Source of the DNA: Deltaproteobacteria bacterium | GTDB lineage: Bacteria > Desulfobacterota > Desulfuromonadia > Geobacterales > Geobacteraceae | Length of the DNA stretch: 64,000 nucleotides | Direction: 5' to 3' | Assembly: GCA_021848385.1 (NCBI GenBank) | Contig: JAJZUQ010000003.1 | Location: 1-64,000 of the forward strand | Made by a program: the position numbers and the translations under genes | The notes under the pieces: model-generated | What the model saw: only the letters and a program-made list of their open reading frames with translations | Told to the model about the DNA's origin: nothing | The model's database searches: none | Shown here: positions 1 to 64,000 of the stretch, in pieces | How the letters are laid out: each line of letters opens with the position of its first letter | Numbering within the stretch: position 1 is the stretch's first letter

Positions 1-126
1 GCCGACAACGGCGGGTTGGAAGAAAGCGCATGCTTTGTAGTGAAGAACATCGGAAAGCCGTGTGCGGGAAAACCGCACGCACGGTTTGATGAGGGGGGGC
101 AGGGTGAAACCTGTTCCCTACTCTAC
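1..126 (+). mobile_element. 3' end of a group IIC intron (domains V and VI)
   Basis: Positions 55-87 fold as a catalytic domain V: a 7-bp lower stem (55-61 with 81-87), a small bulge, a 6-bp upper stem (62-67 with 73-78) and a GAAAA loop. Domain VI follows at about 91-126, ending in the CCTACTCTAC tail typical of class C introns, with A120 the likely branch point. The intron would end near 126/127. Its 5' part and any maturase lie upstream of the window. No intron-encoded protein is visible here. Confidence 0.85.
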
Positions 127-196
127 CCGTAATTCCCGCAATCAATCACAGGTCACACTCCGCTCGCCGCTTCTGACGCCCTCCCACCCCCCATGG

Positions 197-215
197 GGCA
201 GGGAAACTCCCTGCC
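197..215. other. 7-bp perfect hairpin between intron and sucA promoter
   Basis: GGCAGGG at 197-203 pairs with CCCTGCC at 209-215 around a 5-nt loop. It is followed by a T/C-rich stretch but no real T-run, so it is at best a weak terminator. It sits just upstream of the sucA promoter. Confidence 0.4.
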
Positions 216-224
216 ATTCCTGTC

Positions 225-252
225 TTGTAACATCCCCTTACTCTGTTATAAT
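225..252 (+). promoter_or_regulatory. Probable sigma-70 promoter of sucA
   Basis: TTGTAA at 225-230 and a perfect TATAAT at 247-252 are separated by 16 bp. Transcription would start near 259, leaving a leader of about 70 nt before sucA. Inferred from consensus match only. Confidence 0.6.
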
Positions 253-331
253 CTTCATCTGGTCGCTCTTTCAGGACTCTCTTCCCATTACTACGAAAAG
301 CATGTGACATTGCGGGCAGGAGCATGGCGGC

Positions 332-3055
332 ATGAGCTTTATCGACAATATCAGTCCCGAATGGCTGGAGTCCCAATACCTGCGCTGGCGGGAAAACTCC
401 GAAGAGATGAGTCCCGAGTGGCAGGCTTTTTTCCGCGGCTTCGAACTGGGGGAGACTGCCCGGAGCCCCGTTGCCGGTGGTGAATGCCTCGATCCGGCCA
501 TGGCGCTCAAACAGTCGGGTGTTCAGTCACTCATCTACCGTTACCGTGATATCGGCCACCTCCTTGCCTGTACCGATCCCCTTTCCCCCTGCCGTATCGA
601 TCACCCGCTCCTCTCACTGTCCGCCTTCAACCTGGACGCAGCGGACCTGGATACCACCTTTTACGTCAGAAGGTTTAACTCTGCCGATCCTTCTGCAACA
701 GACAGCCCCCATGCTGCTACCTTGCGGGAAATCCTGTCGCTCATGCGGGAGACCTACTGCCGCTCCATTGGTGCCGAGTTCATGCATATCCAGGACCCGG
801 CCGAACGGCAGTGGTTCATAGACCGGATGGAGCCGGTGCGCAACCGGCCGACCCTCACCGCCGACGAGCGACTGGCTGTCCTCGGCAAGCTTCAGGAGGC
901 GGCCCTTTTCGAAGGGTTCCTCAACCGGAAGTTCATGGGGCAGACCCGCTTCTCCCTGGAAGGTGGAGAGACCCTCATCCCGGTGCTCGACGCCGCGGTC
1001 AACCATGCAGCCGGTGAAGGTGTTACCGACCTGATCGTCGGCATGCCCCACCGGGGGCGGCTCAGCGTCCTTGCCACCATTTTCCGCAAGCCCCTATCCG
1101 CCATGTTTGCCGAGTTTGCCGACAATCTGGAGCACAACCAGGTGGGGGAAGGGGATGTGAAGTACCACAAGGGGTTTTCCGTCGATGTGGAAACTGCCGG
1201 AGGGAAGAACATTCATCTCACTCTGGCGGCCAATCCGAGCCACCTGGAGGCGGTCAATCCGGTGGTGGAAGGCAAATGCCGGGCGCGTCAGGACCGTTAC
1301 GGGGATGGCCGGGGAGAGCGGGTCCTGCCGATTCTCATTCACGGTGATGCAGCCTTTGCCGGCCAGGGGATGGTTGCCGAAACCCTCAACCTTTCCCAAC
1401 TCGCGGGATACCGGACCGGTGGCACCCTGCATATCGTCGTCAACAACCAGATCGGCTTTACCACCCCGCCGGAAGCCGCCCGATCCAGCTACTATGCAAC
1501 CGACGCCGCCAAGATGATCATGGCTCCCATTCTCCATGTCCATGGCGAGGACCCGGAGGCGGCGGTTTTTGCCACCCGGCTCGCCCTCGACTACCGACAG
1601 GCCTTCAATCGGGACGTGGTGCTGGAAATCATCTGTTACCGGCGCTATGGCCACAACGAGGGGGACGAGCCCTATTTCACCCAGCCCCTCATGTACGGGA
1701 AGATCAAGGGGCGTCCTTCCGTGCATCTCATTTATGCCGATCTCCTGCGGGAGGCGGGTGTGGCGGAGGAACAGATTGCGGCACTCGCGGCCACCTATAC
1801 CGACCGCCTGGAGCAGGCCATCGGCAAGCAGGCCGCTGGTGCGGACCCGGGCTTTCAGGGAGAATGGAGCGGAGTGCAGCGGGAGTACACCCCTGCCAAG
1901 GTGGAGACCGGCGTGGTACGGGAGACCCTGGTGGACATGATGAATCTAATGACGGCCATTCCCGCCGGTTTTACCCCCCATCCCAAGGTGGCCGCCCTGC
2001 TCCAGCGACGGCGCGATGCGGTGACGGACGGGGAGGGGATCGACTGGGGGACCGGTGAGAGCCTGGCTTTCGCGAGTCTTCTCCGGGAGGGGCATTCCGT
2101 GAGGCTTTCCGGCCAGGATGTCCGGCGTGGAACTTTCAGCAGCCGTCACAGCGCCCTCATCGATATGGGGAGCGAGGAGTCGTGGATTCCCCTTTCCGCG
2201 GTGGCTGCCCAGGGAGCGGAGTTCATGGCCTTCGACAGCATGCTGTCGGAAAACGCGGTGCTCGGCTTCGAGTACGGCTATTCCCTGGAAACCCCGGCTG
2301 GTCTCACGATCTGGGAGGCCCAGTATGGGGACTTCGCCAACGGCGCCCAGGTGATCATCGACCAGTTCATTGCCAGCGGCGAGAGCAAATGGGACAGGGT
2401 GAGCGGCCTCGTCATGCTCCTCCCCCACGGCCATGAGGGGCAGGGGGCGGAGCACTCCAGTGCCAGAATCGAGCGCTTTCTCCAGCTCTGTGGCGAGGCT
2501 AACCTGCAGGTGGCCTATCCATCCACCCCCGCCCAGTATTTTCACCTGCTGCGACGACAGGTTCTGCAGCCGTTCCGCAAGCCGCTCATTGTCTTCACCC
2601 CCAAGAGCCTTCTGCGCCATAAGCTCTGTGTCTCCTCGCTTGCTGACTTCACGGAGGGATGGTTCCACGAGGTCATTCCCGGCTCCGCCCCCCCCGACAA
2701 GGTCTCGACGGTGCTCTTATGCACCGGCAAAATATACTTCGAGCTGCAGGAACGGAAAACCCGCGACGGCAGGGATGATGTGACACTGGTGCGGATCGAG
2801 CAGCTCTACCCCCTCCGGACCGATCTCATTCGGGAGGCCCTGGTTCCGTTCCGGGGGAGGGCCGGTTTCCGCTGGGTCCAGGAAGAACCGTGCAACATGG
2901 GGGCCTGGGGGTTCATCCGGCCGCACCTTGCTGAAATCCTGGGGGCGGAGCCGACGTACATCGGGCGGCCCGACGCTGCTGCCCCGGCGGTCGGTTCCCA
3001 TCGGGAGCATATGGTGGAGCAGGAAAGAGTTATCGCGGCGGCGTTTCAGTTGTGA
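332..3055 (+). CDS. sucA: 2-oxoglutarate dehydrogenase E1 component
   Basis: The 907-residue protein is the thiamine-diphosphate E1 subunit of the 2-oxoglutarate dehydrogenase complex, decarboxylating 2-oxoglutarate and passing the succinyl group to the E2 lipoyl arm. The N-terminus (MSFIDNISPEWLESQY) is the family's E2-binding peptide. HGDAAFAGQGMVAETLN, about residue 340, and the following NNQIGF belong to the ThDP/Mg site, and RRYGHNEGDEP is also family-typical. Length fits OGDH E1 (about 900-930). The ATG at 332 has AGGAG 9 nt upstream. An ATG at 324 is closed after three codons. It heads a sucA-sucB-(Sel1)-lpd arrangement supplying all three complex subunits. Confidence 0.97.
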   Translation: MSFIDNISPEWLESQYLRWRENSEEMSPEWQAFFRGFELGETARSPVAGGECLDPAMALKQSGVQSLIYRYRDIGHLLACTDPLSPCRIDHPLLSLSAFNLDAADLDTTFYVRRFNSADPSATDSPHAATLREILSLMRETYCRSIGAEFMHIQDPAERQWFIDRMEPVRNRPTLTADERLAVLGKLQEAALFEGFLNRKFMGQTRFSLEGGETLIPVLDAAVNHAAGEGVTDLIVGMPHRGRLSVLATIFRKPLSAMFAEFADNLEHNQVGEGDVKYHKGFSVDVETAGGKNIHLTLAANPSHLEAVNPVVEGKCRARQDRYGDGRGERVLPILIHGDAAFAGQGMVAETLNLSQLAGYRTGGTLHIVVNNQIGFTTPPEAARSSYYATDAAKMIMAPILHVHGEDPEAAVFATRLALDYRQAFNRDVVLEIICYRRYGHNEGDEPYFTQPLMYGKIKGRPSVHLIYADLLREAGVAEEQIAALAATYTDRLEQAIGKQAAGADPGFQGEWSGVQREYTPAKVETGVVRETLVDMMNLMTAIPAGFTPHPKVAALLQRRRDAVTDGEGIDWGTGESLAFASLLREGHSVRLSGQDVRRGTFSSRHSALIDMGSEESWIPLSAVAAQGAEFMAFDSMLSENAVLGFEYGYSLETPAGLTIWEAQYGDFANGAQVIIDQFIASGESKWDRVSGLVMLLPHGHEGQGAEHSSARIERFLQLCGEANLQVAYPSTPAQYFHLLRRQVLQPFRKPLIVFTPKSLLRHKLCVSSLADFTEGWFHEVIPGSAPPDKVSTVLLCTGKIYFELQERKTRDGRDDVTLVRIEQLYPLRTDLIREALVPFRGRAGFRWVQEEPCNMGAWGFIRPHLAEILGAEPTYIGRPDAAAPAVGSHREHMVEQERVIAAAFQL

Positions 3056-3065
3056 AAATCTGATC

Positions 3066-3169
3066 TAACAGGGATATTCAGGACAATCAGGATAATGGCA
3101 AAATCTTCAAAGGCTTTTACCGTTGAGTCCTAAAGACTTTAATCCTGAAAATCCTGAGTATCCCTGTTA
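3066..3169. repeat. Intergenic inverted repeat of the AGGATNNNCAGGAT family
   Basis: The left arm at 3066-3094 and the right arm at 3141-3169 are reverse complements at about 25 of 28 positions (core TAACAGGGATA..TCAGGA). It fills the sucA-sucB gap and could fold in RNA. A related element precedes lipB at 13955-14060. Confidence 0.75.
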
Positions 3170-3193
3170 ATTAATGTATTCAGGAGTTTTACC

Positions 3194-4453
3194 ATGGAAA
3201 TCACAGTTCCCGCGGTAGGCGAATCGGTTACCGAGGCGCTGATTGCCAAATGGCACAAAATCGATGGTGAGCAGGTTGAGAGGGACGAGCCAGTCTGCGA
3301 GATCGAGACAGACAAGATCACCATGGAGATCAACGCCGAGGCGGCCGGAATCCTGAACATACTGGTCCCTGAAGGGGCAACGGTTGCCATAGGGACGGTG
3401 ATCGGCGTCATTAAGGAGGGTGCATCACAGAAGGAGGCCCCCACACCGTTGCGCCGGGAAGTGCCGGTGTCGGCCGCTGCAGGTCCGGTTCCTCTCCCTT
3501 CTCCGGCGGTGCGCAAAATGGCGCAGGAGAAGGGACTCAATCCGGAAACTATCCAGGGAACCGGCCGGGGGGGACGGGTTACGGTGGATGACCTGTTGAA
3601 TGCGGAAACCCGGGACCCGGACCCAGACAGCGGGCCTGAAGGACCGGGGACCGGTGAAAAGCCTGCTTCTCCTGTTACCCAGCCGATTTTACCAGGGTTT
3701 TCGATTGCCGGTCCTTCAACCCCGCAGTCCGGGTCCCGATCCACGGTCTCCGAAGAACGCATCACCCGCACCCCCATGACCCCCATCAGACGGCGGATCG
3801 CCGAGCGGCTCCTGGCGGCACGACAGCAGACCGCCATGCTCACTACCTTCAACGAGGCGGATATGGGGGCCATCATCGACCTGCGGAAGAAGCACAACGA
3901 GCACTTTCAAAAAAAATTCGGCGTGAAGCTCGGCTTCATGTCGTTCTTCGTCAAGGCCTGCGTGGAGGCGCTCAAGGAGTATCCGATGGTCAACTCACGC
4001 ATCGACGGCAGTGACATCGTTACCCATAATTTCCATGACATCGGCATTGCGGTCAGTGGTGAGAAGGGGCTCGTGGTGCCGGTGCTGCGTGACGCCGACC
4101 GGCTCCATTTCGCCGATATCGAGAAGGGGATCGCCACCTATGCCGAGAAGGTCCGGAGCAACAGGCTGGAGCTGACCGACCTGGAGGGGGGGACCTTTAC
4201 CATCAGCAACGGCGGCATCTACGGTTCGCTCCTCTCTACCCCCATTATCAATCCCCCCCAGAGCGGCGTGCTCGGGATGCATGCCATACAGGACCGTCCG
4301 GTGGCACGGGACGGCAAGGTGGTTATCCGTCCCATGATGTATCTCGCCCTCTCTTACGACCACCGGATCATAGACGGCCGAGAGGCGGTGGGGTTCCTGA
4401 AGAAAGTGAAGGAGTACGTGGAAGAGCCTGAAGAGATACTGCTGGAGGGGTAG
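3194..4453 (+). CDS. sucB: Dihydrolipoyllysine-residue succinyltransferase (E2)
   Basis: E2 core of the 2-oxoglutarate dehydrogenase complex, 419 aa. An N-terminal lipoyl domain carries the lipoylation Lys41 in ETDKITME. The peripheral-subunit-binding domain ([12 protein letters not shown]..) is at about 98-135. The catalytic acyltransferase domain ends with HRIIDG, where His390 and Asp394 are the expected catalytic pair. The linker at about residues 138-185 is unusual: it is encoded by an imperfect palindrome (3612-3737) and reads as a Pro/Gly/Asp/Ser-rich stretch. The ATG follows CAGGAG by 8 nt. It partners sucA upstream and the lpd E3 downstream. Confidence 0.96.
3612..3737. repeat. Imperfect palindromic element inside sucB linker
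   Basis: The left arm begins GGGACCCGGAC at 3612 and contains TGAAGGACCGG. The right arm at 3708-3737 contains the reverse complements CCGGTCCTTCA and GTCCGGGTCCC in mirrored order. The element is read through in frame in the flexible linker between the E3-binding and catalytic domains. Confidence 0.65.
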
Positions 4454-4461
4454 GAGAGGTC

Positions 4462-5673
4462 ATGGGAAAATGGTTCCGGCTGCATCTCGTTGCAGGGGTT
4501 GCGGCAGTGATGCTGATATCGGTGGTGTCGCCAGTTACGGCGGACGATTTCGCCGGCAGGTCGGCGTACCGGATGGGGAACTACGACCTGGCCCGGACAG
4601 AGTTCGGGGCCGAAGCGACATCGGTTTCCCGGTTCTTCCTGGCGCTCATGGACCTTCGCGGTGAAGGGGGGCGGCGGGACCTTCCCCGGGGGATGGAACT
4701 TCTTCGCCAGTCCGCCGACGAGAAGTATTTTGCCGCCGAATACCTGCTGGGAACCCGGTATCTCTACGGGGTAGAAATGCCCGCCGACCGGCCGAAGGCA
4801 AAAAAGCTGCTTGCTGCCGCGGCTGCACAGCGTGACTACCGGGCGGTTGCCCTTATGGACATCCTTGGCCGGGGTAGTCGTGGCGAAAAGCAGGACATGA
4901 AAAGGGTCGTAGCAGCTGTGCGGAAGGCTGCCTCGCGCGGGAATGCCGCGGCCCGGAATACCCTCGGATTCATGTATCTGATCGGCGACGGCGTGCCAAA
5001 GGCTCCTGCCCAGGAAATCCGCTGGTACCGGGCTGCAGCGGCGGCGGGTGACTCCCGCGCAAGTTTCATGCTCTCCCTCATGTATTTCCATGGTGACGGT
5101 GTTCCCCGCAACCAGGCTGAGGCGGCGCGTCTCATGCGGATTGCCGCGGAGCGGGGGGGAGCCCGGTCCGAGTTCTTCCTCGGGACCTTCTATTACCATG
5201 GCACCGGAATTCCCCAGGACAAGGCGCAGGCGGCTTTCTGGATCGGCAAGGCGGCGGAAAAGGGATACGAAGAAGCCGAGTACGCCTATGGCATGATGCT
5301 TCTCGCCGGCGACGGAGTGACGGTCGATAAGACCAGGGCGGTAGATTGGCTCGTGAAGGCCGCCAAGCAGGGAAACACCGGGGCACAGGCGGTGCTCAGG
5401 GAACTCGTGGCCCTTCGGACCAAGGCAGCGGGCGCTCCGGCAATTGACTTGAGCATGCCCCGCAAAGAGGGTGAGCTGTATGACACGGGAGTTGGCGGCA
5501 CGTATCTTCAGGGGAAAGGGGTCGTGCTGGACCAGGGGGATTACAGCCTCAAATTTTCCCTTCCCGATCTCACCGACGCCTATGCTCCCCCTCCCGCTCC
5601 CGGCGCGCCATCCGATCTGAAAACCAGGCTCCAGGGGGGGAAGTTCGAGATCATTTTCCGGACGGGGAAGTGA
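4462..5673 (+). CDS. Secreted Sel1-like repeat protein
   Basis: 403 aa with an N-terminal signal peptide (hydrophobic core around residues 9-24, cleavage near VTADD). Seven or so Sel1/TPR-like repeats follow, recognisable by recurring G-x-G-V-x-x-[D/N]-x-x-x-A-x-x-W/L motifs such as GDGVPRNQAEAARLM and GTGIPQDKAQAAFWI. Such solenoids act as periplasmic protein-protein scaffolds. The C-terminal ~70 residues are unrelated and proline-rich. It starts 8 nt after the sucB stop, so it is probably co-transcribed, but no biochemical link to the dehydrogenase is apparent. Confidence 0.85.
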   Translation: MGKWFRLHLVAGVAAVMLISVVSPVTADDFAGRSAYRMGNYDLARTEFGAEATSVSRFFLALMDLRGEGGRRDLPRGMELLRQSADEKYFAAEYLLGTRYLYGVEMPADRPKAKKLLAAAAAQRDYRAVALMDILGRGSRGEKQDMKRVVAAVRKAASRGNAAARNTLGFMYLIGDGVPKAPAQEIRWYRAAAAAGDSRASFMLSLMYFHGDGVPRNQAEAARLMRIAAERGGARSEFFLGTFYYHGTGIPQDKAQAAFWIGKAAEKGYEEAEYAYGMMLLAGDGVTVDKTRAVDWLVKAAKQGNTGAQAVLRELVALRTKAAGAPAIDLSMPRKEGELYDTGVGGTYLQGKGVVLDQGDYSLKFSLPDLTDAYAPPPAPGAPSDLKTRLQGGKFEIIFRTGK

Positions 5674-5807
5674 TGGTGCGTTGATGTCGTAAGTGTCTGT
5701 GGAAGTGGGGGTGCTTTTTTGCGGGACTCTTTTTCCCAGGAGAGCCCCCGACCCCGACTTTGGGTACATGATTCAATGAGCAAAAGGTTTAAGGAGGTCT
5801 TGGCGCT

Positions 5808-7247
5808 ATGTCCGAACAAGTATATGACCTGATCGTTATCGGTGGCGGGCCGGGGGGATATGTTGCCGCCATCCGCGCTGCTCAGCTGGGTATGGGGGTC
5901 GCAGTTGTGGAACGGCGGGAACGTCTCGGCGGGGTCTGCCTCAACGAGGGGTGCATCCCGAGCAAGGCTCTCCTCGATTCGTCGGAGCTGTTCGCCCAGG
6001 CGCGGGACAGGTTTGCCGGCCACGGCATTGAAATACCCGCCCCCATCCTGAACCTCTCCCGTATGCTGGCCCGCAAGGATGAGGTAGTGACCAAACTGAC
6101 GGACGGGATAGCCTTCCTGTTCAAGAAGAACAAGATCACCCTCTTAACCGGCACCGCCAGGCTGGCGGGAAAAGAGGGGGCGATGCAGCGGGTTGAGATC
6201 GATCCCCGACGGGACTCGGGACCCGGGACCCGGGACCCGGGAAAACAGATCATCTGTGGCAAAAGGGTCCTTCTTGCCACGGGGAGCGAACCGGCAGGCC
6301 TTCCCGGTCTTCCCCTGGATGGCGAACTGGTGGTCTGTTCCCGGGAGGCGCTTGCCTTTGACCGGGTGCCGGAGCACCTGCTGGTGGTGGGTGGCGGGTA
6401 TATCGGCCTGGAGCTGGGATCGGTCTGGCGACGGCTGGGTGCAAAAGTTACGGTGGTTGAGGTGCTCCCCCAGGTCCTGCCGAACATGGACCGGCAGGTC
6501 GCCGACACCCTCGTTCGCTCCCTTAAGAAACAGGGGATTGTCTTCCGGCTTGAGACCCGGGTAACTGAGGTGGACCGTCGTGATGGCAAGGCGATGGTGA
6601 CCCTGAAGGGGGGAGAATCCATCGAGCTGCTGGAGTGTGACAAGATCCTCGTGGCGGCCGGCCGGCATCCCCTCACCGCCGGCCTCGGGCTTGAGGAATC
6701 AGGCGTGGGCCTCGAAACGGGAGGCAGGATCGGGGTGAACGGCGACTACGAGACCTCCGTGCCGGGCGTTTTCGCCATTGGCGACCTGATACACGGGCCG
6801 ATGCTGGCCCACAAGGCAATGGAAGAAGGGGTGGTGTTCGCCGAGCGCCAGACGGGACAGGCTTCCCAGGTTGACTACGAATTCATCCCCGGTATCATTT
6901 ATACTTGGCCCGAGGTGGCGTCGGTGGGGAAGACCGAGGAAGAGCTCAATCGTGATGCCATTCCCTACGCGGCGGGGCGCTTTCCCTTCTCGGCCAATGG
7001 CCGTGCCCGCTGCATGGATGAAATGGAGGGTTTCGTCAAGATTCTCGCCCACCAGTCAACCGGCCGGGTGCTCGGTGTGCACATCATCGGCCCGCGGGCC
7101 TCGGATATGATCGCCGAGGCGGTAACGGTCATGACCTACGGCGGCAGCGCCCAGGACGTGGCCATGACCTTCCATGCCCATCCGACATTGTCGGAGGTGA
7201 TGAAGGAGGCGGCTCTGGATGTAAACAAGGCGGCCATCCACGCTTGA
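5808..7247 (+). CDS. lpd: Dihydrolipoyl dehydrogenase (E3)
   Basis: 479-aa FAD/NAD flavoprotein that reoxidises dihydrolipoamide of the 2-oxoglutarate and pyruvate dehydrogenase complexes. Visible are the FAD-binding GGGPGGYVAA, the redox disulfide Cys44/Cys49 in GGVCLNEGCIPSK, the second dinucleotide motif VVGGGYIGLELG, and the C-terminal His458-x4-Glu463 (HPTLSE). A Gly/Pro/Asp/Arg insert at about residues 134-145 is encoded by a GGGACYC heptamer repeat. The start has a strong AAGGAGG. It lies between the sucAB and pdhABC genes and could serve both complexes. Confidence 0.96.
   Translation: MSEQVYDLIVIGGGPGGYVAAIRAAQLGMGVAVVERRERLGGVCLNEGCIPSKALLDSSELFAQARDRFAGHGIEIPAPILNLSRMLARKDEVVTKLTDGIAFLFKKNKITLLTGTARLAGKEGAMQRVEIDPRRDSGPGTRDPGKQIICGKRVLLATGSEPAGLPGLPLDGELVVCSREALAFDRVPEHLLVVGGGYIGLELGSVWRRLGAKVTVVEVLPQVLPNMDRQVADTLVRSLKKQGIVFRLETRVTEVDRRDGKAMVTLKGGESIELLECDKILVAAGRHPLTAGLGLEESGVGLETGGRIGVNGDYETSVPGVFAIGDLIHGPMLAHKAMEEGVVFAERQTGQASQVDYEFIPGIIYTWPEVASVGKTEEELNRDAIPYAAGRFPFSANGRARCMDEMEGFVKILAHQSTGRVLGVHIIGPRASDMIAEAVTVMTYGGSAQDVAMTFHAHPTLSEVMKEAALDVNKAAIHA
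6211..6238. repeat. Four tandem heptamers (GGGACYC) inside lpd
   Basis: GGGACTC followed by three GGGACCC units at 6211-6238. The unit is not a multiple of three, so gain or loss of one copy would shift the lpd frame. The neighbouring sucB linker element shares the GGGACCC core. Confidence 0.8.
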
Positions 7248-7257
7248 TTGAAAACAT

Positions 7258-7729
7258 TTGAACCGCAAAGTCGCAAAGAACGCAAAGAAAATACGATGGA
7301 AGGTTGCCCGGAAATGAGTATTGAAGTTGTGGGAAATAAAATTCTGGGAGCTGCAATCAAAGTCCACAGGGCGTTAGGGCCGGGGTTACTGGAATCTTCG
7401 TATCAGAGATGTCTTGAATATGAGCTTCGCAGTATGGGATTGAAAGCTGAAAGTGAAGTTTTATTGCCAGTTGTTTATGGGGAAGTCAAAATTGATGCTG
7501 GATATCGTATTGACATGCTTGTGGAAGATAGCGTGATTATAGAAAACAAAACGGTTGAAAAGCTCCTGCCAATTCATGAAGCCCAGCTTCTTACATATCT
7601 GAAAATGAAAGATTGCAGGCTTGGATATCTGCTGAATTGGAATGTGCCGGTCATGAAAGAAGGAATAAAAAGGATTGTAAACAATCTGTAGGATTATTCT
7701 TTGCGTCCTTTGCGTCTTTGCGGTTTGAA
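7258..7729 (+). mobile_element. Putative cassette: GxxExxY gene between terminal inverted repeats
   Basis: Arms at 7258-7289 and 7697-7729 are reverse complements at about 28 of 32 positions, built from CGCAAAG iterations. They enclose only the GxxExxY gene and separate lpd from aconitase. No transposase is present. Non-autonomous mobility is an inference from structure. Confidence 0.5.
7314..7691 (+). CDS. GxxExxY family protein (PD-(D/E)XK-like)
   Basis: About 125 aa from the ATG at 7314, which has a GAAGG a little upstream. An upstream in-frame ATG at 7248 would translate the inverted-repeat arm and is less likely. The motif G-P-G-L-L-E-S-S-Y near residue 25 is the signature of the GxxExxY family (PF13366). 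DMLVEDSVIIENKT matches the PD-(D/E)XK-like core (D..E-x-K). The function is unproven; nuclease-like activity is only suggested by the fold. It looks AT-richer than its neighbours and is enclosed by inverted repeats, consistent with transfer. Confidence 0.8.
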   Translation: MSIEVVGNKILGAAIKVHRALGPGLLESSYQRCLEYELRSMGLKAESEVLLPVVYGEVKIDAGYRIDMLVEDSVIIENKTVEKLLPIHEAQLLTYLKMKDCRLGYLLNWNVPVMKEGIKRIVNNL

Positions 7730-7741
7730 GGGAGACTGATT

Positions 7742-9673
7742 ATGAGTAAGAATCTCGCAACGAAGATACTCGAAGCCCACCTGGTTTCGGGGAAGCTGAT
7801 TCCGGGGACGGAGATCGCCATCAGAGTGGACCACACCCTGTTGCAGGATGCGACCGGGACCATGGCGATGCTGGAGTTCATAGCCATGGGGGTGCCACGA
7901 GTGAAGGTGGAACTGGCGGCCCAGTACATCGACCACAACCTGCTTCAGACCGACAACAAGAACGCCGACGACCATGTCTTTCTCATGACTGCCGCCCAGA
8001 AATTCGGTCTCCACCTCTCCAAGCCGGGGAACGGCGTATCCCACCAGGTCCACCTGGAGCGCTTCGGCGTACCGGGCAAGGTGATGCTCGGGGCCGACTC
8101 CCATACCCCTACCGCAGCCGGCCTTGCCATGCTTGCCATCGGCGCCGGCGGCCTGGATGTGGCCCTCGCCATGGCAGGGCATCCCTTCAACCTTCCCTGT
8201 CCGCGTATCATGGGGATCAAGCTGACCGGCCAGCTATCGCCGTGGGTTTCCGGCAAGGACGTGATCCTGGAAATGCTCCGCCGTCACACGGTGAAGGGGG
8301 GAGTCGGGAAGATCATCGAATACTACGGCCCCGGCGTGGCGACCCTGTCGGTGACGGACCGGGGGACCATCGGCAACATGGGTGCCGAACTGGGGGCAAC
8401 CACGTCGGTCTTCCCTTCGGACCACCGTACCCGCGAGTTTCTGGAGTCCCAGGGGCGGGGGGATTCATGGGTGGAACTGGCCGCCGATCCCGACTGCAGC
8501 TACGACGACTACGACGAGATCGACCTGTCACAGGTGGAGCCGCTCATTGCCTGTCCGTCGTCGCCCGATAATGTATCGCGGGTGAAGGACGTGGAAGGGA
8601 TCAGGGTGGACCAGGTGATCGTCGGAAGCTCGGTCAACTCTTCCTTCCGCGACCTCATGACGGTCTGCCGTATACTGGACGGCCGGCGGGTGGCGCCCCA
8701 TGTCTCCTTCAACATCAATCCCGGCAGCCGTCAGGTGCTGGAGAACGTGGCGTCCCAGGGGGGCTTCATGCCGCTTCTCCTGTCGGGCGCCCAGATCCAT
8801 CAGCCGGGGTGTCTCGGCTGCATCGGCATGGGGCAGGCGCCGGGAACCAACCAGGTGTCGCTCCGCACGTTCCCCCGGAATTTCCCGGGGAGAAGCGGCA
8901 CCAAGAACGACAAGGTCTACCTCTGTTCGCCGGAGACCGCTGCTGCCGCCGGCATCTACGGCGTCATAACCGACCCGCGCAAGCTGGGAGAGCTGATGGA
9001 ATGGCCAGCTGTCCGGAATCCGGAGAAGTATGTGGTGGACGACTCCAGTATCATCTATCCCCTGGCGGACACGAGCGGGGTCGAGATCGTTACCGGCCCG
9101 AATATCGTGCCGTTTCCGGAGTTCGAGGCGCTTCCCGAGACGCTGACGGCGGAGGTGATAATCAAGGTGGGAGACAATATCTCCACCGATACCATCATGC
9201 CGGCCGGGAACAAGGTGCTCCCCTTCCGGAGCAACATACCGGCCATAAGCCAGTTTGTCTTCGAGCAGATCGATCCGGATTTTCACAACCGTGCCAAGGA
9301 AAAAGGGAACGGCGTGGTGGTGGCCGGGGAAAACTACGGTCAGGGCTCAAGTCGGGAACATGCCGCCCTGGCGCCGCGCTACCTCGGCATCCGGGCGAAG
9401 CTGGCCAAGAGTTTCGCCCGAATCCACAAGGCGAATCTGATCAATTTTGGCATTCTTCCCCTCGTTTTCAAGGACCCGGCGGACTACGAAACCCTCTCCC
9501 CGGGGGACGTTATCACCTTCAAAAGCCTGCGGGTTCTTGTCGCCGAAGGGGTGACGGACATACCGTTACAGGTGAACGGGAGAGAGATTGTCACCCTCCT
9601 GGAGGTATCCGGCCGTGAACGGCAGGAGCTTCTGGCCGGAGGAACTCTTAACCTTGTGAGGAACCATGACTAA
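7742..9673 (+). CDS. acn: Aconitate hydratase, Aquifex-type
   Basis: From the ATG at 7742 (GGGAGACTGATT upstream) the protein has 643 aa, the length of the short Aquifex-type aconitases. It interconverts citrate and isocitrate with a [4Fe-4S] cluster. Expected cluster cysteines are in ACPSSPDN and the GCLGC pair (HQPGCLGCIGMG). GADSHTPTAAG is the substrate/cluster-domain signature. The C-terminal swivel domain carries QGSSREHAALAPRYLG. Its last 8 nt overlap the next gene. It sits in the TCA/pyruvate dehydrogenase block. Confidence 0.93.
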   Translation: MSKNLATKILEAHLVSGKLIPGTEIAIRVDHTLLQDATGTMAMLEFIAMGVPRVKVELAAQYIDHNLLQTDNKNADDHVFLMTAAQKFGLHLSKPGNGVSHQVHLERFGVPGKVMLGADSHTPTAAGLAMLAIGAGGLDVALAMAGHPFNLPCPRIMGIKLTGQLSPWVSGKDVILEMLRRHTVKGGVGKIIEYYGPGVATLSVTDRGTIGNMGAELGATTSVFPSDHRTREFLESQGRGDSWVELAADPDCSYDDYDEIDLSQVEPLIACPSSPDNVSRVKDVEGIRVDQVIVGSSVNSSFRDLMTVCRILDGRRVAPHVSFNINPGSRQVLENVASQGGFMPLLLSGAQIHQPGCLGCIGMGQAPGTNQVSLRTFPRNFPGRSGTKNDKVYLCSPETAAAAGIYGVITDPRKLGELMEWPAVRNPEKYVVDDSSIIYPLADTSGVEIVTGPNIVPFPEFEALPETLTAEVIIKVGDNISTDTIMPAGNKVLPFRSNIPAISQFVFEQIDPDFHNRAKEKGNGVVVAGENYGQGSSREHAALAPRYLGIRAKLAKSFARIHKANLINFGILPLVFKDPADYETLSPGDVITFKSLRVLVAEGVTDIPLQVNGREIVTLLEVSGRERQELLAGGTLNLVRNHD

Positions 9674-10598
9674 ACAAGAGCGCATCTGGCCGGCCTTCGG
9701 CCAGCATCTGATTGGAGCCCTGCTCCTTGGTCTACTCGTGTATGTGGACAGGGAGGTAGCGGATCTTTCCATGGTGATTTTCTACCTGATACCGGTGGTA
9801 TGGGAAAGCTGGTATTACGGGAGACGGGCAGGCATGGCAGTGGCATGCCTCTGTGCCCTCCTCTGGGGGGGAGCCAACATTTCCGAATTTCCTGGCAGGG
9901 GGAACCTGTTCCTCATCTGGGACATTATAGAGAAGCTACTCTTCTTCGGTATGACGAGCCTGTTCGTGGCCAAGCTCAAGAGCAGCATGGACCGGATTCA
10001 GGAACTGGCGCGGCTTGACTTTCTCACCAAGACATACAATAAGCGTTATTTCAGCGAACTTGCCGAACGCGAGATCTACCGGTTCCAGCGCTATAATCGC
10101 CCCTTCAGCCTTGCCTATATCGATGCCGACAATCTGAAGGAGGTAAACGACACCTATGGCCACCACGAAGGGGACCAGCTACTGGCACTCATCGCCCGCA
10201 CCATGCAGGCCGCCGTCCGGAAGACGGACATCGTAGCCCGTCTTGGAGGTGACGAATTCGTCATCCTCCTGGCCGAGAACAACTTCACCCAGGCCAGTGT
10301 CGCTATAAACAAGATCAAATCCCAGCTGGACACAACCATGGCTGCTCACCGCTATGGGGTCACGTTCAGCATCGGTCTGGTGAGCTTTCTGGACCCGCCC
10401 GTCTCCGTCGACCAGATGCTCCGTTTGAGCGACAGCCTCATGTATCGGGTAAAGGCGAGCGGCAAGAACAACATTTGTCACGAAAAGTTCGGTCTGGAAC
10501 TGACCGGCGACTATGAAGACATCACTGCAAAGGGAATCGAGCGCAGGAGTGCAACAAATGAAAGAGACGAGTCTCCGGGCGATTTTGCCCGACCATGA
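9666..10598 (+). CDS. Membrane-anchored diguanylate cyclase (GGDEF)
   Basis: 310 aa. The N-terminal ~110 residues form about three or four hydrophobic segments without an obvious sensory domain. The C-terminal GGDEF domain has an intact RLGGDEF motif near residue 193 and an intact inhibitory I-site, RKTD, five residues before it. It should make c-di-GMP with product feedback. The ATG overlaps the aconitase stop by 8 nt, and its 3' end overlaps pdhA by 41 nt, so it is translationally embedded in the carbon operon. A c-di-GMP-binding PilZ regulator lies 7 kb downstream. Confidence 0.9.
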   Translation: MTKQERIWPAFGQHLIGALLLGLLVYVDREVADLSMVIFYLIPVVWESWYYGRRAGMAVACLCALLWGGANISEFPGRGNLFLIWDIIEKLLFFGMTSLFVAKLKSSMDRIQELARLDFLTKTYNKRYFSELAEREIYRFQRYNRPFSLAYIDADNLKEVNDTYGHHEGDQLLALIARTMQAAVRKTDIVARLGGDEFVILLAENNFTQASVAINKIKSQLDTTMAAHRYGVTFSIGLVSFLDPPVSVDQMLRLSDSLMYRVKASGKNNICHEKFGLELTGDYEDITAKGIERRSATNERDESPGDFARP

Positions 10599-11538
10599 GC
10601 TGGTCAGGATGTACGAGCAGATGGTGCTCTGCCGGGAGTTCGAAGAGTCGTGTGCCGAGCAGTACACCAAGGGGCACATCACCGGTTTCCTCCATCTCTA
10701 CAGCGGACAGGAGGCGGTGGCGGTCGGCTCCACCCACGCTCTCCACAAGGACGACTTCATCCTTTCCGCCTACCGGGAGCATGCCCAGGCCATCGTCCGG
10801 GGGGCGGAGCCGCGACGGGTCATGGCCGAACTGTTCGGCAAGGCAACCGGCATCTGCAAAGGGAAGGGGGGCTCCATGCACCTCTTCGACCCCGAGCTAG
10901 CCTTCATGGGGGGGTACGCCATTGTCGGCGGCCAGTTCCCCATCGCCGTCGGGCTTGCCTTCGCCTCGAAATTCCGGAAGGAAGGGCGGATCGCCGCCTG
11001 CTTCTTCGGCGACGGGGCGGTAAACCAGGGAACCTTCCACGAATCTCTCAACTGGGCGCGGCTCTGGGAGCTGCCGGTGCTATTCGTTTGCGAGAACAAT
11101 GCCTATGGCATCGGCACGTCGGTGGAGCGGTCATCGGCCCTGGCGGATATCCACAAGCGGACCTGCGGTTACGACATCCCGTCAGTCCGGGTGGACGGGA
11201 TGGACGTCATGGCAGTCCACGCAGCGGTGAAATGGGGAGCAGAGTGGGTTCGGGAGCAGAGCCGCCCCTATCTCATCGAGGCACTAACCTACCGCTTCCG
11301 CGGTCACTCCATGGCCGATCCCGGCAAGTACCGCGCAGCCGCCGAGGTGGAGCTCTGGAAGTCCCGCGATCCGCTCCCCGCCTTTGCCATCCGCCTCATC
11401 GAAGAGGGGATCGTCACCCAGGCAGAACTGGGTGCCATCAAACAGGAGGCAATTGCCGTCGTGCAGCAGGCGGTCACCTTCGCTGAGGAGTCGCCGTGGC
11501 CGGAGGATGGGGCGGTATGGGAGGATGTCTATGTCTGA
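10558..11538 (+). CDS. pdhA: Pyruvate dehydrogenase E1 alpha subunit
   Basis: 326 aa from the ATG at 10558 with AGGAG 8 nt upstream. This start lies inside the end of the GGDEF gene. ThDP-binding GDGAVNQGTFHESLN (about residue 149) ends in CENNAYGIGTSV, the family GDG-x(n)-NN motif. RFRGHSMADPGKYR near the C-terminus is the phosphorylation-loop equivalent of E1 alpha proteins. The neighbouring lpd, lipB and lipoyl E2 support pyruvate dehydrogenase, although acetoin dehydrogenase E1 alpha is a close relative and cannot be fully excluded. Confidence 0.93.
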   Translation: MKETSLRAILPDHELVRMYEQMVLCREFEESCAEQYTKGHITGFLHLYSGQEAVAVGSTHALHKDDFILSAYREHAQAIVRGAEPRRVMAELFGKATGICKGKGGSMHLFDPELAFMGGYAIVGGQFPIAVGLAFASKFRKEGRIAACFFGDGAVNQGTFHESLNWARLWELPVLFVCENNAYGIGTSVERSSALADIHKRTCGYDIPSVRVDGMDVMAVHAAVKWGAEWVREQSRPYLIEALTYRFRGHSMADPGKYRAAAEVELWKSRDPLPAFAIRLIEEGIVTQAELGAIKQEAIAVVQQAVTFAEESPWPEDGAVWEDVYV

Positions 11539-12517
11539 AATCACCTACCGTGACGCCCTCAACCTGGCCCTGAAGGAAGAGATGCGCCGTGACCCGTCAG
11601 TGGTTGTCTGGGGGGAGGACGTGGCGCTGTACGAGGGGTCGTTTAAGGTGAGCCGGGGGCTGCTGGCAGAGTTCGGCGGGGAACGGGTACTGGATACACC
11701 CATTTCGGAGAACACCATCGTCGGCGTGGCGGTCGGCGCTGCCATGGGAGGGGTGCGCCCCGTTGCGGAGCTGATGACGGTGAATTTTGCCCTGCTCGCC
11801 ATGGACCAGATCATCGACCACATGACCAAGATCCGTTACATGTTCGGTGGCCAGGTTAACCTCCCCATGGTGATCCGTGCGCCCGGCGGCGGCGGGAGCC
11901 AGCTGGCGGCCCAGCATTCCCAGTCCCTGGAGACCTTTTTCATGCACGCACCGGGGATGCACGTGGCCTATCCTGCCACCCCCGCCGATGCCAAGGGGCT
12001 TCTCAAGACTGCCATCCGCGACAACAACCCGGTCATGTTCCTGGAGCACGAACTCCTTTACAACAGCAAGGGTGAAGTCCCTGACGATCCGGAGTTCCTT
12101 GTCCCCTTCGGGAAATGCGACGTGAAGCGTGAAGGGAAGGATGTCACCATCGTCGCCTATGCGCGGATGACCGTCTTGGCACTTCAGGCGGCAGATGAAC
12201 TGGCGAAGGAGAATATTGCTTGCGAGGTGGTGGACCTCCGTACCCTGGCGCCGCTGGACGCGGAGACCTTCGTGGTATCGGTAAAAAAGACCGGCCGGGC
12301 GGTGGTAGTGGAGGAATGCTGGCGAACCTGCGGCCTTGGGGCGGAGATCGCTACCCGTATCTACGACGGCTGCTTCGATTTACTCCGAGCACCTGTCCGG
12401 CGGGTGTCGGGGCTAGACGTCCCCATGCCCTACTCGCGCAAACTGGAGAAACTGTGCATCCCCCAGGTGGCGGACATCGTCGCGGCGGTGAAGGAAACGT
12501 TAGCGGCAAAATATTAA
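11531..12517 (+). CDS. pdhB: Pyruvate dehydrogenase E1 beta subunit
   Basis: 328 aa from the ATG at 11531, which overlaps the pdhA stop by 8 nt, indicating translational coupling. It begins with the typical MSEITYRDALNLAL and contains VVWGEDVALYEG, DTPISENTIVGVAVGAA and the C-terminal transketolase domain (VVDLRTLAPLDAET, VVVEECW). With E1 alpha it forms the alpha2beta2 ThDP enzyme that decarboxylates pyruvate and reductively acetylates the E2 lipoyl group. Confidence 0.94.
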   Translation: MSEITYRDALNLALKEEMRRDPSVVVWGEDVALYEGSFKVSRGLLAEFGGERVLDTPISENTIVGVAVGAAMGGVRPVAELMTVNFALLAMDQIIDHMTKIRYMFGGQVNLPMVIRAPGGGGSQLAAQHSQSLETFFMHAPGMHVAYPATPADAKGLLKTAIRDNNPVMFLEHELLYNSKGEVPDDPEFLVPFGKCDVKREGKDVTIVAYARMTVLALQAADELAKENIACEVVDLRTLAPLDAETFVVSVKKTGRAVVVEECWRTCGLGAEIATRIYDGCFDLLRAPVRRVSGLDVPMPYSRKLEKLCIPQVADIVAAVKETLAAKY

Positions 12518-12532
12518 CATACCACCCCCTAT

Positions 12533-12555
12533 CCCCCTCCTGATTCAGGAGGGGG
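12533..12555. repeat. GC-rich hairpin repeat between pdhB and pdhC
   Basis: CCCCCTCCTG at 12533-12542 pairs with CAGGAGGGGG at 12546-12555, a 10-bp perfect stem with no T-run after it. It resembles other CCCTCCCC/GGGGAGGG palindromes in this window, so I read it as a dispersed repeat, possibly affecting mRNA stability. Confidence 0.6.
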
Positions 12556-12616
12556 TGCCCGTGAGGGCGGGGGAGGTGTGTGTTGTCAAAATCGAATCGA
12601 TATATACGAGGCAAAC

Positions 12617-13903
12617 ATGGCAACCGAAATTACCATGCCGAAGCTTTCCGATACCATGACCGAGGGTCGGCTAGTTGCCTGGAAGAAATCCCTTGGCGAC
12701 CGGGTCGAGCGTGGCGACATCATCGCTGAGGTGGAGACCGACAAGGCGACCATGGAGCTGGAGGCGTTTGCCGACGGCGTGCTGACGGAGATACGGGTAA
12801 AGCCGGGGGAGATGGTGCCGGTAGGAACGGTTATCGGCATGGTGGGGGAGGGGGGGGAGCAGCCTGACTCAGTCGCTGCTCCTTCGTCCGAAGCCACGCC
12901 CGTCCCCGAAAACTGGCAGCCGCCACCCGAACTGCCGCCGGTAGAACCTATGGCAGCAGGGGATGTGCCGGAGCGCCTGCTGGAGGTCCCCGCTGATACC
13001 GCGGCCTCTCAGGAGCCACCTCAACCATCCGATGCTATGGCGGAGAAGGCTTCCCCCCTGGTGCGGCGTCTGGCGAGGGAAAAGGGGATCTACCTGCGGG
13101 AAGTGAAAGGGAGCGGACCGGAGGGACGCATCCTTCTGGAAGACCTGGAGGGTTTCCTTGGGAAACAGGTAGAGGTAAAGGTAAAGGTTGAGGAAGAAGC
13201 TCCGAAACCTGAACCGTCCATATCGGCTGCAGGGGTTGCACAGCCCCTCTCCCGGATGCGTGCTGCCATCGCCCGGACGGTTGCCGAAGCGTGGCGGACC
13301 ATCCCCCACTTCACGGTGACCGTCGCCATTGATATGGGTGAGGCGGAGGAGGTACGCCGGGAGTTTAAGGAGGCAGGGAGTCCCATTTCGATTAATGACC
13401 TGATCGTAAAGGCCTCCAGCCTTGCTCTGGCAAAGTTTCCCCTGGCCAATGCCTCATGCACGGCCGATGGCATCATTTTTCACGATGGAATCAACATCGG
13501 CATCGCCGTCAGCCTGGATGACGGCCTGCTGGTGCCGGTGATCCAGGGGTGCCAGAGACTGTCATTGAAAGAGATCGCAACGCAGAGCAAGGAGTTGGCG
13601 GAGCGGGCACGGGGCGGCAGGACCAGTGAGCGGGAATTGTCCGGCGGGACCTTCACCATTTCCAACCTGGGGATGTATGGGGTGGAGGAGTTCATGGCGG
13701 TTATCCATCCGCCACAGGGGGCGATCCTGGCGGTCGGGGCGATTCTGGACGAGGTGATGGTGCGCGACGGCCAGGTGACAGCTGGGCGTAGGATGCGGAT
13801 AACCCTCTCCGCCGACCATCGGCTCCTGGATGGCGCCTATGGGGCGAAGTTTCTTCAGGAACTGAAGCGGATCCTGGAAAATCCCATGGCTATGCTGGTG
13901 TAA
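12617..13903 (+). CDS. pdhC: Pyruvate dehydrogenase E2 (dihydrolipoyl acetyltransferase)
   Basis: 428 aa from the ATG at 12617. It has one N-terminal lipoyl domain with Lys43 in ETDKATMEL, then a Pro/Ala/Glu-rich linker. The E3/E1-binding domain SPLVRRLAREKG is near residue 145, and the acyltransferase domain ends with HRLLDG (His401, Asp405). It accepts the acetyl group from PdhAB and makes acetyl-CoA. The linker includes an alternating VEVKVKVEEE stretch just before the catalytic domain. It follows pdhB across a 99-bp gap holding a GC-rich hairpin. Confidence 0.94.
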   Translation: MATEITMPKLSDTMTEGRLVAWKKSLGDRVERGDIIAEVETDKATMELEAFADGVLTEIRVKPGEMVPVGTVIGMVGEGGEQPDSVAAPSSEATPVPENWQPPPELPPVEPMAAGDVPERLLEVPADTAASQEPPQPSDAMAEKASPLVRRLAREKGIYLREVKGSGPEGRILLEDLEGFLGKQVEVKVKVEEEAPKPEPSISAAGVAQPLSRMRAAIARTVAEAWRTIPHFTVTVAIDMGEAEEVRREFKEAGSPISINDLIVKASSLALAKFPLANASCTADGIIFHDGINIGIAVSLDDGLLVPVIQGCQRLSLKEIATQSKELAERARGGRTSERELSGGTFTISNLGMYGVEEFMAVIHPPQGAILAVGAILDEVMVRDGQVTAGRRMRITLSADHRLLDGAYGAKFLQELKRILENPMAMLV

Positions 13904-13954
13904 ATCGAGAAACCAGTCCTGCCAAAGAGGCACAGAGACACGGAGGAAAACCTT

Positions 13955-14060
13955 ATTTGACAAGGATGGACATGATAAACAGGATTAAAGCCTATTGGGT
14001 GCAATCCTGAAAAAGGCTTTCGGTTTTTATCCTGAATATCCTGTATATCCCTGTTAATTC
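13955..14060. repeat. Intergenic inverted repeat upstream of lipB
   Basis: The left half (ACAAGGATGGACATGATAAA at 13959) and the right half ending TATCCCTGTTAATT at 14057 form a degenerate palindrome of the same CAGGAT/ATCCTG family as 3066-3169. A CACAGAGACACGGAGG tract precedes it and a partial complement, CCTCTGTTTATCTGTGG, follows. Confidence 0.55.
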
Positions 14061-14106
14061 GGTTTTGCTTCCTCTGTTTATCTGTGGTGGGGGATGTGAA
14101 GGTGTA

Positions 14107-14772
14107 ATGGTTATAACCGACCTTGGAATGATTGAGTTCGACGCCGTGTATGCCTTGCAGGAACGGCTGGTCGCAGGGGTTACCGCCGGTACCGGGCCGG
14201 AGACGTTGCTCCTTCTGGAGCATCCGGCGGTCTATACCATCGGCAGCGGAGGGAACGAAGCAAATGTCCTCGATCCTTCCCTGGAGGTCCGGCGCATCAA
14301 CCGGGGAGGGGACGTTACCTGGCACGGTCCGGGACAACTGGTGGGGTACCCCCTCATTTCCCTTGACCGGCGGGGACGAAACCTGCACCACTATCTCCGC
14401 TTCCTTGAAGAGCTCCTCATCCGGGTGGCGGCGGAATTCGGGGTTGCCGCCCGGAGGGTGCCGGGACGGACCGGTGTCTGGACCGGCGGGGGAAAGCTCG
14501 CCGCTATCGGGGTCGGGGTCCGTCGCTGGGTCACCATGCACGGTTTCGCCGTTAACGTGGCCCCCGACCTGGCGGCTTTCGATCTGATCAACCCCTGCGG
14601 CATCGCCGGCTGTCCCATGACGTCACTGGTACAGGAATGTGGTGCGGCTGTCTCCATGGCAGAGGTACGGAAAACGGTGGTGAGGTTGTTCGCGCCGCTT
14701 CTGGCGGAATGGATGCCGGAAAAACCAGCAGAGAGAGATTCCATCGCAGATGTAGTTTGTCTCGGTAGATAA
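14107..14772 (+). CDS. lipB: Lipoyl(octanoyl) transferase
   Basis: About 221 aa from the ATG at 14107, preceded by GAAGGTG. An upstream in-frame ATG at 14065 would add a cysteine-rich tail untypical of the family. LipB moves octanoyl from acyl-ACP to lipoyl domains such as those of SucB and PdhC. Motifs are RGGDVTWHGPGQLVGYP, the conserved Lys in GKLAAIGVGVRRWVTMHG, and the catalytic Cys in NPCGIAGCPMTSL. Its place after two lipoate-dependent complexes fits its function. Confidence 0.93.
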   Translation: MVITDLGMIEFDAVYALQERLVAGVTAGTGPETLLLLEHPAVYTIGSGGNEANVLDPSLEVRRINRGGDVTWHGPGQLVGYPLISLDRRGRNLHHYLRFLEELLIRVAAEFGVAARRVPGRTGVWTGGGKLAAIGVGVRRWVTMHGFAVNVAPDLAAFDLINPCGIAGCPMTSLVQECGAAVSMAEVRKTVVRLFAPLLAEWMPEKPAERDSIADVVCLGR

Positions 14773-14868
14773 GAGGCCGGCCTGTGCAGCCGCCCAACGC
14801 AAGGCAGCCACAGGAGTGCCCCTACACAATATGTTATTCCATTTCCCGATCTTATGAAGGAGGCCACC

Positions 14869-17295
14869 GTGTCACGCGAAAACTTCAAGGTACCTGTCGC
14901 ACAACTGAGATGGGAATGCGATCCGAGCCAGTTCGACTTCGAGACCACTGCCGACCTGAACGAACTGGAGGGGTCCATCGGTCAGGAACGGGCCCTCAAG
15001 TCCATCGATTTCGGCCTCGACATGCGTGATGGCGGGTTCAACCTCTTTCTGGCGGGGGAGCCGGGGACCGGGCGCAGTTCCACCATCAAGAACCTGCTGA
15101 AGAAGCGGGCCAAGGCCGAGCCGCCTCCGCAGGACTGGTGCTATGTCTATAACTTCAAGAATCCCGATCTCCCCCTGGCTCTGGCTCTTTCAGCCGGGTT
15201 GGGAAGCGAGCTGGCCGGGGACATGAAAGAGCTTTTGGAGAACATGCGCAATGTCATACCCAAGGCCCTGGACAGCAAGGAGTACGAGACTAACAAGTCG
15301 GCCATCGTCGAGGAGTATCAGGAAAAGAACGGTGAATTGTTCGGCCGTTTGGAGCAGGAAGCTGAAGCGAAGGGGTTTGCCCTGCAACGGACCGTCTCGG
15401 GTTTGGTGATGGTTCCCCAGAAGGAGGGGCGCAACTACACCCAGGAAGAGTACGAAGCGCTGGAAAAGGTGGAGCGGGACAAGATCGACGAGGCGGGGAA
15501 GGAGCTGACCGAGAAGCTCAACGATGTACTCCGCCAGGTGCGGGAGAACGAAAAGGCGACCAAGGATACCCTGTCACAGCTCGACCGGGACCTGGGACTG
15601 GCCGCCGTCGGCCACCACATCGAGCCACTCATGGAGAAATATGCCTCCTACGGAAAGGTCATTGCCTACCTTGAGTCGGTGCAGGAGGATATTCTCCTCA
15701 ACCTGGAGGATTTCAAGGAGCAGCAGCCCCAGCAATCCCCTATTCCCGGTCTCAAGCTGCCGCGCCAGGAGCCTTCCTTTGAACGTTATCAGGTGAACGT
15801 CTTCGTCGATAACAAGGGGGCGGAGGGGGCGCCGGTGATCTTCGAGGCGAACCCCACCTACAACAACCTGTTCGGCCGGATCGAGCACATCATGCAGATG
15901 GGAGGAGTGGCCACCACCAATTTCACCCTGGCTAAGCCCGGGGCGCTCCACCGGGCCAACGGCGGTTACCTGATCGTCGATGCCCGGGAGGTGCTCATCA
16001 ACCCGTTTGCCTGGGATGCACTGAAACGCTGCATCCGCAGCGGCGAGATCAGGATCGAGGACGTGCTTGAGCAGTACCGGTTCATGTCCATCGCTTCCCT
16101 GAAGCCTGAGCCGATCCCGCTCCAGACCAAGATAATCATGATCGGTTCTCCCTGGATCTACTACCTCCTTTTTTATATGGAGCCGGACTACCGGAAGTTT
16201 TTCAAGGTGAAGGCGGACTTTGACAGCCGCATTGCCCGGACGCCGGAAATCATGCGGGATTACGCCCTGTTCGTAGCTACTCACTGCAGGAGCGAGAATC
16301 TCCTTCACTTTGACCGGAGCGGGGTGGCCGGGCTGCTCGAATATTCGGCGCGACAGGTGGAAGATCAGGAGCGGCTTTCTTCCCAGTTCATGGAAGTTGC
16401 TGACCTGATCCGGGAGGCGAGCTACTGGGCGGGTCAACAACAGAACGCCGTCGTGACCCGTGAGCACGTGCGAAAGGCGATCGATGAAAAGATCTACCGG
16501 AGCAACCGGATCGAGGAGCGGATGCAGGAGATGTTCGATGACGGAACAATCCTCTGCGACACCGAGGGAAGCGAGGTGGGGCAGATCAATGGCCTGTCGG
16601 TCCTTACCATCGGTGACTACATGTTCGGCCGGCCATCCCGGGTAACCGCCCGTACCTATATCGGCAAGGGGGGTATGGTCAATATCGAACGGGAGGTGAA
16701 GCTCTCGGGTCCGATTCACGACAAGGGGGTGCTCATCCTTACCGGTTACCTGGGGGGGAAGTTCGCCTACGATAAGCCTCTCTCCTTTTCCGCTTCCATC
16801 TGCTTCGAACAGTCCTACGATGGGGTTGAGGGGGACAGCGCTTCATCCACCGAGCTCTATTCACTCCTGTCTTCTCTTTCAGGCGTACCGATCCGCCAGG
16901 GTATAGCCGTAACCGGCAGCGTCAACCAGCTGGGGAAAGTACAGCCCATCGGCGGGGTGAACTACAAGATCGAAGGGTTTTATGCGGTCTGCAAGGCCAA
17001 AGGGCTCACGGGTGAGCAGGGGGTGATGATTCCGGCCAGCAACCTGCGCCATCTCATGCTCAAGGACGAGGTGCTGGAGGCGGTTAAAGAAGACAAGTTT
17101 CACATCTGGAGCGTGTCCACCATCGATCAGGGGATCGAGATTCTGACCGGTGTTACGGCGGGGGAACAACAGCCTGATGGCGGTTATCCGGAGGGGAGCA
17201 TCAATTATCTGGTTGACAAACGGTTGCGGGAAATGCTCGAAAATATGAAGAAATTCAGCGCTCCTGCTGAAAAGGAGGAGAAGGAAAAGCGTTGA
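14869..17295 (+). CDS. LonB-like ATP-dependent protease
   Basis: 808 aa from GTG 14869, chosen because AAGGAGG at 14857-14863 lies 5 nt before it. The ATG at 14854 overlaps that site. The N-terminal region holds Walker A GEPGTGRSS (63-71) followed by a long coiled-coil insertion (about 120-290), typical of the AAA_32/LonB group. The C-terminal Lon protease domain has the nucleophile Ser about 657 in EGDSASSTELY and the dyad Lys about 700 in NYKIEGFY. It is likely cytoplasmic. It is the last gene of the rightward carbon block, and its substrates are unknown. Confidence 0.9.
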   Translation: MSRENFKVPVAQLRWECDPSQFDFETTADLNELEGSIGQERALKSIDFGLDMRDGGFNLFLAGEPGTGRSSTIKNLLKKRAKAEPPPQDWCYVYNFKNPDLPLALALSAGLGSELAGDMKELLENMRNVIPKALDSKEYETNKSAIVEEYQEKNGELFGRLEQEAEAKGFALQRTVSGLVMVPQKEGRNYTQEEYEALEKVERDKIDEAGKELTEKLNDVLRQVRENEKATKDTLSQLDRDLGLAAVGHHIEPLMEKYASYGKVIAYLESVQEDILLNLEDFKEQQPQQSPIPGLKLPRQEPSFERYQVNVFVDNKGAEGAPVIFEANPTYNNLFGRIEHIMQMGGVATTNFTLAKPGALHRANGGYLIVDAREVLINPFAWDALKRCIRSGEIRIEDVLEQYRFMSIASLKPEPIPLQTKIIMIGSPWIYYLLFYMEPDYRKFFKVKADFDSRIARTPEIMRDYALFVATHCRSENLLHFDRSGVAGLLEYSARQVEDQERLSSQFMEVADLIREASYWAGQQQNAVVTREHVRKAIDEKIYRSNRIEERMQEMFDDGTILCDTEGSEVGQINGLSVLTIGDYMFGRPSRVTARTYIGKGGMVNIEREVKLSGPIHDKGVLILTGYLGGKFAYDKPLSFSASICFEQSYDGVEGDSASSTELYSLLSSLSGVPIRQGIAVTGSVNQLGKVQPIGGVNYKIEGFYAVCKAKGLTGEQGVMIPASNLRHLMLKDEVLEAVKEDKFHIWSVSTIDQGIEILTGVTAGEQQPDGGYPEGSINYLVDKRLREMLENMKKFSAPAEKEEKEKR

Positions 17296-17394
17296 CTACA
17301 GTTTTTGCATTAATTAGTATAAGAAAGTTTCGGGTCCAACGCGAGTAGAGATGGGCAGCGATTTTTTGGGATGGAAGATTGGGGAGGGGCGGCA

Positions 17395-18093
17395 TTGAAG
17401 GTTCTGCTGGTAGACGATGTCAAACTGTTCATCGAACTGGAAAAGAGTTTCCTCTCCGGTTCGGATGTCACGATTCTTACTGCCGGTGACGGCGAGGAGG
17501 CGCTGGAGATTGTCCGGAGGGAGCGGCCGGACCTGATTTTTCTCGACCTGCACATGCCGAAGATGAACGGTGTAGCCTGCTGTACCGCCATCAAATCGGA
17601 CCCCGACCTCCTTTTCATCCCGGTTATCATGGTGACCACTGCGGGTCGGGAAGAGGAGATCGAGCTCTGCAACAAGGCGGGGTGTGACGATTATCTTACC
17701 AAGCCGGTTGAGCGGAGCGCCTTTCTGGAAAAGGCCCGATCCTTCCTGCCTGAGATCGAGCGGCGGGAGCCGAGATTCCCGCTCCAGACCCCGGCCCTCT
17801 TCAGGGATAGCAAGGGAGTCTGTACGGCAGCAGTTGCCGACATCAGTAACGGTGGCATCTACTTGTCGTCAGATTACCCTGCCACACTGAACGACACGAT
17901 GGAGTTAGCCTTTTTTCTTCCCGGCCGCGACGTGGGGGTGATCAGCATCACGGGGCGGGTTGCTTGGCTCAATAGTGGCAAAACCCGCAAGAAATGGGAT
18001 ATGCCGGTCGGTTTCGGGTTGGAGTACACCACTATCAGTGATGATGCCAGTCGGGCGATCCAGGAGCTGATCGACAGCCGCGACGAGGAGTAG
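17395..18093 (+). CDS. Response regulator receiver-PilZ protein
   Basis: About 232 aa from TTG 17395, which has GGGGAGGGG 5-7 nt upstream. An in-frame ATG at 17371 is possible but poorly placed. The receiver domain has the acidic pair in LLVDDVK and the phospho-accepting Asp in FLDLHMPK. The C-terminal PilZ domain has RREPR (RxxxR) and DISNGG (D/NxSxxG), the c-di-GMP-binding pair. It lacks a DNA-binding domain, so output is presumably by protein interaction. The nearby GGDEF cyclase could supply the ligand. Confidence 0.88.
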   Translation: MKVLLVDDVKLFIELEKSFLSGSDVTILTAGDGEEALEIVRRERPDLIFLDLHMPKMNGVACCTAIKSDPDLLFIPVIMVTTAGREEEIELCNKAGCDDYLTKPVERSAFLEKARSFLPEIERREPRFPLQTPALFRDSKGVCTAAVADISNGGIYLSSDYPATLNDTMELAFFLPGRDVGVISITGRVAWLNSGKTRKKWDMPVGFGLEYTTISDDASRAIQELIDSRDEE

Positions 18094-18123
18094 GGGCGGC
18101 ACGTATTCAATTGTTTCACGCTA

Positions 18124-19215
18124 TTACAGCAGCGCGTCTATGGCGGCGAAGTCCAGGTAGGTCTCGGCGGTCGACTGGAGAAGTTCCAACTTCTCATGGT
18201 CATCCGCCGTTATTTTTGAGACGTGGTCCAGGAGCTTGGTAAAGACCTGGGCGGTGGTCTCCTCGATCCGGATGTAGGGGACGCCGCTCTCGTCAAGAAT
18301 CTTCTGGGTTACGGCTGAGATGGCAGTGTGCCCCGGAATGACCAGTCCGGCGATCTTGTCTCGGTAGGCGGGTATGTGATAGAGGGATGCGGTGGTGACG
18401 AGAAGTTCGTCCCGGGAACTGGTGGTGATGAGGAGGGTCGAATTCTGCAGACCGTCAATCACCACCTGGGACGAGGCAGCCCCCAACTGGATGTGGTGGG
18501 CGATTCGGTGCTGTTGTGCCAAGTCTCCCCTGAGGGGCTGGCCAAGACGGCGTGCCAGGTTCTGGAGCGTCGGGTTGGCCAGGATGGGCGAGTAATCGAA
18601 GGCACCGGCGACTCGAATGCCGCTCCCGGCGAAGGCCTTCTGCAGGTATCCCAGTGACGAGTCGCGCTTCTCGGGGATCAGCTTGTTGACGAGCAGCATC
18701 CGCAGCGCGGCCCCTTCTCTCTCATAGAGTCCCAGGTTCAGCCGGACCGAATCGATCACGTTGCCGATCCCTCCTCCCGCTACCATCACCACCGGCGCAT
18801 CCAGCAGTTTCGCCACCTGGGCGTTGTTCAGCCCGATAACCGACCCTACTCCGCCGTGCCCCGCCCCTTCGATGATAAGAAAGTCGTTCTTTGCCTCCAG
18901 CTCACGACACGCCTCCCGAAGTTTATCGACTGCGGCGTCAGATGCCAGTTCGCCGTCAATGAAGCGCTTGGTGGACCCCTTTGTCAGGACGACCGGCGAC
19001 ATGAGGCGGCAGTCCTCCTCCAGTCCGTAGAGCTGCGCCATGAGCACCGCATCCTTGTCCATTGGTACACTGTTGAAGGTAACGCACTTGGGGCCGATAG
19101 CCTTCATGAAGCCGACGCGGCCGTACTTCCGGCGGGCGAGATGCATGAGGGAGACGCTGATGGTAGTTTTGCCGCAGTTCTGGCCGGTGGCGGCCACGAA
19201 GAGTTTTTTGCACAT
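18124..19215 (-). CDS. BioD-like/DRTGG ATPase (phosphotransacetylase N-terminal type)
   Basis: 363 aa. The N-terminal P-loop ATPase resembles dethiobiotin synthetase and the N-terminal domain of long phosphotransacetylases (ATGQNCGKTTIS, residues about 9-20; IIEGAGHGGVGSVIGLNNA further on). A DRTGG-type domain with DYSPILANP and LVIPGHTAIS follows. There is no catalytic Pta domain, so it is a stand-alone regulator-like protein of COG0857. Its role is unknown, perhaps sensing acetyl-phosphate or nucleotides. It is transcribed divergently from the small cytochrome. Confidence 0.82.
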   Translation of the reverse strand: MCKKLFVAATGQNCGKTTISVSLMHLARRKYGRVGFMKAIGPKCVTFNSVPMDKDAVLMAQLYGLEEDCRLMSPVVLTKGSTKRFIDGELASDAAVDKLREACRELEAKNDFLIIEGAGHGGVGSVIGLNNAQVAKLLDAPVVMVAGGGIGNVIDSVRLNLGLYEREGAALRMLLVNKLIPEKRDSSLGYLQKAFAGSGIRVAGAFDYSPILANPTLQNLARRLGQPLRGDLAQQHRIAHHIQLGAASSQVVIDGLQNSTLLITTSSRDELLVTTASLYHIPAYRDKIAGLVIPGHTAISAVTQKILDESGVPYIRIEETTAQVFTKLLDHVSKITADDHEKLELLQSTAETYLDFAAIDALL

Positions 19216-19325
19216 GCCGACGGGTCCTTTGCAAACGATCTGTTCGTGTCACTATAGGACAGTGGCGAGCGGCCGGGCAACTGTGTATACTCTATGATGC
19301 GTATACGGTGGGAAAAGGAGTGGAA

Positions 19326-19649
19326 ATGGCGCGGGGAGCGGCAATTGTGGTGATTGCGGTGTGCATGATGTCCTGTAGCGGCGGGATGGAGCGGGGCGAA
19401 AGTGGCCTGTCGGGGGAAGAGCTCTTTCTCCGGCATTGCAGCGGCTGTCACCCGGACGGCGGGAACAGCAAGTACCCCCTGAAGAGCCTCGACCACTTTA
19501 CTTTGGCAGCCAACGGCATTCGTACCGTCGATGACATAATGGCTATCATGCGCCACCCCGACCAGGGGATGACCCGCTTCGACCGGCGAACCATTGGCGA
19601 TGGCGACGCCCGGAAAATAGCCGAATATATCTTGACTGCATTCAAGTAG
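19326..19649 (+). CDS. Monoheme c-type cytochrome, lipoprotein-like
   Basis: 107 aa from the ATG at 19326 (AAAAGGAG ends 5 nt upstream). An in-frame GTG at 19308 would lie before this ribosome-binding site. The signal sequence ends in VCMMSCSG, a plausible but atypical lipobox. One heme site, CSGCH, is near residue 40, and Met residues in IMRHPDQGM could supply the distal ligand. It has the size of a cytochrome c555/c6-like domain, an electron carrier outside the cytoplasmic membrane. Confidence 0.85.
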   Translation: MARGAAIVVIAVCMMSCSGGMERGESGLSGEELFLRHCSGCHPDGGNSKYPLKSLDHFTLAANGIRTVDDIMAIMRHPDQGMTRFDRRTIGDGDARKIAEYILTAFK

Positions 19650-19670
19650 GCAAAGATTGTCGCATTTGCG

Positions 19671-20732
19671 TCAGAGTGCCCCCCACCAGAGCCACATCCG
19701 TGCCAGCAGGGCTGCCAGCCAACGGCCGGCGGCATTGTCAGTTATGCGGTCCAGGTGACGGCCGTAGACATCGAGACAAGGGGTCGGTCCCGCGCCGGGA
19801 GGGAGGTTGCGATGATAGTTGCGGCGCACGTCCAGGGCAAAGGTGAGCTGCCAGGCGTTGTCCCGGATGTAGCGGCCGGTTTTTTGCCAGAGTAACCTCC
19901 GTTCCTTCCGTGGCAGGTCGCCGATAAGCTCTCCGAGTCGTGCCAGAACCGGACGTAGTTGCAGCCTCTTCGTCTTATCCTGCTGTTGGTAGAGGAGGGG
20001 GAGCTCGCGGAAGACCGGCTCCCAACCCTGGGCTGCGAAGTTCATGATGATGGCGTTCAGCGCCTGGCGTGCTGCCAATCCTTCCGTCTCGAAGCGGCGG
20101 GCAGAGGTTTCGATCTCGGCGGGGAGAAGGAGCAGTTTACCCCGGCGACGGATCGTATCGGCGAGGCGGGTCTCGGCCAGCAAGGGAAGGGTCTCGTCGA
20201 ACGGTCCGACGTCTGCGAAGGTTTCCCTTCCCATGAGGAGCCCCTGGTCGCCGTGACAGCATTCCGGCCGGTCGAGGCGTGCCTTGCATTCATAATAGTA
20301 ATAGGCGAGCGATGGTGTGGTGTCTTGTCGCCTGAAGCGGAGCGCAAACCGCCCGGTCAGGAGTGCGCCAGCGGCGGCGGACCTGGCTGCGGCAAGATGG
20401 TTCAGGCTCCGGCGGAAGGCGAGAGGGTCGGTGAAGCGGGAGTCGGCGTGGAGGAAGAGGAAAAAGGGGGCGGCCGCTATGGAGGCGCCGGCGTTCAGCT
20501 GGCGGCCTCGCTCCGGTTCCGTTTCGATAATGGTGACGGGAAAGGGAGCGGATTCAGCCAGCTGGCGTGCCAGGTCTGGCGTGCCGTCGATAGAACTGTC
20601 GTCACAGATGACCAGTTCCAGTGCCACTTCCTGCTGGTTCACCAGGCTGCGGAACAGGTCGGCCAAGCCGGCCGCTTCGTTGCGGACCGGGACAATGACG
20701 GCGAGTTCGGGTTGTTTTGTCGGTCGGTGCAT
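19671..20732 (-). CDS. Family 2 glycosyltransferase (TIGR04283-like)
   Basis: 353 aa. The N-terminal GT-A fold has AVIVPVRNEAAGL, CDDSSIDGT and a DxD-like HADSRF. The phrase ERGRQLNAGA resembles TIGR04283 'rSAM/selenodomain-associated transferase 2' proteins, though partner genes are absent here. The C-terminal ~130 residues are basic and helical, possibly membrane-peripheral. Donor and acceptor sugars cannot be inferred. It converges on the cytochrome c gene with 21 bp between stops. Confidence 0.8.
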   Translation of the reverse strand: MHRPTKQPELAVIVPVRNEAAGLADLFRSLVNQQEVALELVICDDSSIDGTPDLARQLAESAPFPVTIIETEPERGRQLNAGASIAAAPFFLFLHADSRFTDPLAFRRSLNHLAAARSAAAGALLTGRFALRFRRQDTTPSLAYYYYECKARLDRPECCHGDQGLLMGRETFADVGPFDETLPLLAETRLADTIRRRGKLLLLPAEIETSARRFETEGLAARQALNAIIMNFAAQGWEPVFRELPLLYQQQDKTKRLQLRPVLARLGELIGDLPRKERRLLWQKTGRYIRDNAWQLTFALDVRRNYHRNLPPGAGPTPCLDVYGRHLDRITDNAAGRWLAALLARMWLWWGAL

Positions 20733-20939
20733 GGGAGCCCTTTTGTGGAGGGGGCTATCGCGCAGGCTGATTCTCTGTCCGGCAGTTCACAGCATAACAC
20801 AACCCGGAAAAATGGAGAAAGGCTTTCACTGCCGGGGGGCCGCAGGTAAAATATCGCCGACGGAGGGGCATGTACGTACAATGACCAAAAGGATTGACTT
20901 AGAGCAATTGCACTTCACGGACTCAGGGAAAAACCGCCG

Positions 20940-21524
20940 ATGAATTACCTCTTCCATCTCTATCTCTCCCCTGACACCCCGGCGGAACTGGTCGGGAGTA
21001 TCCTGGGCGATTTCGTCAAGGGGCGTCTCGATACCACCTATGCTCCGGATGTCACCCGGGGGGTTATGCTCCACCGGCGGGTGGACAGCTTCTCCCACGA
21101 CCATCCCGCGGTGCGGCGGAGCCGGTTGCGGATTGACGGGGCTTATGGGCACTGCAGGGGAGTGCTTGTGGATGTCTATTATGATCACTTCCTGGCCCGC
21201 ACGTGGGAGCGCCATCACACGGTTCCCCTTCCCGTTTTTGCCCGGCATGTCTATGCGGCCCTGGAGTCCCACCTTCCTCTTCTCCCACTTCCCATGCAGC
21301 AGATGGTAACCCGGATGGTTGCCCACGACTGGCTTACCTCCTACCGGGACGAGGCAGTCATCGCCAGGGTGCTGGAACGGCTTTCACTCCGCCTGCGGCG
21401 ACCTAACCTCCTGGCCTCGGGGGCCGAGGAGTTACGCCGCAACTATGAGGGACTGGAAGAGGATTTTGAGGAGTTCCGAGCATCGGCGGTGGCGTACGTG
21501 AACGGTCTGACAGGTGAGATCTGA
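20940..21524 (+). CDS. acpH: Acyl carrier protein phosphodiesterase
   Basis: 194 aa with the family opening MNYLFHLYLS, then GSILGDFVKGRL, GVMLHRRVDSFSHDHP and DVYYDHFLAR, the Asp/His-rich metal-binding motifs of the HD-like AcpH/DUF479 family. AcpH removes the 4'-phosphopantetheine arm from holo-ACP. The length matches E. coli AcpH (193 aa). The 207 bp upstream contain no recognisable gene and only a poor -35-like TTGACT near 20893. Confidence 0.88.
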   Translation: MNYLFHLYLSPDTPAELVGSILGDFVKGRLDTTYAPDVTRGVMLHRRVDSFSHDHPAVRRSRLRIDGAYGHCRGVLVDVYYDHFLARTWERHHTVPLPVFARHVYAALESHLPLLPLPMQQMVTRMVAHDWLTSYRDEAVIARVLERLSLRLRRPNLLASGAEELRRNYEGLEEDFEEFRASAVAYVNGLTGEI

Positions 21525-21557
21525 CGGTTTTCAAACTTTAACGCAGAGGCGCAGCTA

Positions 21558-21591
21558 CAAAAAAAGGGCCTGCAGAAATCTGCAGGCCCTT
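21558..21591 (-). terminator. Rho-independent terminator of the 12-heme cytochrome
   Basis: GGGCCTGCAG (21566-21575) pairs with CTGCAGGCCC (21580-21589) around AAAT. Read on the minus strand it is followed by an 8-nt T-run. It probably also stops acpH transcripts from the other side, less efficiently. Confidence 0.85.
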
Positions 21592-21610
21592 AGTGCTCAT
21601 GATGAGCGAG

Positions 21611-22543
21611 TTACTTCTTTTTCGCCGGCTTGGCATGGGCGGCCGGTTTGGCAGCCGGTGCCTGGCTCGACCAGTGGTTCAGGTCGTGGGCGATGCTGTG
21701 GCAGTCGCCGCATTTCGGGAACTTGGCCAGCATGCCGGCCGGATGCGGCACGCCGTGGCAGTCCTGACACTTGGGCACCATCTTGTGTTTTTCCTGGTGA
21801 CAGTACACGCAGGCCAAGGTTTTGTGCTTGGAGGTGCTGGCGGTGAGGAGGTCGTATGCCTTCTTGTGGCAAGCGGCGCAATCCTTGGACGGTACGGTGG
21901 AAGCGTATTTCACATTCTTCGGCTGGTGAGCCTTGTGACACTTGGCGCAATCGGCCTGGACCATCGTCGGTGCATGGGGCTTGTGGCACTGCACGCACTG
22001 GGGAATTCTGCCGTGAACGTTGTGGCAGGTGGAGCAGTAGAGGGCCGAGTGCTTGCTCTTGAATTCCTTCAACTGGGCGATCTGCTGGGTGTGACAGGTC
22101 ACGCAGGCCTCGGTGACGTTGTTGGCGAAGGTTATATATTTGGGCTTGTGGGGGTTTTTGTGGCAGTTTCCACACTGTCCCTTGAGGTTGTAGTGGGGTT
22201 TGCCTTCATGGCACTGGTTGCAGCTCGGGATGTTGTTCTTCGAGCTGGGACGGTGACCCATATGGCAATTGGTACAGCCGACTTTTTTATGCCAGCCTCC
22301 GGCCTCTTCGATATCGGCGGGGGGGGTTGTATGGCACTTGACGCAGTCGTCGTTGGTCAGCGGTACCTTGGCTTTTGCCGGCGCCGGTGCTGCGGCTTTG
22401 GTCGCCGGAGCAGGTGCCACTGCTTTAGCCGGTGCTGTTGCCTTGGCCGGTGCGGCAGCCATTGTCTGGGCAGCGGTGCTGACCATGAGCGCGGTTGCCA
22501 TGGTCAAACCGACAGCGAGACTGACGAGTTTCGGTGTTTTCAT
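21611..22543 (-). CDS. Dodecaheme c-type cytochrome
   Basis: 310 aa. The signal peptide (to about residue 29) is followed by a 30-residue Ala/Pro/Lys linker. There are twelve CxxCH sites: CVKCH, CTNCH, CNQCH, CGNCH, CVTCH, CSTCH, CVQCH, CAKCH, CAACH, CVYCH, CQDCH and CGDCH. Spacing is about one heme per 20 residues, with many extra His for bis-His ligation, typical of Geobacter electron-transfer cytochromes. Export to the periplasm or beyond is expected. Good AAGGAGG upstream and a strong terminator downstream suggest a single-gene unit. Symmetric spacing hints at internal repeats. Confidence 0.93.
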   Translation of the reverse strand: MKTPKLVSLAVGLTMATALMVSTAAQTMAAAPAKATAPAKAVAPAPATKAAAPAPAKAKVPLTNDDCVKCHTTPPADIEEAGGWHKKVGCTNCHMGHRPSSKNNIPSCNQCHEGKPHYNLKGQCGNCHKNPHKPKYITFANNVTEACVTCHTQQIAQLKEFKSKHSALYCSTCHNVHGRIPQCVQCHKPHAPTMVQADCAKCHKAHQPKNVKYASTVPSKDCAACHKKAYDLLTASTSKHKTLACVYCHQEKHKMVPKCQDCHGVPHPAGMLAKFPKCGDCHSIAHDLNHWSSQAPAAKPAAHAKPAKKK

Positions 22544-22791
22544 CGATTCCTCCTTGTGGTTAATGCTACGAATTTCGCTGCAATACGTGAAAGGGAACTT
22601 CCCCGATGCTGATTATTCATGGCAGATGTAGTTCGCAGCTTGAACATACTGCCGGCAATTCTGTCATGTTTTTGTGGGTCAGTCAATGAGAAATGCATAA
22701 TCGTATACAGTATGCAGAATTGACGCGGATATTGCTATGTTTGTCATGCCAAAATCTCTAAAAAGTTGTTTGCAGCGTGGCAGGTTTTTTC

Positions 22792-22820
22792 TTGCCGGAC
22801 GCTGACGATGCTGTTATACA
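22792..22820 (+). promoter_or_regulatory. Putative promoter for a leaderless chrA transcript
   Basis: TTGCCG (22792-22797), a 17-bp spacer and TATACA (22815-22820). The expected start point would be at or beside the chrA ATG at 22827. No Shine-Dalgarno precedes that ATG. Confidence 0.4.
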
Positions 22821-22826
22821 ACTGCA

Positions 22827-23381
22827 ATGGAACAGACTCAGAGGGTATCTCTTCTCGAGATTTTAAAGGTATTCTTTTTTATCGGGGCCACCGGTTTTGG
22901 TGGAGGGATGGCAATTGTCTCCCTCATCGAACGGGTCTGTGTTCATGAGAAGAAGTGGGTTAGCATGGATGAATTCATGCACGGGCTTGCCTTTGGCCAG
23001 ATACTCGGTCCGTTCTCCCTCAATACCTGCACCTTTGTCGGGTATTACCTGCGTGGTTCTGTCGGCGGTATTCTCGCGGCATCCGCTTTTATTGCCCCCT
23101 CGTTCATCCTGGTCTGCCTGCTTTCCTGGCTCTATTTCAGGTTCCACGAACTTCCCCAACTCCAGTCCGCACTAAACGGCACCAATCCCATCATCATTGC
23201 CCTCATCATCGTGGCGGCACTTGGAATGGGACGGTCTAAGGTGAAGGGGAATGAAGCCTGGCTCATGGCCTTGGCTGCATTCGCTGCATCCGCCTTTTTC
23301 AACACAAGTGCGCTGACTATCCTTGTTGCGGCGGCCGTCTGGTCACTGGGATGGAGCTGGTACAGGCGGGAGCACCGCTGA
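22827..23381 (+). CDS. chrA: Chromate transporter, first half-size ChrA subunit
   Basis: 184 aa, a short-chain CHR protein with about five or six membrane segments. The family signature FIGATGFGGGMAIVSLIERV is near residue 18 and GQILGPFSLNT follows. Half-size CHR proteins occur as adjacent pairs that together equal one long ChrA. This gene and the next fit that, overlapping as TGATG. It would export chromate across the inner membrane. There is no ribosome-binding site before the ATG. The 283 bp upstream, shared with the divergent cytochrome, contain no other gene. Confidence 0.88.
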   Translation: MEQTQRVSLLEILKVFFFIGATGFGGGMAIVSLIERVCVHEKKWVSMDEFMHGLAFGQILGPFSLNTCTFVGYYLRGSVGGILAASAFIAPSFILVCLLSWLYFRFHELPQLQSALNGTNPIIIALIIVAALGMGRSKVKGNEAWLMALAAFAASAFFNTSALTILVAAAVWSLGWSWYRREHR

Positions 23382-23905
23382 TGGGGGGGCTTTTCAAGCT
23401 GGCATGGCTGTTCCTGAAGATCGGTGTGGTTTTTTTCGGCGGCGGCTACGTGCTGATCCCGCTCCTCCACCGGATCATGGTGGACCAGTTGCGGTGGCTC
23501 ACGCTCAAGGAGTTTCTCGACGGGGTTGCCCTCTCCCAGCTCACTCCCGGTCCCCTCGCCATGCTTGCCACATTTACCGGATTCAAGGCGGCAGGTTTTC
23601 CCGGCGCTTTCGCCGGGACCGTCTGCATATTTCTCCCCTGCACGGTGCTCATGCTAGCTATCTCCAGCCACTACGAGAAGATGCGCAACATGGAACTGAT
23701 TCGCACTATCCTGGACGGTCTTTTGCCGGCAGTCGTCGGGCTGGTGGCCGCCGCTGCGTGGACCCTGGGGAAGACCTCCCTCGTCAGTGTCAGGGATTTC
23801 CTCCTCCTCGCGGCCGGCCTGCTCATTCTCCAGTTTACCAAGGTCAGCCCCATGTTCGTTATCCTCGGTGCGGCGGCCATCGGCCTTATCTTCCACTTTA
23901 ACTGA
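23381..23905 (+). CDS. chrA: Chromate transporter, second half-size ChrA subunit
   Basis: 174 aa from the ATG at 23381, which shares its A with the upstream stop codon. An ATG at 23351 would overlap by 31 nt. It has five or six membrane helices, the signature FLKIGVVFFGGGYVLIPLL and the SQLTPGPLAMLATF motif characteristic of the C-terminal-type half. It is expected to pair with the preceding protein in inverted topology. Confidence 0.88.
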   Translation: MGGLFKLAWLFLKIGVVFFGGGYVLIPLLHRIMVDQLRWLTLKEFLDGVALSQLTPGPLAMLATFTGFKAAGFPGAFAGTVCIFLPCTVLMLAISSHYEKMRNMELIRTILDGLLPAVVGLVAAAAWTLGKTSLVSVRDFLLLAAGLLILQFTKVSPMFVILGAAAIGLIFHFN

Positions 23906-23922
23906 AATTTCCTGTGGGTATT

Positions 23923-24017
23923 GCTCCGGCGATTAGACATTAATGCCCTCCTGTAGGGGCGGAGTGCCCCCGCCCCAGATTGAGCAAGCCTAGCCCCTAC
24001 CATTCAAATGTTTAATC
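23923..24017 (-). repeat. Dispersed ~95-bp GTAGGGGCG repeat, copy 1
   Basis: The reverse complement of this stretch matches 55843-55944 nearly throughout: both start GATTAAACAT, contain GAATGGTAGGGGC and a GGGCGGGGGCA core, and end TAATCGCCGGAGC. Copy 1 is in the opposite orientation to copy 2. It fills the chrA-ykgJ gap and is not coding. Confidence 0.85.
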
Positions 24018-24049
24018 ACCGATCAATAAAACCGATCACGAGAAGCGGG

Positions 24050-24727
24050 TCAAAGTGTGATCCGTCCACCGGCAAGGAACTCTTCAACCCTCTCCGGCCG
24101 GTCCCGGAAAGCCTGGACGGCGTTGTGCAGTTCCATGCTTCGGGAGTCGAGACCGTTCCGGTCAAGGGCAGCCGCCACCTGAATGAACGCTTCGTCGTAG
24201 AGGGACTTCTGCACCAGGTTGAGCATGACCGGTTCTTCGTCATCCATCCAGGTGGTTTCGAGGGATCTCCGGCACTGGTCAGGGCTGGTTGCGGCGATGC
24301 TGCGGCACATGATGGGGCGAATCGGGTGGATAAGGCACCAGCCCCGGTGGTCGAGAAAGGCGCAGGGAATCCGGAGGCGGATCCGCTCTTCGTCGCCCAC
24401 CCCGTAGAGATATCTGGCGAACTTCTCTAACTTTGTCCCCACGGGGGTAAAGGACGGCTGCTTCTCCCGTTCCCTGAGAAAGGCGGCGATGGTGATCGCT
24501 TCGGGATGGAGGACGGCTACGTTGAGGTTGCAGCAAGCGGAGCAGCCGGCATGGCAGGCGATGAGCGCCGCCTGCTCCCTGCTGCTCCCTTCGTCGAGTG
24601 TCAGTTCGGTAAGATGGGCGACCGTGTCGAGCATGGTGCCCAACCCGGCGGCATCCCCGGCAGCCGCCAGCTTTTCGCAGACTGCCTGCTCCACCGCCGC
24701 TGAGAATGCCGCGTAATCAATGCCCAT
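24050..24727 (-). CDS. YkgJ-type cysteine-cluster protein
   Basis: 225 aa. The Cys pattern CSACC (about residue 62) then IPCAFL..WCLIH..RPIMCR matches the YkgJ/zinc- or iron-chelating domain family (PF03692). It probably binds a metal or Fe-S centre in the cytoplasm. Function is unknown. An N-terminal helical region of about 55 residues precedes the cluster. Confidence 0.82.
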   Translation of the reverse strand: MGIDYAAFSAAVEQAVCEKLAAAGDAAGLGTMLDTVAHLTELTLDEGSSREQAALIACHAGCSACCNLNVAVLHPEAITIAAFLREREKQPSFTPVGTKLEKFARYLYGVGDEERIRLRIPCAFLDHRGWCLIHPIRPIMCRSIAATSPDQCRRSLETTWMDDEEPVMLNLVQKSLYDEAFIQVAAALDRNGLDSRSMELHNAVQAFRDRPERVEEFLAGGRITL

Positions 24728-24778
24728 AATGGTGAATCCTGATTAACACAGATCTTCAGCTAGCCTCGCCAAACATCA

Positions 24779-24834
24779 CCCTCCCCCTTGCCCCTTTAGG
24801 CCCGCATTCTGGGCCCTCCCGTCAAGGGAGGGGG
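24779..24834. repeat. GC-rich palindromic repeat
   Basis: CTCCCCCTTG on the left and CAAGGGAGGGGG on the right enclose an inner hairpin AGGCCC-GCATTCT-GGGCCCT. It belongs with the CCCTC/GAGGG palindromes at 12533, 55986 and inside polA. Confidence 0.6.
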
Positions 24835-24876
24835 AAGACCTTGGTGGCGGAAGATTGGTTCTACTCAGGTGGTGAA

Positions 24877-25581
24877 TTATCGTTTAAGCCGCATCGACAC
24901 GTAGTGCGCGATGGTTTCCGCTATGGTGTTCGCCGGGTTTTTGGCGTTGTTGAAGACGAGGTGGTAGAGGGTTGGGTCCGCCACGTCCCGGTTGAGGAAA
25001 TCCTTGATGAAATCTTCCCGCTGCCGCTGTTTTTTCTTGATGATATTTTCCGCTTCATCTTCGTCAATGCCGAGTCGCTTGGTGATCGACTTCAGCTTGA
25101 ATTCCTGGGGTGCGATCATGCGGAAGTGGTAACAGTGGGGTTTGTCCTGGGTGAGGATTGAGGCGCCACGGCCGATGATGATGACGTTCCCCTTCACGCT
25201 GAGGGCGACGATCTGCTTGCAGAGAAGCCGGTAGTAATCCTTGTCGCTTTTCCAGCGGGATGAAAAGGTGGAGACCATGTCGTCAATGAAGCGGTTCTTT
25301 TCCCCAAGGTTGTGCAGAAGCTCTTCCGAGAGGTTGTGGTGTTTTGCGACCTCTTCCAGCAGGGCCTTGTCCATGATGGTCCAGCTGTCGCCGGTCTGTT
25401 TTTCCAGGAGTTCCTGGAGTTTCTCCGTCATGGGGAAACCTTCGCAACCGAACTCACGGGAGATGGTGATGGTCGGCCGGACCTTGCCATCAAGCCAGGG
25501 CCCCTTCAGGTTTCTGCGGCTGACCTCCAGCAGGCTTGCCAGACGTTTTTCGATGGATGGAACAAGCAATTTTTCGGACAT
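24877..25581 (-). CDS. Cytidylate kinase-like protein
   Basis: 234 aa with the cytidylate-kinase-like fold of PF13189. ITISREFGCEG (about residue 38) replaces the usual P-loop, VIIIGRGASIL is a conserved hydrophobic strand, and RQREDFIKDFLNRDVADP is the lid-like basic segment. True nucleotide kinase activity is uncertain for this family. The first 30 residues are an extra basic helix. AAAGGAGG sits before the ATG. Confidence 0.8.
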   Translation of the reverse strand: MSEKLLVPSIEKRLASLLEVSRRNLKGPWLDGKVRPTITISREFGCEGFPMTEKLQELLEKQTGDSWTIMDKALLEEVAKHHNLSEELLHNLGEKNRFIDDMVSTFSSRWKSDKDYYRLLCKQIVALSVKGNVIIIGRGASILTQDKPHCYHFRMIAPQEFKLKSITKRLGIDEDEAENIIKKKQRQREDFIKDFLNRDVADPTLYHLVFNNAKNPANTIAETIAHYVSMRLKR

Positions 25582-25735
25582 TGTCAGCCTCCTTTGACGT
25601 CGACGCGGAATTGCCGCGTGTTACCGGCAGCGACGAACTCTTACTACTAAGTAGGCCGCGGTTTGGGCGGTTAGTCAAGGGAGGAATGAAAAAATTGTGA
25701 TCAATCTCAGGCCGGCTTGCGTACCCGGTTGCAGG

Positions 25736-26011
25736 TCAATCAGCCGATACGACCATGACCATCCCGAGTGCGCCGATGGAAACCATGTGCGGGTGTCCGA
25801 CTTTGGTGACGGTGGTTGAACAGACCAGGTAGTTCCGGTAACGGAGGTAGCCGAGTTCGTTTCTCAGAGCGCCGACAGCGGCAGAGAGAATACCGCTCTC
25901 TTCCCGGGTCTGTGCGGCGATTTTTTCCTTGTGCAGGTCGAAGCTCGGGTTGGTAACGGCGAGAAGAACCAGTGCGACAAGAAGTATCAGTGGTGTGCGG
26001 TAACGTTTCAT
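25736..26011 (-). CDS. Small membrane-anchored protein, DUF4359-like
   Basis: 91 aa. One N-terminal membrane segment or uncleaved signal (residues 6-20) is followed by TNPSFDLHKEKIAAQ, and the C-terminus ends in a hydrophobic strand SIGALGMVMVVS. The TNP-after-helix layout and the final small domain resemble DUF4359 proteins. The ATG has GGAG 5-6 nt upstream. Function is unknown. Confidence 0.65.
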   Translation of the reverse strand: MKRYRTPLILLVALVLLAVTNPSFDLHKEKIAAQTREESGILSAAVGALRNELGYLRYRNYLVCSTTVTKVGHPHMVSIGALGMVMVVSAD

Positions 26012-26171
26012 GAAATCTCCGATTTTGTTGTCAAGGTTATGGCCAGTGGCCGGTCGTTGGTTGTCGTGATCTGTTGCATCAGCTCTTGCCGTTATAGAAG
26101 AAAAGGGGGTGCGATGTCAAACGGAAAGGGCTCTGACCTGAAAGGCGACGGTAGCGACCGGCCGCATGCGC

Positions 26172-26200
26172 AAAAAAAGCCCCGGCAACCTGCCGGGGCT
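26172..26200 (-). terminator. Terminator of the pentaheme cytochrome
   Basis: AGCCCCGGCA (26178-26187) pairs with TGCCGGGGCT (26191-26200). On the minus strand the stem is followed by seven T. It lies 28 bp beyond the cytochrome stop. Confidence 0.9.
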
Positions 26201-26227
26201 TTCGTGAACGGTATGTAGCGAGGCACA

Positions 26228-27691
26228 CTACTGCGAAGTGGCAAAATTCGCCTGTTTGACCACCATGTCCACCACCGGCAGCGCCGGTACCTTGTCCAGG
26301 CCGTAAATCGCCTTCAGGTCGATGTCCTTGGGCACGGCTCCCAGGAGTGCCTCGGCCTCCTTCTGGCCTGCCTGGCGGAACCGGAGCTTCGCCTCGACCG
26401 TGACGGTCTTCGCGCCATTGGCGGGGAAGCCGTAATGGACATCCTTGAACCCCCGGGGTGGAATGGTTTCGTGGCGGGAGAAGGCTGTAACCTTCCATGG
26501 ATCGATGGCGAAGTGGAAATCGTTCCCCATCCCGTCGGAGTTGAAGCTGCGGGTGTCCGCGGGGAGTGAGCCCTCGGGGGTAAGGGAGCCGCTTGTCATG
26601 ATGACTTTACCCGCTTCGTCCTTTGCCGTTATCTCAAGCCACATCTCCCGGACGTTGGTGAGGGATGTGGGAAGGTTGTGGCCGGCCCGGATGTTCTTCA
26701 CGCGTACTTTCACCTCCGCAAGCCTGCCGTCACGGTAGACCGGGGAGAGTTCCAGATCGGCCGCCGACTTCAGCCGCTCGACCGCCATGTCGTACTGCTG
26801 CATGAGGCTCTTGGCCAGTTTTTCGTCTCCCGCCTTTTTTGCCGCCCCGGCCGCCAGGTAGGAAAGGAGGAAGTTGGCGCCGTTGAAGTAGTGACGATAC
26901 TCTCCCCGCTCCGGTTTCCTGAATTCATCAGCGGATTTCTTGAAGGTTTCCGTGTCTACCATGTGGCAGTCCTGGCAGAGAATCTCCTTCTGAGCGTAGG
27001 GGCCGTGCTTCCACTCCAGGTAGGTGGCTTCGATGGGGAAGTGGGCATCGTAGTGATAGACCTGGTGGCAGCCGGCGCAGAGGTCGGCCTGGAGATGGAG
27101 GGACGACTCCTCGCACTTGTGGAAACCGGCGCCGCAGTTATCGGACGGCTTGAAGGGGCCACGCTTGATCAGGGTTTGTCCCTCCGTTGTCTCCACTCCC
27201 GGGGTCAGGATGAAAGAGCCGTTCTCCGGTTCGTGGGAGGGGGTCTGCCAGTGGGTGGTGCCGCTGATGGAGTGGCAGATGTCGCAGGACACCCCTGCCA
27301 GGGCCATGTCGGAGAGTCCCGCGTTACCCGGACCCTTCACTTCTCCGGTGACCACGCCGGCCGGAGAATGGCACCCCTCGCACTGGCGGGCAATATCGTG
27401 CCCCACCGCCTTGACCCCCTTGTTCAGCTCTCCCTGGTAAACCGGGTCCTTGAAGGCGAGGCTGTGGACCGAGCCGTTCCATTCCTTGTACTGCTTGGAG
27501 TGGCAACCGCCGCAATTCCTCGGCTCGTTGAAAGGGACGGATGACTTGTTCCATTTGATGAGAGACGGGTAGTAGGGATAGAACTCCTGGTTTACGTCGA
27601 AGACCTTGGATGCGGCAAGCGCTGATCCGGCACACAGTGCCAGAATCAGAGCCGTTAAAGCCAGGGTACGTAACGGGTGCATGCGATTCAT
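26228..27691 (-). CDS. Pentaheme c-type cytochrome with C-terminal beta domain
   Basis: 487 aa from the ATG at 27691 (GGAGG 5 nt upstream). A signal peptide ends at about residue 27 (SALAASK). Five CxxCH sites occur in the N-terminal half: CGGCH, CEGCH, CDICH, CAGCH and CQDCH. After them comes a helical segment and a C-terminal all-beta region of about 180 residues (NIRAGHNLPTSL, TSGSLTPEG). It resembles cytochrome c554-related multiheme proteins and is likely periplasmic. A CGAGFHKC stretch near residue 205 is not a canonical heme site. The redox partner is unknown. Confidence 0.88.
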   Translation of the reverse strand: MNRMHPLRTLALTALILALCAGSALAASKVFDVNQEFYPYYPSLIKWNKSSVPFNEPRNCGGCHSKQYKEWNGSVHSLAFKDPVYQGELNKGVKAVGHDIARQCEGCHSPAGVVTGEVKGPGNAGLSDMALAGVSCDICHSISGTTHWQTPSHEPENGSFILTPGVETTEGQTLIKRGPFKPSDNCGAGFHKCEESSLHLQADLCAGCHQVYHYDAHFPIEATYLEWKHGPYAQKEILCQDCHMVDTETFKKSADEFRKPERGEYRHYFNGANFLLSYLAAGAAKKAGDEKLAKSLMQQYDMAVERLKSAADLELSPVYRDGRLAEVKVRVKNIRAGHNLPTSLTNVREMWLEITAKDEAGKVIMTSGSLTPEGSLPADTRSFNSDGMGNDFHFAIDPWKVTAFSRHETIPPRGFKDVHYGFPANGAKTVTVEAKLRFRQAGQKEAEALLGAVPKDIDLKAIYGLDKVPALPVVDMVVKQANFATSQ

Positions 27692-27810
27692 CGGTACCTC
27701 CAGGGGATGGGATTGGCGCGCATTGGTGTTTATAAATGTATCCAACGGCACGGGGTGCGTCAACCTTCCGACGGTAAAAATCCCCGTCAGGATCGGCCTT
27801 GCTGCCTGAT

Positions 27811-29439
27811 TCACAGACCGCTGACTATGGCCCCCTCCGGGTACTCGACCGTGAAGCTGAGGAGGATTTCCTTCTTTTCCTTCGGCTGGAGGGTGAGCTG
27901 CCAGGTGAGGAGCCCCTGCTCGTCACGCTTTGCAGGGGGCACCGAAATCTCCACGTCCTTTACTTCCACCTGATTGTTCTGGCTGACCGGCAGCTGGTCG
28001 CGCAGTTCAAGTTCAACCGCTGCCCGTTTCAGGTTCTGGACGGTGGTACGGTAGGAGAGCTTGAGGCGAACGGCCTTGCCGAACAGGCCGGGAGCGCTTT
28101 TTTCCCGCTTCAGCTGCTCGTGCTTCACTACGATCTGCGGGTCTTCACCGAAGCCGAGCCTGACTTCCTCTCCCATGGGAACCTGTGGAATCCGGCCGGT
28201 GCCGACGAATTCGGGGCCGATGAACAGGTTGGCGTTGCCGGGGAGAAGGGGATAGGGGAGGGAGTTGGTGAGCGTGGCGTGGAGAAAGGCGCTTTCCCTG
28301 AGTTTCGGCACCGCAAGGTAGCTGAACCGGGCCGCTATGCGTTGGTGGTCAAGGGGGAAGCGGTGCGCAACGCCGTCGCTCGGGATGGTCACCGGGCGCT
28401 GCAGGGCGAATTTCACCTGGAGGCCGCTGTCGACGATGTCTGCCGACGCCTGCTCCGTTTCCTTGTCCTCGGCCATTTCGGCCTTAACCGCTGCAGGTGC
28501 CATGGCAGCTGCTTCCATGGGGGCTTCACGCAAGGCCTTGAAACGCGGTCGAGGCTGATAGATATCGAGCCACCAGGGACGGAGTTCCGGGGGTGCGGTG
28601 CCGGTCGCCGGCGAGGCGGTTGAGAGGCGTGCCGCAATGTTCGGCCAGTTTTCGCCGCTCTGCTGGCGTATATCCGCAGCCAGGTCGAACTCCGCCTCTC
28701 CCGTTTCAGGAAGGGCCCGAATGGTGTAGAGGGGGGTCCACGCCGTCTGCATGACGGTGTATCCCAGTTCCAGACCGAATTCACCACCCTTGGCCACGTC
28801 GAGCAGTACGCTGGCCCGTTTTCCCTCCAGCGGCTTCTGCTGCTGCATGGCTTCCAGTCGCTTGCGAAGCGTTTCCAGCCGCTCCTCCTGCTCCTTCTTT
28901 CGTTTTAGCTGCTCTAGCCGTTTTGCCTTGACCTCCGTCAGACGGGTGCCGACAAAGTTCAACGTCCGTTCCCAGGCGGCGACGTCCGGCTTGCCGGCAG
29001 CAACTTCCCGGGAGGCCGCTCCCGCCGATGACGACTCGATGGAGGCGAGGAACTTCTCCTGACTGGCCAGCACCTCCATCTTGTCGCCGGTCTGACGCAG
29101 TTCCCACTGCTGGGCATCGATTGCCGTCCGGAGTTCGTTCAGTTCGGGCAAGGCCGAGGTTTCGCTGAAACGGTCCGCCAGCTCGACTCCGAGAATCCTG
29201 ACAGTCGCAGCCCCCTTGCCGCTTACCCTGAGAGAAGTGGGGATGAGGGTGACAGGGAGCGGATCGAACACCACCGTCTGGGGGCCGGCGGGGAGGGTGA
29301 GTTGCGCGGTGCGGGTGACTGCGGTCCGGTCAGGGTAGACCGTCACGGCGGTGATCGTGCCTGGCGCGGCGAGGTCAGCGGCTCCGGCAATGCCGGCGCA
29401 AAGCAGGATGAATAGCAGCAGCATAAACGGTCGTGGCAT
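27811..29439 (-). CDS. MuiA/DUF4139 family secreted protein
   Basis: 542 aa. A cleavable signal (to about residue 20) is followed by the DUF4140 N-terminal beta domain (ITAVTVYPDRTAVTRTAQL), a central coiled coil (about 115-215) and the DUF4139 domain (LELGYTVMQTAWTPLYTIRA to the C-terminus). The architecture is that of 'mucoidy inhibitor A' proteins, whose biochemical role is unclear. The protein is likely periplasmic or outer-membrane associated. It is probably the first gene of a minus-strand pair with the cytochrome 119 bp downstream. Confidence 0.85.
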   Translation of the reverse strand: MPRPFMLLLFILLCAGIAGAADLAAPGTITAVTVYPDRTAVTRTAQLTLPAGPQTVVFDPLPVTLIPTSLRVSGKGAATVRILGVELADRFSETSALPELNELRTAIDAQQWELRQTGDKMEVLASQEKFLASIESSSAGAASREVAAGKPDVAAWERTLNFVGTRLTEVKAKRLEQLKRKKEQEERLETLRKRLEAMQQQKPLEGKRASVLLDVAKGGEFGLELGYTVMQTAWTPLYTIRALPETGEAEFDLAADIRQQSGENWPNIAARLSTASPATGTAPPELRPWWLDIYQPRPRFKALREAPMEAAAMAPAAVKAEMAEDKETEQASADIVDSGLQVKFALQRPVTIPSDGVAHRFPLDHQRIAARFSYLAVPKLRESAFLHATLTNSLPYPLLPGNANLFIGPEFVGTGRIPQVPMGEEVRLGFGEDPQIVVKHEQLKREKSAPGLFGKAVRLKLSYRTTVQNLKRAAVELELRDQLPVSQNNQVEVKDVEISVPPAKRDEQGLLTWQLTLQPKEKKEILLSFTVEYPEGAIVSGL

Positions 29440-29708
29440 GGATAGTCCTCCTCGGAATGGGATGAATCAAGCTGCGGCGGTTTGGGGGTCCTCTTTCGCT
29501 CAGCCGGGCTCCGGCAACTGCCGGTTTTGGGTCGAATTGCAAGGGATAGTGTACCCCTTCCCGTGGCGCCGGCAAGTCAGATGTACTACAGTAATTCCGG
29601 CGGAAAGAATTGGTGGTATACTGTAACCAGGAAGCAGGGAATAAAAACAGACAGTTAATAATGCCGGTATGATGCTATGGGGTGCCGGCGTTGAAAGGTG
29701 GTGGCAAG

Positions 29709-30194
29709 ATGAACGTGTTCGATTTCGCCATGGAAAAAGAAGAGGAAAGCAGGGTGTTCTATGAAAAACTTGCAAAAGCGGCAGGCACCGGAGAACTGAA
29801 GTCCATCTTCAGCCTGCTGGCAGAGTCCGAGCGGGAGCACCACAAGCACCTGGCGGCGCTGAAAGCCGGTACCGATCCCGCGATGGCCGAGTCGGTTGTG
29901 CTTACCGAGGCAAGGAAGCAGATAGGGAAGATCGTCGGTGATGCTGCTCCTGACACGGTTCTGGCGGAAGACAAAGATGGATACGGCCAAGCCATAAAGG
30001 CGGAGGAGGAGAGCATCCGGCTCTATGAAGAACTGGCCGGGAAAGAGCAGAACGCCGCCGCAGCCAGGATTCTGAAACGGCTCGCCAAGGAAGAACGACA
30101 CCATCTGGAGGTCATGGAGAATATCTATGAATTCGTCGAATCCCCCCGCACGTACCTGGCCTGGGGCGAATTCGGCAATCTGAAGGAATACTGA
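29709..30194 (+). CDS. Ferritin-like/rubrerythrin-type diiron protein
   Basis: 161 aa from the ATG at 29709 (GGTGGTGGC upstream). The four-helix bundle has paired carboxylate/His motifs: EKEEESRVFYEKL, ESEREHHKHL, KAEEESIRLYEEL and AKEERHHLEVME, the ExxH pattern of diiron ferritin-like proteins. It lacks the C-terminal rubredoxin domain of classical rubrerythrin. A role in peroxide or iron handling is likely from the family. Confidence 0.85.
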   Translation: MNVFDFAMEKEEESRVFYEKLAKAAGTGELKSIFSLLAESEREHHKHLAALKAGTDPAMAESVVLTEARKQIGKIVGDAAPDTVLAEDKDGYGQAIKAEEESIRLYEELAGKEQNAAAARILKRLAKEERHHLEVMENIYEFVESPRTYLAWGEFGNLKEY

Positions 30195-30305
30195 CCACAA
30201 GGGCTTATGTTTGCGTATCCGCTTGGAGAGGCTTGCTTGCCCACTCGCTCGTCAAGGCGGTTGCAGGTGAGCTGTGAAGTGAACACAACTTAAAGAGAGA
30301 AATAA

Positions 30306-30344
30306 AGCAGTGCCTCACTCGGCGTCTCCGAATGAGGCACTGCT
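30306..30344. terminator. 12-bp perfect palindrome, probable bidirectional terminator
   Basis: AGCAGTGCCTCA (30306-30317) pairs with TGAGGCACTGCT (30333-30344). The loop itself contains TCGG/CCGA pairing. It is flanked by T/C-rich DNA on the right and A-rich DNA on the left. The rest of 30195-30657 has no convincing gene; a second hairpin occurs at 30445-30481 (GTATGGCG/CGCCATAC). Confidence 0.65.
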
Positions 30345-30657
30345 CTTCTCTGCAACTCTTTCTGTAAAGATTATGTGATACACTATGAGAAAACAACCGT
30401 TCACAGTGAGGGCCAAAACCATGACAAGACAGGTGGCTGTAATCGTATGGCGTCTACTTTCCTGTTCCGGATGCGCCATACCCCACAAGGGAATCGGCAA
30501 CAATCCTCCTTTCTCTGCTATCATTTTATGCGACGATCTTGAAATAACGTGGCAGGCTGAATGAAACCGTTTCGGCACCTTTGTTTCACCCTTATAGCAA
30601 CTAAGAATCCCCAATGTCACGCGGGATCACCGATTCATATTTTACAGAGAAAGGGTA

Positions 30658-31500
30658 ATGTCCATGACAAGCAGGGCCATGCTGTGCCCACGCTGCGGGC
30701 GGCTTATCGGTAGCGATGAGACCGTCTGCTCATGGTGCGGGGCCTCCCGCACCAACCCCTGGTGGAAGGCAATGGGGTGGATCCGTGGTTCGTTGCGTGA
30801 TGACTGGCTGGTGCATTCGATCATCACCGTCAACATAATCTTCTATGTGATGTCACTTCTCCTGACGAGAAATCATTCCTTCAGCCTCAATCCGCTCGGT
30901 TTTCTCGCCCCTGGACAGACCAGCCTGCTTCTGCTTGGAGCATCAGGAACCATACCTGTCGACGAGTATGGCCGGTACTGGTCATTACTCAGTGCGAACT
31001 ACCTGCATGGCGGAATTTTGCACATCGTCTTCAACCTCATGGCCTTCCGACAGATTGCGCCGTGGGTTAGCCGGGAATATGGCGACAGCAGGATGTTCAC
31101 CATTTATACAATCGGCGGGGTAGGGGGATATTTCCTTTCCTACCTGGCAGGGATACCTTTTACAATCGGCGCCTCCGCGGCTATATGCGCCTTGATCGGT
31201 TCTCTCCTTTACTATGGCAAGAGCAGGGGGGGAACATACGGCACCATGGTCTATCGCGAAGTTTGGGGATGGGTCATAAGCCTTTTCCTGTTCGGCTTCA
31301 TAGTGCCGGGTATCAACAATTGGGCTCATGGAGGCGGCATAATCAGCGGAATATTGCTTGGAGTGCTGCTGGGATACAGTGAGAAGAGGCCTGTGACACC
31401 GCTTCACCATCTGATTGCCATAATCTGCGGCATAGCTACAATCGCATGCCTCACATGGGCTACGGTCGGCGCAGTCGCGTTCCGGTTTGTCGGGGGATAG
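30658..31500 (+). CDS. Rhomboid-family intramembrane serine protease with zinc ribbon
   Basis: 280 aa. An N-terminal zinc ribbon (CPRCG..CSWCG, residues 10-28) precedes six membrane segments. NYLHGGILHIVFN is the HxxxxHxxxN element of rhomboids. The catalytic Ser is in TIGASAAICALIG and the catalytic His is in NNWAHGGG. It should cleave membrane proteins within the bilayer. The ATG has GAAAGGG just upstream. Substrates are unknown. Confidence 0.9.
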   Translation: MSMTSRAMLCPRCGRLIGSDETVCSWCGASRTNPWWKAMGWIRGSLRDDWLVHSIITVNIIFYVMSLLLTRNHSFSLNPLGFLAPGQTSLLLLGASGTIPVDEYGRYWSLLSANYLHGGILHIVFNLMAFRQIAPWVSREYGDSRMFTIYTIGGVGGYFLSYLAGIPFTIGASAAICALIGSLLYYGKSRGGTYGTMVYREVWGWVISLFLFGFIVPGINNWAHGGGIISGILLGVLLGYSEKRPVTPLHHLIAIICGIATIACLTWATVGAVAFRFVGG

Positions 31501-31724
31501 GAGGTGGCACGACTTTTCCACCGCATCTATCGCCAGGGCACCGTCACATCGAACGGCAGGACTGGCGCCTGGGGGGGCGGGATCAGGGCAGAGGAGGGAG
31601 CATTGCCGGGGAGCTGCATACCATGTCCCGGGGAATCACATTGGCAAATAATGGCTTTTCCAAGGGGAATCTCCTCCGTTTTCTCCATTAGTTGTTCCCT
31701 GGGTAACGACGGCAACAACTCCTG

Positions 31725-32474
31725 TTACTTCGGGGCAAAAAATTCCGCAGGAATCTTCCGGTTAATCGTGATTTCGCTCAGAACTATTTCCGATAGTTTC
31801 GTATCGCCGGCAAAATTGATCAGTCTATAGGGGAAGAGAACCCCGTCGATTGCATGGAAATCGCTGTATTCGGTGGACAGTTCACCAGCCCCCATCATTC
31901 CCATGGCAAAGGTGGAAGAAACCTTTACTATCAGGTGGGTTTTCGCATCAATACGGAGACGCAGCTGGGGAGCATTTTTCAGTTCAATCAGTAACAGATA
32001 CCCATCGCGGCCATTGTGGCTCTGTTTCCCTCCATACTTCACCTGGAGGGATCCATCCGCGAGTCCCATCGGCAGGTCAAGATAACTGTACTGATAGATC
32101 ATGGACTGGAGCACAAGGGGGGAAACCGGAACTAATCCTCCGTTTCCCACATGCCAGCCATGATTTTTATTGAGAATCCGTATTTCGCCTCCCTGCTCCG
32201 GCATTACTTCGATGCGCAGTTTGCCGGGCCGCTCGAAGTAGCGGGCATAGTTACCCTCTTCCCCATTGAGAAATTCCGTTATTCGACCCTTGGCCGTGAC
32301 CGACATAACCTTTCTGACAGCCCCTGCGCCTCCGTAAGCCTTGAGCACGGAAGCAACGAGTTCACTGCCAGACGGGTCAATTTGCCGCTCCGTCCCACGA
32401 CACCTGTCGGGGAAAAACAGCAGGGACAGCCCTAAAGTTGCGGCAGTAATGTAGAGATAGCGTCGCGATGACAT
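31725..32474 (-). CDS. LolA-like periplasmic lipoprotein-sorting protein
   Basis: About 249 aa from the ATG at 32474 (GAGGAAACC before it). The N-terminal hydrophobic segment suggests secretion. The body has the LolA/LolB-like beta-barrel pattern: KVMSVTAKGRITEFLNG, YFERPGKLRIEV, NHGWHVGN and a late SDFHAIDGVLFPYRLINFAG. It is more like the diverse 'outer membrane lipoprotein-sorting' proteins than the canonical LolA. The 224 bp between the rhomboid gene and this stop hold no gene. Confidence 0.7.
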   Translation of the reverse strand: MSSRRYLYITAATLGLSLLFFPDRCRGTERQIDPSGSELVASVLKAYGGAGAVRKVMSVTAKGRITEFLNGEEGNYARYFERPGKLRIEVMPEQGGEIRILNKNHGWHVGNGGLVPVSPLVLQSMIYQYSYLDLPMGLADGSLQVKYGGKQSHNGRDGYLLLIELKNAPQLRLRIDAKTHLIVKVSSTFAMGMMGAGELSTEYSDFHAIDGVLFPYRLINFAGDTKLSEIVLSEITINRKIPAEFFAPK

Positions 32475-32605
32475 GGTTTCCTCGTCACCAGTGCACTGGA
32501 GCAGACTGTCGCTTGTCACGGTTGATGCGGATCAGTCAGTTCATGGCGACTGCACGTTTACGGGCAAGGGCCTTGCCGGCAATGGACGAACCTGCTGTCC
32601 GAGCC

Positions 32606-32935
32606 TTATTTGCCTGCAGCCTTATGGTGACAGCGCGTACAGTTATCCTTGATCGTGAAGGCTTTCTTGCCATCGTGACATCTCCCGCAATACTTGCCGG
32701 CGTACAGGTCATTCATGGTTATCTTGACGGTCCCCTGTTTCATCTTGGGAAAGACTTCCGGGTTGTGACAGTCAGAACAGGTCAATCCGGCATTCTTGTG
32801 CACTGTCCCGTCGAATATCACGGTACCCATCGGGCTCCCTGTGAATTCCAGCGTCTTGCCAGGCCCGACCGCAAGAGCACTGCTGCCAGCAACAACCGTT
32901 AGGATCAAACTTAGTGCCGTTATCAACTTTTTCAT
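32606..32935 (-). CDS. Triheme c7-type cytochrome
   Basis: 109 aa with a signal peptide ending near ALAVG (about residue 22). There are three CxxCH sites, CSDCH, CGRCH and CTRCH, in the layout of the c7-type triheme domain (TIGR04257): GSPMGTVIFDG..H, then ITMNDLYAGKYCGRCHDGKKAF. It would be a small periplasmic electron carrier. The ATG has AAGGGAGCATGTT upstream. Confidence 0.92.
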   Translation of the reverse strand: MKKLITALSLILTVVAGSSALAVGPGKTLEFTGSPMGTVIFDGTVHKNAGLTCSDCHNPEVFPKMKQGTVKITMNDLYAGKYCGRCHDGKKAFTIKDNCTRCHHKAAGK

Positions 32936-33100
32936 AACATGCTCCCTTTCCCTTTTTGGATGGTTCCTGTTGATGGTAGTGAATATGCTTCCGGAATCAA
33001 CCGACCCATCTCTGAAATGAACTACCCCGCCGCAAAGTTGCTGGAAACAAGCAGACCGCGTTTAGAATTATACAGGTGCTTTCCATATGGAATCTCTGCA

Positions 33101-34363
33101 CTACAGCTCTTGGATCAAGGTGCTTAACAGATCTTTAAGGGACTCATACCGTTCCTGAACGGCAGGATCATTTTTTTCAGGGCTAGCCGTGAGAGCCTGG
33201 ATACTCCTTACTGCCGCATCCATTTCCCCGAGCGATCCTTTGATCACCATCTTGCCCTGCTTTGCCTTCTTCAGGTAGGCTGCGGCCATGTCAAGCTCTT
33301 CGACGGCCTTGGCCGGCTCCGCAGTCGTTACCTGGTATGTTTCGGCATAATCAACGTGTAGCTTAGCCTCGATAAGGCTGTCTTCAACTTTAAGTGTGGT
33401 TTCCTCTTCCGATATAGCGGCAGAGAGGTAAGCCGCAGACCGCTCGGAAAGAGCCTTGCTCTTTTCCCAGGCAGCCTTCAACTCCGTTCCTGTAACCTTT
33501 CCTTCGCCTGCCAGTTTTTTCTCCAGCGCTGCAACTTCCTGCGAAAGTTTACCGGCCTCTTCTTTCACCTTTGCGCTTCCGCCGGCTTCCGCCTTCTCCA
33601 GATAACCCCTGGCTTGTTTAAGGTGTCCCCCCGTATCGGTACGTCCCGCAGTGGAATAATTGCGGAAAGCCAGCCAGCTTTCCCGGTTTGCCTGCAAAAG
33701 GGGTGAATGCAATCCGGTGTAGAGAGTCAGAGCCCTCTGTTCGGCGACTTGCAGGGCTTCGTCAGCCTTTCTGGCATCTTTTGCGTCTAGATATTTCTGC
33801 GCCTTGCTCAGGCCCTGCTTCAACCTGAGCAGCGGCAGTTCCACTTCGATAATGATCAGAGATTTATCCGCCTTGGATAATTCCCCATCGGCTTTCCGTT
33901 TATCGTCTTTTTCCAGATAGCCCTTTGCCCGGTCGATATGCATCTTTGCCTTATCGGTCGGGAGATAGATGGATATCTTATCCAGGGAGGAATATATGGG
34001 GGGGAGGTCCCGCAATATTCGCTCTGTTGGTTCAAACTCAAGGTGGTTACGGGCAATTGAGATGAGATTCTTTACTGTCGAGGTCGAAAGATCATCCCTG
34101 ATGCTCTCCAGCAGCCTTGCGGACTCAGTAACATCACGACTGGCACTCGCCCATGCCTCGCGATGAATAGCGGCGCGAGCCTGGGCGAGGTGCCGCAAGG
34201 CGATGACTGTAGTCCTGTCTATGGCAGATTCCACATCGGGCATGATGCTCCTGTACGATACGGAACTGTCGCCCTGTGTCAGTTGGGCGCAGGCAGGAGC
34301 GGCTATAATCATTGTGAAGATAAGAGCTACGGCAGTTGAATAAAACTGGCGCTTTCTTCTCAT
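33101..34363 (-). CDS. YfdX-family periplasmic protein
   Basis: 420 aa. A signal peptide (cleavage near CAQLTQ, residue 26) is followed by an almost wholly helical protein with two similar halves containing HLAQARAAIHREAW and ALSLYTG-like segments, as in the YfdX family (PF10938). Pseudo-repeats (ARKADEALQVAEQ, DDKRKADGELSKAD) suggest duplication; YfdX monomers are usually about 200 aa, so this is roughly double length. In enterobacteria YfdX is tied to acid and multidrug stress. The role here is unknown. Confidence 0.7.
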   Translation of the reverse strand: MRRKRQFYSTAVALIFTMIIAAPACAQLTQGDSSVSYRSIMPDVESAIDRTTVIALRHLAQARAAIHREAWASASRDVTESARLLESIRDDLSTSTVKNLISIARNHLEFEPTERILRDLPPIYSSLDKISIYLPTDKAKMHIDRAKGYLEKDDKRKADGELSKADKSLIIIEVELPLLRLKQGLSKAQKYLDAKDARKADEALQVAEQRALTLYTGLHSPLLQANRESWLAFRNYSTAGRTDTGGHLKQARGYLEKAEAGGSAKVKEEAGKLSQEVAALEKKLAGEGKVTGTELKAAWEKSKALSERSAAYLSAAISEEETTLKVEDSLIEAKLHVDYAETYQVTTAEPAKAVEELDMAAAYLKKAKQGKMVIKGSLGEMDAAVRSIQALTASPEKNDPAVQERYESLKDLLSTLIQEL

Positions 34364-34491
34364 GTTTTTTCTCTTTTCCGTGAAGTGAGAGGTCTTAATG
34401 TGCCGAAACTGCGTAGCACTAAAATCGGGAATACATTGCTCAACCGCTAGTTGCAGTCAGTCATACACGTCGAGCGATAACATATTTCATT

Positions 34492-34964
34492 TTATCGCCA
34501 TACGCCTTGCTCGGCAACTCCCTGTACCACGCAGATTCCTCGCGCATGGACATGTTTCAGCATGGGGGCGAAGGATCGATGTCGAACCACACGCCCAAGG
34601 GTGCCGCGAAGCGCCCGGTACCAATGTCGATCTCAAGGCCAACCCCTTGCCAGGGCAGCAGTGATCCTCTCTTCGGCAGTTGAACACTGACTTCACTCGT
34701 ACTAAAGGGCTATTTCTGTAATTCCAGGCTCATTGCTCCATCCAATCAACTCACCTTGCGGGTTCGGACAGGATCGGCTGCGGACGCTTCATTTCACCAA
34801 GAATTACGACGAAATACCCCTCATGTACTCCTTTCGGCAGTATTCACCTGCCGTGTTCAGGGTGATCGTACTGCCAGCAGTTCGGAGCCGTATGCGGCAC
34901 CGTGCCTGTCATACCAATTGTCATAACGGCCGTGGTAAGCGTCGAACGTGGAGTTTCTGGCCAT
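34492..34964 (-). pseudogene. Decayed SAM-dependent methyltransferase
   Basis: Starting at ATG 34964, with AAGGAG upstream, 35 codons read as a typical methyltransferase N-terminus (STFDAYHGRYDNWYDRHGAA) before a stop at 34857. After an unrelated ~190-bp stretch, 34667-34492 continues the same family: LLPWQGVGLEIDIGTGRFA, then, after a frameshift near 34575, MLKHVHARGICVVQGVAEQ, then a stop. These are the N-terminus, SAM motif I (GTGRFAAPLG) and motif II region of one gene broken by an insertion and a frameshift, with the 3' half lost. The remaining parts of 34364-35065 show nothing recognisable. Confidence 0.7.
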
Positions 34965-35065
34965 GAAACAACTCCTTGTTTGTCAGGACGAGCACTCGCT
35001 GTATTCATGGCAACCTGAATTGGCGCCTCTACTCAGACGCCTGAAGCTCCCTCCGGCGTTCTCTC

Positions 35066-35518
35066 CTACCGTCTCCACCCGCTCCAGACAGGAATCCCTC
35101 TGTCGTCGCGCAGTTTGAGCACCCCATCCCCTTTCTTCACAATAGCTGCGATAATTACCTGCTCCCCGGCAATCGTCACTCGTGAGCCTTTGACCTCAAT
35201 GGCATCCCCTTTCTCAATCCGGGCATCGAGCCGCTCGATATACCAGGTTGGCCCCAGGTGAATGGAAATAGTCCCCTTGCCGGTCTTGAGTTGGAGGTGG
35301 ATACCGGTGCCCATCCCCTTCATCGGGGTTATCCGGTCCACGGAGATCACTTCTCCACTCACGGTTTCCACCGTGGCAGGGTTGTACATCCGCTGGTAGG
35401 AACCCCCCATCCCCCATCCCCCGCTGCCACGCCCAATTCCGGGTGCGGCGACGGCCGTCACGGCCAGCGAAACCATTACCATCGCGCTCAGGATTCCAAC
35501 AAGAATTACCCTTTTCAT
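35066..35518 (-). CDS. Small secreted protein, OB-fold-like
   Basis: 150 aa from the ATG at 35518 (AAGGAGG 7 nt upstream). A clear signal peptide ends near VAAPGIG. A Gly-rich stretch (GRGSGGWGMGG) is followed by a compact beta domain: ETVSGEVISVDRI, GIHLQLKTGKGTISIHLGP, GDAIEVKGSRV. This resembles periplasmic OB-fold/DUF5666-type domains. Function is unknown. The AAGGAGG and isolated position suggest a single gene. Confidence 0.75.
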   Translation of the reverse strand: MKRVILVGILSAMVMVSLAVTAVAAPGIGRGSGGWGMGGSYQRMYNPATVETVSGEVISVDRITPMKGMGTGIHLQLKTGKGTISIHLGPTWYIERLDARIEKGDAIEVKGSRVTIAGEQVIIAAIVKKGDGVLKLRDDRGIPVWSGWRR

Positions 35519-35599
35519 TTCAACCTCCTTAAGATGTCTTACCCGAAGTCTACTCCCCTGCGCCAATTTTTCAAATCCGGCCGGACGTTATGACGTAAA

Positions 35600-35848
35600 T
35601 CATGCTCCCGTGCTGCCAAATAGCCTGGTGCGAATGGCCGGAATTATGTCCAGGGGTTCAGGCCGCTTCCCTTGTTCAATCCGGGAAAAAATCATGTCGT
35701 TATCCAGATAGACGACGAATTCGCCCCAAGGGGCATCCTTGTCGAGTGTCACCAAAAGATCCCATCCTGTTTCTTTGATCAGGCGAGCCAGACCGGCTGC
35801 CACCGAATTCTGGCTTCAGGTGGGGTAGTAGTGGATTCGCACCTTCAT
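35600..35848 (-). CDS. SelW/Rdx-family candidate selenoprotein (in-frame TGA at Sec11)
   Basis: 82 aa if TGA 35818-35816 is read as selenocysteine. The ATG at 35848 has GAGGAG 5 nt upstream, and the frame MKVRIHYYPT-U-SQNSVAAGLARL runs on to 35600. The body (ETGWDLLVTLDKDAPWGEFVVYLDND..) matches the SelT/SelW/SelH (Rdx) thioredoxin-like family, and U falls where the family has the second residue of CxxU. The usual first Cys is Tyr here (YPTU). A hairpin begins directly after the TGA. Without readthrough only a GTG-start fragment from 35803 would be made. It is the last gene of the Mrp/NifX cluster. Confidence 0.75.
35786..35815 (-). promoter_or_regulatory. Bacterial SECIS-like hairpin after the TGA codon
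   Basis: Immediately 3' of the TGA, AGCCAGA (35815-35809) pairs with TCTGGCT (35792-35786). An AT bulge containing a U follows, then TCGG/CCGG (35806-35803 with 35796-35793) and the loop UGGCAG. A bulged U below a short upper stem with G in the apical loop fits bacterial SECIS rules. Confidence 0.65.
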
Positions 35849-35866
35849 TCTATCTCCTCTATGGTT

Positions 35867-35971
35867 TCATGCTCCGAATTTTACGTCAGTTGCCGGATGG
35901 TTGGCTGCAATCTTTGCCAAAACCTCGTTCACCTCTGCATTTGCGCCAAGAACGGCGGGTACAAATTCTCT
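35867..35971 (-). pseudogene. Short orphan coding remnant between mrp and the SelW-like gene
   Basis: A 34-codon open stretch with protein-like composition (EFVPAVLGANAEVNEVLAKI, then ANHPATDVKFGA and stop). It has no start codon of its own near its 5' end and is out of frame with mrp. It looks like the C-terminus of a lost gene; I cannot assign the family. Confidence 0.35.
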
Positions 35972-35976
35972 TCACG

Positions 35977-36873
35977 TCAGCCTTCATTCGCCGAAAGATT
36001 GCCGGGGTTACACCTGGCGGTGACGGTTGTAACGATCTCGCCGAAGGCCCTGGCAGTTGGAGACGCGCTCTGATGCTCCACAAACGGCTCACCATCGTCA
36101 GCGGCGCTGACCATGGCCGGGTCAAGCGGAATCCTCCCCAGAAACGGCACATGCATCTCATCGGCCATGGTCCTGCCGCCGCCACTCTTGAAGATGTCGA
36201 CTCCCTCGCCGCAGTGGGGGCAGACGAAACCGCTCATGTTCTCCACAACACCGATTACCGGCAGCTTTACCTGCCGGCAGAAGGTGACCGATTTGCGCAC
36301 GTCCGTGAGAGCCACATCCTGGGGAGTGGTTACGATAATGGCGCCATCGGCACCCTCCAGGAGCTGGATTACCGAAAGAGGTTCGTCGCCGGTCCCCGGT
36401 GGGCAGTCGACAATCAGGTAGTCAAGATTTCCCCACTCGACAGCTGTCAGGAGTTGTTTGATGAAACCATGCTTGGCCGGGCCGCGCCAGATAACCGCTT
36501 CGTCCTGGTCCTTCAGGAACAATCCAACCGACATGACTTTGAGGTTTGCGTTATAGGCGACCGGTGCGATGCGGTTAGTGCCTGATGGGGTAAACTGACC
36601 ATCGATGCCAAGGAGCGTCGGAATGCTCGGCCCGTGCAGGTCCACATCGAGAAGTCCGGTCTTACATCCCTGGAGCGAGAGGGCTACCGCCAGATTGGCT
36701 GCCACGGAACTCTTCCCCACTCCTCCCTTGCCGGAGAGGACCACAATCTTCTTTCCGATCCCGAACAGGTTCTCCTGCAAGTCCAGCTGATCCTTTAATT
36801 CCTGAAGACGTCTCGTCTCTTCTCCGCCGCAGGAAGCTCCTTTGGCGTTGTTATGATGATGTTCGCTGCTCAC
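35977..36873 (-). CDS. mrp: Mrp/NBP35-family P-loop ATPase
   Basis: About 298 aa from GTG 36873, which has AGGAGG upstream. The upstream gene ends at 36851, so the two overlap by 23 nt. The deviant Walker A SGKGGVGKSSVAANLA is near residue 46, with DVDLHGPSIP (switch I/A' motif), DYLIVDCPPGTGDEP (Walker B) and CPHCGEG, the CxxC that binds a bridging [4Fe-4S] cluster in the dimer. An N-terminal HHHNN..SCGG segment is a possible extra metal site. It acts as a Fe-S carrier or scaffold and is coupled here to a NifX/ORP-family protein. Confidence 0.93.
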   Translation of the reverse strand: MSSEHHHNNAKGASCGGEETRRLQELKDQLDLQENLFGIGKKIVVLSGKGGVGKSSVAANLAVALSLQGCKTGLLDVDLHGPSIPTLLGIDGQFTPSGTNRIAPVAYNANLKVMSVGLFLKDQDEAVIWRGPAKHGFIKQLLTAVEWGNLDYLIVDCPPGTGDEPLSVIQLLEGADGAIIVTTPQDVALTDVRKSVTFCRQVKLPVIGVVENMSGFVCPHCGEGVDIFKSGGGRTMADEMHVPFLGRIPLDPAMVSAADDGEPFVEHQSASPTARAFGEIVTTVTARCNPGNLSANEG

Positions 36874-37291
36874 GTATTCTTCCTCCTGTTGTTGTGATGA
36901 TAGGGGTCCGCTTTCTTCCCCGAGCAAGTTTGTGCTTTTCAGGACAAGCCATTCTGCAGGCGCAACCGGCCATCGCAAAACCGCCTTCAATAAGCCTGCC
37001 GGCCAGACAGGCCTGAAGAACCTCCCGAACATCCCCGGCAATAAACGGATAGACCCTGATACCAGCGTGAGTTGCTGTTGAAAGGGCGTCTCTGGATATT
37101 GCACCGCAGATCAGAACCTCTGTTCCCGCTTCAAGCAGGCTGGCCACCTTCTCCGCTGCGCAGCCATTCGGCAATAACAGTTGCTTCTCCGAGCAAACCC
37201 TTTCGCCTTCAGACACGTACAGCAGTGCTTTTCCGGTTACGTCAAACACCGGTGACACCCTGTTATTCCATATTGTGATAGCTGTTTTCAT
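36851..37291 (-). CDS. NifX/ORP-family protein 1 (dinitrogenase FeMo-cofactor domain)
   Basis: 146 aa from the ATG at 37291, GGAGCGGCC before it. The fold is that of NifX/NifB C-terminal and the Desulfovibrio orange protein: NRVSPVFDVTGKALLYV at the N-terminus, EVLICGAISRDALSTA, then the basic Cys-bearing tail GCACRMACPEKHK. Such proteins bind metal clusters (FeMo-co, Mo-Cu-S). It is driven from a near-consensus sigma-54 promoter at 37325-37340 and translationally coupled to mrp. Confidence 0.87.
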   Translation of the reverse strand: MKTAITIWNNRVSPVFDVTGKALLYVSEGERVCSEKQLLLPNGCAAEKVASLLEAGTEVLICGAISRDALSTATHAGIRVYPFIAGDVREVLQACLAGRLIEGGFAMAGCACRMACPEKHKLARGRKRTPIITTTGGRIREQRTSS

Positions 37292-37324
37292 GGCCGCTCC
37301 GACGTTGCTTCCTGCCATATACGT

Positions 37325-37340
37325 AGCAACAGCCGGGCCA
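37325..37340 (-). promoter_or_regulatory. Sigma-54 (-24/-12) promoter of the nifX1-mrp unit
   Basis: On the minus strand TGGCCCGGCTGTTGCT closely matches TGGCACGNNNNTTGCW, with exactly 10 nt between the GG and GC pairs. The start site would be about 24 nt before the nifX1 ATG. A sigma-54 activator gene lies directly upstream. Confidence 0.72.
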
Positions 37341-37473
37341 GATATGGCGCATGCAACGACATCTGCCATAACATGCCATTTTTCAGTGGATTATAAAATA
37401 GTATGCCGGATCATTTATGGAGATAGGGTTGCAGTTATGCGACCATGTGGGGGAGAGGAACGTAGCTCTGACG

Positions 37474-38859
37474 CTACGATCTGGGGTCTTTTGCGGAACG
37501 CCCGTTCTGTTCGGGCAGGGGGAGGTCAAGAGTTTTCATCTTCCGGTAGAGTGTGGTCCTGTGGATGCCCAGTTCACGGGCTGTGGCAGCACGGTTGAAG
37601 TGGTTTCTCTTCAGCGCGGCACGTATGCTCTGTTCTTCTGCACTGCGAATCGCTGCTTCCATGCGACCGGAATCAACATGAACCGGGCTGGTTCCGGTCA
37701 GTTGAACAGGCAAATGCTCCTGCCCGATCAATTTTGACCTGCACAGCACAAATGCCCGCTCAACCACATTCTCCAGCTCACGGACATTGCCGGGCCAGTC
37801 ATGCGCCATCAGCAGAGAATAGGCGCCAGCGGCGAATCCGCTGACATTTTTATGCTGGCTGCGGTTGAAATGTTCGATGAAATGCTCCACCAGAAGCGGA
37901 ATATCTTCCTTGCGCTTGCGCAGTGGAGGAATTTCGAGTGAAATGACATTGATGCGGTAGTAAAGATCCTGACGAAATGCGCCATTTTTAACCATTTCGA
38001 CCAGATTGCGGTTGGTGGCTACAATAATACGGGCGGAGCTCTTTTCGCTGTGAGTTGACCCAAGCGGCTCGTAGGTTTGTTCCTGGAGTACTCGCAGAAG
38101 CCTTACCTGCAAGGCCGGGGTGATTTCGCCGATTTCATCCAGAAAGAGTGTTCCCCCCTGGGCAAGGGCAAAACGCCCTGGTTTGTCCCGATTGGCACCG
38201 GTAAAAGCGCCTTTCTTGTATCCGAACAACTCGGACTCAAGCAGAGTATCGGGCAATGCACCACAGTTGACCGCCACAAAAGGTTTTTGCGAACGCGGGC
38301 CCATGCCGTGAATCTCCCGGGCAAGAAGTTCCTTGCCGGTTCCTGTTTCGCCTTGTATGAGCACGGTGGACGAACTTGCCGCCAAAGAGGGCATCATATC
38401 AAAAACCGGTCTCATGGCCTGGCTGTGGCTGACAAGGTTGCCGATCCGGAAACGCCCTGCCAGTTCTTTTTGAAGAGCGGCAATTTCACTTACATCCCGG
38501 AAGGTCTCGGCGCCACCGATGACCTCCCCGTCTCCGTCACGCAGAACGGCGGTAGAAACAGTGACGGGAATACGGTCCCCCTCGGCATCGATGATATACC
38601 CGGACTTGTTGATGACCGGTTTTCCGTTCTTCAGCGTCAGATGCAGGGCACATTCAGCTTCGCACATGCTTGATTTGAACACCTCGGAACAAAAGCGCCC
38701 CAACGCTTCTTCACGTGGTATGCCGGTTATTTCTTCCGCAGCCCGGTTGAAAGAGGTGACGCGCCAGTTCAGGTCAACCGTGAACACGCCGTCGGAGATA
38801 CTCTCCAGGATAGTGTCGGTTGTGGCTAAAAAAACAGTATCACCATCTTTGTCAACCAT
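37474..38859 (-). CDS. Sigma-54-dependent activator with Cys-bearing PAS domain
   Basis: 461 aa from the ATG at 38859 (AAAGGATG upstream). The N-terminal PAS domain contains FCSEVFKSSMCEAECAL, a cysteine cluster suited to sensing redox or metal. The AAA+ domain has Walker A GETGTGKELLAREIH, the sigma-54 contact loop ELFGYKKGAFTGA and LFLDEIGE. The Fis-type HTH is at the C-terminus (NRAATARELGIHRTTLYRKM). It has no phosphoreceiver domain. By analogy with DVU2106 it probably activates the adjacent -24/-12 promoter. Confidence 0.92.
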   Translation of the reverse strand: MVDKDGDTVFLATTDTILESISDGVFTVDLNWRVTSFNRAAEEITGIPREEALGRFCSEVFKSSMCEAECALHLTLKNGKPVINKSGYIIDAEGDRIPVTVSTAVLRDGDGEVIGGAETFRDVSEIAALQKELAGRFRIGNLVSHSQAMRPVFDMMPSLAASSSTVLIQGETGTGKELLAREIHGMGPRSQKPFVAVNCGALPDTLLESELFGYKKGAFTGANRDKPGRFALAQGGTLFLDEIGEITPALQVRLLRVLQEQTYEPLGSTHSEKSSARIIVATNRNLVEMVKNGAFRQDLYYRINVISLEIPPLRKRKEDIPLLVEHFIEHFNRSQHKNVSGFAAGAYSLLMAHDWPGNVRELENVVERAFVLCRSKLIGQEHLPVQLTGTSPVHVDSGRMEAAIRSAEEQSIRAALKRNHFNRAATARELGIHRTTLYRKMKTLDLPLPEQNGRSAKDPRS

Positions 38860-38939
38860 TGAACATCCTTTGATCAGCTGACACATGCCTCTTGATAGAA
38901 ACTTCAGGACAGAAGATCATAAGAGATCGTGACGGTATT

Positions 38940-39578
38940 TCATTTCTGGCAAGACACCAATTTGCTTTTACCGCTCCGTGAGTGGCTCAACGTGACACTG
39001 GAAAATACTTTTTTAAAAGGCTCCACCCCAGCTTTGAGAAACTCGCGGGCGTCATCTGAGCCCATGGAAAACATCCTTACGTAAAAAAGTAACTTAACGA
39101 CCGGGTGCCGGGGGATTTCGTGTTCCATGAGCAGCACGTAGCCATCGGGGCGCACCACGCGTTTCATTTCCCGCAAGGCCTTTTCCCGTGTTTCTCCCTT
39201 CAATTCATAGAGCGCATGGGAACAGGTCACAACGTCAAAACTGTTTTCGTCGAAGTTGAGTGCCGCCGCATCTCCTTCAATAAACATCACCTGGCCGCTG
39301 ACGTCTTTCTCCCGTGCCTTGCGCAACATGCCGGGAGAAAAGTCATACCCTATGGCCACTGATTCCGGGTAGCGCTCTTTAAAGGCTAGGATAACCGATC
39401 CCGTACCGCAACAGATGTCCAGAATCCTGGGCATCGGTTTCCCCTCCAGGTGGGCCGCATTGACCAGTAAATTACGGGTATCGTCTTCATTCTGGCGAGA
39501 ATGAAGCCGGATAAAAGCATCGTAAAAAGGGGAGAAGATATCATAGTACCTGCGCCGTCCCGTTCTTAACTGCGTCAT
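38940..39578 (-). CDS. Class I SAM-dependent methyltransferase (UbiE-like)
   Basis: 212 aa from the ATG at 39578 (AAAGG 8-9 nt upstream; further upstream starts lack a ribosome-binding site). SAM motif I is ILDICCGTGSV, followed by IGYDFSPGMLRKARE, FIEGDAAALNFDENSFDVV (motif II) and MKRVVRPDGYVLLMEHE. The substrate is unknown. Lying between an IscU-type scaffold and the sigma-54 regulator, it may modify a small molecule or a protein of the same cofactor pathway, but that is only context. Confidence 0.85.
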   Translation of the reverse strand: MTQLRTGRRRYYDIFSPFYDAFIRLHSRQNEDDTRNLLVNAAHLEGKPMPRILDICCGTGSVILAFKERYPESVAIGYDFSPGMLRKAREKDVSGQVMFIEGDAAALNFDENSFDVVTCSHALYELKGETREKALREMKRVVRPDGYVLLMEHEIPRHPVVKLLFYVRMFSMGSDDAREFLKAGVEPFKKVFSSVTLSHSRSGKSKLVSCQK

Positions 39579-39637
39579 ACAAGAACCTTTCTCTGATGAG
39601 GTGAAAACCCCGGACTCCACCAACAGTTCGGCACGTT

Positions 39638-39736
39638 TCACCGTTGACAGGTGGGCTTGGGCGCAGGTTTCAGAATGACAGTGTTGCCGGCGGCAAGGGG
39701 AGGGGCAACCTTGTGCGCGATGAGATCGAGGGGGCT
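39638..39736 (-). pseudogene. Aldehyde dehydrogenase fragment
   Basis: 33 codons between an upstream stop (39737-39739) and TGA 39640-39638 read SPLDLIAHKVAPPLAAGNTV then ILKPAPKP, the conserved N-terminal aldehyde-dehydrogenase segment (FPLNL..HKVAPALAAGN..VLKPA). Nothing else of the gene remains. It lies between the IscU and methyltransferase genes. Confidence 0.7.
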
Positions 39737-39762
39737 TTAAGGCTGACGTCCCGGAACGTGCT

Positions 39763-40161
39763 TCAACTCACCGGCATGGTCTTTCCTGCGATGGTTGACC
39801 GGTATTGCGCTACCGCCGCATGCAGGGCGGAAGCGGCCATGTTCGAGCAGTGCATTTTTTCTTCCGGCAGGCCGTCCAGTGCAGTGGCTATTTTTTGATC
39901 GTCGAGGGTGAGAACTTCGTCGAGGGTCTTGCCCATGACCAGTTCCGTAGCGATCGAAGATGTTGCTATGGCTGCGCCACACCCTTTGATGAGAAACTTG
40001 ATATCGCGAATGACTTCATTCTCGATCTTGATAAAAAAGACGAGGGCGTCACCGCAGCTCGGGTCGCCCGCCTGCACCACCACGTTGGCATCGTCCAGAG
40101 ATCCCACGTTGCGCGGGTTGTGGACATGATCCACTACCTTTGCAGAATACGGCTCACTCAT
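39763..40161 (-). CDS. IscU/NifU-type Fe-S scaffold
   Basis: 132 aa from the ATG at 40161 (AAAGGAATCTCTCG upstream), which overlaps the end of the DUF134 gene by 8 nt. It has the three scaffold cysteines in DPSCGD, KGCGAAIA and HCSNMA. The VVDHVHNPRNVG N-terminus is typical of IscU/NifU-N. No IscS-type desulfurase is adjacent, so it probably draws sulfur from the housekeeping system. Its company (NifX, Mrp, UPF0251) suggests a dedicated cluster-assembly line. Confidence 0.9.
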   Translation of the reverse strand: MSEPYSAKVVDHVHNPRNVGSLDDANVVVQAGDPSCGDALVFFIKIENEVIRDIKFLIKGCGAAIATSSIATELVMGKTLDEVLTLDDQKIATALDGLPEEKMHCSNMAASALHAAVAQYRSTIAGKTMPVS

Positions 40162-40498
40162 CGAGAGATTCCTTTCGTACACACAGGCGATCTTCATCTG
40201 CTTTCCCTGTCACGTTGCCGGAGATCGCCAGCGCTTTCTGACCGACAAGCGCCTGTGCCACCTTGCTGCGGGCGCTTGCCAGCAGTCGCTGGACCGTGCC
40301 GCGTGAAACGCCCATGCAGACACCCGCTTCTTCCTGGGTTTTCCCTTCTCCATCACACAGATGCAGGGCCTCCAGTTCATCGTGGGCAAGCTGGATGATC
40401 TCCATCTCAACGAGCGGGGTCCCGGCCGGCTTGAAGACCGCTGCGTATCCTGCCCGATGGGGGCAGGTGCAGTTTCTCGGTTTACGTGGTCGCGGCAT
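40154..40498 (-). CDS. UPF0251/DUF134 HTH regulator
   Basis: 114 aa: MPRPRKPRNCTCPH opening, then LVEMEIIQLAHDELEALHLCD and the sigma-70 region-4-like helix-turn-helix KTQEEAGVCMGVSRGTVQRL. The CTCPH motif and other Cys suggest metal or Fe-S sensing. Genes of this family regularly neighbour NifX/ORP-family genes. It lies 2 bp after the nifX2 stop and overlaps the iscU-like start. Confidence 0.88.
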   Translation of the reverse strand: MPRPRKPRNCTCPHRAGYAAVFKPAGTPLVEMEIIQLAHDELEALHLCDGEGKTQEEAGVCMGVSRGTVQRLLASARSKVAQALVGQKALAISGNVTGKADEDRLCVRKESLDE

Positions 40499-40500
40499 GG

Positions 40501-40881
40501 CTAGTGGGAGCAGCCATGGCTGTGACCGTGGCCGCCGCAGGTGTGGCCCGGCATATATTCCGGCAGGCCGTTTGCCCTGAAGAGCGCAATGTTGTCAGCA
40601 ATGGTTCCATCCTGTGCCTGAAAAACCCGCATCCCGGCAGCGTTCAGTTTGTAGAGCGCTCCACCGCCAATGCCGCCGACCACGATTGCATCCACCTGGT
40701 GGCCGCCAAGCCCTGCGACCGGATTGCAGGCTCCATGCTCATGGATTCGGTCGCTATTGCTGATCGCCGTTACCTCGCTGGTGGTAATGTCTACCACGAC
40801 AAACGCCGGTGCAGAGCCAAAATGCCCATACACCTGACTCTCCAACCCTTGATTTACCTGAACCGGAAAACAGACTTTCAT
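40501..40881 (-). CDS. NifX/ORP-family protein 2 with His-rich tail
   Basis: 126 aa from the ATG at 40881 (GGGAGG 6 nt upstream). It begins MKVCFPVQVNQGLESQVYGHFGSAP, the classic start of dinitrogenase FeMo-cofactor family proteins of the MTH1175/ORP type. DAIVVGGIGGGALYKLNAAGMRVF is the second conserved block. The C-terminus GHTCGGHGHSHGCSH is a metal-binding His/Cys tail. First gene of an operon with UPF0251 and the IscU-type gene. Confidence 0.9.
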   Translation of the reverse strand: MKVCFPVQVNQGLESQVYGHFGSAPAFVVVDITTSEVTAISNSDRIHEHGACNPVAGLGGHQVDAIVVGGIGGGALYKLNAAGMRVFQAQDGTIADNIALFRANGLPEYMPGHTCGGHGHSHGCSH

Positions 40882-40901
40882 TGTGTACCTCCCGTTAATA
40901 A

Positions 40902-40965
40902 TGTGTCTATGCACAAAATAACATTCATTATTGTGAATGTCAACACGATGTCGTGCATAAGCACA
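40902..40965 (-). promoter_or_regulatory. Promoter with three inverted-repeat operators upstream of nifX2
   Basis: Minus-strand TTGACA (40943-40938) and TATTTT (40920-40915) are 17 bp apart. The spacer holds most of the palindrome ACATTCA-N6-TGAATGT (40921-40940). TGTGTCTATGCACA (40902-40915) and CGTGCATAAGCACA (40952-40965), related near-palindromes, flank it with centres 50 bp apart. Confidence 0.55.
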
Positions 40966-41124
40966 AAACAGGGTAATCGTGTGGTCTTTATCGAGGTGGC
41001 AAGGCAGGTAGCCGGTAGTGCACTGGCACAAAGGCGGGACGGGGATCTCTTTCCACATACAGGTCAGGGAAAACAGTGCCGGTTTTGCCCTCTTCAATAA
41101 GATGGGCAACTGCCAAATAGAGGG

Positions 41125-42135
41125 TCATTTGAGGGTGAATCCGACGTCAAACAAGGCCAGACAAGCATCGACCACATCGGTGTCGTAGCGGCTTCCACGG
41201 TGGTTCCTGATTTCTTCAAGGGCCGCAGTAATGCCGTTGGCGGGGCGGTAGGGGCGATACGAAGCGGTCGCTTCGACCACATCGGCCACGGTTAAAATCC
41301 TTGCCTCCTTGAGGATCTCCTCCCCCTGCAGACCCAACGGGTAGCCGGTGCCGTCCAGCCACTCGTGGTGCTGCTGGATGATGCGGGCAATTGGCCAGGG
41401 GAATTCGATCCCATCCAGGATGTCATAGCCTGTCTGGGGATGGGTCTTGAGGATACTCTGCTCGGCCTCCGACAGCTTTCCTGGTTTGGCGAGTATTTCG
41501 ACCGGCACGGAGAGTTTCCCGATATCGTGGACGATGGCCGCTGTGCGGATACCGTCAATCTGCTCCGGCAAAAGACCCATTTCACCGGCTATGGCGCAGG
41601 CCAATCGGGCGACCCGCTGCTGGTGCCCGGCGGTGTAGGGGTCTCTCTTTTCCACTGCCGAGGCCAAGGCGTGGATCGTTTCATCGAAGACCCGCAGTGA
41701 CTTCTGCAGGCTCTCCCGCAGGGCATCTTCCATCCGTTTGCGTTCTGTGATATCGGCAACGACCGCCATGAGGCCGGCGATGACGCCGGTCTCATCGAGC
41801 AGGGGGGCGGTAGAGACGCTGATGTCGAGGGGGGAGCCGTCTTTCCTGCGGACCCGCACCTCCATGCCGGTATATACCTCGCCGGCTACGGCCCGTTCCC
41901 TGAGCCGGCGAAACTCCTCGCCATGTCCTTCCGGGAGGATCGGGTTCTGGCGCCCCAGGACCTCCTGTTCCTCCCAGCCGAAAAGCCGTTCGGCAGCCGG
42001 GTTCCAGACAAGGATGACGGCGTCCCTGTCCACAGCGAATATCGGGAGTGGTGAACCATGCACCAATGCCCAGAGAGTCCGGATACCTATCTGTTCTGCC
42101 GTCATCCGCTGTGGGAGGCTGATGTTCGATCTCAT
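41125..42135 (-). CDS. PAS-HD-GYP cyclic-di-GMP phosphodiesterase
   Basis: 336 aa. The PAS domain (about 25-135) has IFAVDRDAVILVWNPAAERLFGW and VVADITERKR. The C-terminal HD-GYP domain has GHQQRVARLACAIA, the VHDIGK metal site, HHEWLDGTGYPLGLQG and ADVVEATASYRPYRP. It should hydrolyse c-di-GMP and is probably cytoplasmic. With the GGDEF and PilZ genes in the window it could close a c-di-GMP circuit, though there is no linkage evidence. The gene stops 3 nt before the OsmC gene's end. Confidence 0.92.
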   Translation of the reverse strand: MRSNISLPQRMTAEQIGIRTLWALVHGSPLPIFAVDRDAVILVWNPAAERLFGWEEQEVLGRQNPILPEGHGEEFRRLRERAVAGEVYTGMEVRVRRKDGSPLDISVSTAPLLDETGVIAGLMAVVADITERKRMEDALRESLQKSLRVFDETIHALASAVEKRDPYTAGHQQRVARLACAIAGEMGLLPEQIDGIRTAAIVHDIGKLSVPVEILAKPGKLSEAEQSILKTHPQTGYDILDGIEFPWPIARIIQQHHEWLDGTGYPLGLQGEEILKEARILTVADVVEATASYRPYRPANGITAALEEIRNHRGSRYDTDVVDACLALFDVGFTLK

Positions 42136-42138
42136 GGG

Positions 42139-42780
42139 TCATGCCGTCCTTGTGGTGATAACGAATTCCGGCGGGTCCATGAGTACCTTCTTTACTGAGC
42201 AGAGCCCGGCTGCCTTGGTGATGGCGTTCCGGTATTTATCAGGGAATCCGGCCGGGAGGGTGATCTCGATGGTGACCGTGGCAAGATGCTTCTTCCCGTC
42301 CGGGGTGGTGTTGAACTCCATGCGCTGTGTCATCGACAGTCCGTCGGTGGCAATCTGCCGCTGCTGACAGAACGAGAGCACGTAAATGCCGGCGCAGGTT
42401 CCAAGGGAAGCGAGGAAATAGTCGAAAGGGGTCGGGGCGGAGCCCTCTCCGCCCGCCTCAACCGGCTGGTCCGTGGGGATGGTCCTGCCATTGACCTCTG
42501 CGTTGACCTTTTCGCCGCCGGGGAATGTGATCGTTATCTCCATGGGGTGTTCTCTCCTTTCTTGCAGACATTGCTGGACCTTCAGTATTTCCTGCATGTC
42601 AGGTGAATCGAAAAGGTCCGGGCGGACCTGCCCATCTGCGAAATCCCGGTAGACCCGGTACCAGGTGCAGTAACCGAAATCACCCAGGCAGATGTGTTCC
42701 TTGAGGTAATCTGCGGCCTTAGGCATCGCTTTCATCTGCTCGTTGATAAGCTGGCAGCAGGGGAGTATTTCACACGGCAT
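42139..42780 (-). CDS. Cys-rich domain fused to OsmC-family protein
   Basis: 213 aa from the ATG at 42780 (GGAGG 7 nt upstream). Residues 1-78 form a Cys-bearing domain (PCEILPCCQL, KEHICLGDFGYCTWYRVYRD) seen as a small stand-alone protein elsewhere. From about residue 80 the protein is an OsmC-like peroxidase/thiol domain (MEITITFPGGEKVNAEV), with conserved Cys in LGTCAGIYVL and LCSVKK. Inside the frame, AAAGGAG (42554-42560) stands 10 nt before the ATG at 42543, so a separate 134-aa OsmC product is possible. Confidence 0.82.
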   Translation of the reverse strand: MPCEILPCCQLINEQMKAMPKAADYLKEHICLGDFGYCTWYRVYRDFADGQVRPDLFDSPDMQEILKVQQCLQERREHPMEITITFPGGEKVNAEVNGRTIPTDQPVEAGGEGSAPTPFDYFLASLGTCAGIYVLSFCQQRQIATDGLSMTQRMEFNTTPDGKKHLATVTIEITLPAGFPDKYRNAITKAAGLCSVKKVLMDPPEFVITTRTA

Positions 42781-42803
42781 GATCAAACCTCCGCAGCATA
42801 TAT

Positions 42804-45800
42804 CTATCCGTTTTCACCTTCACCCCTGCGATAAAATAACTTTTTCACCTTTTCCGTCAGCTCCTCGAAGAGCGAATAGAAGATCGGCACATACAGCAGC
42901 GTCAGGAAGGTGGAGACCATCAGGCCGCCGATGGCGACCACCGCCAGGGGGGAAAGCCTTTCCAGGCCGATGGCCCATTCCATGGCGATCGGGATCATCC
43001 CGACCGCCGTACCGAAGGCGGTCATCAGGATCGGACGGGTCCTGACCCGCACGCTCTCCCGGAGCGCGTCGTAGGTTGACATCCCCTCTTCTTTGGCCAT
43101 TTCGATGAAATCGATCAGGAGGATGGAGTTTTTGACCACGATCCCGGCAAGGAGGATCAGCCCCATGAACGACCCCATGGACTGGTGCTTGCCGGTGATC
43201 AGCATGGACCACATGGCGCCGATCAGGGCGAGGGGTATGGCGACCATGATGGTGAGCGGGTGGATGAACGACTTGAATGCCGGCACCAGGGAGAAGTAGA
43301 GGAGCACCATGCCGATCATCAGGGCGGACATGAGGGCCGTGAACGACTCCTTGGCCTGTTTGGCGTCCCCTTCCTGGGAGATGGTGTACCCCGGCGGCAG
43401 CTTCAGCCCTTTCAATGCCCCATTGACGTTTTCCATGATATGGGAGACTGCCGCCTTCTCCCGGTAACCGAAGACGTCGATGGTGTTCTGCATGTTCTGC
43501 CGGGTGAGGAGCATCGGCACGTACGATGTGCTGATGGTGCCGAGCGCCGCCAGCGGTGTTTCCCCCAGCGGGGTCCTGACCTTGAGCTGCGACATCTCCG
43601 CCACGCTGTCCCGGTTGGGGGCCGCGTAGCGGGCCCGGATCAGGAAACCGTCCTCCCCCGCCACCCGGAACAGGGAAGCTGCCCCCCCCTGGACGGCGGC
43701 CTGCACCTGGGCGGCGATATCCTTCGGTGAGATGCCGTACAGGGCGCACTTCTCGCGGCTGGCGATGAAGTTGACCTCTTTCTTGTCGGCAGTCCAGGAG
43801 AGGGAGACCGACTTCAGCCCCCGCACCGTCTCGAGGCGACGCTTGATGTCGGCGCCGATGCCGGCCAGTACCTGCGGATCCGGGCCGCTCACCATCACAT
43901 CCACCGTGGAGCGGATGGTAGAGAGCGGTGTTGCGCCGTAGTCAAAGACATCCACCGACTTCATGCCCGGGATCGTCAGAAACTTGCGCCGCATATCGTT
44001 CTCGATCTGCCACATGGTCTGCTTGCGGTGAAAGCGGTCCACCAGGTTGATGGTGATGTTCCCCTGCTGGGGATTCTTGCCGCTGCCGAAGGAGACCACC
44101 GACGGTTCCGAACCGAGGGTGGAACTGACCGCCACCACCCCTTCCTCGCCGTAGATGATCTTTTCCATCTTGGTGAGGATGGCGTTGGTCTGGGCCAGGG
44201 AGGAGTTGCTGTCCGCCTCGAAGTTGATTTTGACAATTCCCGTATCCATGGGGGGCATGACGTCCTGGCCGATGAGCGGTTTTACCACCTTGCCGCTGAT
44301 CACGAGGAGCAGCAGGGCCGGCGGGATGAACATGAAGCGGTGCTTGAGGGCAAAACCGAGGATATTGGTGAAGAAATCCCGGATGGCGCCGACGAACCGG
44401 TCGCTCCCCTTCTTGATGATCCGCTCGAAACGGTTCTCTTGGGCGTTCTTTTTCAGGACGTAGGGGGCCAGGATCGGGATGATGGTCACCGAGACGACGT
44501 AGGAGGCGATCAGGGCGATGGTGAGCGACAGGGAGAGGGGACGGAGCACGGTCTGGACATAGCCGCCGATGAAGATGATCGGCACCAGCACCACCACCGT
44601 GGCATAGGTGCCGGAGAAGATGGCGAGCATCACCTCTTCGGTGCCCCCCGCCACGAGTTCCGTAAGGTCGCGGTTCGACTCGTGGTAGTGACGCTCGATG
44701 TTCTCAATCACCACGATGGCATCGTCCAGCAGCATCCCCACCGCCAGGATCACCCCGGTAAGGGTCACCATATGGAACTCGAAGCCGAACAGCCACATCA
44801 CGGCAAAGGTGATGAGATAGGTAAAGGGGATCGAGATGGCGCAGAGGAACATGGTCCGCAGGTTCCCCAGGAACAGGAAGATGACGATCACCGTGATGAT
44901 GATGGCGTCCCGGAGCGCCCCGAGCATGTTGTCGACACTCCGCTCGATCAGGTCCTTCTGGCTGTAGCTGACCGCGAAGTCGATGAACGGGTATTCCTTT
45001 TGCAGGGTAGGGATGTCCGCCTCTGCCGAATGGATGGCATCCAGGGTGTGGCCGTTCTGGGCCCGGAGGATGTTGATGCCGATCGCCTCCTTCCCGTTGC
45101 CGTGGTAGGCCGACTGGGGTTCCTGGACGCCGGCACTCACGGTAGCCACGTCCCGCAGGTGGACGGTCCCCCCCTCCCGGCGGGCGATGACCAGATCGTT
45201 CAGCTCATCGGGGCTCTTCACCTCGCCGGCGGTCTTGAAGAGATACTGCCCCTCCCGGCGGATGATCAGCCCCTGGGGGATGTTCTGGTTCTGGGCTGCC
45301 AGCGCCCCCATCACGTCCCCCATACTTACCCCGAAGCGGGTGAGACGGTCCTGGTCGATACTCACCGCCACCTCCGGCTGGTTGGCGCCGAATACCTCCA
45401 CGTTGGCCACATCGGGGAGCCGCAGGAGCTCTTCCTTGATCTGGTTGTCGGCCAGTTCCCGGACCTTACGCAGGTCCGCCGGATACCCCGGTTTCGGGGA
45501 AAGGGAAAGGGTCATGGTCGGCTGGGTGGCCTGGCTGATCTTGAAGATCTGCGGCGGACGGATCCCCTGGGGGAGCCGGGCGGTCACCTTGCTCAGGGCG
45601 TTGGCCACGTCGGTGGCGGCGGCATCAAGCCCCTTGTCGTACTCGAACTCGGCGGTCACCACCGAAACCTCGTCCTTGGAGGTGGAGGTGACCCGCCGGA
45701 CCATGTCGATGGTGGAGAGTTCCTTCTCGATGGTACGGGAGATGTCAGATTCCACGTCGGTCGATGCGGCCCCCGGCATCACCGTGATGACGCTGATCTG

Positions 45801-45929
45801 GGGCCGGTCGGTATCGGGGAAGAGGTTGAACGGCATCCGGTGGTAGCCGATCATTCCCACCACCGCCAGAAGGAGGACGACAGACAGCACCAGATGTGGT
45901 TTCTTGATGTACTGTTCAACAAACTTCAT
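42804..45929 (-). CDS. RND-family efflux transporter (HAE1/AcrB type)
   Basis: 1041 aa, the usual RND length, with twelve membrane segments and two large periplasmic loops (about 30-330 and 550-860). LTGVILAVGMLLDDAIVVIENI carries the proton-relay Asp pair in TM4. The protein ends with a basic tail after a helix in ILYRRGEG-like context. It works with the adaptor and outer-membrane channel encoded just upstream, overlapping 4 nt. Hydrophobic or amphiphilic drugs are the likely cargo; CusA-type methionine pairs were not obvious. Confidence 0.94.
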   Translation of the reverse strand: MKFVEQYIKKPHLVLSVVLLLAVVGMIGYHRMPFNLFPDTDRPQISVITVMPGAASTDVESDISRTIEKELSTIDMVRRVTSTSKDEVSVVTAEFEYDKGLDAAATDVANALSKVTARLPQGIRPPQIFKISQATQPTMTLSLSPKPGYPADLRKVRELADNQIKEELLRLPDVANVEVFGANQPEVAVSIDQDRLTRFGVSMGDVMGALAAQNQNIPQGLIIRREGQYLFKTAGEVKSPDELNDLVIARREGGTVHLRDVATVSAGVQEPQSAYHGNGKEAIGINILRAQNGHTLDAIHSAEADIPTLQKEYPFIDFAVSYSQKDLIERSVDNMLGALRDAIIITVIVIFLFLGNLRTMFLCAISIPFTYLITFAVMWLFGFEFHMVTLTGVILAVGMLLDDAIVVIENIERHYHESNRDLTELVAGGTEEVMLAIFSGTYATVVVLVPIIFIGGYVQTVLRPLSLSLTIALIASYVVSVTIIPILAPYVLKKNAQENRFERIIKKGSDRFVGAIRDFFTNILGFALKHRFMFIPPALLLLVISGKVVKPLIGQDVMPPMDTGIVKINFEADSNSSLAQTNAILTKMEKIIYGEEGVVAVSSTLGSEPSVVSFGSGKNPQQGNITINLVDRFHRKQTMWQIENDMRRKFLTIPGMKSVDVFDYGATPLSTIRSTVDVMVSGPDPQVLAGIGADIKRRLETVRGLKSVSLSWTADKKEVNFIASREKCALYGISPKDIAAQVQAAVQGGAASLFRVAGEDGFLIRARYAAPNRDSVAEMSQLKVRTPLGETPLAALGTISTSYVPMLLTRQNMQNTIDVFGYREKAAVSHIMENVNGALKGLKLPPGYTISQEGDAKQAKESFTALMSALMIGMVLLYFSLVPAFKSFIHPLTIMVAIPLALIGAMWSMLITGKHQSMGSFMGLILLAGIVVKNSILLIDFIEMAKEEGMSTYDALRESVRVRTRPILMTAFGTAVGMIPIAMEWAIGLERLSPLAVVAIGGLMVSTFLTLLYVPIFYSLFEELTEKVKKLFYRRGEGENG

Positions 45930-47125
45930 GGTTTTTCCCCGGGGGACGAAGGTTGGCCGGGCGTACCGGGAGAGGGCACACCGCTGTCTCCGGAAGCTCC
46001 CGTGACCGGGGTCACCTTGCTCCCCTCCACGAGGGTGAGGAGCTTGTTCTCCTGTGCCACGGCCACCTGCTCGCCGGGATGCAGTTCACCGGTCACCGCC
46101 GCCTTGCCGTTCCCACTTCCCAGGAGCGTTACCGGCCGGAGATGTACCGTTCCGTTGTCGATGACGTAGAGGACGGCCCGTTGGTTGCTCTTTACCACCG
46201 CCTGCTCCGGTACGATCATCCCGGTCACCTTGCGGATTACCAGGTCCATGCCGACGGTGGCGTCGGCGGGGAGACCGAAGGGGGAGGTGGGACAGAGTAC
46301 TTCCACCGTGGCCAGCATGTTTTTCCCGAGGGCTGGATAAATCCGGTTTACCCGGGCGGAGAGCCGCTGATTGCCGTTTGTCAGGTTGACCGGCGTTCCG
46401 GCGCGCAGAGGCGCCAGTTCCTCCTGGGGGACCTGGGCCAGTACCTTGAAGGGGGAACTCTTGTCAATGGTCAGGATCGGTTTGCCGGGGACCGCCAGAT
46501 CTCCCGGTTCATTCCACCGCTTGGTGACGACCCCGCTGAACGGTGCATAGATACGGGAATAGCCGGACTGGGTCCGGGCCACCCTGGTGTTCATGGCAAG
46601 CCCTTTAAGGCTTTCCTCATAGGCGTCGACGGTTGCCCTGGTGCCATCCAGAGCGGCCCGCGAGCGCTCCAGCGCCTCCTGGGAGATGGCGCCCGCCTTG
46701 TAGAGCTCTTCATCCCGTCCGTAGACCGACTTCTGCGTCTCATAGGCGCTTCTGGCGCCTGCCAGTTTCTGGCGGGTTGACAACAGCTCGGCGTTAACCG
46801 CGACCGTACGGTCCAGCAGTTCCCGGTCGTCAATGGTGATCAGCAGTTCCCCCTTGCGGACCAGGTCACCTTCCCTCTTGGCAATGGTGAGAATGTTTCC
46901 GGAGATACGCGCCGCAAGGTCGCTCCGGGTAAAAGGCGTGATTGTCCCCAGATAGTGAGTGGTGACCTCCAGCGTCCCCTGGCTGATCTGTGCTACCGTT
47001 ACCGCTGGCGGCGTGGCCTGTGGGGGGGGCAGATGGGCGATCTCCCTCTTTTTCTTTATGACGAGCAGGGCACCGGCGACAATCAGGATCACCACGATCA
47101 GAATAAAAAAAGATTTCCTTTTCAT
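45926..47125 (-). CDS. RND periplasmic adaptor (membrane fusion protein)
   Basis: 399 aa. An N-terminal membrane anchor (residues 4-22, FFILIVVILIVAGALLVI) is followed by a lipoyl/barrel-sandwich domain (LAARISGNILTIAKREGDLVRKGELL), a helical hairpin (about 105-170) and beta-barrel domains (IYAPFSGVVTKRWNEPGDLAVPG). The C-terminal ~25 residues are Pro/Gly/Ser-rich. It overlaps tolC by 4 nt upstream and the RND gene by 4 nt downstream. Confidence 0.93.
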   Translation of the reverse strand: MKRKSFFILIVVILIVAGALLVIKKKREIAHLPPPQATPPAVTVAQISQGTLEVTTHYLGTITPFTRSDLAARISGNILTIAKREGDLVRKGELLITIDDRELLDRTVAVNAELLSTRQKLAGARSAYETQKSVYGRDEELYKAGAISQEALERSRAALDGTRATVDAYEESLKGLAMNTRVARTQSGYSRIYAPFSGVVTKRWNEPGDLAVPGKPILTIDKSSPFKVLAQVPQEELAPLRAGTPVNLTNGNQRLSARVNRIYPALGKNMLATVEVLCPTSPFGLPADATVGMDLVIRKVTGMIVPEQAVVKSNQRAVLYVIDNGTVHLRPVTLLGSGNGKAAVTGELHPGEQVAVAQENKLLTLVEGSKVTPVTGASGDSGVPSPGTPGQPSSPGEKP

Positions 47126-48432
47126 TTCAGATAATCCTCCAGGGTGCCGGTAGCCTTGCGGTACGCCACCACGGCCGTGTTATAGTCGTACAGCGCCTGG
47201 TCGTAATTAGCTGCGGCCGTGACGTCAGCCGACTGGGCGAGAAGCAGATCGACAACCGCACCCGCTCCAGTCTGGTAGCGCTTCTGCTCGATGCGGTATG
47301 CCTCCTTTGCCTGGGCAACCGCCTGTTCCGTTGCGGTGATCCGTGCCTTGCTCTCGTCAAGGGAGTTGAGGGCGCTGCGGATGTCAAGGCTTACCTGGTT
47401 GTCAACTGCCCGCAACCGCTCCCGTGAACGTTGCGCTTCGATCCGTTGCCGGGCAAGGTCGGCGTAGAGCGGGCGCTCAAAAAGCGGCATACTGAGGTTG
47501 AATCCGGCATACCAGTTTGCCTCCTTGTACCAGGGAGCAAAGCCGAACTGGTCCAGGTAGCCGGTAAAGGCGCTGACGGTGGGAAGAAGTCTGCCGAGGG
47601 CGAGCTTGCGGTTAAGCTCCGCTTCCTTCACCCCCTGGCCGGCGATCAGGTAGTCCGGCCGCTGCCGGTGAGCCGTCTCCACCCCGGCGGTGAAATCCAC
47701 CGGCATACTGGAGACGGTGAGAGAGTCCCCCAGCGCGAGCGGAGGGACGTTCCCGGTTATCTGCTCTCCCATGAGCGTGAGCAGGGTGGCTGTCGCAGTG
47801 GCGATCCCCGCATCGAGGGAGATCAGCCGCTGCCGCTCGTTGGCGGTCTGCACCTCGACCTTCAGCAGGTCCACCCGGGCGACCCTTCCCACCTTGAAGA
47901 GCGTCTGTTCATTTTTGTACTGCTCCTCCAGGGCCGTCAGCGAAGTCTGGGCCGCCTCCCGGAGTTTCCGGAGTTCGAGTATCTTGTTGTAGGTGTTGAC
48001 CGTGTTGGCAATGACCTCATTGCGGGTAAAGGAGAGGTCCTGCTGCTGAATCTCCTTCTTGACCCTCCCCAGTTCAACGCCGTTGACGATCTGTCCCCCC
48101 TGATAGAGAGGGAGCGTCAGGGCGATGTTGTAGGAGGCGAATTCATCGCTGAAATGGGGCGCCGGGGTAGGAACTCCCTGTGCCGGGATGTAGGGGAGCG
48201 GATCTTCCCGCCTCGTGTAATTGGCATCAAGGGAGAGCCGCGGCAGGTGTCTCCCCCAGGCGCTTTTTACCCCTTCTTCACTCGCGTCCACACCGAGACG
48301 CGACTCGGCAACGGCAGGGTTTTCAGAGAGGGCCCGCTGTACCGCTTCCTTCAAGGTAAGAGGCTCGCCGTGGGCTGGCAGGGGCATGAAAAGTAACGGA
48401 ATCAACGGGAACAGAAATCGCTGTATGTGCAT
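47122..48432 (-). CDS. TolC-family outer-membrane efflux protein
   Basis: 436 aa with a signal peptide cut near PAHGEP (residue 22). Two outer-membrane efflux repeats: LTLKEAVQRALSENPAVAES at the start, ALTLPLYQGGQIVNGVELGR, and in the second half NLSMPLFERPLYADLARQRI. It forms the trimeric exit duct of the tripartite pump. First gene of the tolC-mfp-rnd operon. Confidence 0.93.
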   Translation of the reverse strand: MHIQRFLFPLIPLLFMPLPAHGEPLTLKEAVQRALSENPAVAESRLGVDASEEGVKSAWGRHLPRLSLDANYTRREDPLPYIPAQGVPTPAPHFSDEFASYNIALTLPLYQGGQIVNGVELGRVKKEIQQQDLSFTRNEVIANTVNTYNKILELRKLREAAQTSLTALEEQYKNEQTLFKVGRVARVDLLKVEVQTANERQRLISLDAGIATATATLLTLMGEQITGNVPPLALGDSLTVSSMPVDFTAGVETAHRQRPDYLIAGQGVKEAELNRKLALGRLLPTVSAFTGYLDQFGFAPWYKEANWYAGFNLSMPLFERPLYADLARQRIEAQRSRERLRAVDNQVSLDIRSALNSLDESKARITATEQAVAQAKEAYRIEQKRYQTGAGAVVDLLLAQSADVTAAANYDQALYDYNTAVVAYRKATGTLEDYLK

Positions 48433-48484
48433 TGCCTTTACCTATGGATGTGGTTGAATGTGCTCATGATTCGACGTGAAGAAG

Positions 48485-48503
48485 AAGCCGCACCATGCGG
48501 CTT
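48485..48503 (-). terminator. Terminator-like hairpin after ccdA
   Basis: AAGCCGC (48485-48491) pairs with GCGGCTT (48497-48503) around a 5-nt loop. On the minus strand it is followed by TTCTTC. It lies 33 bp beyond the ccdA stop. A GCATTCAG tandem of three units (48524-48549) sits between. Confidence 0.6.
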
Positions 48504-48535
48504 GAGGTTCTTGCTGCGGTCACGCATTCAGGCAT

Positions 48536-49219
48536 TCAGGCATTCCAGAGGAGATACCCCCCTACAAGAGCGACGACCAAGCCGCCGGCCCGTTTTGTCC
48601 ATAGGGAAAAATTGACTATTCCCCTGGCCTGGACGAACGACTCGATAAAACCGGTAAACGTTCCGGCTGCCAGCATCAGCAGGCAGTGGCCAATGGCATA
48701 CGTGAACAGCAGTGCCGTACCATACAGCACCTCTCCCTTGGTGGCCACGTAGGTCAGGATCACCACCAGCACCGGCGTTGCACAGGGAGAAGAGACAATG
48801 CCGAAGAACAGACCGAGGATGAACGAGCCGATCACCCCCCCCCATTTCGGCTTGAAGTCGCGCCTGATCGGGAGGCGGATTTCGTAGAACCCCATCATCT
48901 GCCCACCCATCACCAGGGCCACGATGCCGGCGGCAACGTACCACCAGCCGCCGACAGTGCCGAACATGGTGCCAAACAGGCCGGCGGCGGCGCCGAAGGC
49001 GGTGAAGGTGAGGGAGAGCCCCAGGATAAAGGCCAGGGAATAACGGAACGCCTTCCACCTGTCCCCCTCGGCATAACCGCCGACGAAGCCGACAACGAGC
49101 GGGATAGTAGCGAGCACACAGGGAGAGGCCGATGAAATAACACCAGCCAGGAATACTGCCCCGAAGGCCAGCAGCGGATATGCCGCGACGATCTGCCCGA
49201 TGTTGTCGAGGAATGTCAT
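48536..49219 (-). CDS. ccdA: CcdA-type thiol-disulfide membrane transporter
   Basis: 227 aa with six membrane segments and the paired redox cysteines of the CcdA/DsbD-beta family in SASPCVLATIPL and VSSPCATPVLVV. It transfers electrons from cytoplasmic thioredoxin to periplasmic thiol proteins. The thioredoxin gene upstream overlaps it by 4 nt (ATGA), so that protein is its probable partner. Confidence 0.92.
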   Translation of the reverse strand: MTFLDNIGQIVAAYPLLAFGAVFLAGVISSASPCVLATIPLVVGFVGGYAEGDRWKAFRYSLAFILGLSLTFTAFGAAAGLFGTMFGTVGGWWYVAAGIVALVMGGQMMGFYEIRLPIRRDFKPKWGGVIGSFILGLFFGIVSSPCATPVLVVILTYVATKGEVLYGTALLFTYAIGHCLLMLAAGTFTGFIESFVQARGIVNFSLWTKRAGGLVVALVGGYLLWNA

Positions 49220-49599
49220 CGAACGCCTAACGCCTTCAACTCTTTAACCACGTCTTTTTTCTCCATGAAGCCGATGTGGCGCTTTACTTCTCGTCCCTTG
49301 GCGTCGAAGAATATCTGGGTCGGGATCATCAGGACGTGGAATTTTTTGGCGGCCGCCTGGTCTTCGTGGACGTCGATGAACAGCACGTTTGCCTTGCCGC
49401 GATACTCGCCGGACAGGGATTCCAGGATCGGCGCCATCTTCTTGCAGGGGATGCAGCTGCGCGCCCCCAGGTCAATAACAGCCGGTTTGCCGGAAGAGAG
49501 GGCCTGTTTGACAATCGCATCGGTGGCGGACGGGAGTTCGGCGTACGCCACCCCGGCAAGCATCAGGATAAAGGAAAGGACGGCTATGCAGCGTTTCAT
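49216..49599 (-). CDS. Periplasmic thioredoxin-like protein
   Basis: 127 aa from the ATG at 49599 (GAAAGGAACATCC upstream). The signal peptide ends near AYAELP (residue 20). The redox motif is CIPC in ARSCIPCKKMAP, with the cis-Pro in LMIPTQIFF. It is likely reduced by CcdA next door. Genes are coupled by overlap. Confidence 0.9.
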   Translation of the reverse strand: MKRCIAVLSFILMLAGVAYAELPSATDAIVKQALSSGKPAVIDLGARSCIPCKKMAPILESLSGEYRGKANVLFIDVHEDQAAAKKFHVLMIPTQIFFDAKGREVKRHIGFMEKKDVVKELKALGVR

Positions 49600-49634
49600 G
49601 GATGTTCCTTTCTGTGGATTGTGTTGGTGAAGCT

Positions 49635-49862
49635 CTACAGCATCCCCATGATCTCTGCTACGGAAGCGACCTTGCCGGAAAACTTCACCTGACCGTCGAT
49701 GACCAGCGCCGGCGTGCTCAAGACGCCGTATTTCATGATAGAGGGGATGTCCTCCACCTTCACCACTTCGGCACTCTTGCCGCTCTCTTCCAGGGCTTTC
49801 TTCGTGTTTTCGTAAAGGGTTTTGCACTTGGCGCAGCCGGTTCCCAGCACTTCGATCTTCAT
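49635..49862 (-). CDS. Small thioredoxin-like redox protein (TIGR00412 family)
   Basis: 75 aa, the MTH895-type mini-thioredoxin: MKIEVLGTGCAKCKTL with CAKC, and LSTPALVIDGQV with cis-Pro. It has no signal peptide, so it is cytoplasmic. Such proteins are nearly always encoded beside DUF318/ArsP permeases, as here, and may pass reducing equivalents or metal(loid)s to the permease. Confidence 0.92.
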   Translation of the reverse strand: MKIEVLGTGCAKCKTLYENTKKALEESGKSAEVVKVEDIPSIMKYGVLSTPALVIDGQVKFSGKVASVAEIMGML

Positions 49863-49886
49863 TGCTTGAGTCTCCTTTCGTGTCGG

Positions 49887-50834
49887 TTACAGAATTGCGT
49901 TGAACAGATAGCCGACGATGACGATTGCCATTGCAACAATGCCGAAAAAGGTCGCCAGCAGGCGGTTCTTCAGCACATTTTTGAGGATGATCGCCTCGGG
50001 CAACGACAGGGCGGTAACCGCCATCATGAAGGCCAGGGTGGTGCCGATGGGGAGCCCTTTCTCCATCAGGGCGTGGACGATGGGAATCACGCCGGCCGCG
50101 TTGGAGTAGAGCGGCACCCCGATGAGGACCGCCAGCGGCACAGCGAAGGGATTGTCCCGCCCGGCATAGCTGACCAGGAAGTCCTGCGGTGCATAGCCGT
50201 GAATGAATCCGCCGATGCCAACCCCGATCACCACGTAGGGCCAGATCTTTTTCAGAAGACTGAGGGTGTATTCCCGTGCGTAATCGAGCTTTTCCCGGAA
50301 GGTCATGGTCTTGATCTCCGTGTTCCCCACCTGCATCTCCCAGACATAGTCCTGAACGTACTTTTCCATCTTCAATCTGCCAATGACGATGCCGGACACG
50401 ATTGCCACCATCAGGCCGGTCCCAATGTAGATCAGGGCGATACGCCAGCCGAACATTCCCCAGAGCATGATCAGGGCCACTTCGTTGACCATCGGCGATG
50501 AGACCAGGAAGGAGAAGGTAACTCCGAGCGGCACACCCGATTCCACGAAGCCGATAAACAACGGCACTGCCGAACAGGAGCAGAACGGGGTGACGATCCC
50601 GAGCAAGGCGGCCAGGACGTTCCCTACGTACTCACGCTCGTGGGAGAGGATGCGCTTGGTCTTCTCGGGAGGAAAAGAGGAACGGATGATTGCTACGACG
50701 AAAATGATCGTAGTGAGCAGCAGGAAAATTTTCAGCGTGTCGTAGATGAAGAAGTTGAGGGCCTCGCCCGCACGGGAACCGGGGGCAAGGCCAATGAGGG
50801 TGAAGGCGACGTAGTCGGCAAAACTTTTTAGCAT
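49887..50834 (-). CDS. arsP: ArsP-type permease (DUF318/UPF0718)
   Basis: 315 aa from the ATG at 50834 (GGAG 6 nt upstream; another in-frame ATG at 50846 cannot be excluded). About eight to ten membrane helices in two halves, with PFCSCSAVPLFIGFVESGVP and VGVPLYSNAAGVIPIVHAL motifs. The CSCS cysteines are the family's thiol site, proposed to bind trivalent organoarsenicals. An ArsR gene upstream and the mini-thioredoxin downstream fit metal(loid) export. Confidence 0.85.
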   Translation of the reverse strand: MLKSFADYVAFTLIGLAPGSRAGEALNFFIYDTLKIFLLLTTIIFVVAIIRSSFPPEKTKRILSHEREYVGNVLAALLGIVTPFCSCSAVPLFIGFVESGVPLGVTFSFLVSSPMVNEVALIMLWGMFGWRIALIYIGTGLMVAIVSGIVIGRLKMEKYVQDYVWEMQVGNTEIKTMTFREKLDYAREYTLSLLKKIWPYVVIGVGIGGFIHGYAPQDFLVSYAGRDNPFAVPLAVLIGVPLYSNAAGVIPIVHALMEKGLPIGTTLAFMMAVTALSLPEAIILKNVLKNRLLATFFGIVAMAIVIVGYLFNAIL

Positions 50835-50996
50835 GGAAGACTCCATGAGCGTTTGATTGAACACTCACTTAATGAGACAAAAAAATTACCCTTCGTCAGG
50901 CATGATTGCTTTGTATGCAGCTTTGCGGATGAGTCCGGTGGGAATATCCACGAAGCTTTTCCCATCGGATTCGACCGTTCGGCAGCATCTCCCCAT

Positions 50997-51311
50997 TCAG
51001 ACAGCCTTCAGCAGTTCGTGCCGTCCGGCGGCTTCCTGCTTTACGATCAGGGTGACCGTATCCACGACCTCCAGAATCTCCGGACTCTTGATGGCGTAGT
51101 AGATCTTCAGCCCGTCTTTTCGCCGGGAGAGGACCCCGGCCGCCAGCATCATGTTCAGGTGGCGGGAGGTGTTGGACTGCTCCTCGCCTATGGCGGGGAA
51201 GATCTCGCAGACGCAGCGTTCGCCGTCGCGGAGAAAATCGATAATCTTCAGTCTGGTCGGTTGGGCCAGGGCCTTCAGGATATCGGCGCGAAAATCAACA
51301 AGTTCTTTCAT
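50997..51311 (-). CDS. arsR: ArsR-family metalloregulator 1
   Basis: 104 aa from the ATG at 51311 (GAGGATGTGCCC before it). Winged helix with GERCVCEIFPAIGEEQSNTSRHLNMM: the CVC pair in the recognition-helix region is the ArsR arsenite/antimonite-type thiolate site. It would repress its own operon until metal binds. Its promoter carries an 8-bp perfect inverted repeat over the -10. Confidence 0.9.
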   Translation of the reverse strand: MKELVDFRADILKALAQPTRLKIIDFLRDGERCVCEIFPAIGEEQSNTSRHLNMMLAAGVLSRRKDGLKIYYAIKSPEILEVVDTVTLIVKQEAAGRHELLKAV

Positions 51312-51331
51312 GGGCACATCCTCAATTAGTT

Positions 51332-51371
51332 GACTATATACTCATATAGTCTGCTGGGTTCGATTTGTCAA
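51332..51371 (-). promoter_or_regulatory. arsR1 promoter with ArsR-type operator
   Basis: Minus strand: TTGACA (51371-51366), 17 bp, TATATG (51348-51343). GACTATAT-ACTC-ATATAGTC at 51332-51351 is an 8-bp perfect inverted repeat covering the -10 and the start point, the position expected for autorepression. Confidence 0.75.
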
Positions 51372-51534
51372 TTTTTTTTCTCACCGTGAATGTGTTGCCT
51401 TGTCTGGGACTCTCGGGGGATGTCTTTGCCTGTCAGGCAAGTTCGCACGGACGCCAGACTGAAACTCAGATTCGGCGTTCAGCTTGAGCGTTTCGATCTC
51501 CTCGATGATTTCTTCCTGCCGTCCACTGGCCTGT

Positions 51535-52815
51535 TCATTGGCCGGATTTATCCGTTGTTCCCTGTTGCCGTTGCTCGACTTTCCTCATTGCCATCGCCAT
51601 CACAGCTGCCACGACAAGAGTCCCCCCCAGCAGCCCTGCGGAGGCCAGGGGGCTGTTGAGCAGCGAAGGATTGATGAGGAGCACCAGTCCGAGGCCGAAC
51701 ATCATCAGCCCAGATACCAGCTTCAGTATCCTCCCTTGCCATTCGGTAAGTTTTCTGCTGCCGAGGGTTACGGTGAAAACCCCGACGATCACGGCCAGGG
51801 GGATGATGTACACGACATTGTAGAAGGCAAGATAGACATAGTACTGCAGGGTGGAGAGATGCTGCAGGGTCAGCATTCGCGTAAAGACCATCGGGAAACC
51901 GGCGGTGCAGAGAAGTTCGTAGCTGTTGGCAGCCAGTGCCAGAACCGCTGTGCCGGCCACCATCGAGAGGAGTGAGCTGGCCTTGAGAAGATTTCTCATG
52001 CGGGCAAAGAGCTTCGGCTTCTGATCTTCCGGAATGACCAGGGAAATTCCCCGCTCGAAACAGAAAAAATCCTTGATGTTGATTGCCGCCACGATGAGGG
52101 CGATGATTCCCGCCGCCATGGTGACCGCCGGCAGCGTGCCGGTGAGCAGGAACAGGTTCAGCCATGCTGCCATGAAGACGAAGTAGACAACACCCGAAAA
52201 TATAACGAACACGCCGCCGATGAGCAGCATCCGAAAGCGAGAATGGGCGTGGATGAGGAGGCTCAGGAGGAAGAAGAGGACGAAGAAGGCGCAGGGGTTG
52301 AAGCTGTCCAGCCCGGCGATGACGATGGTGAACACCGGCAGAGAGAAGCGGGAGGTGTCGACCCTGCCGATGAGGGGGAGGGTGATGGCATCTGCGGCAC
52401 GCGGGGGTGAATGTTCGGGATGATTGGCGACAACCTCATCAAGGGCGGATTTTACGAGCTGTTCGAGTTCGACGGCGGTCTCCGGCGAAAAGCCGCTCAG
52501 CATCCGGGTTCCTATGATGAAGGTCGGAACGCCGGTCGCCTCCTGATTACAGGCTTTTGCCATCTCGGTGAGACGCGGGATGTTTTCCCGGTGTTCAAGC
52601 ACCTCGCAGGACTCAATCCGCAGTGCGGGGTATTTCCCCGCCAGTTCTTTGAGGAACGGCTTGGCGCGCTCGCAGTGGGGACACCCTTCGCCCCAAAAGA
52701 AATACAGGGTCACGCCCGGTGCGTTATCCGTCCTGGCCGTAACAGCTCCCGCTCCGGCAACAAGAAGCAGGAACAGTAATACTGCGGTGAGCGCCTTGAA
52801 TATGGGATGCTTCAT
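51535..52815 (-). CDS. Thioredoxin-DsbD fusion membrane protein
   Basis: About 426 aa from the ATG at 52815. A signal segment is followed by a thioredoxin/glutaredoxin-like domain (FFWGEGCPHCERAKPFL, CPHC near residue 47; GVPTFIIGTRMLSG). Then come about six to eight membrane helices (about 160-410) with FNPCAFFVLFFLL and LLCTAGFPMVFTR as the paired-cysteine CcdA-type signature. It would carry electrons across the membrane into a tethered periplasmic thiol domain. It stands alone between arsR1 and acr3. Confidence 0.82.
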   Translation of the reverse strand: MKHPIFKALTAVLLFLLLVAGAGAVTARTDNAPGVTLYFFWGEGCPHCERAKPFLKELAGKYPALRIESCEVLEHRENIPRLTEMAKACNQEATGVPTFIIGTRMLSGFSPETAVELEQLVKSALDEVVANHPEHSPPRAADAITLPLIGRVDTSRFSLPVFTIVIAGLDSFNPCAFFVLFFLLSLLIHAHSRFRMLLIGGVFVIFSGVVYFVFMAAWLNLFLLTGTLPAVTMAAGIIALIVAAINIKDFFCFERGISLVIPEDQKPKLFARMRNLLKASSLLSMVAGTAVLALAANSYELLCTAGFPMVFTRMLTLQHLSTLQYYVYLAFYNVVYIIPLAVIVGVFTVTLGSRKLTEWQGRILKLVSGLMMFGLGLVLLINPSLLNSPLASAGLLGGTLVVAAVMAMAMRKVEQRQQGTTDKSGQ

Positions 52816-53055
52816 GCAAATCACCCGACCTGCTGCGGTGAAGGTTGGGCCGATTCCGGCTTTTTGCTCTTGCTGCCAGTACGGTCATTTACTCCTTTAA
52901 TTGTCCCTCTCTCACTGACGGCTTCTCCTTGATGTGAGCAGTAAAAAGCCCCTCGTCGGGAACGCTAACATGAGTATATCGCTATTACACATATTGCCAG
53001 CAATGAAAATTCCCCCATGGGTCAGGAGGGAGAATGGAGAGAAAGTGTGATCAAG

Positions 53056-54111
53056 CTATGCAGCCGCGCGCGGGAACCAGTGCCGGGTGCGGTTGCAGAA
53101 GGAGCAGACCGACAGCATGACCGGCACCTCCACTAGGACGCCGACCACGCAGGCGAGGGCGGCACCCGATTCCGGGCCGAAGATGGTGATGGCGACGGCG
53201 ACGGCAAGCTCGAAGAAGTTGCTGGCGCCGATCAGTGCCCCCGGAGCGGCGACGTTATAGGGGAGTTTGAACCACTTCATCAGTCCATAGGCGAGGGTTG
53301 AGTTGAAATAGACCTGGATGGTGATCGGCACGGCGATCAGCAGCACGTGGAAGAGCCGGCCGGTGATGTTGTCGGCCTGGAAGGCGAAGATCAGCACCAG
53401 CGTGGCCAGCAGAGCCCCGATTGCCACCGGGTGGAGTCTGGGGAGGAAGGCGTTGTTGAACCAATCCAGGCCGTGGGATCTGATCAGCACATTGCGGGTG
53501 ATGACCCCGGCGGCCAGGGGGATGACGATGAATACCACCACCGAGGTGAACAGCACGCCGAAGGGGACGATCAGGTTCGATGCGCCGGACACGAGAAATT
53601 TGACGATGGGGGCGAACAGCAGGAGCATCAGCAGGTCGTTCACCGAGACCTGCACCAGGGTATAGCCGGGATCGCCGTCGGTCAGGTAGCTCCAGACGAA
53701 GACCATGGCGGTGCAGGGGGCGGCGGCGAGGATGATGCTGCCGGCGATGTACTGGTCCGCCTCGGCCGGGGCGATCCAGTGGCTGAATACCAGCCGGAAG
53801 AAGAGCCAGGCGAAAAAGGCCATGCTGAACGGCTTGACGATCCAGTTGACGAACAGGGTGACGAAGAGCCCCTTCGGATTTTTCCCCACGTTGACCACCG
53901 ACCCGAAATCGACCTTGAGCATCATCGGGTAGACCATGAGCCAGATCAGGACGGCGATGGGAATGTTGATCTGGGACCCCTGGCCGAACTCCAGTCCGCG
54001 CAGCGCAGCCACCGCCTGGGGAAGCGCCTTGCCGAGACCAACGCCGACTGCCATGCAGATGGCGACCCAGACGGTCAGGTATTTGTCGAAGAAACTCAGC
54101 TGCTTTTCCAT
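53056..54111 (-). CDS. acr3: ACR3-family arsenite efflux permease
   Basis: 351 aa with ten membrane segments. It begins FFDKYLTVWVAICMAVGVGLG and contains AAPCTAMVFVWSYL, whose Cys is the conserved ACR3 thiolate in TM4, and the broken-helix glycine motifs (VPFGVLF, LIGASNFFELAVAV). It exports arsenite by proton antiport. Its start overlaps the arsC stop as TAATG. The 240 bp between its stop and the DsbD fusion gene have no gene. Confidence 0.94.
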   Translation of the reverse strand: MEKQLSFFDKYLTVWVAICMAVGVGLGKALPQAVAALRGLEFGQGSQINIPIAVLIWLMVYPMMLKVDFGSVVNVGKNPKGLFVTLFVNWIVKPFSMAFFAWLFFRLVFSHWIAPAEADQYIAGSIILAAAPCTAMVFVWSYLTDGDPGYTLVQVSVNDLLMLLLFAPIVKFLVSGASNLIVPFGVLFTSVVVFIVIPLAAGVITRNVLIRSHGLDWFNNAFLPRLHPVAIGALLATLVLIFAFQADNITGRLFHVLLIAVPITIQVYFNSTLAYGLMKWFKLPYNVAAPGALIGASNFFELAVAVAITIFGPESGAALACVVGVLVEVPVMLSVCSFCNRTRHWFPRAAA

Positions 54112-54557
54112 TATTTCTGCTCCCGGTGAGTATGCTGTTCACTCTCCTGCAAATATGCCGACAGTTTTTCCCGTATCTCATCCCGCACCCGGCGGAACTC
54201 CGGCAACAGCTCGTCAGGAGTCCCTCCGAGACTGGAGGGATCATCAAAGCCGATGTGTACCCGCCGGACGCCGCCGAAGAAGAGGGGGCAGCGCTCGTTG
54301 GCATCGCCGCAGAGAGTTATGACGTAATCGAAGTTTTCTCCTGCGAACTCATCCAGGGTCTTGGAGCGGTGTCCGGAGATGTCGATTCCCAGTTCTGCCA
54401 GGACCTGGATGGCGAGCGGGTTGACCCGCGTCGCTTCGGTGCCGGCGGAGTACGCCTGGAAGTTGTCGCCCAGGTAATGGTTGATCAGCCCCTCGGCCAT
54501 CTGGGAGCGGCAGGAGTTGTGGGTACAGAGAACGAAAACTTTTTTCTTCACGAACAT
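54111..54557 (-). CDS. arsC: Arsenate reductase, thioredoxin-coupled (LMW phosphatase fold)
   Basis: 148 aa: VLCTHNSCRSQMAEGLINHY contains the CX5R P-loop, with later Cys in VITLCGDANERCPLFF forming the redox relay of the S. aureus-type ArsC. It reduces arsenate to arsenite for Acr3. A GTG at 54551 (AAAGGATGTTC upstream) is an alternative start. Operator AATCCG-N6-CGGATT lies 10 bp upstream. Confidence 0.93.
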   Translation of the reverse strand: MFVKKKVFVLCTHNSCRSQMAEGLINHYLGDNFQAYSAGTEATRVNPLAIQVLAELGIDISGHRSKTLDEFAGENFDYVITLCGDANERCPLFFGGVRRVHIGFDDPSSLGGTPDELLPEFRRVRDEIREKLSAYLQESEQHTHREQK

Positions 54558-54566
54558 CCTTTCTTT

Positions 54567-54584
54567 AATCCGGATTTACGGATT
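54567..54584 (-). promoter_or_regulatory. Putative ArsR2 operator before arsC-acr3
   Basis: AATCCG (54567-54572) and CGGATT (54579-54584) are perfect inverted arms with a 6-nt spacer, 10 bp upstream of the arsC ATG. The same ATCCG-N6-CGGAT pattern lies before arsR2. The stretch 54602-54830 has no convincing gene. Confidence 0.65.
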
Positions 54585-54830
54585 GATTCGGGTAAAAAAA
54601 TTTGCCCCAGGTTGTCGGTGTGTGGCGGGGGTGGAGCCTCGTCCGTTGCGGTCGATCCCTCCGCTGCGGACCTGATCCATTCTCCTCAGTGGTTGGCTCT
54701 AACGCAGCTTTGCGCATACAACTCCGGAGCACGCTCCGGCGGGTGTCCGCTGCCGCTCGGGCTCTTCCCTTCACTACCGAGACTCCGCCCCCGCTCCCGG
54801 CTTCGGCCGCACCTCCCTTGTTCCCCAAGA

Positions 54831-55172
54831 TTATGCGCAGACATTTCCGTGACTCAGACCGCGGAGCCGTTCGATATCGGACTTCGCCACCGCTTCTTCC
54901 CGGAGGAAATGGCGCAGGATAGGGAGGAGCGACTGCTGAAGGGGCCCGAGCTGCTTGAGAATGGAGTAATAGATCCAGACCCCTTCCCGGCGGTCACGCA
55001 GCCACCCCGCATTCCTGAGGTGGGAAAGGTGTCGCGACACGGTGGACTGGGGGAGTTGCAGGACCGCCATCAGGTCGCAGACGCAGAGCTCTTCTTCCTC
55101 CAGAAGCAGGGCGAGGACGCGGAGACGGGTTTCATCTTCGAGGGATTGGAAAATTGTGGCGATGGTTTCCAT
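54831..55172 (-). CDS. arsR: ArsR-family metalloregulator 2
   Basis: 113 aa; winged helix with EEELCVCDLMAVLQLPQSTVSRHL. The ELCVCDL motif is the canonical ArsR thiolate site, and a further Cys is at the C-terminus (NVCA). It is 273 bp upstream of arsC-acr3 in the same orientation and probably represses both units through the shared ATCCG-N6-CGGAT operator. Confidence 0.92.
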   Translation of the reverse strand: METIATIFQSLEDETRLRVLALLLEEEELCVCDLMAVLQLPQSTVSRHLSHLRNAGWLRDRREGVWIYYSILKQLGPLQQSLLPILRHFLREEAVAKSDIERLRGLSHGNVCA

Positions 55173-55184
55173 GGGTCAGAATAT

Positions 55185-55200
55185 ATCCGGTTTGGCGGAT
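55185..55200 (-). promoter_or_regulatory. Putative ArsR2 autoregulatory operator
   Basis: ATCCG (55185-55189) and CGGAT (55196-55200) with a 6-nt spacer, 13 bp upstream of the arsR2 start. It matches the arsC operator in arms and spacing. Confidence 0.6.
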
Positions 55201-55293
55201 TAAGTAAAGCGGGTTTTTATCCTTCATAGTTGGGGGGATGCTCGTCTATTTCAAGCGGAAGCGGTGGCTGTGAGAATTTCCTTGCCATCCTCC

Positions 55294-55321
55294 TTGATTA
55301 CTGTCCGGAAGATTGTATGAT
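55294..55321 (+). promoter_or_regulatory. Probable promoter of the alanine-rich lipoprotein gene
   Basis: TTGATT at 55294-55299, 16-bp spacer, TATGAT at 55316-55321. The start would be about 30 nt before the ATG at 55359. Confidence 0.5.
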
Positions 55322-55358
55322 TTTTGTTGGATATGGTTAATAACACAGGAGGTGGGCT

Positions 55359-55715
55359 ATGAAAGGATTGGTAGTGATGATGTGTGTGGCGATGCTCTTT
55401 ACGGCGGGGTGCGCCACGGAAAGTTTCGTCAAGGAGCAGACGGACCCGATCAACAGTCGGATCGACAAGGTCGATTCGCGGCTGTCGGGGATTGAGTCGA
55501 AGCTCAATGACCTGGAGAAGAAAGAAGTCCAACCGGCGGCGGAACTTGACGCAATGAAGAAGGAAGCAGATGCCGTCAAGGCCGATGTCCAGAAAGCGGA
55601 TGCGGCGGCAAACCGGGCGGAAGCGGCAGCCGGCAAGGCTGAAGATGCGGCGAATCGGGCGGAAGCCTCAGCCAAGAAGGCGGAGAAGGCGTTCGAGATG
55701 CAGCAGAAAAAATGA
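55359..55715 (+). CDS. Lpp/alanine-zipper type lipoprotein
   Basis: 118 aa. A lipobox FTAGC (Cys18) follows the signal. The mature part is a heptad coiled coil first of I/L (DPINSRIDKVDSRL) then Ala-rich (KAEDAANRAEASAKKAEKAF), the alanine-zipper pattern of Lpp-like proteins, ending in QQKK with a possible peptidoglycan-linking Lys. It likely anchors the outer membrane. A strong AGGAGG and an independent promoter and terminator make it a single-gene unit. Confidence 0.87.
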   Translation: MKGLVVMMCVAMLFTAGCATESFVKEQTDPINSRIDKVDSRLSGIESKLNDLEKKEVQPAAELDAMKKEADAVKADVQKADAAANRAEAAAGKAEDAANRAEASAKKAEKAFEMQQKK

Positions 55716-55739
55716 TGAGGGCACGATAGCTGAAGAAGG

Positions 55740-55771
55740 GGCCGCGGTGCAGAATGCCGCGGCCTTTTTTT
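55740..55771 (+). terminator. Terminator of the lipoprotein gene
   Basis: GGCCGCGG (55740-55747) pairs with CCGCGGCC (55757-55764) and is followed by seven T, 25 bp after the stop codon. Confidence 0.93.
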
Positions 55772-55842
55772 AATTCAGGTTGTAGCCGTATTGTAGGGGA
55801 ACATAACACCTCCTCCCCCCGTCCTTAACGTATTGAACCTGT

Positions 55843-55944
55843 GATTAAACATATGAATGGTAGGGGCGAGGCTTGCCTCGCCCAATCTTGGGGCGGGGGC
55901 ACCCCGCCCCTACAGACAGGGTTTCAATGTTTAATCGCCGGAGC
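55843..55944 (+). repeat. Dispersed ~100-bp GTAGGGGCG repeat, copy 2
   Basis: Near-identical, in reverse, to 23923-24017. It contains GGGCGAGGCTTGCCTCGCCC, a perfect palindrome missing from copy 1, and GGGGCGGGG-CA-CCCCGCCCC. The next stretch to 56049 has no gene. Confidence 0.85.
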
Positions 55945-55985
55945 GATAAGTGGGGGAATAAAATTTGCTCCGTCAATTGCCATGT

Positions 55986-56010
55986 CCCTCCCCGTAGATT
56001 AAGGGGAGGG
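55986..56010. repeat. GC-rich hairpin repeat
   Basis: CCCTCCCC (55986-55993) and GGGGAGGG (56003-56010) form an 8-bp stem after the L,D-transpeptidase stop. It has no adequate T-run. Confidence 0.6.
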
Positions 56011-56049
56011 CAGGTGGGGTTACAAAAATAACGGGCCAAACAGGGTAAT

Positions 56050-56928
56050 TCAGCGCGTTATATCCACAGGGATGCCGCTCCCTTTCCGTACCGCTTCATC
56101 GAGAATGTTCGGGTTTATCCTCCCCAGAAGTCCCCGCCGGGCAAGAATTTCTGTTGCCATCTCCAGATAGTTGAACTGTTCTCCGTTGTCGTGATGTACT
56201 TCGATGTAGACCCGGCCGCTCTGCTCGCCGGCCTTGACCGGCTCCCGGACAATAGTTACCGGCGTGCCGACCCGGACCAGCCGGAAGAGGCGGGGGATGT
56301 CCTCGGGGTAGAGGCGGATGCAGCCATGGCTCACTTCCCGTCCCGTTCCCCAGGGGCGGTTGGTGCCGTGAATCAGAACGTCTCCAACGGAGAGCCGCAG
56401 GGCATGGCTGCCAAGGGGGTTGTCGGGACCGGGAGGGATGACGGCGGGGAGTTCCGGTTTCTCAGACCTGATGGAGGGGGGGACGTGCCAGGGGGGATCA
56501 ACAATCTTCTCTATGATGCTGAAGGAGCCGGTGGGTGTTGCGTGCCCTTCGCTGCCGATGCCGATGGGAAAGGTTGTCACGAGGCTGCTGCCGGCCGCAC
56601 GGAAGAGGAAGTACAGACGCAGCTCCGACAGATTGATCACGATTCCCTCCCCGTTGGCTGCGGCAGGAAGGAGCCATGCAGTGGGGAGGCTCACTTTTTT
56701 GCCGGTGCCGGGTACGAAGGGATCAAGGCCGGGATTGGCGGCAACGATGGCGTTATATCCCAGGTCGTACTGGCGGGCGATTTCCAAGAGCGACTCGTTG
56801 GGGGCAACGACATGCCGGGACGGGGCGCCGATGAGCGCCTCGCCACCGGGGTAGGCGGCCCCGAAGGCGGGGGAGTGGAAAGCCAGAAGGAGAAGTAACG
56901 GCAGTATAAGGCTGATGAAGGCGCGCAT
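56050..56928 (-). CDS. LysM-L,D-transpeptidase (YkuD)
   Basis: 292 aa. The signal peptide ends near AFGAAY (residue 24). A LysM domain (HVVAPNESLLEIARQYDLG, about 38-85) precedes the YkuD domain (about 97-230), whose active-site motif is in HGTNRPWGTGREVSHGCIRL with the catalytic Cys in SHGCIRL. It cross-links peptidoglycan or attaches proteins to it, possibly the alanine-rich lipoprotein encoded nearby. It is the next gene downstream of polA. Confidence 0.93.
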   Translation of the reverse strand: MRAFISLILPLLLLLAFHSPAFGAAYPGGEALIGAPSRHVVAPNESLLEIARQYDLGYNAIVAANPGLDPFVPGTGKKVSLPTAWLLPAAANGEGIVINLSELRLYFLFRAAGSSLVTTFPIGIGSEGHATPTGSFSIIEKIVDPPWHVPPSIRSEKPELPAVIPPGPDNPLGSHALRLSVGDVLIHGTNRPWGTGREVSHGCIRLYPEDIPRLFRLVRVGTPVTIVREPVKAGEQSGRVYIEVHHDNGEQFNYLEMATEILARRGLLGRINPNILDEAVRKGSGIPVDITR

Positions 56929-56980
56929 GGGGATCCCGTATTGGCAGTTATTGGACGGACGGCTCGGTTAAATCCGCGAG

Positions 56981-57123
56981 GGGGTGAGCGCCCCGTTCCG
57001 CTCAGTGTGCCCTCGTCTCGCCGCTGTACGGCTCATTTCGCGCCGGCCGATTGGCCGGCTTTGCTCCATTTCGCCTACAGCGGCTGGCACTCGGGCACAT
57101 TCGCTTCACGGGACACTCACCCC
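56981..57123. repeat. ~140-bp imperfect palindrome between polA and L,D-transpeptidase
   Basis: GGGTGAGCGCCCCGTTCC on the left mirrors GGGACACTCACCC on the right. Inner segments GTGTGCCC / GGGCACAT and GCCGCTGTA / TACAGCGGC continue the match. The apex is the perfect hairpin GCCGGCC-GATT-GGCCGGC (57042-57059). Confidence 0.8.
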
Positions 57124-57150
57124 TCTCGGATGGTGATGTGTCCTGTGAAA

Positions 57151-59889
57151 TCAGTGTGCCTCGCTCCAGTTAAGGCCGTAGTTGATATCCACCTTGAGCG
57201 GAACCCGGAGCGGGACGGCGTGCTCCATCTCGTGGCGCACCAGCTGCTCCATTACCACCTTTTCAGCTTCCGGCACCTCGAACACCAGTTCGTCGTGGAC
57301 CTGCATGATGAGCCGACTGGTGAGCCCCTCCCGCCGCATCCGGTTGAATACGTTCACCATCGCCTGCTTGATGATGTCGGCGGCCGACCCCTGGATCGGG
57401 TAGTTGATGGCGTTTCGCTGGGCGAAGGAGCGGATGTTGCCGTTGGAACTGGTGATGTCGGGGATCGGGAGGCGGCGGCCGAGGAGGGTGGTGACGTAGC
57501 CCTGCTTCTCTGCCTGCCGCACGCAGCTGTCGAGGTAGGCCATGGCCCCCGCATGCCGCTCCTTGTAGTGGGCGATGAATTCGTCGGCCACCTTGCGCGC
57601 AACGCCGAGCTGTTTGGCGAGACTGAAGGCCCCTTGGCCGTAAATGATGCCGAAGTTGATGGTCTTGGCCTGGCGCCGCATCTCGGGAGTGACCATCTCC
57701 GGGAAGAGGTCAAAAACCTCGCTGGCGGTGCGGGTGTGGATGTCCTCGTCCCGGGCGAAGGCGTCGCAGAAGACCGGGTCTTCCGAGAGGTGGGCCAGGA
57801 CCCGGAGCTCGATCTGGGAATAGTCGGCGGAGAGGAGGAGGTGCCCCTCTTCCGCGATGAAGGCATGGCGGATATGGCGACCTTCCTCGCTCCGGACCGG
57901 GATGTTCTGCAGGTTCGGGTCGGAGGAGGAGAGCCGGCCGGTGTTGGTGACCGCCTGGTTGTAGGAGGTATGGACCCGGCCGGTGGTGGGATCCACCAGC
58001 TTGGGGAGGGCGTCGGTGTAGGTGGATTTCAGCTTGGAGAGGCTGCGCCAGGTGAGGATAAGCCGGGCGATCTCGTGCTCCTCCGCCAGCCGCTCCAACT
58101 CCTCCACGTTGGTGGACCAGCCGGTTTTCGTCTTGGTTTTCTTCCCCGTGGGGAGCTTCAGCTGCTCGAACAGTACCTCCCCCAGCTGCTTGGGGGAGTT
58201 GATATTGAAAGGGCCCGGTGCCAGGTCGTGGATGCGCCCCTCCAGTTCCGCCATCTGCGTCCCGAAACCTTCTGAGAGCCGGGCGAGGAGCGGCAGGTCG
58301 AGCTTCACCCCCGCCAGTTCCATCTCCGCCAGGATCTTCACCAACGGCATCTCCAGGTCGAAGAAGAGACGCTCCAGTCCCGCGTCCTTCAGCCGTGGCA
58401 GGAAGAGGCGGTGGAGGAGGAAGGTGGCGTCCGAGTCCTCGCAGGAGTAGGTGGCTGCCTTCTCCACCGGCACCTGCGCGAAGTTGACCTGTTCCTTCCC
58501 CTTACCCGTCACCTCCGTATAGGAGATCATCTTGTGGTCCAGGTGTTCCACCGCCAGGGAGTCGAGCCCCTGGCTGGTACGGGCAGGGTTGAGGAGGTAG
58601 GCGGCGATCATGGTGTCGCACCAGATCCCTTCCATCTCCAGGCCGTTCACCCGGAATACCTGGTAGTCGTACTTCAGGTTCTGGCCGATCTTGGGGCGGG
58701 ACGGGTCGGTGAGGAGGGGCCGCAGAGCGCCAAGAACAACTTCAAGCGGCAGTTGCCCGGGGGCCAACACCCTGTTCCCCCTCCCCGCATCATCCCCACC
58801 CTGGCCCTCCCCCATCAAGGGTGAGGGGACATTTATGACGTGCCCCACCGGGATGTAGGCCGCCTCGTGCTCCTTGCAGCTTACCGAAATGCCGACGATC
58901 TTCGCCTCCCAGGGGTTGAGGCTCGTGGTCTCCAGATCGACGGCGAAGGCGGGGGCGGCCTGCAACTCCGCCAGGAGCCGGTCGAATGCAGGCTTGTCGA
59001 GAATGGCCCGGTACTGCTCGGTGGAGAGAGTGGCGGTGCTCGTGAGCTCCTTCATGAGGGTGGTGAAGCCGTACTCCTTGAACAGCTCGGCCAGCCGCTT
59101 GTTGTCGGGCGGGGAAAGGGCGAAGTCGTCCAGGCGGTAGTGGATGGGGACCTGGCAGTCGATGGTGGCGAGCCGGCGCGACAGGCGGGCCTGTTCGGCA
59201 AACTCCCGCAGCTTCTCCCCCATCTTCCCTTTAATCTCGCCTGCCCTTGCCAGAACCTCGTCCAGGGTGCCGAATTCCTGGATCAGCTTGATGGCGGTCT
59301 TCTCGCCGATGCCGGGAACGCCGGGAATGTTGTCCGACGTGTCCCCTGCCAGCCCCAGGATGTCGATCACCCGGTCCGGCCCGACGCCGAAGCGCTCCTC
59401 AACCTCCCTGATCCCCGATGCCTTCTCCTTCATGGTGTCCAGAAGGGTAACACGGTCGCTGACGATCTGCATCAGGTCCTTGTCCCCCGTCACCACCACG
59501 GTGGCGAGCCCTTCCCGCTCGCAATGCCGGGCGATGGTGCCGATGATGTCGTCCGCCTCGAAGCCGGCGAGTTCCAGCGCCGGGATATTGAAGGCGCGGA
59601 CCATCTCCTTGATGGGGGAGATCTGGGGGACCAGGTCGTCGGGCATGGCGGAGCGGTTGGCCTTGTACTCCGGGTAGATCTCGGTCCGGAAGGTGACACG
59701 CCCCACGTCGAACACCACCGCCACATGCCCCGGTTTCCGGTCCTTCAGCACCTTCAGCAGCATCTGGGTGAAGCCGTAGAGGGCGTTGGTCGGGAATCCG
59801 GTCGGGGAGGAGAGGTGGCGGATGGCGTAGTAGGCGCGGTAGATGTAGGAAGAGCCGTCGATGAGGTAGAGGGTGGGTTGCTCGGCCAT
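57151..59889 (-). CDS. polA: DNA polymerase I
   Basis: 912 aa with all three domains. The 5'-3' nuclease is N-terminal (FKANRS-like EYKANRSAMPDDL, GFEADDIIGT). The 3'-5' exonuclease is at about 310-500 (FAVDLETTSLNP with the DxE pair, YDYQVFRV). The polymerase is C-terminal (LSADYSQIELR motif A, RRQAKTINFGIIYG motif B, MQVHDELVFEV motif C). Within the exonuclease, residues about 352-378 are an insert (SPLMGEGQGGDDAGRGN) encoded by a palindromic repeat. GAGGGGTAAG precedes the ATG. It follows a DUF4177-like gene by 3 nt. Confidence 0.96.
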   Translation of the reverse strand: MAEQPTLYLIDGSSYIYRAYYAIRHLSSPTGFPTNALYGFTQMLLKVLKDRKPGHVAVVFDVGRVTFRTEIYPEYKANRSAMPDDLVPQISPIKEMVRAFNIPALELAGFEADDIIGTIARHCEREGLATVVVTGDKDLMQIVSDRVTLLDTMKEKASGIREVEERFGVGPDRVIDILGLAGDTSDNIPGVPGIGEKTAIKLIQEFGTLDEVLARAGEIKGKMGEKLREFAEQARLSRRLATIDCQVPIHYRLDDFALSPPDNKRLAELFKEYGFTTLMKELTSTATLSTEQYRAILDKPAFDRLLAELQAAPAFAVDLETTSLNPWEAKIVGISVSCKEHEAAYIPVGHVINVPSPLMGEGQGGDDAGRGNRVLAPGQLPLEVVLGALRPLLTDPSRPKIGQNLKYDYQVFRVNGLEMEGIWCDTMIAAYLLNPARTSQGLDSLAVEHLDHKMISYTEVTGKGKEQVNFAQVPVEKAATYSCEDSDATFLLHRLFLPRLKDAGLERLFFDLEMPLVKILAEMELAGVKLDLPLLARLSEGFGTQMAELEGRIHDLAPGPFNINSPKQLGEVLFEQLKLPTGKKTKTKTGWSTNVEELERLAEEHEIARLILTWRSLSKLKSTYTDALPKLVDPTTGRVHTSYNQAVTNTGRLSSSDPNLQNIPVRSEEGRHIRHAFIAEEGHLLLSADYSQIELRVLAHLSEDPVFCDAFARDEDIHTRTASEVFDLFPEMVTPEMRRQAKTINFGIIYGQGAFSLAKQLGVARKVADEFIAHYKERHAGAMAYLDSCVRQAEKQGYVTTLLGRRLPIPDITSSNGNIRSFAQRNAINYPIQGSAADIIKQAMVNVFNRMRREGLTSRLIMQVHDELVFEVPEAEKVVMEQLVRHEMEHAVPLRVPLKVDINYGLNWSEAH
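58770..58830. repeat. Palindromic repeat element inserted in frame in polA
   Basis: Contains CCCTCCCCCATCAAGGGTGA and a second G/C-rich arm CCCCCTCCCCGCAT, the same family as 24779-24834. It reads on the minus strand as SPLMGEGQGG, a well-known spurious-looking peptide from this repeat, here inside a conserved gene. Confidence 0.7.
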
Positions 59890-59892
59890 GTC

Positions 59893-60066
59893 TTACCCCT
59901 CTTCTCTGGTGAAGATGACGAAGGCCATGGAGGGGCGTTTGCTTGATTCGCGCATGGCGAAGTGAAGGCCGTCAAAGCGCCATCCCTCGCGGGTCAGCTC
60001 GTTGAGCGCGGTCTCAATGGTATCTTCTGTAACGGAATTGATTTCCACGACTTTGTATTTCAGCAC
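59893..60066 (-). CDS. Small DUF4177-like protein
   Basis: 57 aa from GTG 60066 (AAGGGGTGTGCC before it). The pattern LKYKVVEINSV..ETALNELTREGWRFDGLHF is that of the small DUF4177 alpha/beta proteins (YxYKVVE..., LNxxxxEGWxL). It ends 3 nt before the polA ATG, so it is the upstream gene of the operon. Function is unknown. Confidence 0.8.
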   Translation of the reverse strand: MLKYKVVEINSVTEDTIETALNELTREGWRFDGLHFAMRESSKRPSMAFVIFTREEG

Positions 60067-60307
60067 GGCACACCCCTTGGCTGGATTTACCCGGCATATT
60101 AGCCCATCTCCGGCCGCTCTTCAAGGGGAATAACCGCCGATCTGCGGCCTGCCGGCCGTGCAGAAAAATTTAACTATCTTAATGGGTTAACGGTTGCGCC
60201 GGGGGGTAAATCTGCTAGACTTGGGGCAAAAGAAAGGAGGTTCATCAGACGATTGTGCAACCGGCCGGGATCATCCAGGTCTCAACCTTAACCAAAGGGG
60301 TGTCCGT

Positions 60308-60481
60308 ATGATGAAGAACGAAGCTGAAGTGATCGAAACCCTGGCAAATGAGATGGAAGTGGTACTGGAAACCGACTATGAGAAGAAGGATATGAAGGAG
60401 AAGCGGGCGGTGACGAAATCGGCAATGTACGACGGCTCCAAAAAACTGAAACACAGCATTCCCAAGGGGAAACGGGTTTAG
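60308..60481 (+). CDS. Small Lys/Glu-rich hypothetical protein
   Basis: 57 aa from the ATG at 60308 (AAAGGGGTGTCCGT upstream; a second ATG follows immediately). It has an acidic N-terminal half (IETLANEMEVVLETDYEKK) and a basic C-terminal half ending KLKHSIPKGKRV. There is no signal or membrane segment. A TTGCGC-16-TAGACT promoter-like pair lies at 60194-60221. A good terminator at 60530-60568 supports a real transcript. I do not recognise the family. Confidence 0.65.
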   Translation: MMKNEAEVIETLANEMEVVLETDYEKKDMKEKRAVTKSAMYDGSKKLKHSIPKGKRV

Positions 60482-60529
60482 GCGTATCCGCAGCCTAATC
60501 TCCAGGGACGGAGAAGCACATACAAAAAG

Positions 60530-60568
60530 GGGGGGAGAAATTGCGGTTTCTCCACCCCTTGATTTTTT
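60530..60568 (+). terminator. Terminator after the 57-aa gene
   Basis: GGAGAAA (60534-60540) pairs with TTTCTCC (60547-60553), extended by GGGG/CCCC past one bulged A, then TTGATTTTTT. Confidence 0.85.
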
Positions 60569-60628
60569 GCCGGGGGCTCTTATCTTGTTACCGGAGTTGA
60601 AAATCATGCACGCAGGAGGTAACAAACC

Positions 60629-61072
60629 ATGGCAATCGTCAAGTACAATCCGTTTCGCGATCTGAGGACCATGCAGGATCAGATGAGCCGTCTGCTCGAC
60701 CAGGCCTGGAGCCGGGAGAGCGGCGAGGAACTGCGGGAAGGGCTCTGGCAGCCGGCAGTGGATATCTATGAAGATGAGACGTCGGTGGTCATCAAGGCCG
60801 AGGTGCCGGGGATCGACCAGAACGACATCGAGGTGCGGATCGAGGACAACACCCTCACGCTGCGGGGCGAGCGGAAGCATGACACGACCATCCAGAAGGA
60901 GAACTACCACCGGGTGGAACGGTACTACGGCTCGTTCCAGCGCAGCTTCTCCCTCCCCCACACCATCGACCAGGGAAATGTCCAGGCCACCTGCGAGAAG
61001 GGGATACTGACCGTGACGCTGCCGAAAAGGGAAGAGACGAAGCCGAAGCAGATCAAGGTCGAAGTCAAATAG
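60629..61072 (+). CDS. Small heat-shock protein (Hsp20/alpha-crystallin)
   Basis: 147 aa, typical sHSP length. The N-terminus MAIVKYNPFRDLRTMQDQM is followed by the alpha-crystallin domain (about 42-135): WQPAVDIYEDETSVVIKAEV, PGIDQNDIEVRIEDNTL, GSFQRSFSLP, CEKGILTVTLPK (the conserved GILTVTLPK), and a C-terminal KQIKVEVK in place of the usual I-x-I. It is an ATP-independent holdase. The ATG has a strong AGGAGGT 8 nt upstream. Confidence 0.94.
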   Translation: MAIVKYNPFRDLRTMQDQMSRLLDQAWSRESGEELREGLWQPAVDIYEDETSVVIKAEVPGIDQNDIEVRIEDNTLTLRGERKHDTTIQKENYHRVERYYGSFQRSFSLPHTIDQGNVQATCEKGILTVTLPKREETKPKQIKVEVK

Positions 61073-61121
61073 AAACGCGGCTTTTCCGCAATCTCCGCGT
61101 TGCTCTGCGGGATTCCTTGTG

Positions 61122-61312
61122 CGACGTAGCTCTGCTACGCCTCCGCGTCATCCCTTGAGCGCCTTGACCTTGCGAAAAATCCACGTTTTCAGCTGATGCA
61201 AAGAGAAAAGAAGGGGACAGATCACATCCGCCCCCTTCTTTGTTCGCGTTCAAAAATGTCCAGATGCAAGGCGGCAAGGAGAAGGTGACGGAGGCGTAGC
61301 AGCGCTACGTCG
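61122..61312. repeat. Inverted repeat around the hsp20 terminator
   Basis: CGACGTAGC..GCTACGCCTCCG on the left (61122-61166) and its complement GGAGGCGTAGCAGCGCTACG on the right (61267-61312). Between them AAGAAGGGG (61208-61216) pairs with CCCCTTCTT (61232-61240), followed by TTG, probably the terminator of hsp20. There is no gene in 61073-61363. Confidence 0.75.
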
Positions 61313-61363
61313 AGGAGCCGCCGACGCGCCAACGCTGCAGATGGGCGTTTTTCAACGTGAACA

Positions 61364-62164
61364 CTACTCGTTCATGCTGCCGGTCCGGTATCCTTGTAGA
61401 TCCACCGCCACATAGGTGAAGCCGGCCCCTTTGATGGCTGTCACCACCTCTCGACGCAGGGGCGGGTCGAGCAGCCGCTCGATCTCTTCCTCCCCCAGTT
61501 CGATCCGGGCGGTTTCCCCGTGGAATCTGACCCGGTAGGTCCGGAATCCTTTCCCCTTCAGGAATTCCTCGCAGGCTTCCACCATCCGGAGCCGTTTCGG
61601 CGTGATCTCCACCCCGTAGGGAAAGCGGCTGGCGAGGCAGGCGTAGGGCTGCTTGTCCCAGGTGGGGAGCTTCAGTCCCCGGGAGAGTCGCCGGATGTCC
61701 TCTTTGGAAAGCCCCGCCTCCAGGAGCGGGCTCCGGACGTTCAACTCCCCCAGTGCCTGGCGCCCCGGCCGGTAGTCCCCCAGATCGTCGGTGTTGCTCC
61801 CGTCCACGATGACGGCGAAGCCGAGTTCTTTTGCCCGGTCAATGCAGAGCTGGAACAGCTCCTTCTTGCAGTGGTAGCAGCGGTCCCTGGGGTTACCGGC
61901 AAAACCGGGGATCTCCAGTTCATTGGATTCCACCACGATCTGCCGGGCGCCGATCTGTCGGGCCAGGTCAGTGGCCGCCCGGAATTCCGACTCCGGGTAG
62001 GTGGGGGAGGTGGCGGTGATGGCTGCTGCCCGGTCGCCCAGGAGGTCATGAGCGACCTTGAGGAGGAACGTGGAGTCCACCCCGCCGGAAAAAGCGACCA
62101 GCACCGACCCCATCTCCGTAAGAATTTCCTTCAGCCGTTCATATTTGTCGTGTAGTTCGTCCAT
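61364..62164 (-). CDS. larE: LarE-type ATP-dependent sulfur transferase
   Basis: 266 aa PP-loop protein: SGGVDSTFLLKVAHDLL (P-loop, residues about 26-42), RDRCYHCKKELF, IVDGSNTDDLGDYRPG and YACLASRFPYG, whose Cys is the sulfur donor in sacrificial LarE enzymes. LarE sulfurises the pyridinium cofactor of nickel-pincer enzymes. LarA, B and C are not in the window, so this assignment rests on family signatures (TIGR00268). The additional CYHC pair might hold an Fe-S cluster as in the three-cysteine LarE group. Confidence 0.85.
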   Translation of the reverse strand: MDELHDKYERLKEILTEMGSVLVAFSGGVDSTFLLKVAHDLLGDRAAAITATSPTYPESEFRAATDLARQIGARQIVVESNELEIPGFAGNPRDRCYHCKKELFQLCIDRAKELGFAVIVDGSNTDDLGDYRPGRQALGELNVRSPLLEAGLSKEDIRRLSRGLKLPTWDKQPYACLASRFPYGVEITPKRLRMVEACEEFLKGKGFRTYRVRFHGETARIELGEEEIERLLDPPLRREVVTAIKGAGFTYVAVDLQGYRTGSMNE

Positions 62165-62174
62165 TAATTAAAAA

Positions 62175-62408
62175 CCTCGACGCAGAGACGCCAAGGCGCA
62201 GAGAAAAACGAAAAAACTGAGCCTCTTGCAAAAGTCTCTGATTGATCAAATAAGTGCTCGTCATAACCCCCCTTGAATCCCCCCTTAGATAAGGGGGGAA
62301 GCGAGCGAAGCGAAGCAGGGGGTTACAGATTTTGCAGTTTTTGTCTTTTGAAGAAGCTCAACTAATACGATAAAAGTCTTTTCGCGTCTTTGCGCCTTTG
62401 CGTCGCTC
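62175..62408. repeat. CGCAGAG/CGCAAAG inverted repeats with nested palindrome
   Basis: CGACGCAGAGACGCC..CGCAGAG (left, 62178-62203) mirrors CGCGTCTTTGCGCCTTTGCG (right, 62383-62402), like the arms around the GxxExxY gene but enclosing no gene. Inside, TAACCCCC (62264) and GGGGGTTA (62318) flank CCCCCCTTA-GA-TAAGGGGGG (62279-62298). Confidence 0.7.
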
Positions 62409-62418
62409 AGATTCTGGA

Positions 62419-63342
62419 TTAGTCGAAAACGCCGGTGGAGAGGTATCTCTCCCCTGTATCGCAGAGGATTGTCACCACGTTCTTTCCCGGCCCGAGCCGT
62501 CTGGCCAGCTGAAGGGCGGCGAAGACGTTGGCACCGGACGATATACCAACCAGAAGCCCTTCTTGCCGGGCGATGAGGCTGGTGGTGGTATAGGCGTCTG
62601 CGTCGCTTACCCGTATCACCTCGCTGTAGACAGTGCGGTTCAGGACATCGGGAATGAAGCCGGAGCCGATTCCCTGGATCTTGTGGTTGCCCGGCGCACC
62701 GCCGGAGAGGACGGACGAGCTTGCCGGTTCGACGGCAGCGATGATGATCGCCGGGTTATGCAACTTCACGACCTCTCCCACTCCGGTGAGGGTGCCGCCG
62801 GTGCCGACTCCGGCGACGAATCCGTCGATGGTCTGGCCGTTGAGGGCGGAGACGATCTCCGGGCCGGTGGTCCGCCGGTGTGCCTCGGGATTGGCGGGAT
62901 TCGTGAACTGCTGCATCATCAGGTAGCCGTGGGTAGAAACCAGCTCTTCCGCCTTCAGGACGGCGCCGCGCATCCCTTGTGCGCCGGGGGTGAGGATCAG
63001 TTCGGCGCCATAGGCTGCCAGCAGCCGCCGCCGTTCGACCGACATGGACTCGGGCATGGTGAGAACCAGCTTGTACCCCTTGATCGCGCAGATCATGGAG
63101 AGACCGATGCCGGTGTTGCCACTGGTCGGTTCCACGACGGTGGCTCCCGGCCTGAGCCGGCCGTCCTTTTCCGCTGCCTCTATCATCGCGAGGCTTATCC
63201 TGTCCTTGACGCTGCCACCGGGGTTGAAAAACTCCGCCTTGCCGTAAACTGCAGCGGATTCAGGTTCTTCCAGATGGACAAGGCGCAAAAGCGGAGTGTT
63301 GCCTATTTGCTCAATGGTGGTTTGGCTGGTAAAAAGGGGCAT
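62419..63342 (-). CDS. cysK: Cysteine synthase (O-acetylserine sulfhydrylase)
   Basis: About 307 aa from the ATG at 63342 (AAGGA 7 nt upstream; an ATG at 63360 forms an ATGA overlap with the rrf2 stop but has no ribosome-binding site). PLP-binding NPGGSVKDR with the Schiff-base Lys near residue 44, the substrate-binding PTSGNTGIGL, PLP phosphate-binding GVGTGGTLTG, and GISSGANV at the end. It makes cysteine from O-acetylserine and sulfide. It follows an Rrf2 regulator, as in CymR-like systems. Confidence 0.95.
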   Translation of the reverse strand: MPLFTSQTTIEQIGNTPLLRLVHLEEPESAAVYGKAEFFNPGGSVKDRISLAMIEAAEKDGRLRPGATVVEPTSGNTGIGLSMICAIKGYKLVLTMPESMSVERRRLLAAYGAELILTPGAQGMRGAVLKAEELVSTHGYLMMQQFTNPANPEAHRRTTGPEIVSALNGQTIDGFVAGVGTGGTLTGVGEVVKLHNPAIIIAAVEPASSSVLSGGAPGNHKIQGIGSGFIPDVLNRTVYSEVIRVSDADAYTTTSLIARQEGLLVGISSGANVFAALQLARRLGPGKNVVTILCDTGERYLSTGVFD

Positions 63343-63356
63343 GTGCATTCCTTGCG

Positions 63357-63824
63357 TCATATGTAGTAGACGAAGCGGTGGTCCTGTTCCTTCTTGACTC
63401 CCAAGGACTGCCCCCGGTCACAGAGGTCCTTCAGGGTCAGTTTTCCCAGATAGTCGTTGAGCAGCGCGCTAGCTTCATCCCATACGATCTGGGTTACGCA
63501 GTGGCCGCTGAAGGTGCAGCTCTCTTTCTTTTTTTTCTTGCTGGAGGCGCATTCCACCAGCATCACATCCCCTTCGGTCGACTGGATAATCTCCTGGACC
63601 GTTATCAGCTCCGGACTGCGGGACAGATAGTACCCCCCCTGTGGGCCCCGTTTGCTTTTCAGGATGCCGTTCTTCTTGAGACTCTGAAATATCTGTTCCA
63701 GGTAGCGGGGGGATATTTCCTGGCGGCGGGAAATGTCCTGGATCTGGGTAGGTGACATGCCGGAATTGTAGGCAATGTCAAAGAGGGCACGCAGCCCGTA
63801 CCTGCTTTTGGTCGATAGTCGCAT
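63357..63824 (-). CDS. Rrf2-family transcriptional regulator
   Basis: 155 aa: MRLSTKSRYGLRALFDIAYN start, winged HTH (QIQDISRRQEISPRYLEQIF, SKRGPQGGYYLSR wing). Three Cys are present in VECASS, ESCTFSGHC, comparable to IscR/CymR, so it may bind an Fe-S cluster or sense cysteine status. It overlaps the nearest cysK frame, and its probable target is cysK. The AT-rich 63825-64000 region upstream contains its promoter, though no element is clear enough to mark. Confidence 0.9.
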   Translation of the reverse strand: MRLSTKSRYGLRALFDIAYNSGMSPTQIQDISRRQEISPRYLEQIFQSLKKNGILKSKRGPQGGYYLSRSPELITVQEIIQSTEGDVMLVECASSKKKKKESCTFSGHCVTQIVWDEASALLNDYLGKLTLKDLCDRGQSLGVKKEQDHRFVYYI

Positions 63825-64000
63825 GGGTGTACCTCGTAGATAAGTTGCCGTCCAATTTACAATACTTTATTTATATTATCAACAAAATGGCGTCTGCGGC
63901 CCGGCTATTTACTACAACTATATCGTACTATCCGTTTTTGCGCTGCACCAACTCTTGTGATAGTATTTACATGCCCGGCAATTTCCGCGGCAATTTTTTG

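Follow-up and report, generated by a model that had tools for sequence, protein, structure and literature searches.

Gene and reading frame

The window analysed here, a 64,000-nucleotide stretch of DNA from a bacterium belonging to the same family as Geomonas and Geomesophilobacter, carries a short SelW-like open reading frame on its minus strand (35848 to 35600); translation of both strands showed that the plus strand gives a nonsense frame in this interval. The reverse complement of 35600-35848 translates to MKVRIHYYPTU-SQNSVAAGLARLIKETGWDLLVTLDKDAPWGEFVVYLDNDMIFSRIEQGKRPEPLDIIPAIRTRLFGSTGA-stop, corresponding to 82 codons between an ATG at 35848 and a TGA stop at 35602-35600. A further TGA is found in frame at codon 11 (35818-35816), followed by 71 codons, and a Shine-Dalgarno sequence (GAGGAG, 35859-35854) is located 5 nt 5' of the ATG. 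An earlier note on this DNA had described the same start and ribosome-binding site, as well as a frame that runs into a TGA and continues for 71 codons; the minus-strand translation bore out both points. Standard ORF calling, in turn, reported only a 67-aa fragment with a GTG start after the TGA (35600-35803). The features of the locus are as follows.

35854..35859, minus strand: Shine-Dalgarno sequence GAGGAG (sequence)
35603..35848, minus strand: predicted SelW-like (Rdx) selenoprotein gene, 82 codons, Sec codon 11, stop at 35602-35600 (translation, Shine-Dalgarno sequence, Pfam match, homologues)
35825..35827, minus strand: codon 8, TAC (Tyr), with TGC/TGT (Cys) in relatives (comparison with relatives)
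35816..35818, minus strand: in-frame TGA, putative Sec codon 11, motif Y-P-T-U (translation and relatives)
35786..35815, minus strand: first-described hairpin of 7+4 bp, lowest-energy fold in isolation, not conserved, competing with the SECIS
35782..35801, minus strand: assigned SECIS stem-loop GGCAGCC-GGUCU-GGCUCGCC, 4 bp + bulged C + 3 bp, -10.8 kcal/mol (conservation, covariation)
35790..35794, minus strand: apical loop GGUCU of the assigned SECIS (fold and alignment)

Family assignment and selenocysteine machinery

With C in place of U, the protein matched the Pfam family PF10262 (Rdx) with 35.8 bits (curated cut-off 22.6, E 9e-9). Two NCBI SelT/W/H models also matched, each under its own cut-off; for the narrower model TIGR02174 the score was 28.1 bits (cut-off 34.2). 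A whole-genome profile search returned one sole Rdx match, exactly the codon-11-TGA frame, spanning one internal TGA; no second Rdx gene able to compensate was found in the genome by this search. In the AlphaFold model (pLDDT 92.4), strands and helices follow each other as in Rdx proteins, and residue 11 sits where helix 1 begins. The thioredoxin-like beta-alpha-beta-beta-beta-alpha fold of the Rdx family was also reflected in structure comparison, where the top PDB matches were the SelW-related proteins 2p0g, 2obk and 3dex together with mouse SelW (2npb). The window protein is, as judged from profile and model, a member of the Rdx/SelW-like family with the thioredoxin-like Rdx fold. Together with the TGA codon of the homologues (see below), these results agree with the proposal of the earlier note that a SelW/Rdx protein is encoded here with a TGA at the redox position.

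The residues typical of the family are largely retained. Of 19 columns with 90% conservation or more across 24 relatives, 16 were kept, the changes being C8Y, A45V and R61K, two of which are conservative substitutions. Comparison with Geomesophilobacter gave dN 0.33, dS 2.1 and a dN/dS of about 0.15, indicating purifying selection, with the reservation that dS is saturated and a recent relaxation of selection is therefore not visible.

The earlier note had regarded a genome devoid of sel genes as fatal to the selenoprotein assignment, yet all four were found. The tRNA-Sec (selC) scored 76 bits (gathering score 47) and was also named as such by ARAGORN; SelB reached 369 bits against a cut-off of 242, SelA 613 bits and SelD 360 bits. 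SelD itself contains one TGA. With selA, selB, selC and selD all present, the cell is equipped to make Sec proteins.

Homologues and genomic distribution

About 95 homologues, in many genera across the order, class and phylum, share a TGA at the codon equivalent to codon 11 of the window gene. Together with the sel genes, this conservation makes the case for a bacterial selenoprotein very strong; homologues with a sense codon, which the earlier note had considered as a potential objection, are rare, since nearly all have TGA. At the order level, relatives occurred in 22/141 genomes, nearly all with one internal TGA. Among the relatives found, identity to the window protein was highest for those from Geomesophilobacter sediminis (58%) and from three Geomonas species (47-51%). 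The window protein alone, used as query against the named genomes, gave no matches, and a profile of four sequences recovered four Geomonas/Geomesophilobacter loci.

The gene is missing from the three same-genus genomes examined and shares no synteny with the tested relatives, their gene neighbourhoods being different; it is thus patchy in its distribution, through loss or transfer. In a genome of the same family (g6), L177 (G027:C1:2107420-2107900) is a possible decayed relict, with a weak match and no recognisable motif.

The genes next to the window gene, about 80-130 nt away, encode an Mrp/ParA-type ATPase (upstream) and a small protein without a Pfam match (downstream). Further upstream, the minus-strand region 35977-41109 comprises genes for an Mrp/NBP35-type ATPase, two Nitro_FeMo-Co domain proteins, a NifU N-terminal scaffold protein, a methyltransferase and a PAS/sigma-54 regulator, and looks like a group for Fe-S or metal cluster assembly and its regulation. 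We dropped the neighbourhood as a functional clue, given that synteny with the tested relatives is lacking and the flanking genes give no clear link. At the extreme edge of the window, positions 53-126 (plus strand) matched the group II intron family RF00029 with 58.4 bits.

A conserved GGUCU stem-loop downstream of the UGA

A stem-loop begins about 15 nt downstream of the UGA and presents its GGUCU loop 21 nt after it. In the alignment, 97.2% of its cells were paired, and covariation amounted to 0.642, whereas shuffles gave 0.111 and slid controls did not exceed 0.203; the aligned relatives are not independent of each other, and the slid controls preserve this relatedness. Position pairs 24-30 and 21-33 were paired in 95/95 and 93/95 sequences, respectively, by C-G, G-C, A-U and U-A pairs. 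As these pairs join the third positions of two codons, they are not explicable by protein constraint. Presumably, the GGUCU loop is similar to the one in the SECIS of E. coli fdhF, which has been studied in detail. No Rfam family reached its gathering threshold over the element of the window gene. This element fits the published bacterial SECIS model, which places the loop 16-37 nt after the UGA (PMC13188914), by virtue of a 5-nt loop starting with G, a distance of 21 nt and a folding energy of -10.8 kcal/mol; 90/96 family members pass the same test. In Geomonas silvestris and Geomonas limicola (L013 and L014), an inserted codon between UGA and SECIS increases the distance of the loop to 24 nt, showing that the spacing tolerates one codon. 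On this comparative evidence we assigned the GGUCU stem-loop as the conserved SECIS of the gene, a clear case of a bacterial SECIS revealed by synonymous-site covariation and not by the minimum-energy fold.

The minimum-energy fold is a different structure. The hairpin proposed as SECIS in the earlier note pairs AGCCAGA with UCUGGCU and UCGG with CCGG (7+4 bp). It can indeed form, and in the window RNA alone it is the more stable fold (-16.8 vs -10.8 kcal/mol). Its role as SECIS did not hold up: the 7-bp stem was formed in 0/92 relatives, pairing in a 29-sequence alignment was the same as in shuffles (51.7% vs 50.8% of cells) without covariation, and, with 13-14 nt between the UGA and the start of its loop, the hairpin falls short of the range of 16-37 nt (PMC13188914). 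The lack of conservation, which the earlier note had named as an argument against its proposal, thus applies to this hairpin only, whereas the GGUCU stem-loop is conserved, and we ruled out the former as SECIS. That it should nevertheless be the working element in the window species, as its lower free energy in isolation might suggest, is scarcely credible, because its 5' arm lies directly after the UGA within the ribosome footprint and the GGUCU element is intact in the window. A ribosome positioned on the UGA would probably cover this arm and leave the SECIS free to form. When folding was started from position 16 after the UGA, as may happen while a ribosome occupies the codon, the SECIS was the predicted fold; from positions 10-14, a smaller competing hairpin was still preferred.

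Loss of the partner cysteine

In members of the family, strand 1 is followed by a CxxU or CxxC motif, and the Cys and Sec of CxxU can join in an internal selenenylsulfide. The window protein has YPTU at this place, with Sec retained and Cys gone, as the earlier note had pointed out for the resolving Cys; in this assembly the protein has no Cys at any other position either. A survey of about 400 genomes of the phylum and 277 of the class yielded 96 CxxU, 4 CxxC and 1 CxxG (CGSG) motifs, so that Cys is present in every relative whose motif could be read, about 101 in all (two further fragments had no readable motif); the window was the only YxxU. One additional CxxU relative was found after the main survey. 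Loss of Cys with Sec kept was found in no relative examined here, and in tables from the searchable open-access subset of the literature, CxxU is the sole motif given for SelW-like proteins (PMC1088965, PMC13188914). The CGSG protein (L162, G457:C134:8780-9250) shows the reverse of the change in the window, Sec being replaced by Gly with Cys retained, and next to its gene the genome carries a CxxU copy. Since the ancestry is clear from the remaining protein, we filed the window protein as a divergent Rdx variant and not as a typical CxxU member.

Interpretation of the UGA and of the tyrosine

If the UGA were a true stop, the gene would be a 67-codon ORF starting from the downstream GTG, as standard ORF calling has it, and no selenoprotein would be made. 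Such a gene would, however, start downstream of the Shine-Dalgarno site, the redox motif and the conserved first beta-strand, and it would account neither for a TGA conserved in about 95 homologues nor for a SECIS covarying at synonymous positions, nor for the full Sec machinery of the genome. We consider this reading to have virtually no chance of being correct; the conserved TGA, the SECIS and the signature of selection rule out a true stop and an old pseudogene alike.

The tyrosine deserves more caution. The change from Cys to Tyr at codon 8 is a one-base change (one transition) seen in one draft genome of 122 contigs, and both a sequence error and early decay have to be considered. An ordinary CxxU protein disguised by a base-calling or assembly error would be in line with the Cys found in all about 101 readable relatives, but the frame, start, Shine-Dalgarno site and SECIS are intact and the gene shows no other sign of error; we regard this explanation as improbable. 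We hold it similarly unlikely that the gene has just begun to decay, with the active-site Cys already lost and the remainder still in place. The otherwise invariant Cys, the absence from the three same-genus genomes, the patchy occurrence in the family and the possible relict in G027 would suit such a scenario, while the retained Sec codon and SECIS, the 16/19 conserved columns and the low dN/dS (albeit with saturated dS) speak against it.

We thus favour, as the probable explanation, a functional SelW-like (Rdx) selenoprotein gene. SelB and tRNA-Sec would read UGA codon 11 as Sec, aided by the downstream GGUCU stem-loop. Placed where helix 1 begins, the Sec would then react alone, no internal selenenylsulfide being possible; with Cys changed to Tyr and no other Cys in the protein, its resolution would depend entirely on an outside thiol, either one of low molecular weight or one on a partner protein, as is the case for 1-Cys redox proteins. 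From its sequence, the window protein is most likely a single-selenol variant of this kind. That it is a natural Cys-free Rdx protein with Sec as the only redox residue, and hence the natural equivalent of a SelW mutant that lacks the resolving cysteine and works through a thiol from outside, has in our view an even chance. Such a protein, if real, would show that a selenol alone can suffice, and might serve as a trap for the partner thiol or protein.

Comparison with known selenoproteins

SelW-like proteins are common in bacteria. In SELENOW, Cys and Sec of the CXXU motif are reported to be linked by an internal selenylsulfide (PMC8508763), and an interaction of SelW with glutathione has been reported (PMC1088965). 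Sec without a CxxU or UxxC partner, as in the window protein, occurs for instance in the TxxU peroxiredoxin and GxxU families (PMC13188914), but these are unrelated to it and their chemistry is not directly transferable. The SelW-like proteins of Geomesophilobacter sediminis and Geomonas have CPTU or CN[IL]U motifs with the same TGA and the same GGUCU loop as the window gene; they retain the Cys where the window has Tyr, and lie in unlike gene neighbourhoods. More generally, bacterial SelW-like selenoproteins (PF10262; PMC1088965, PMC1794560), one of which was described from Geobacter sulfurreducens in 2006 (PMC1794560), share with the window protein the length, fold, Sec position and TGA codon, as well as a GGUCU/RGUCU-type SECIS at the same spacing. 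They are, however, listed as CxxU proteins (PMC13188914), whereas in the window the first Cys is replaced by Tyr and the whole protein is free of Cys. Family, Sec position and SECIS type are thus already known; the loss of Cys with Sec kept is what is unusual.
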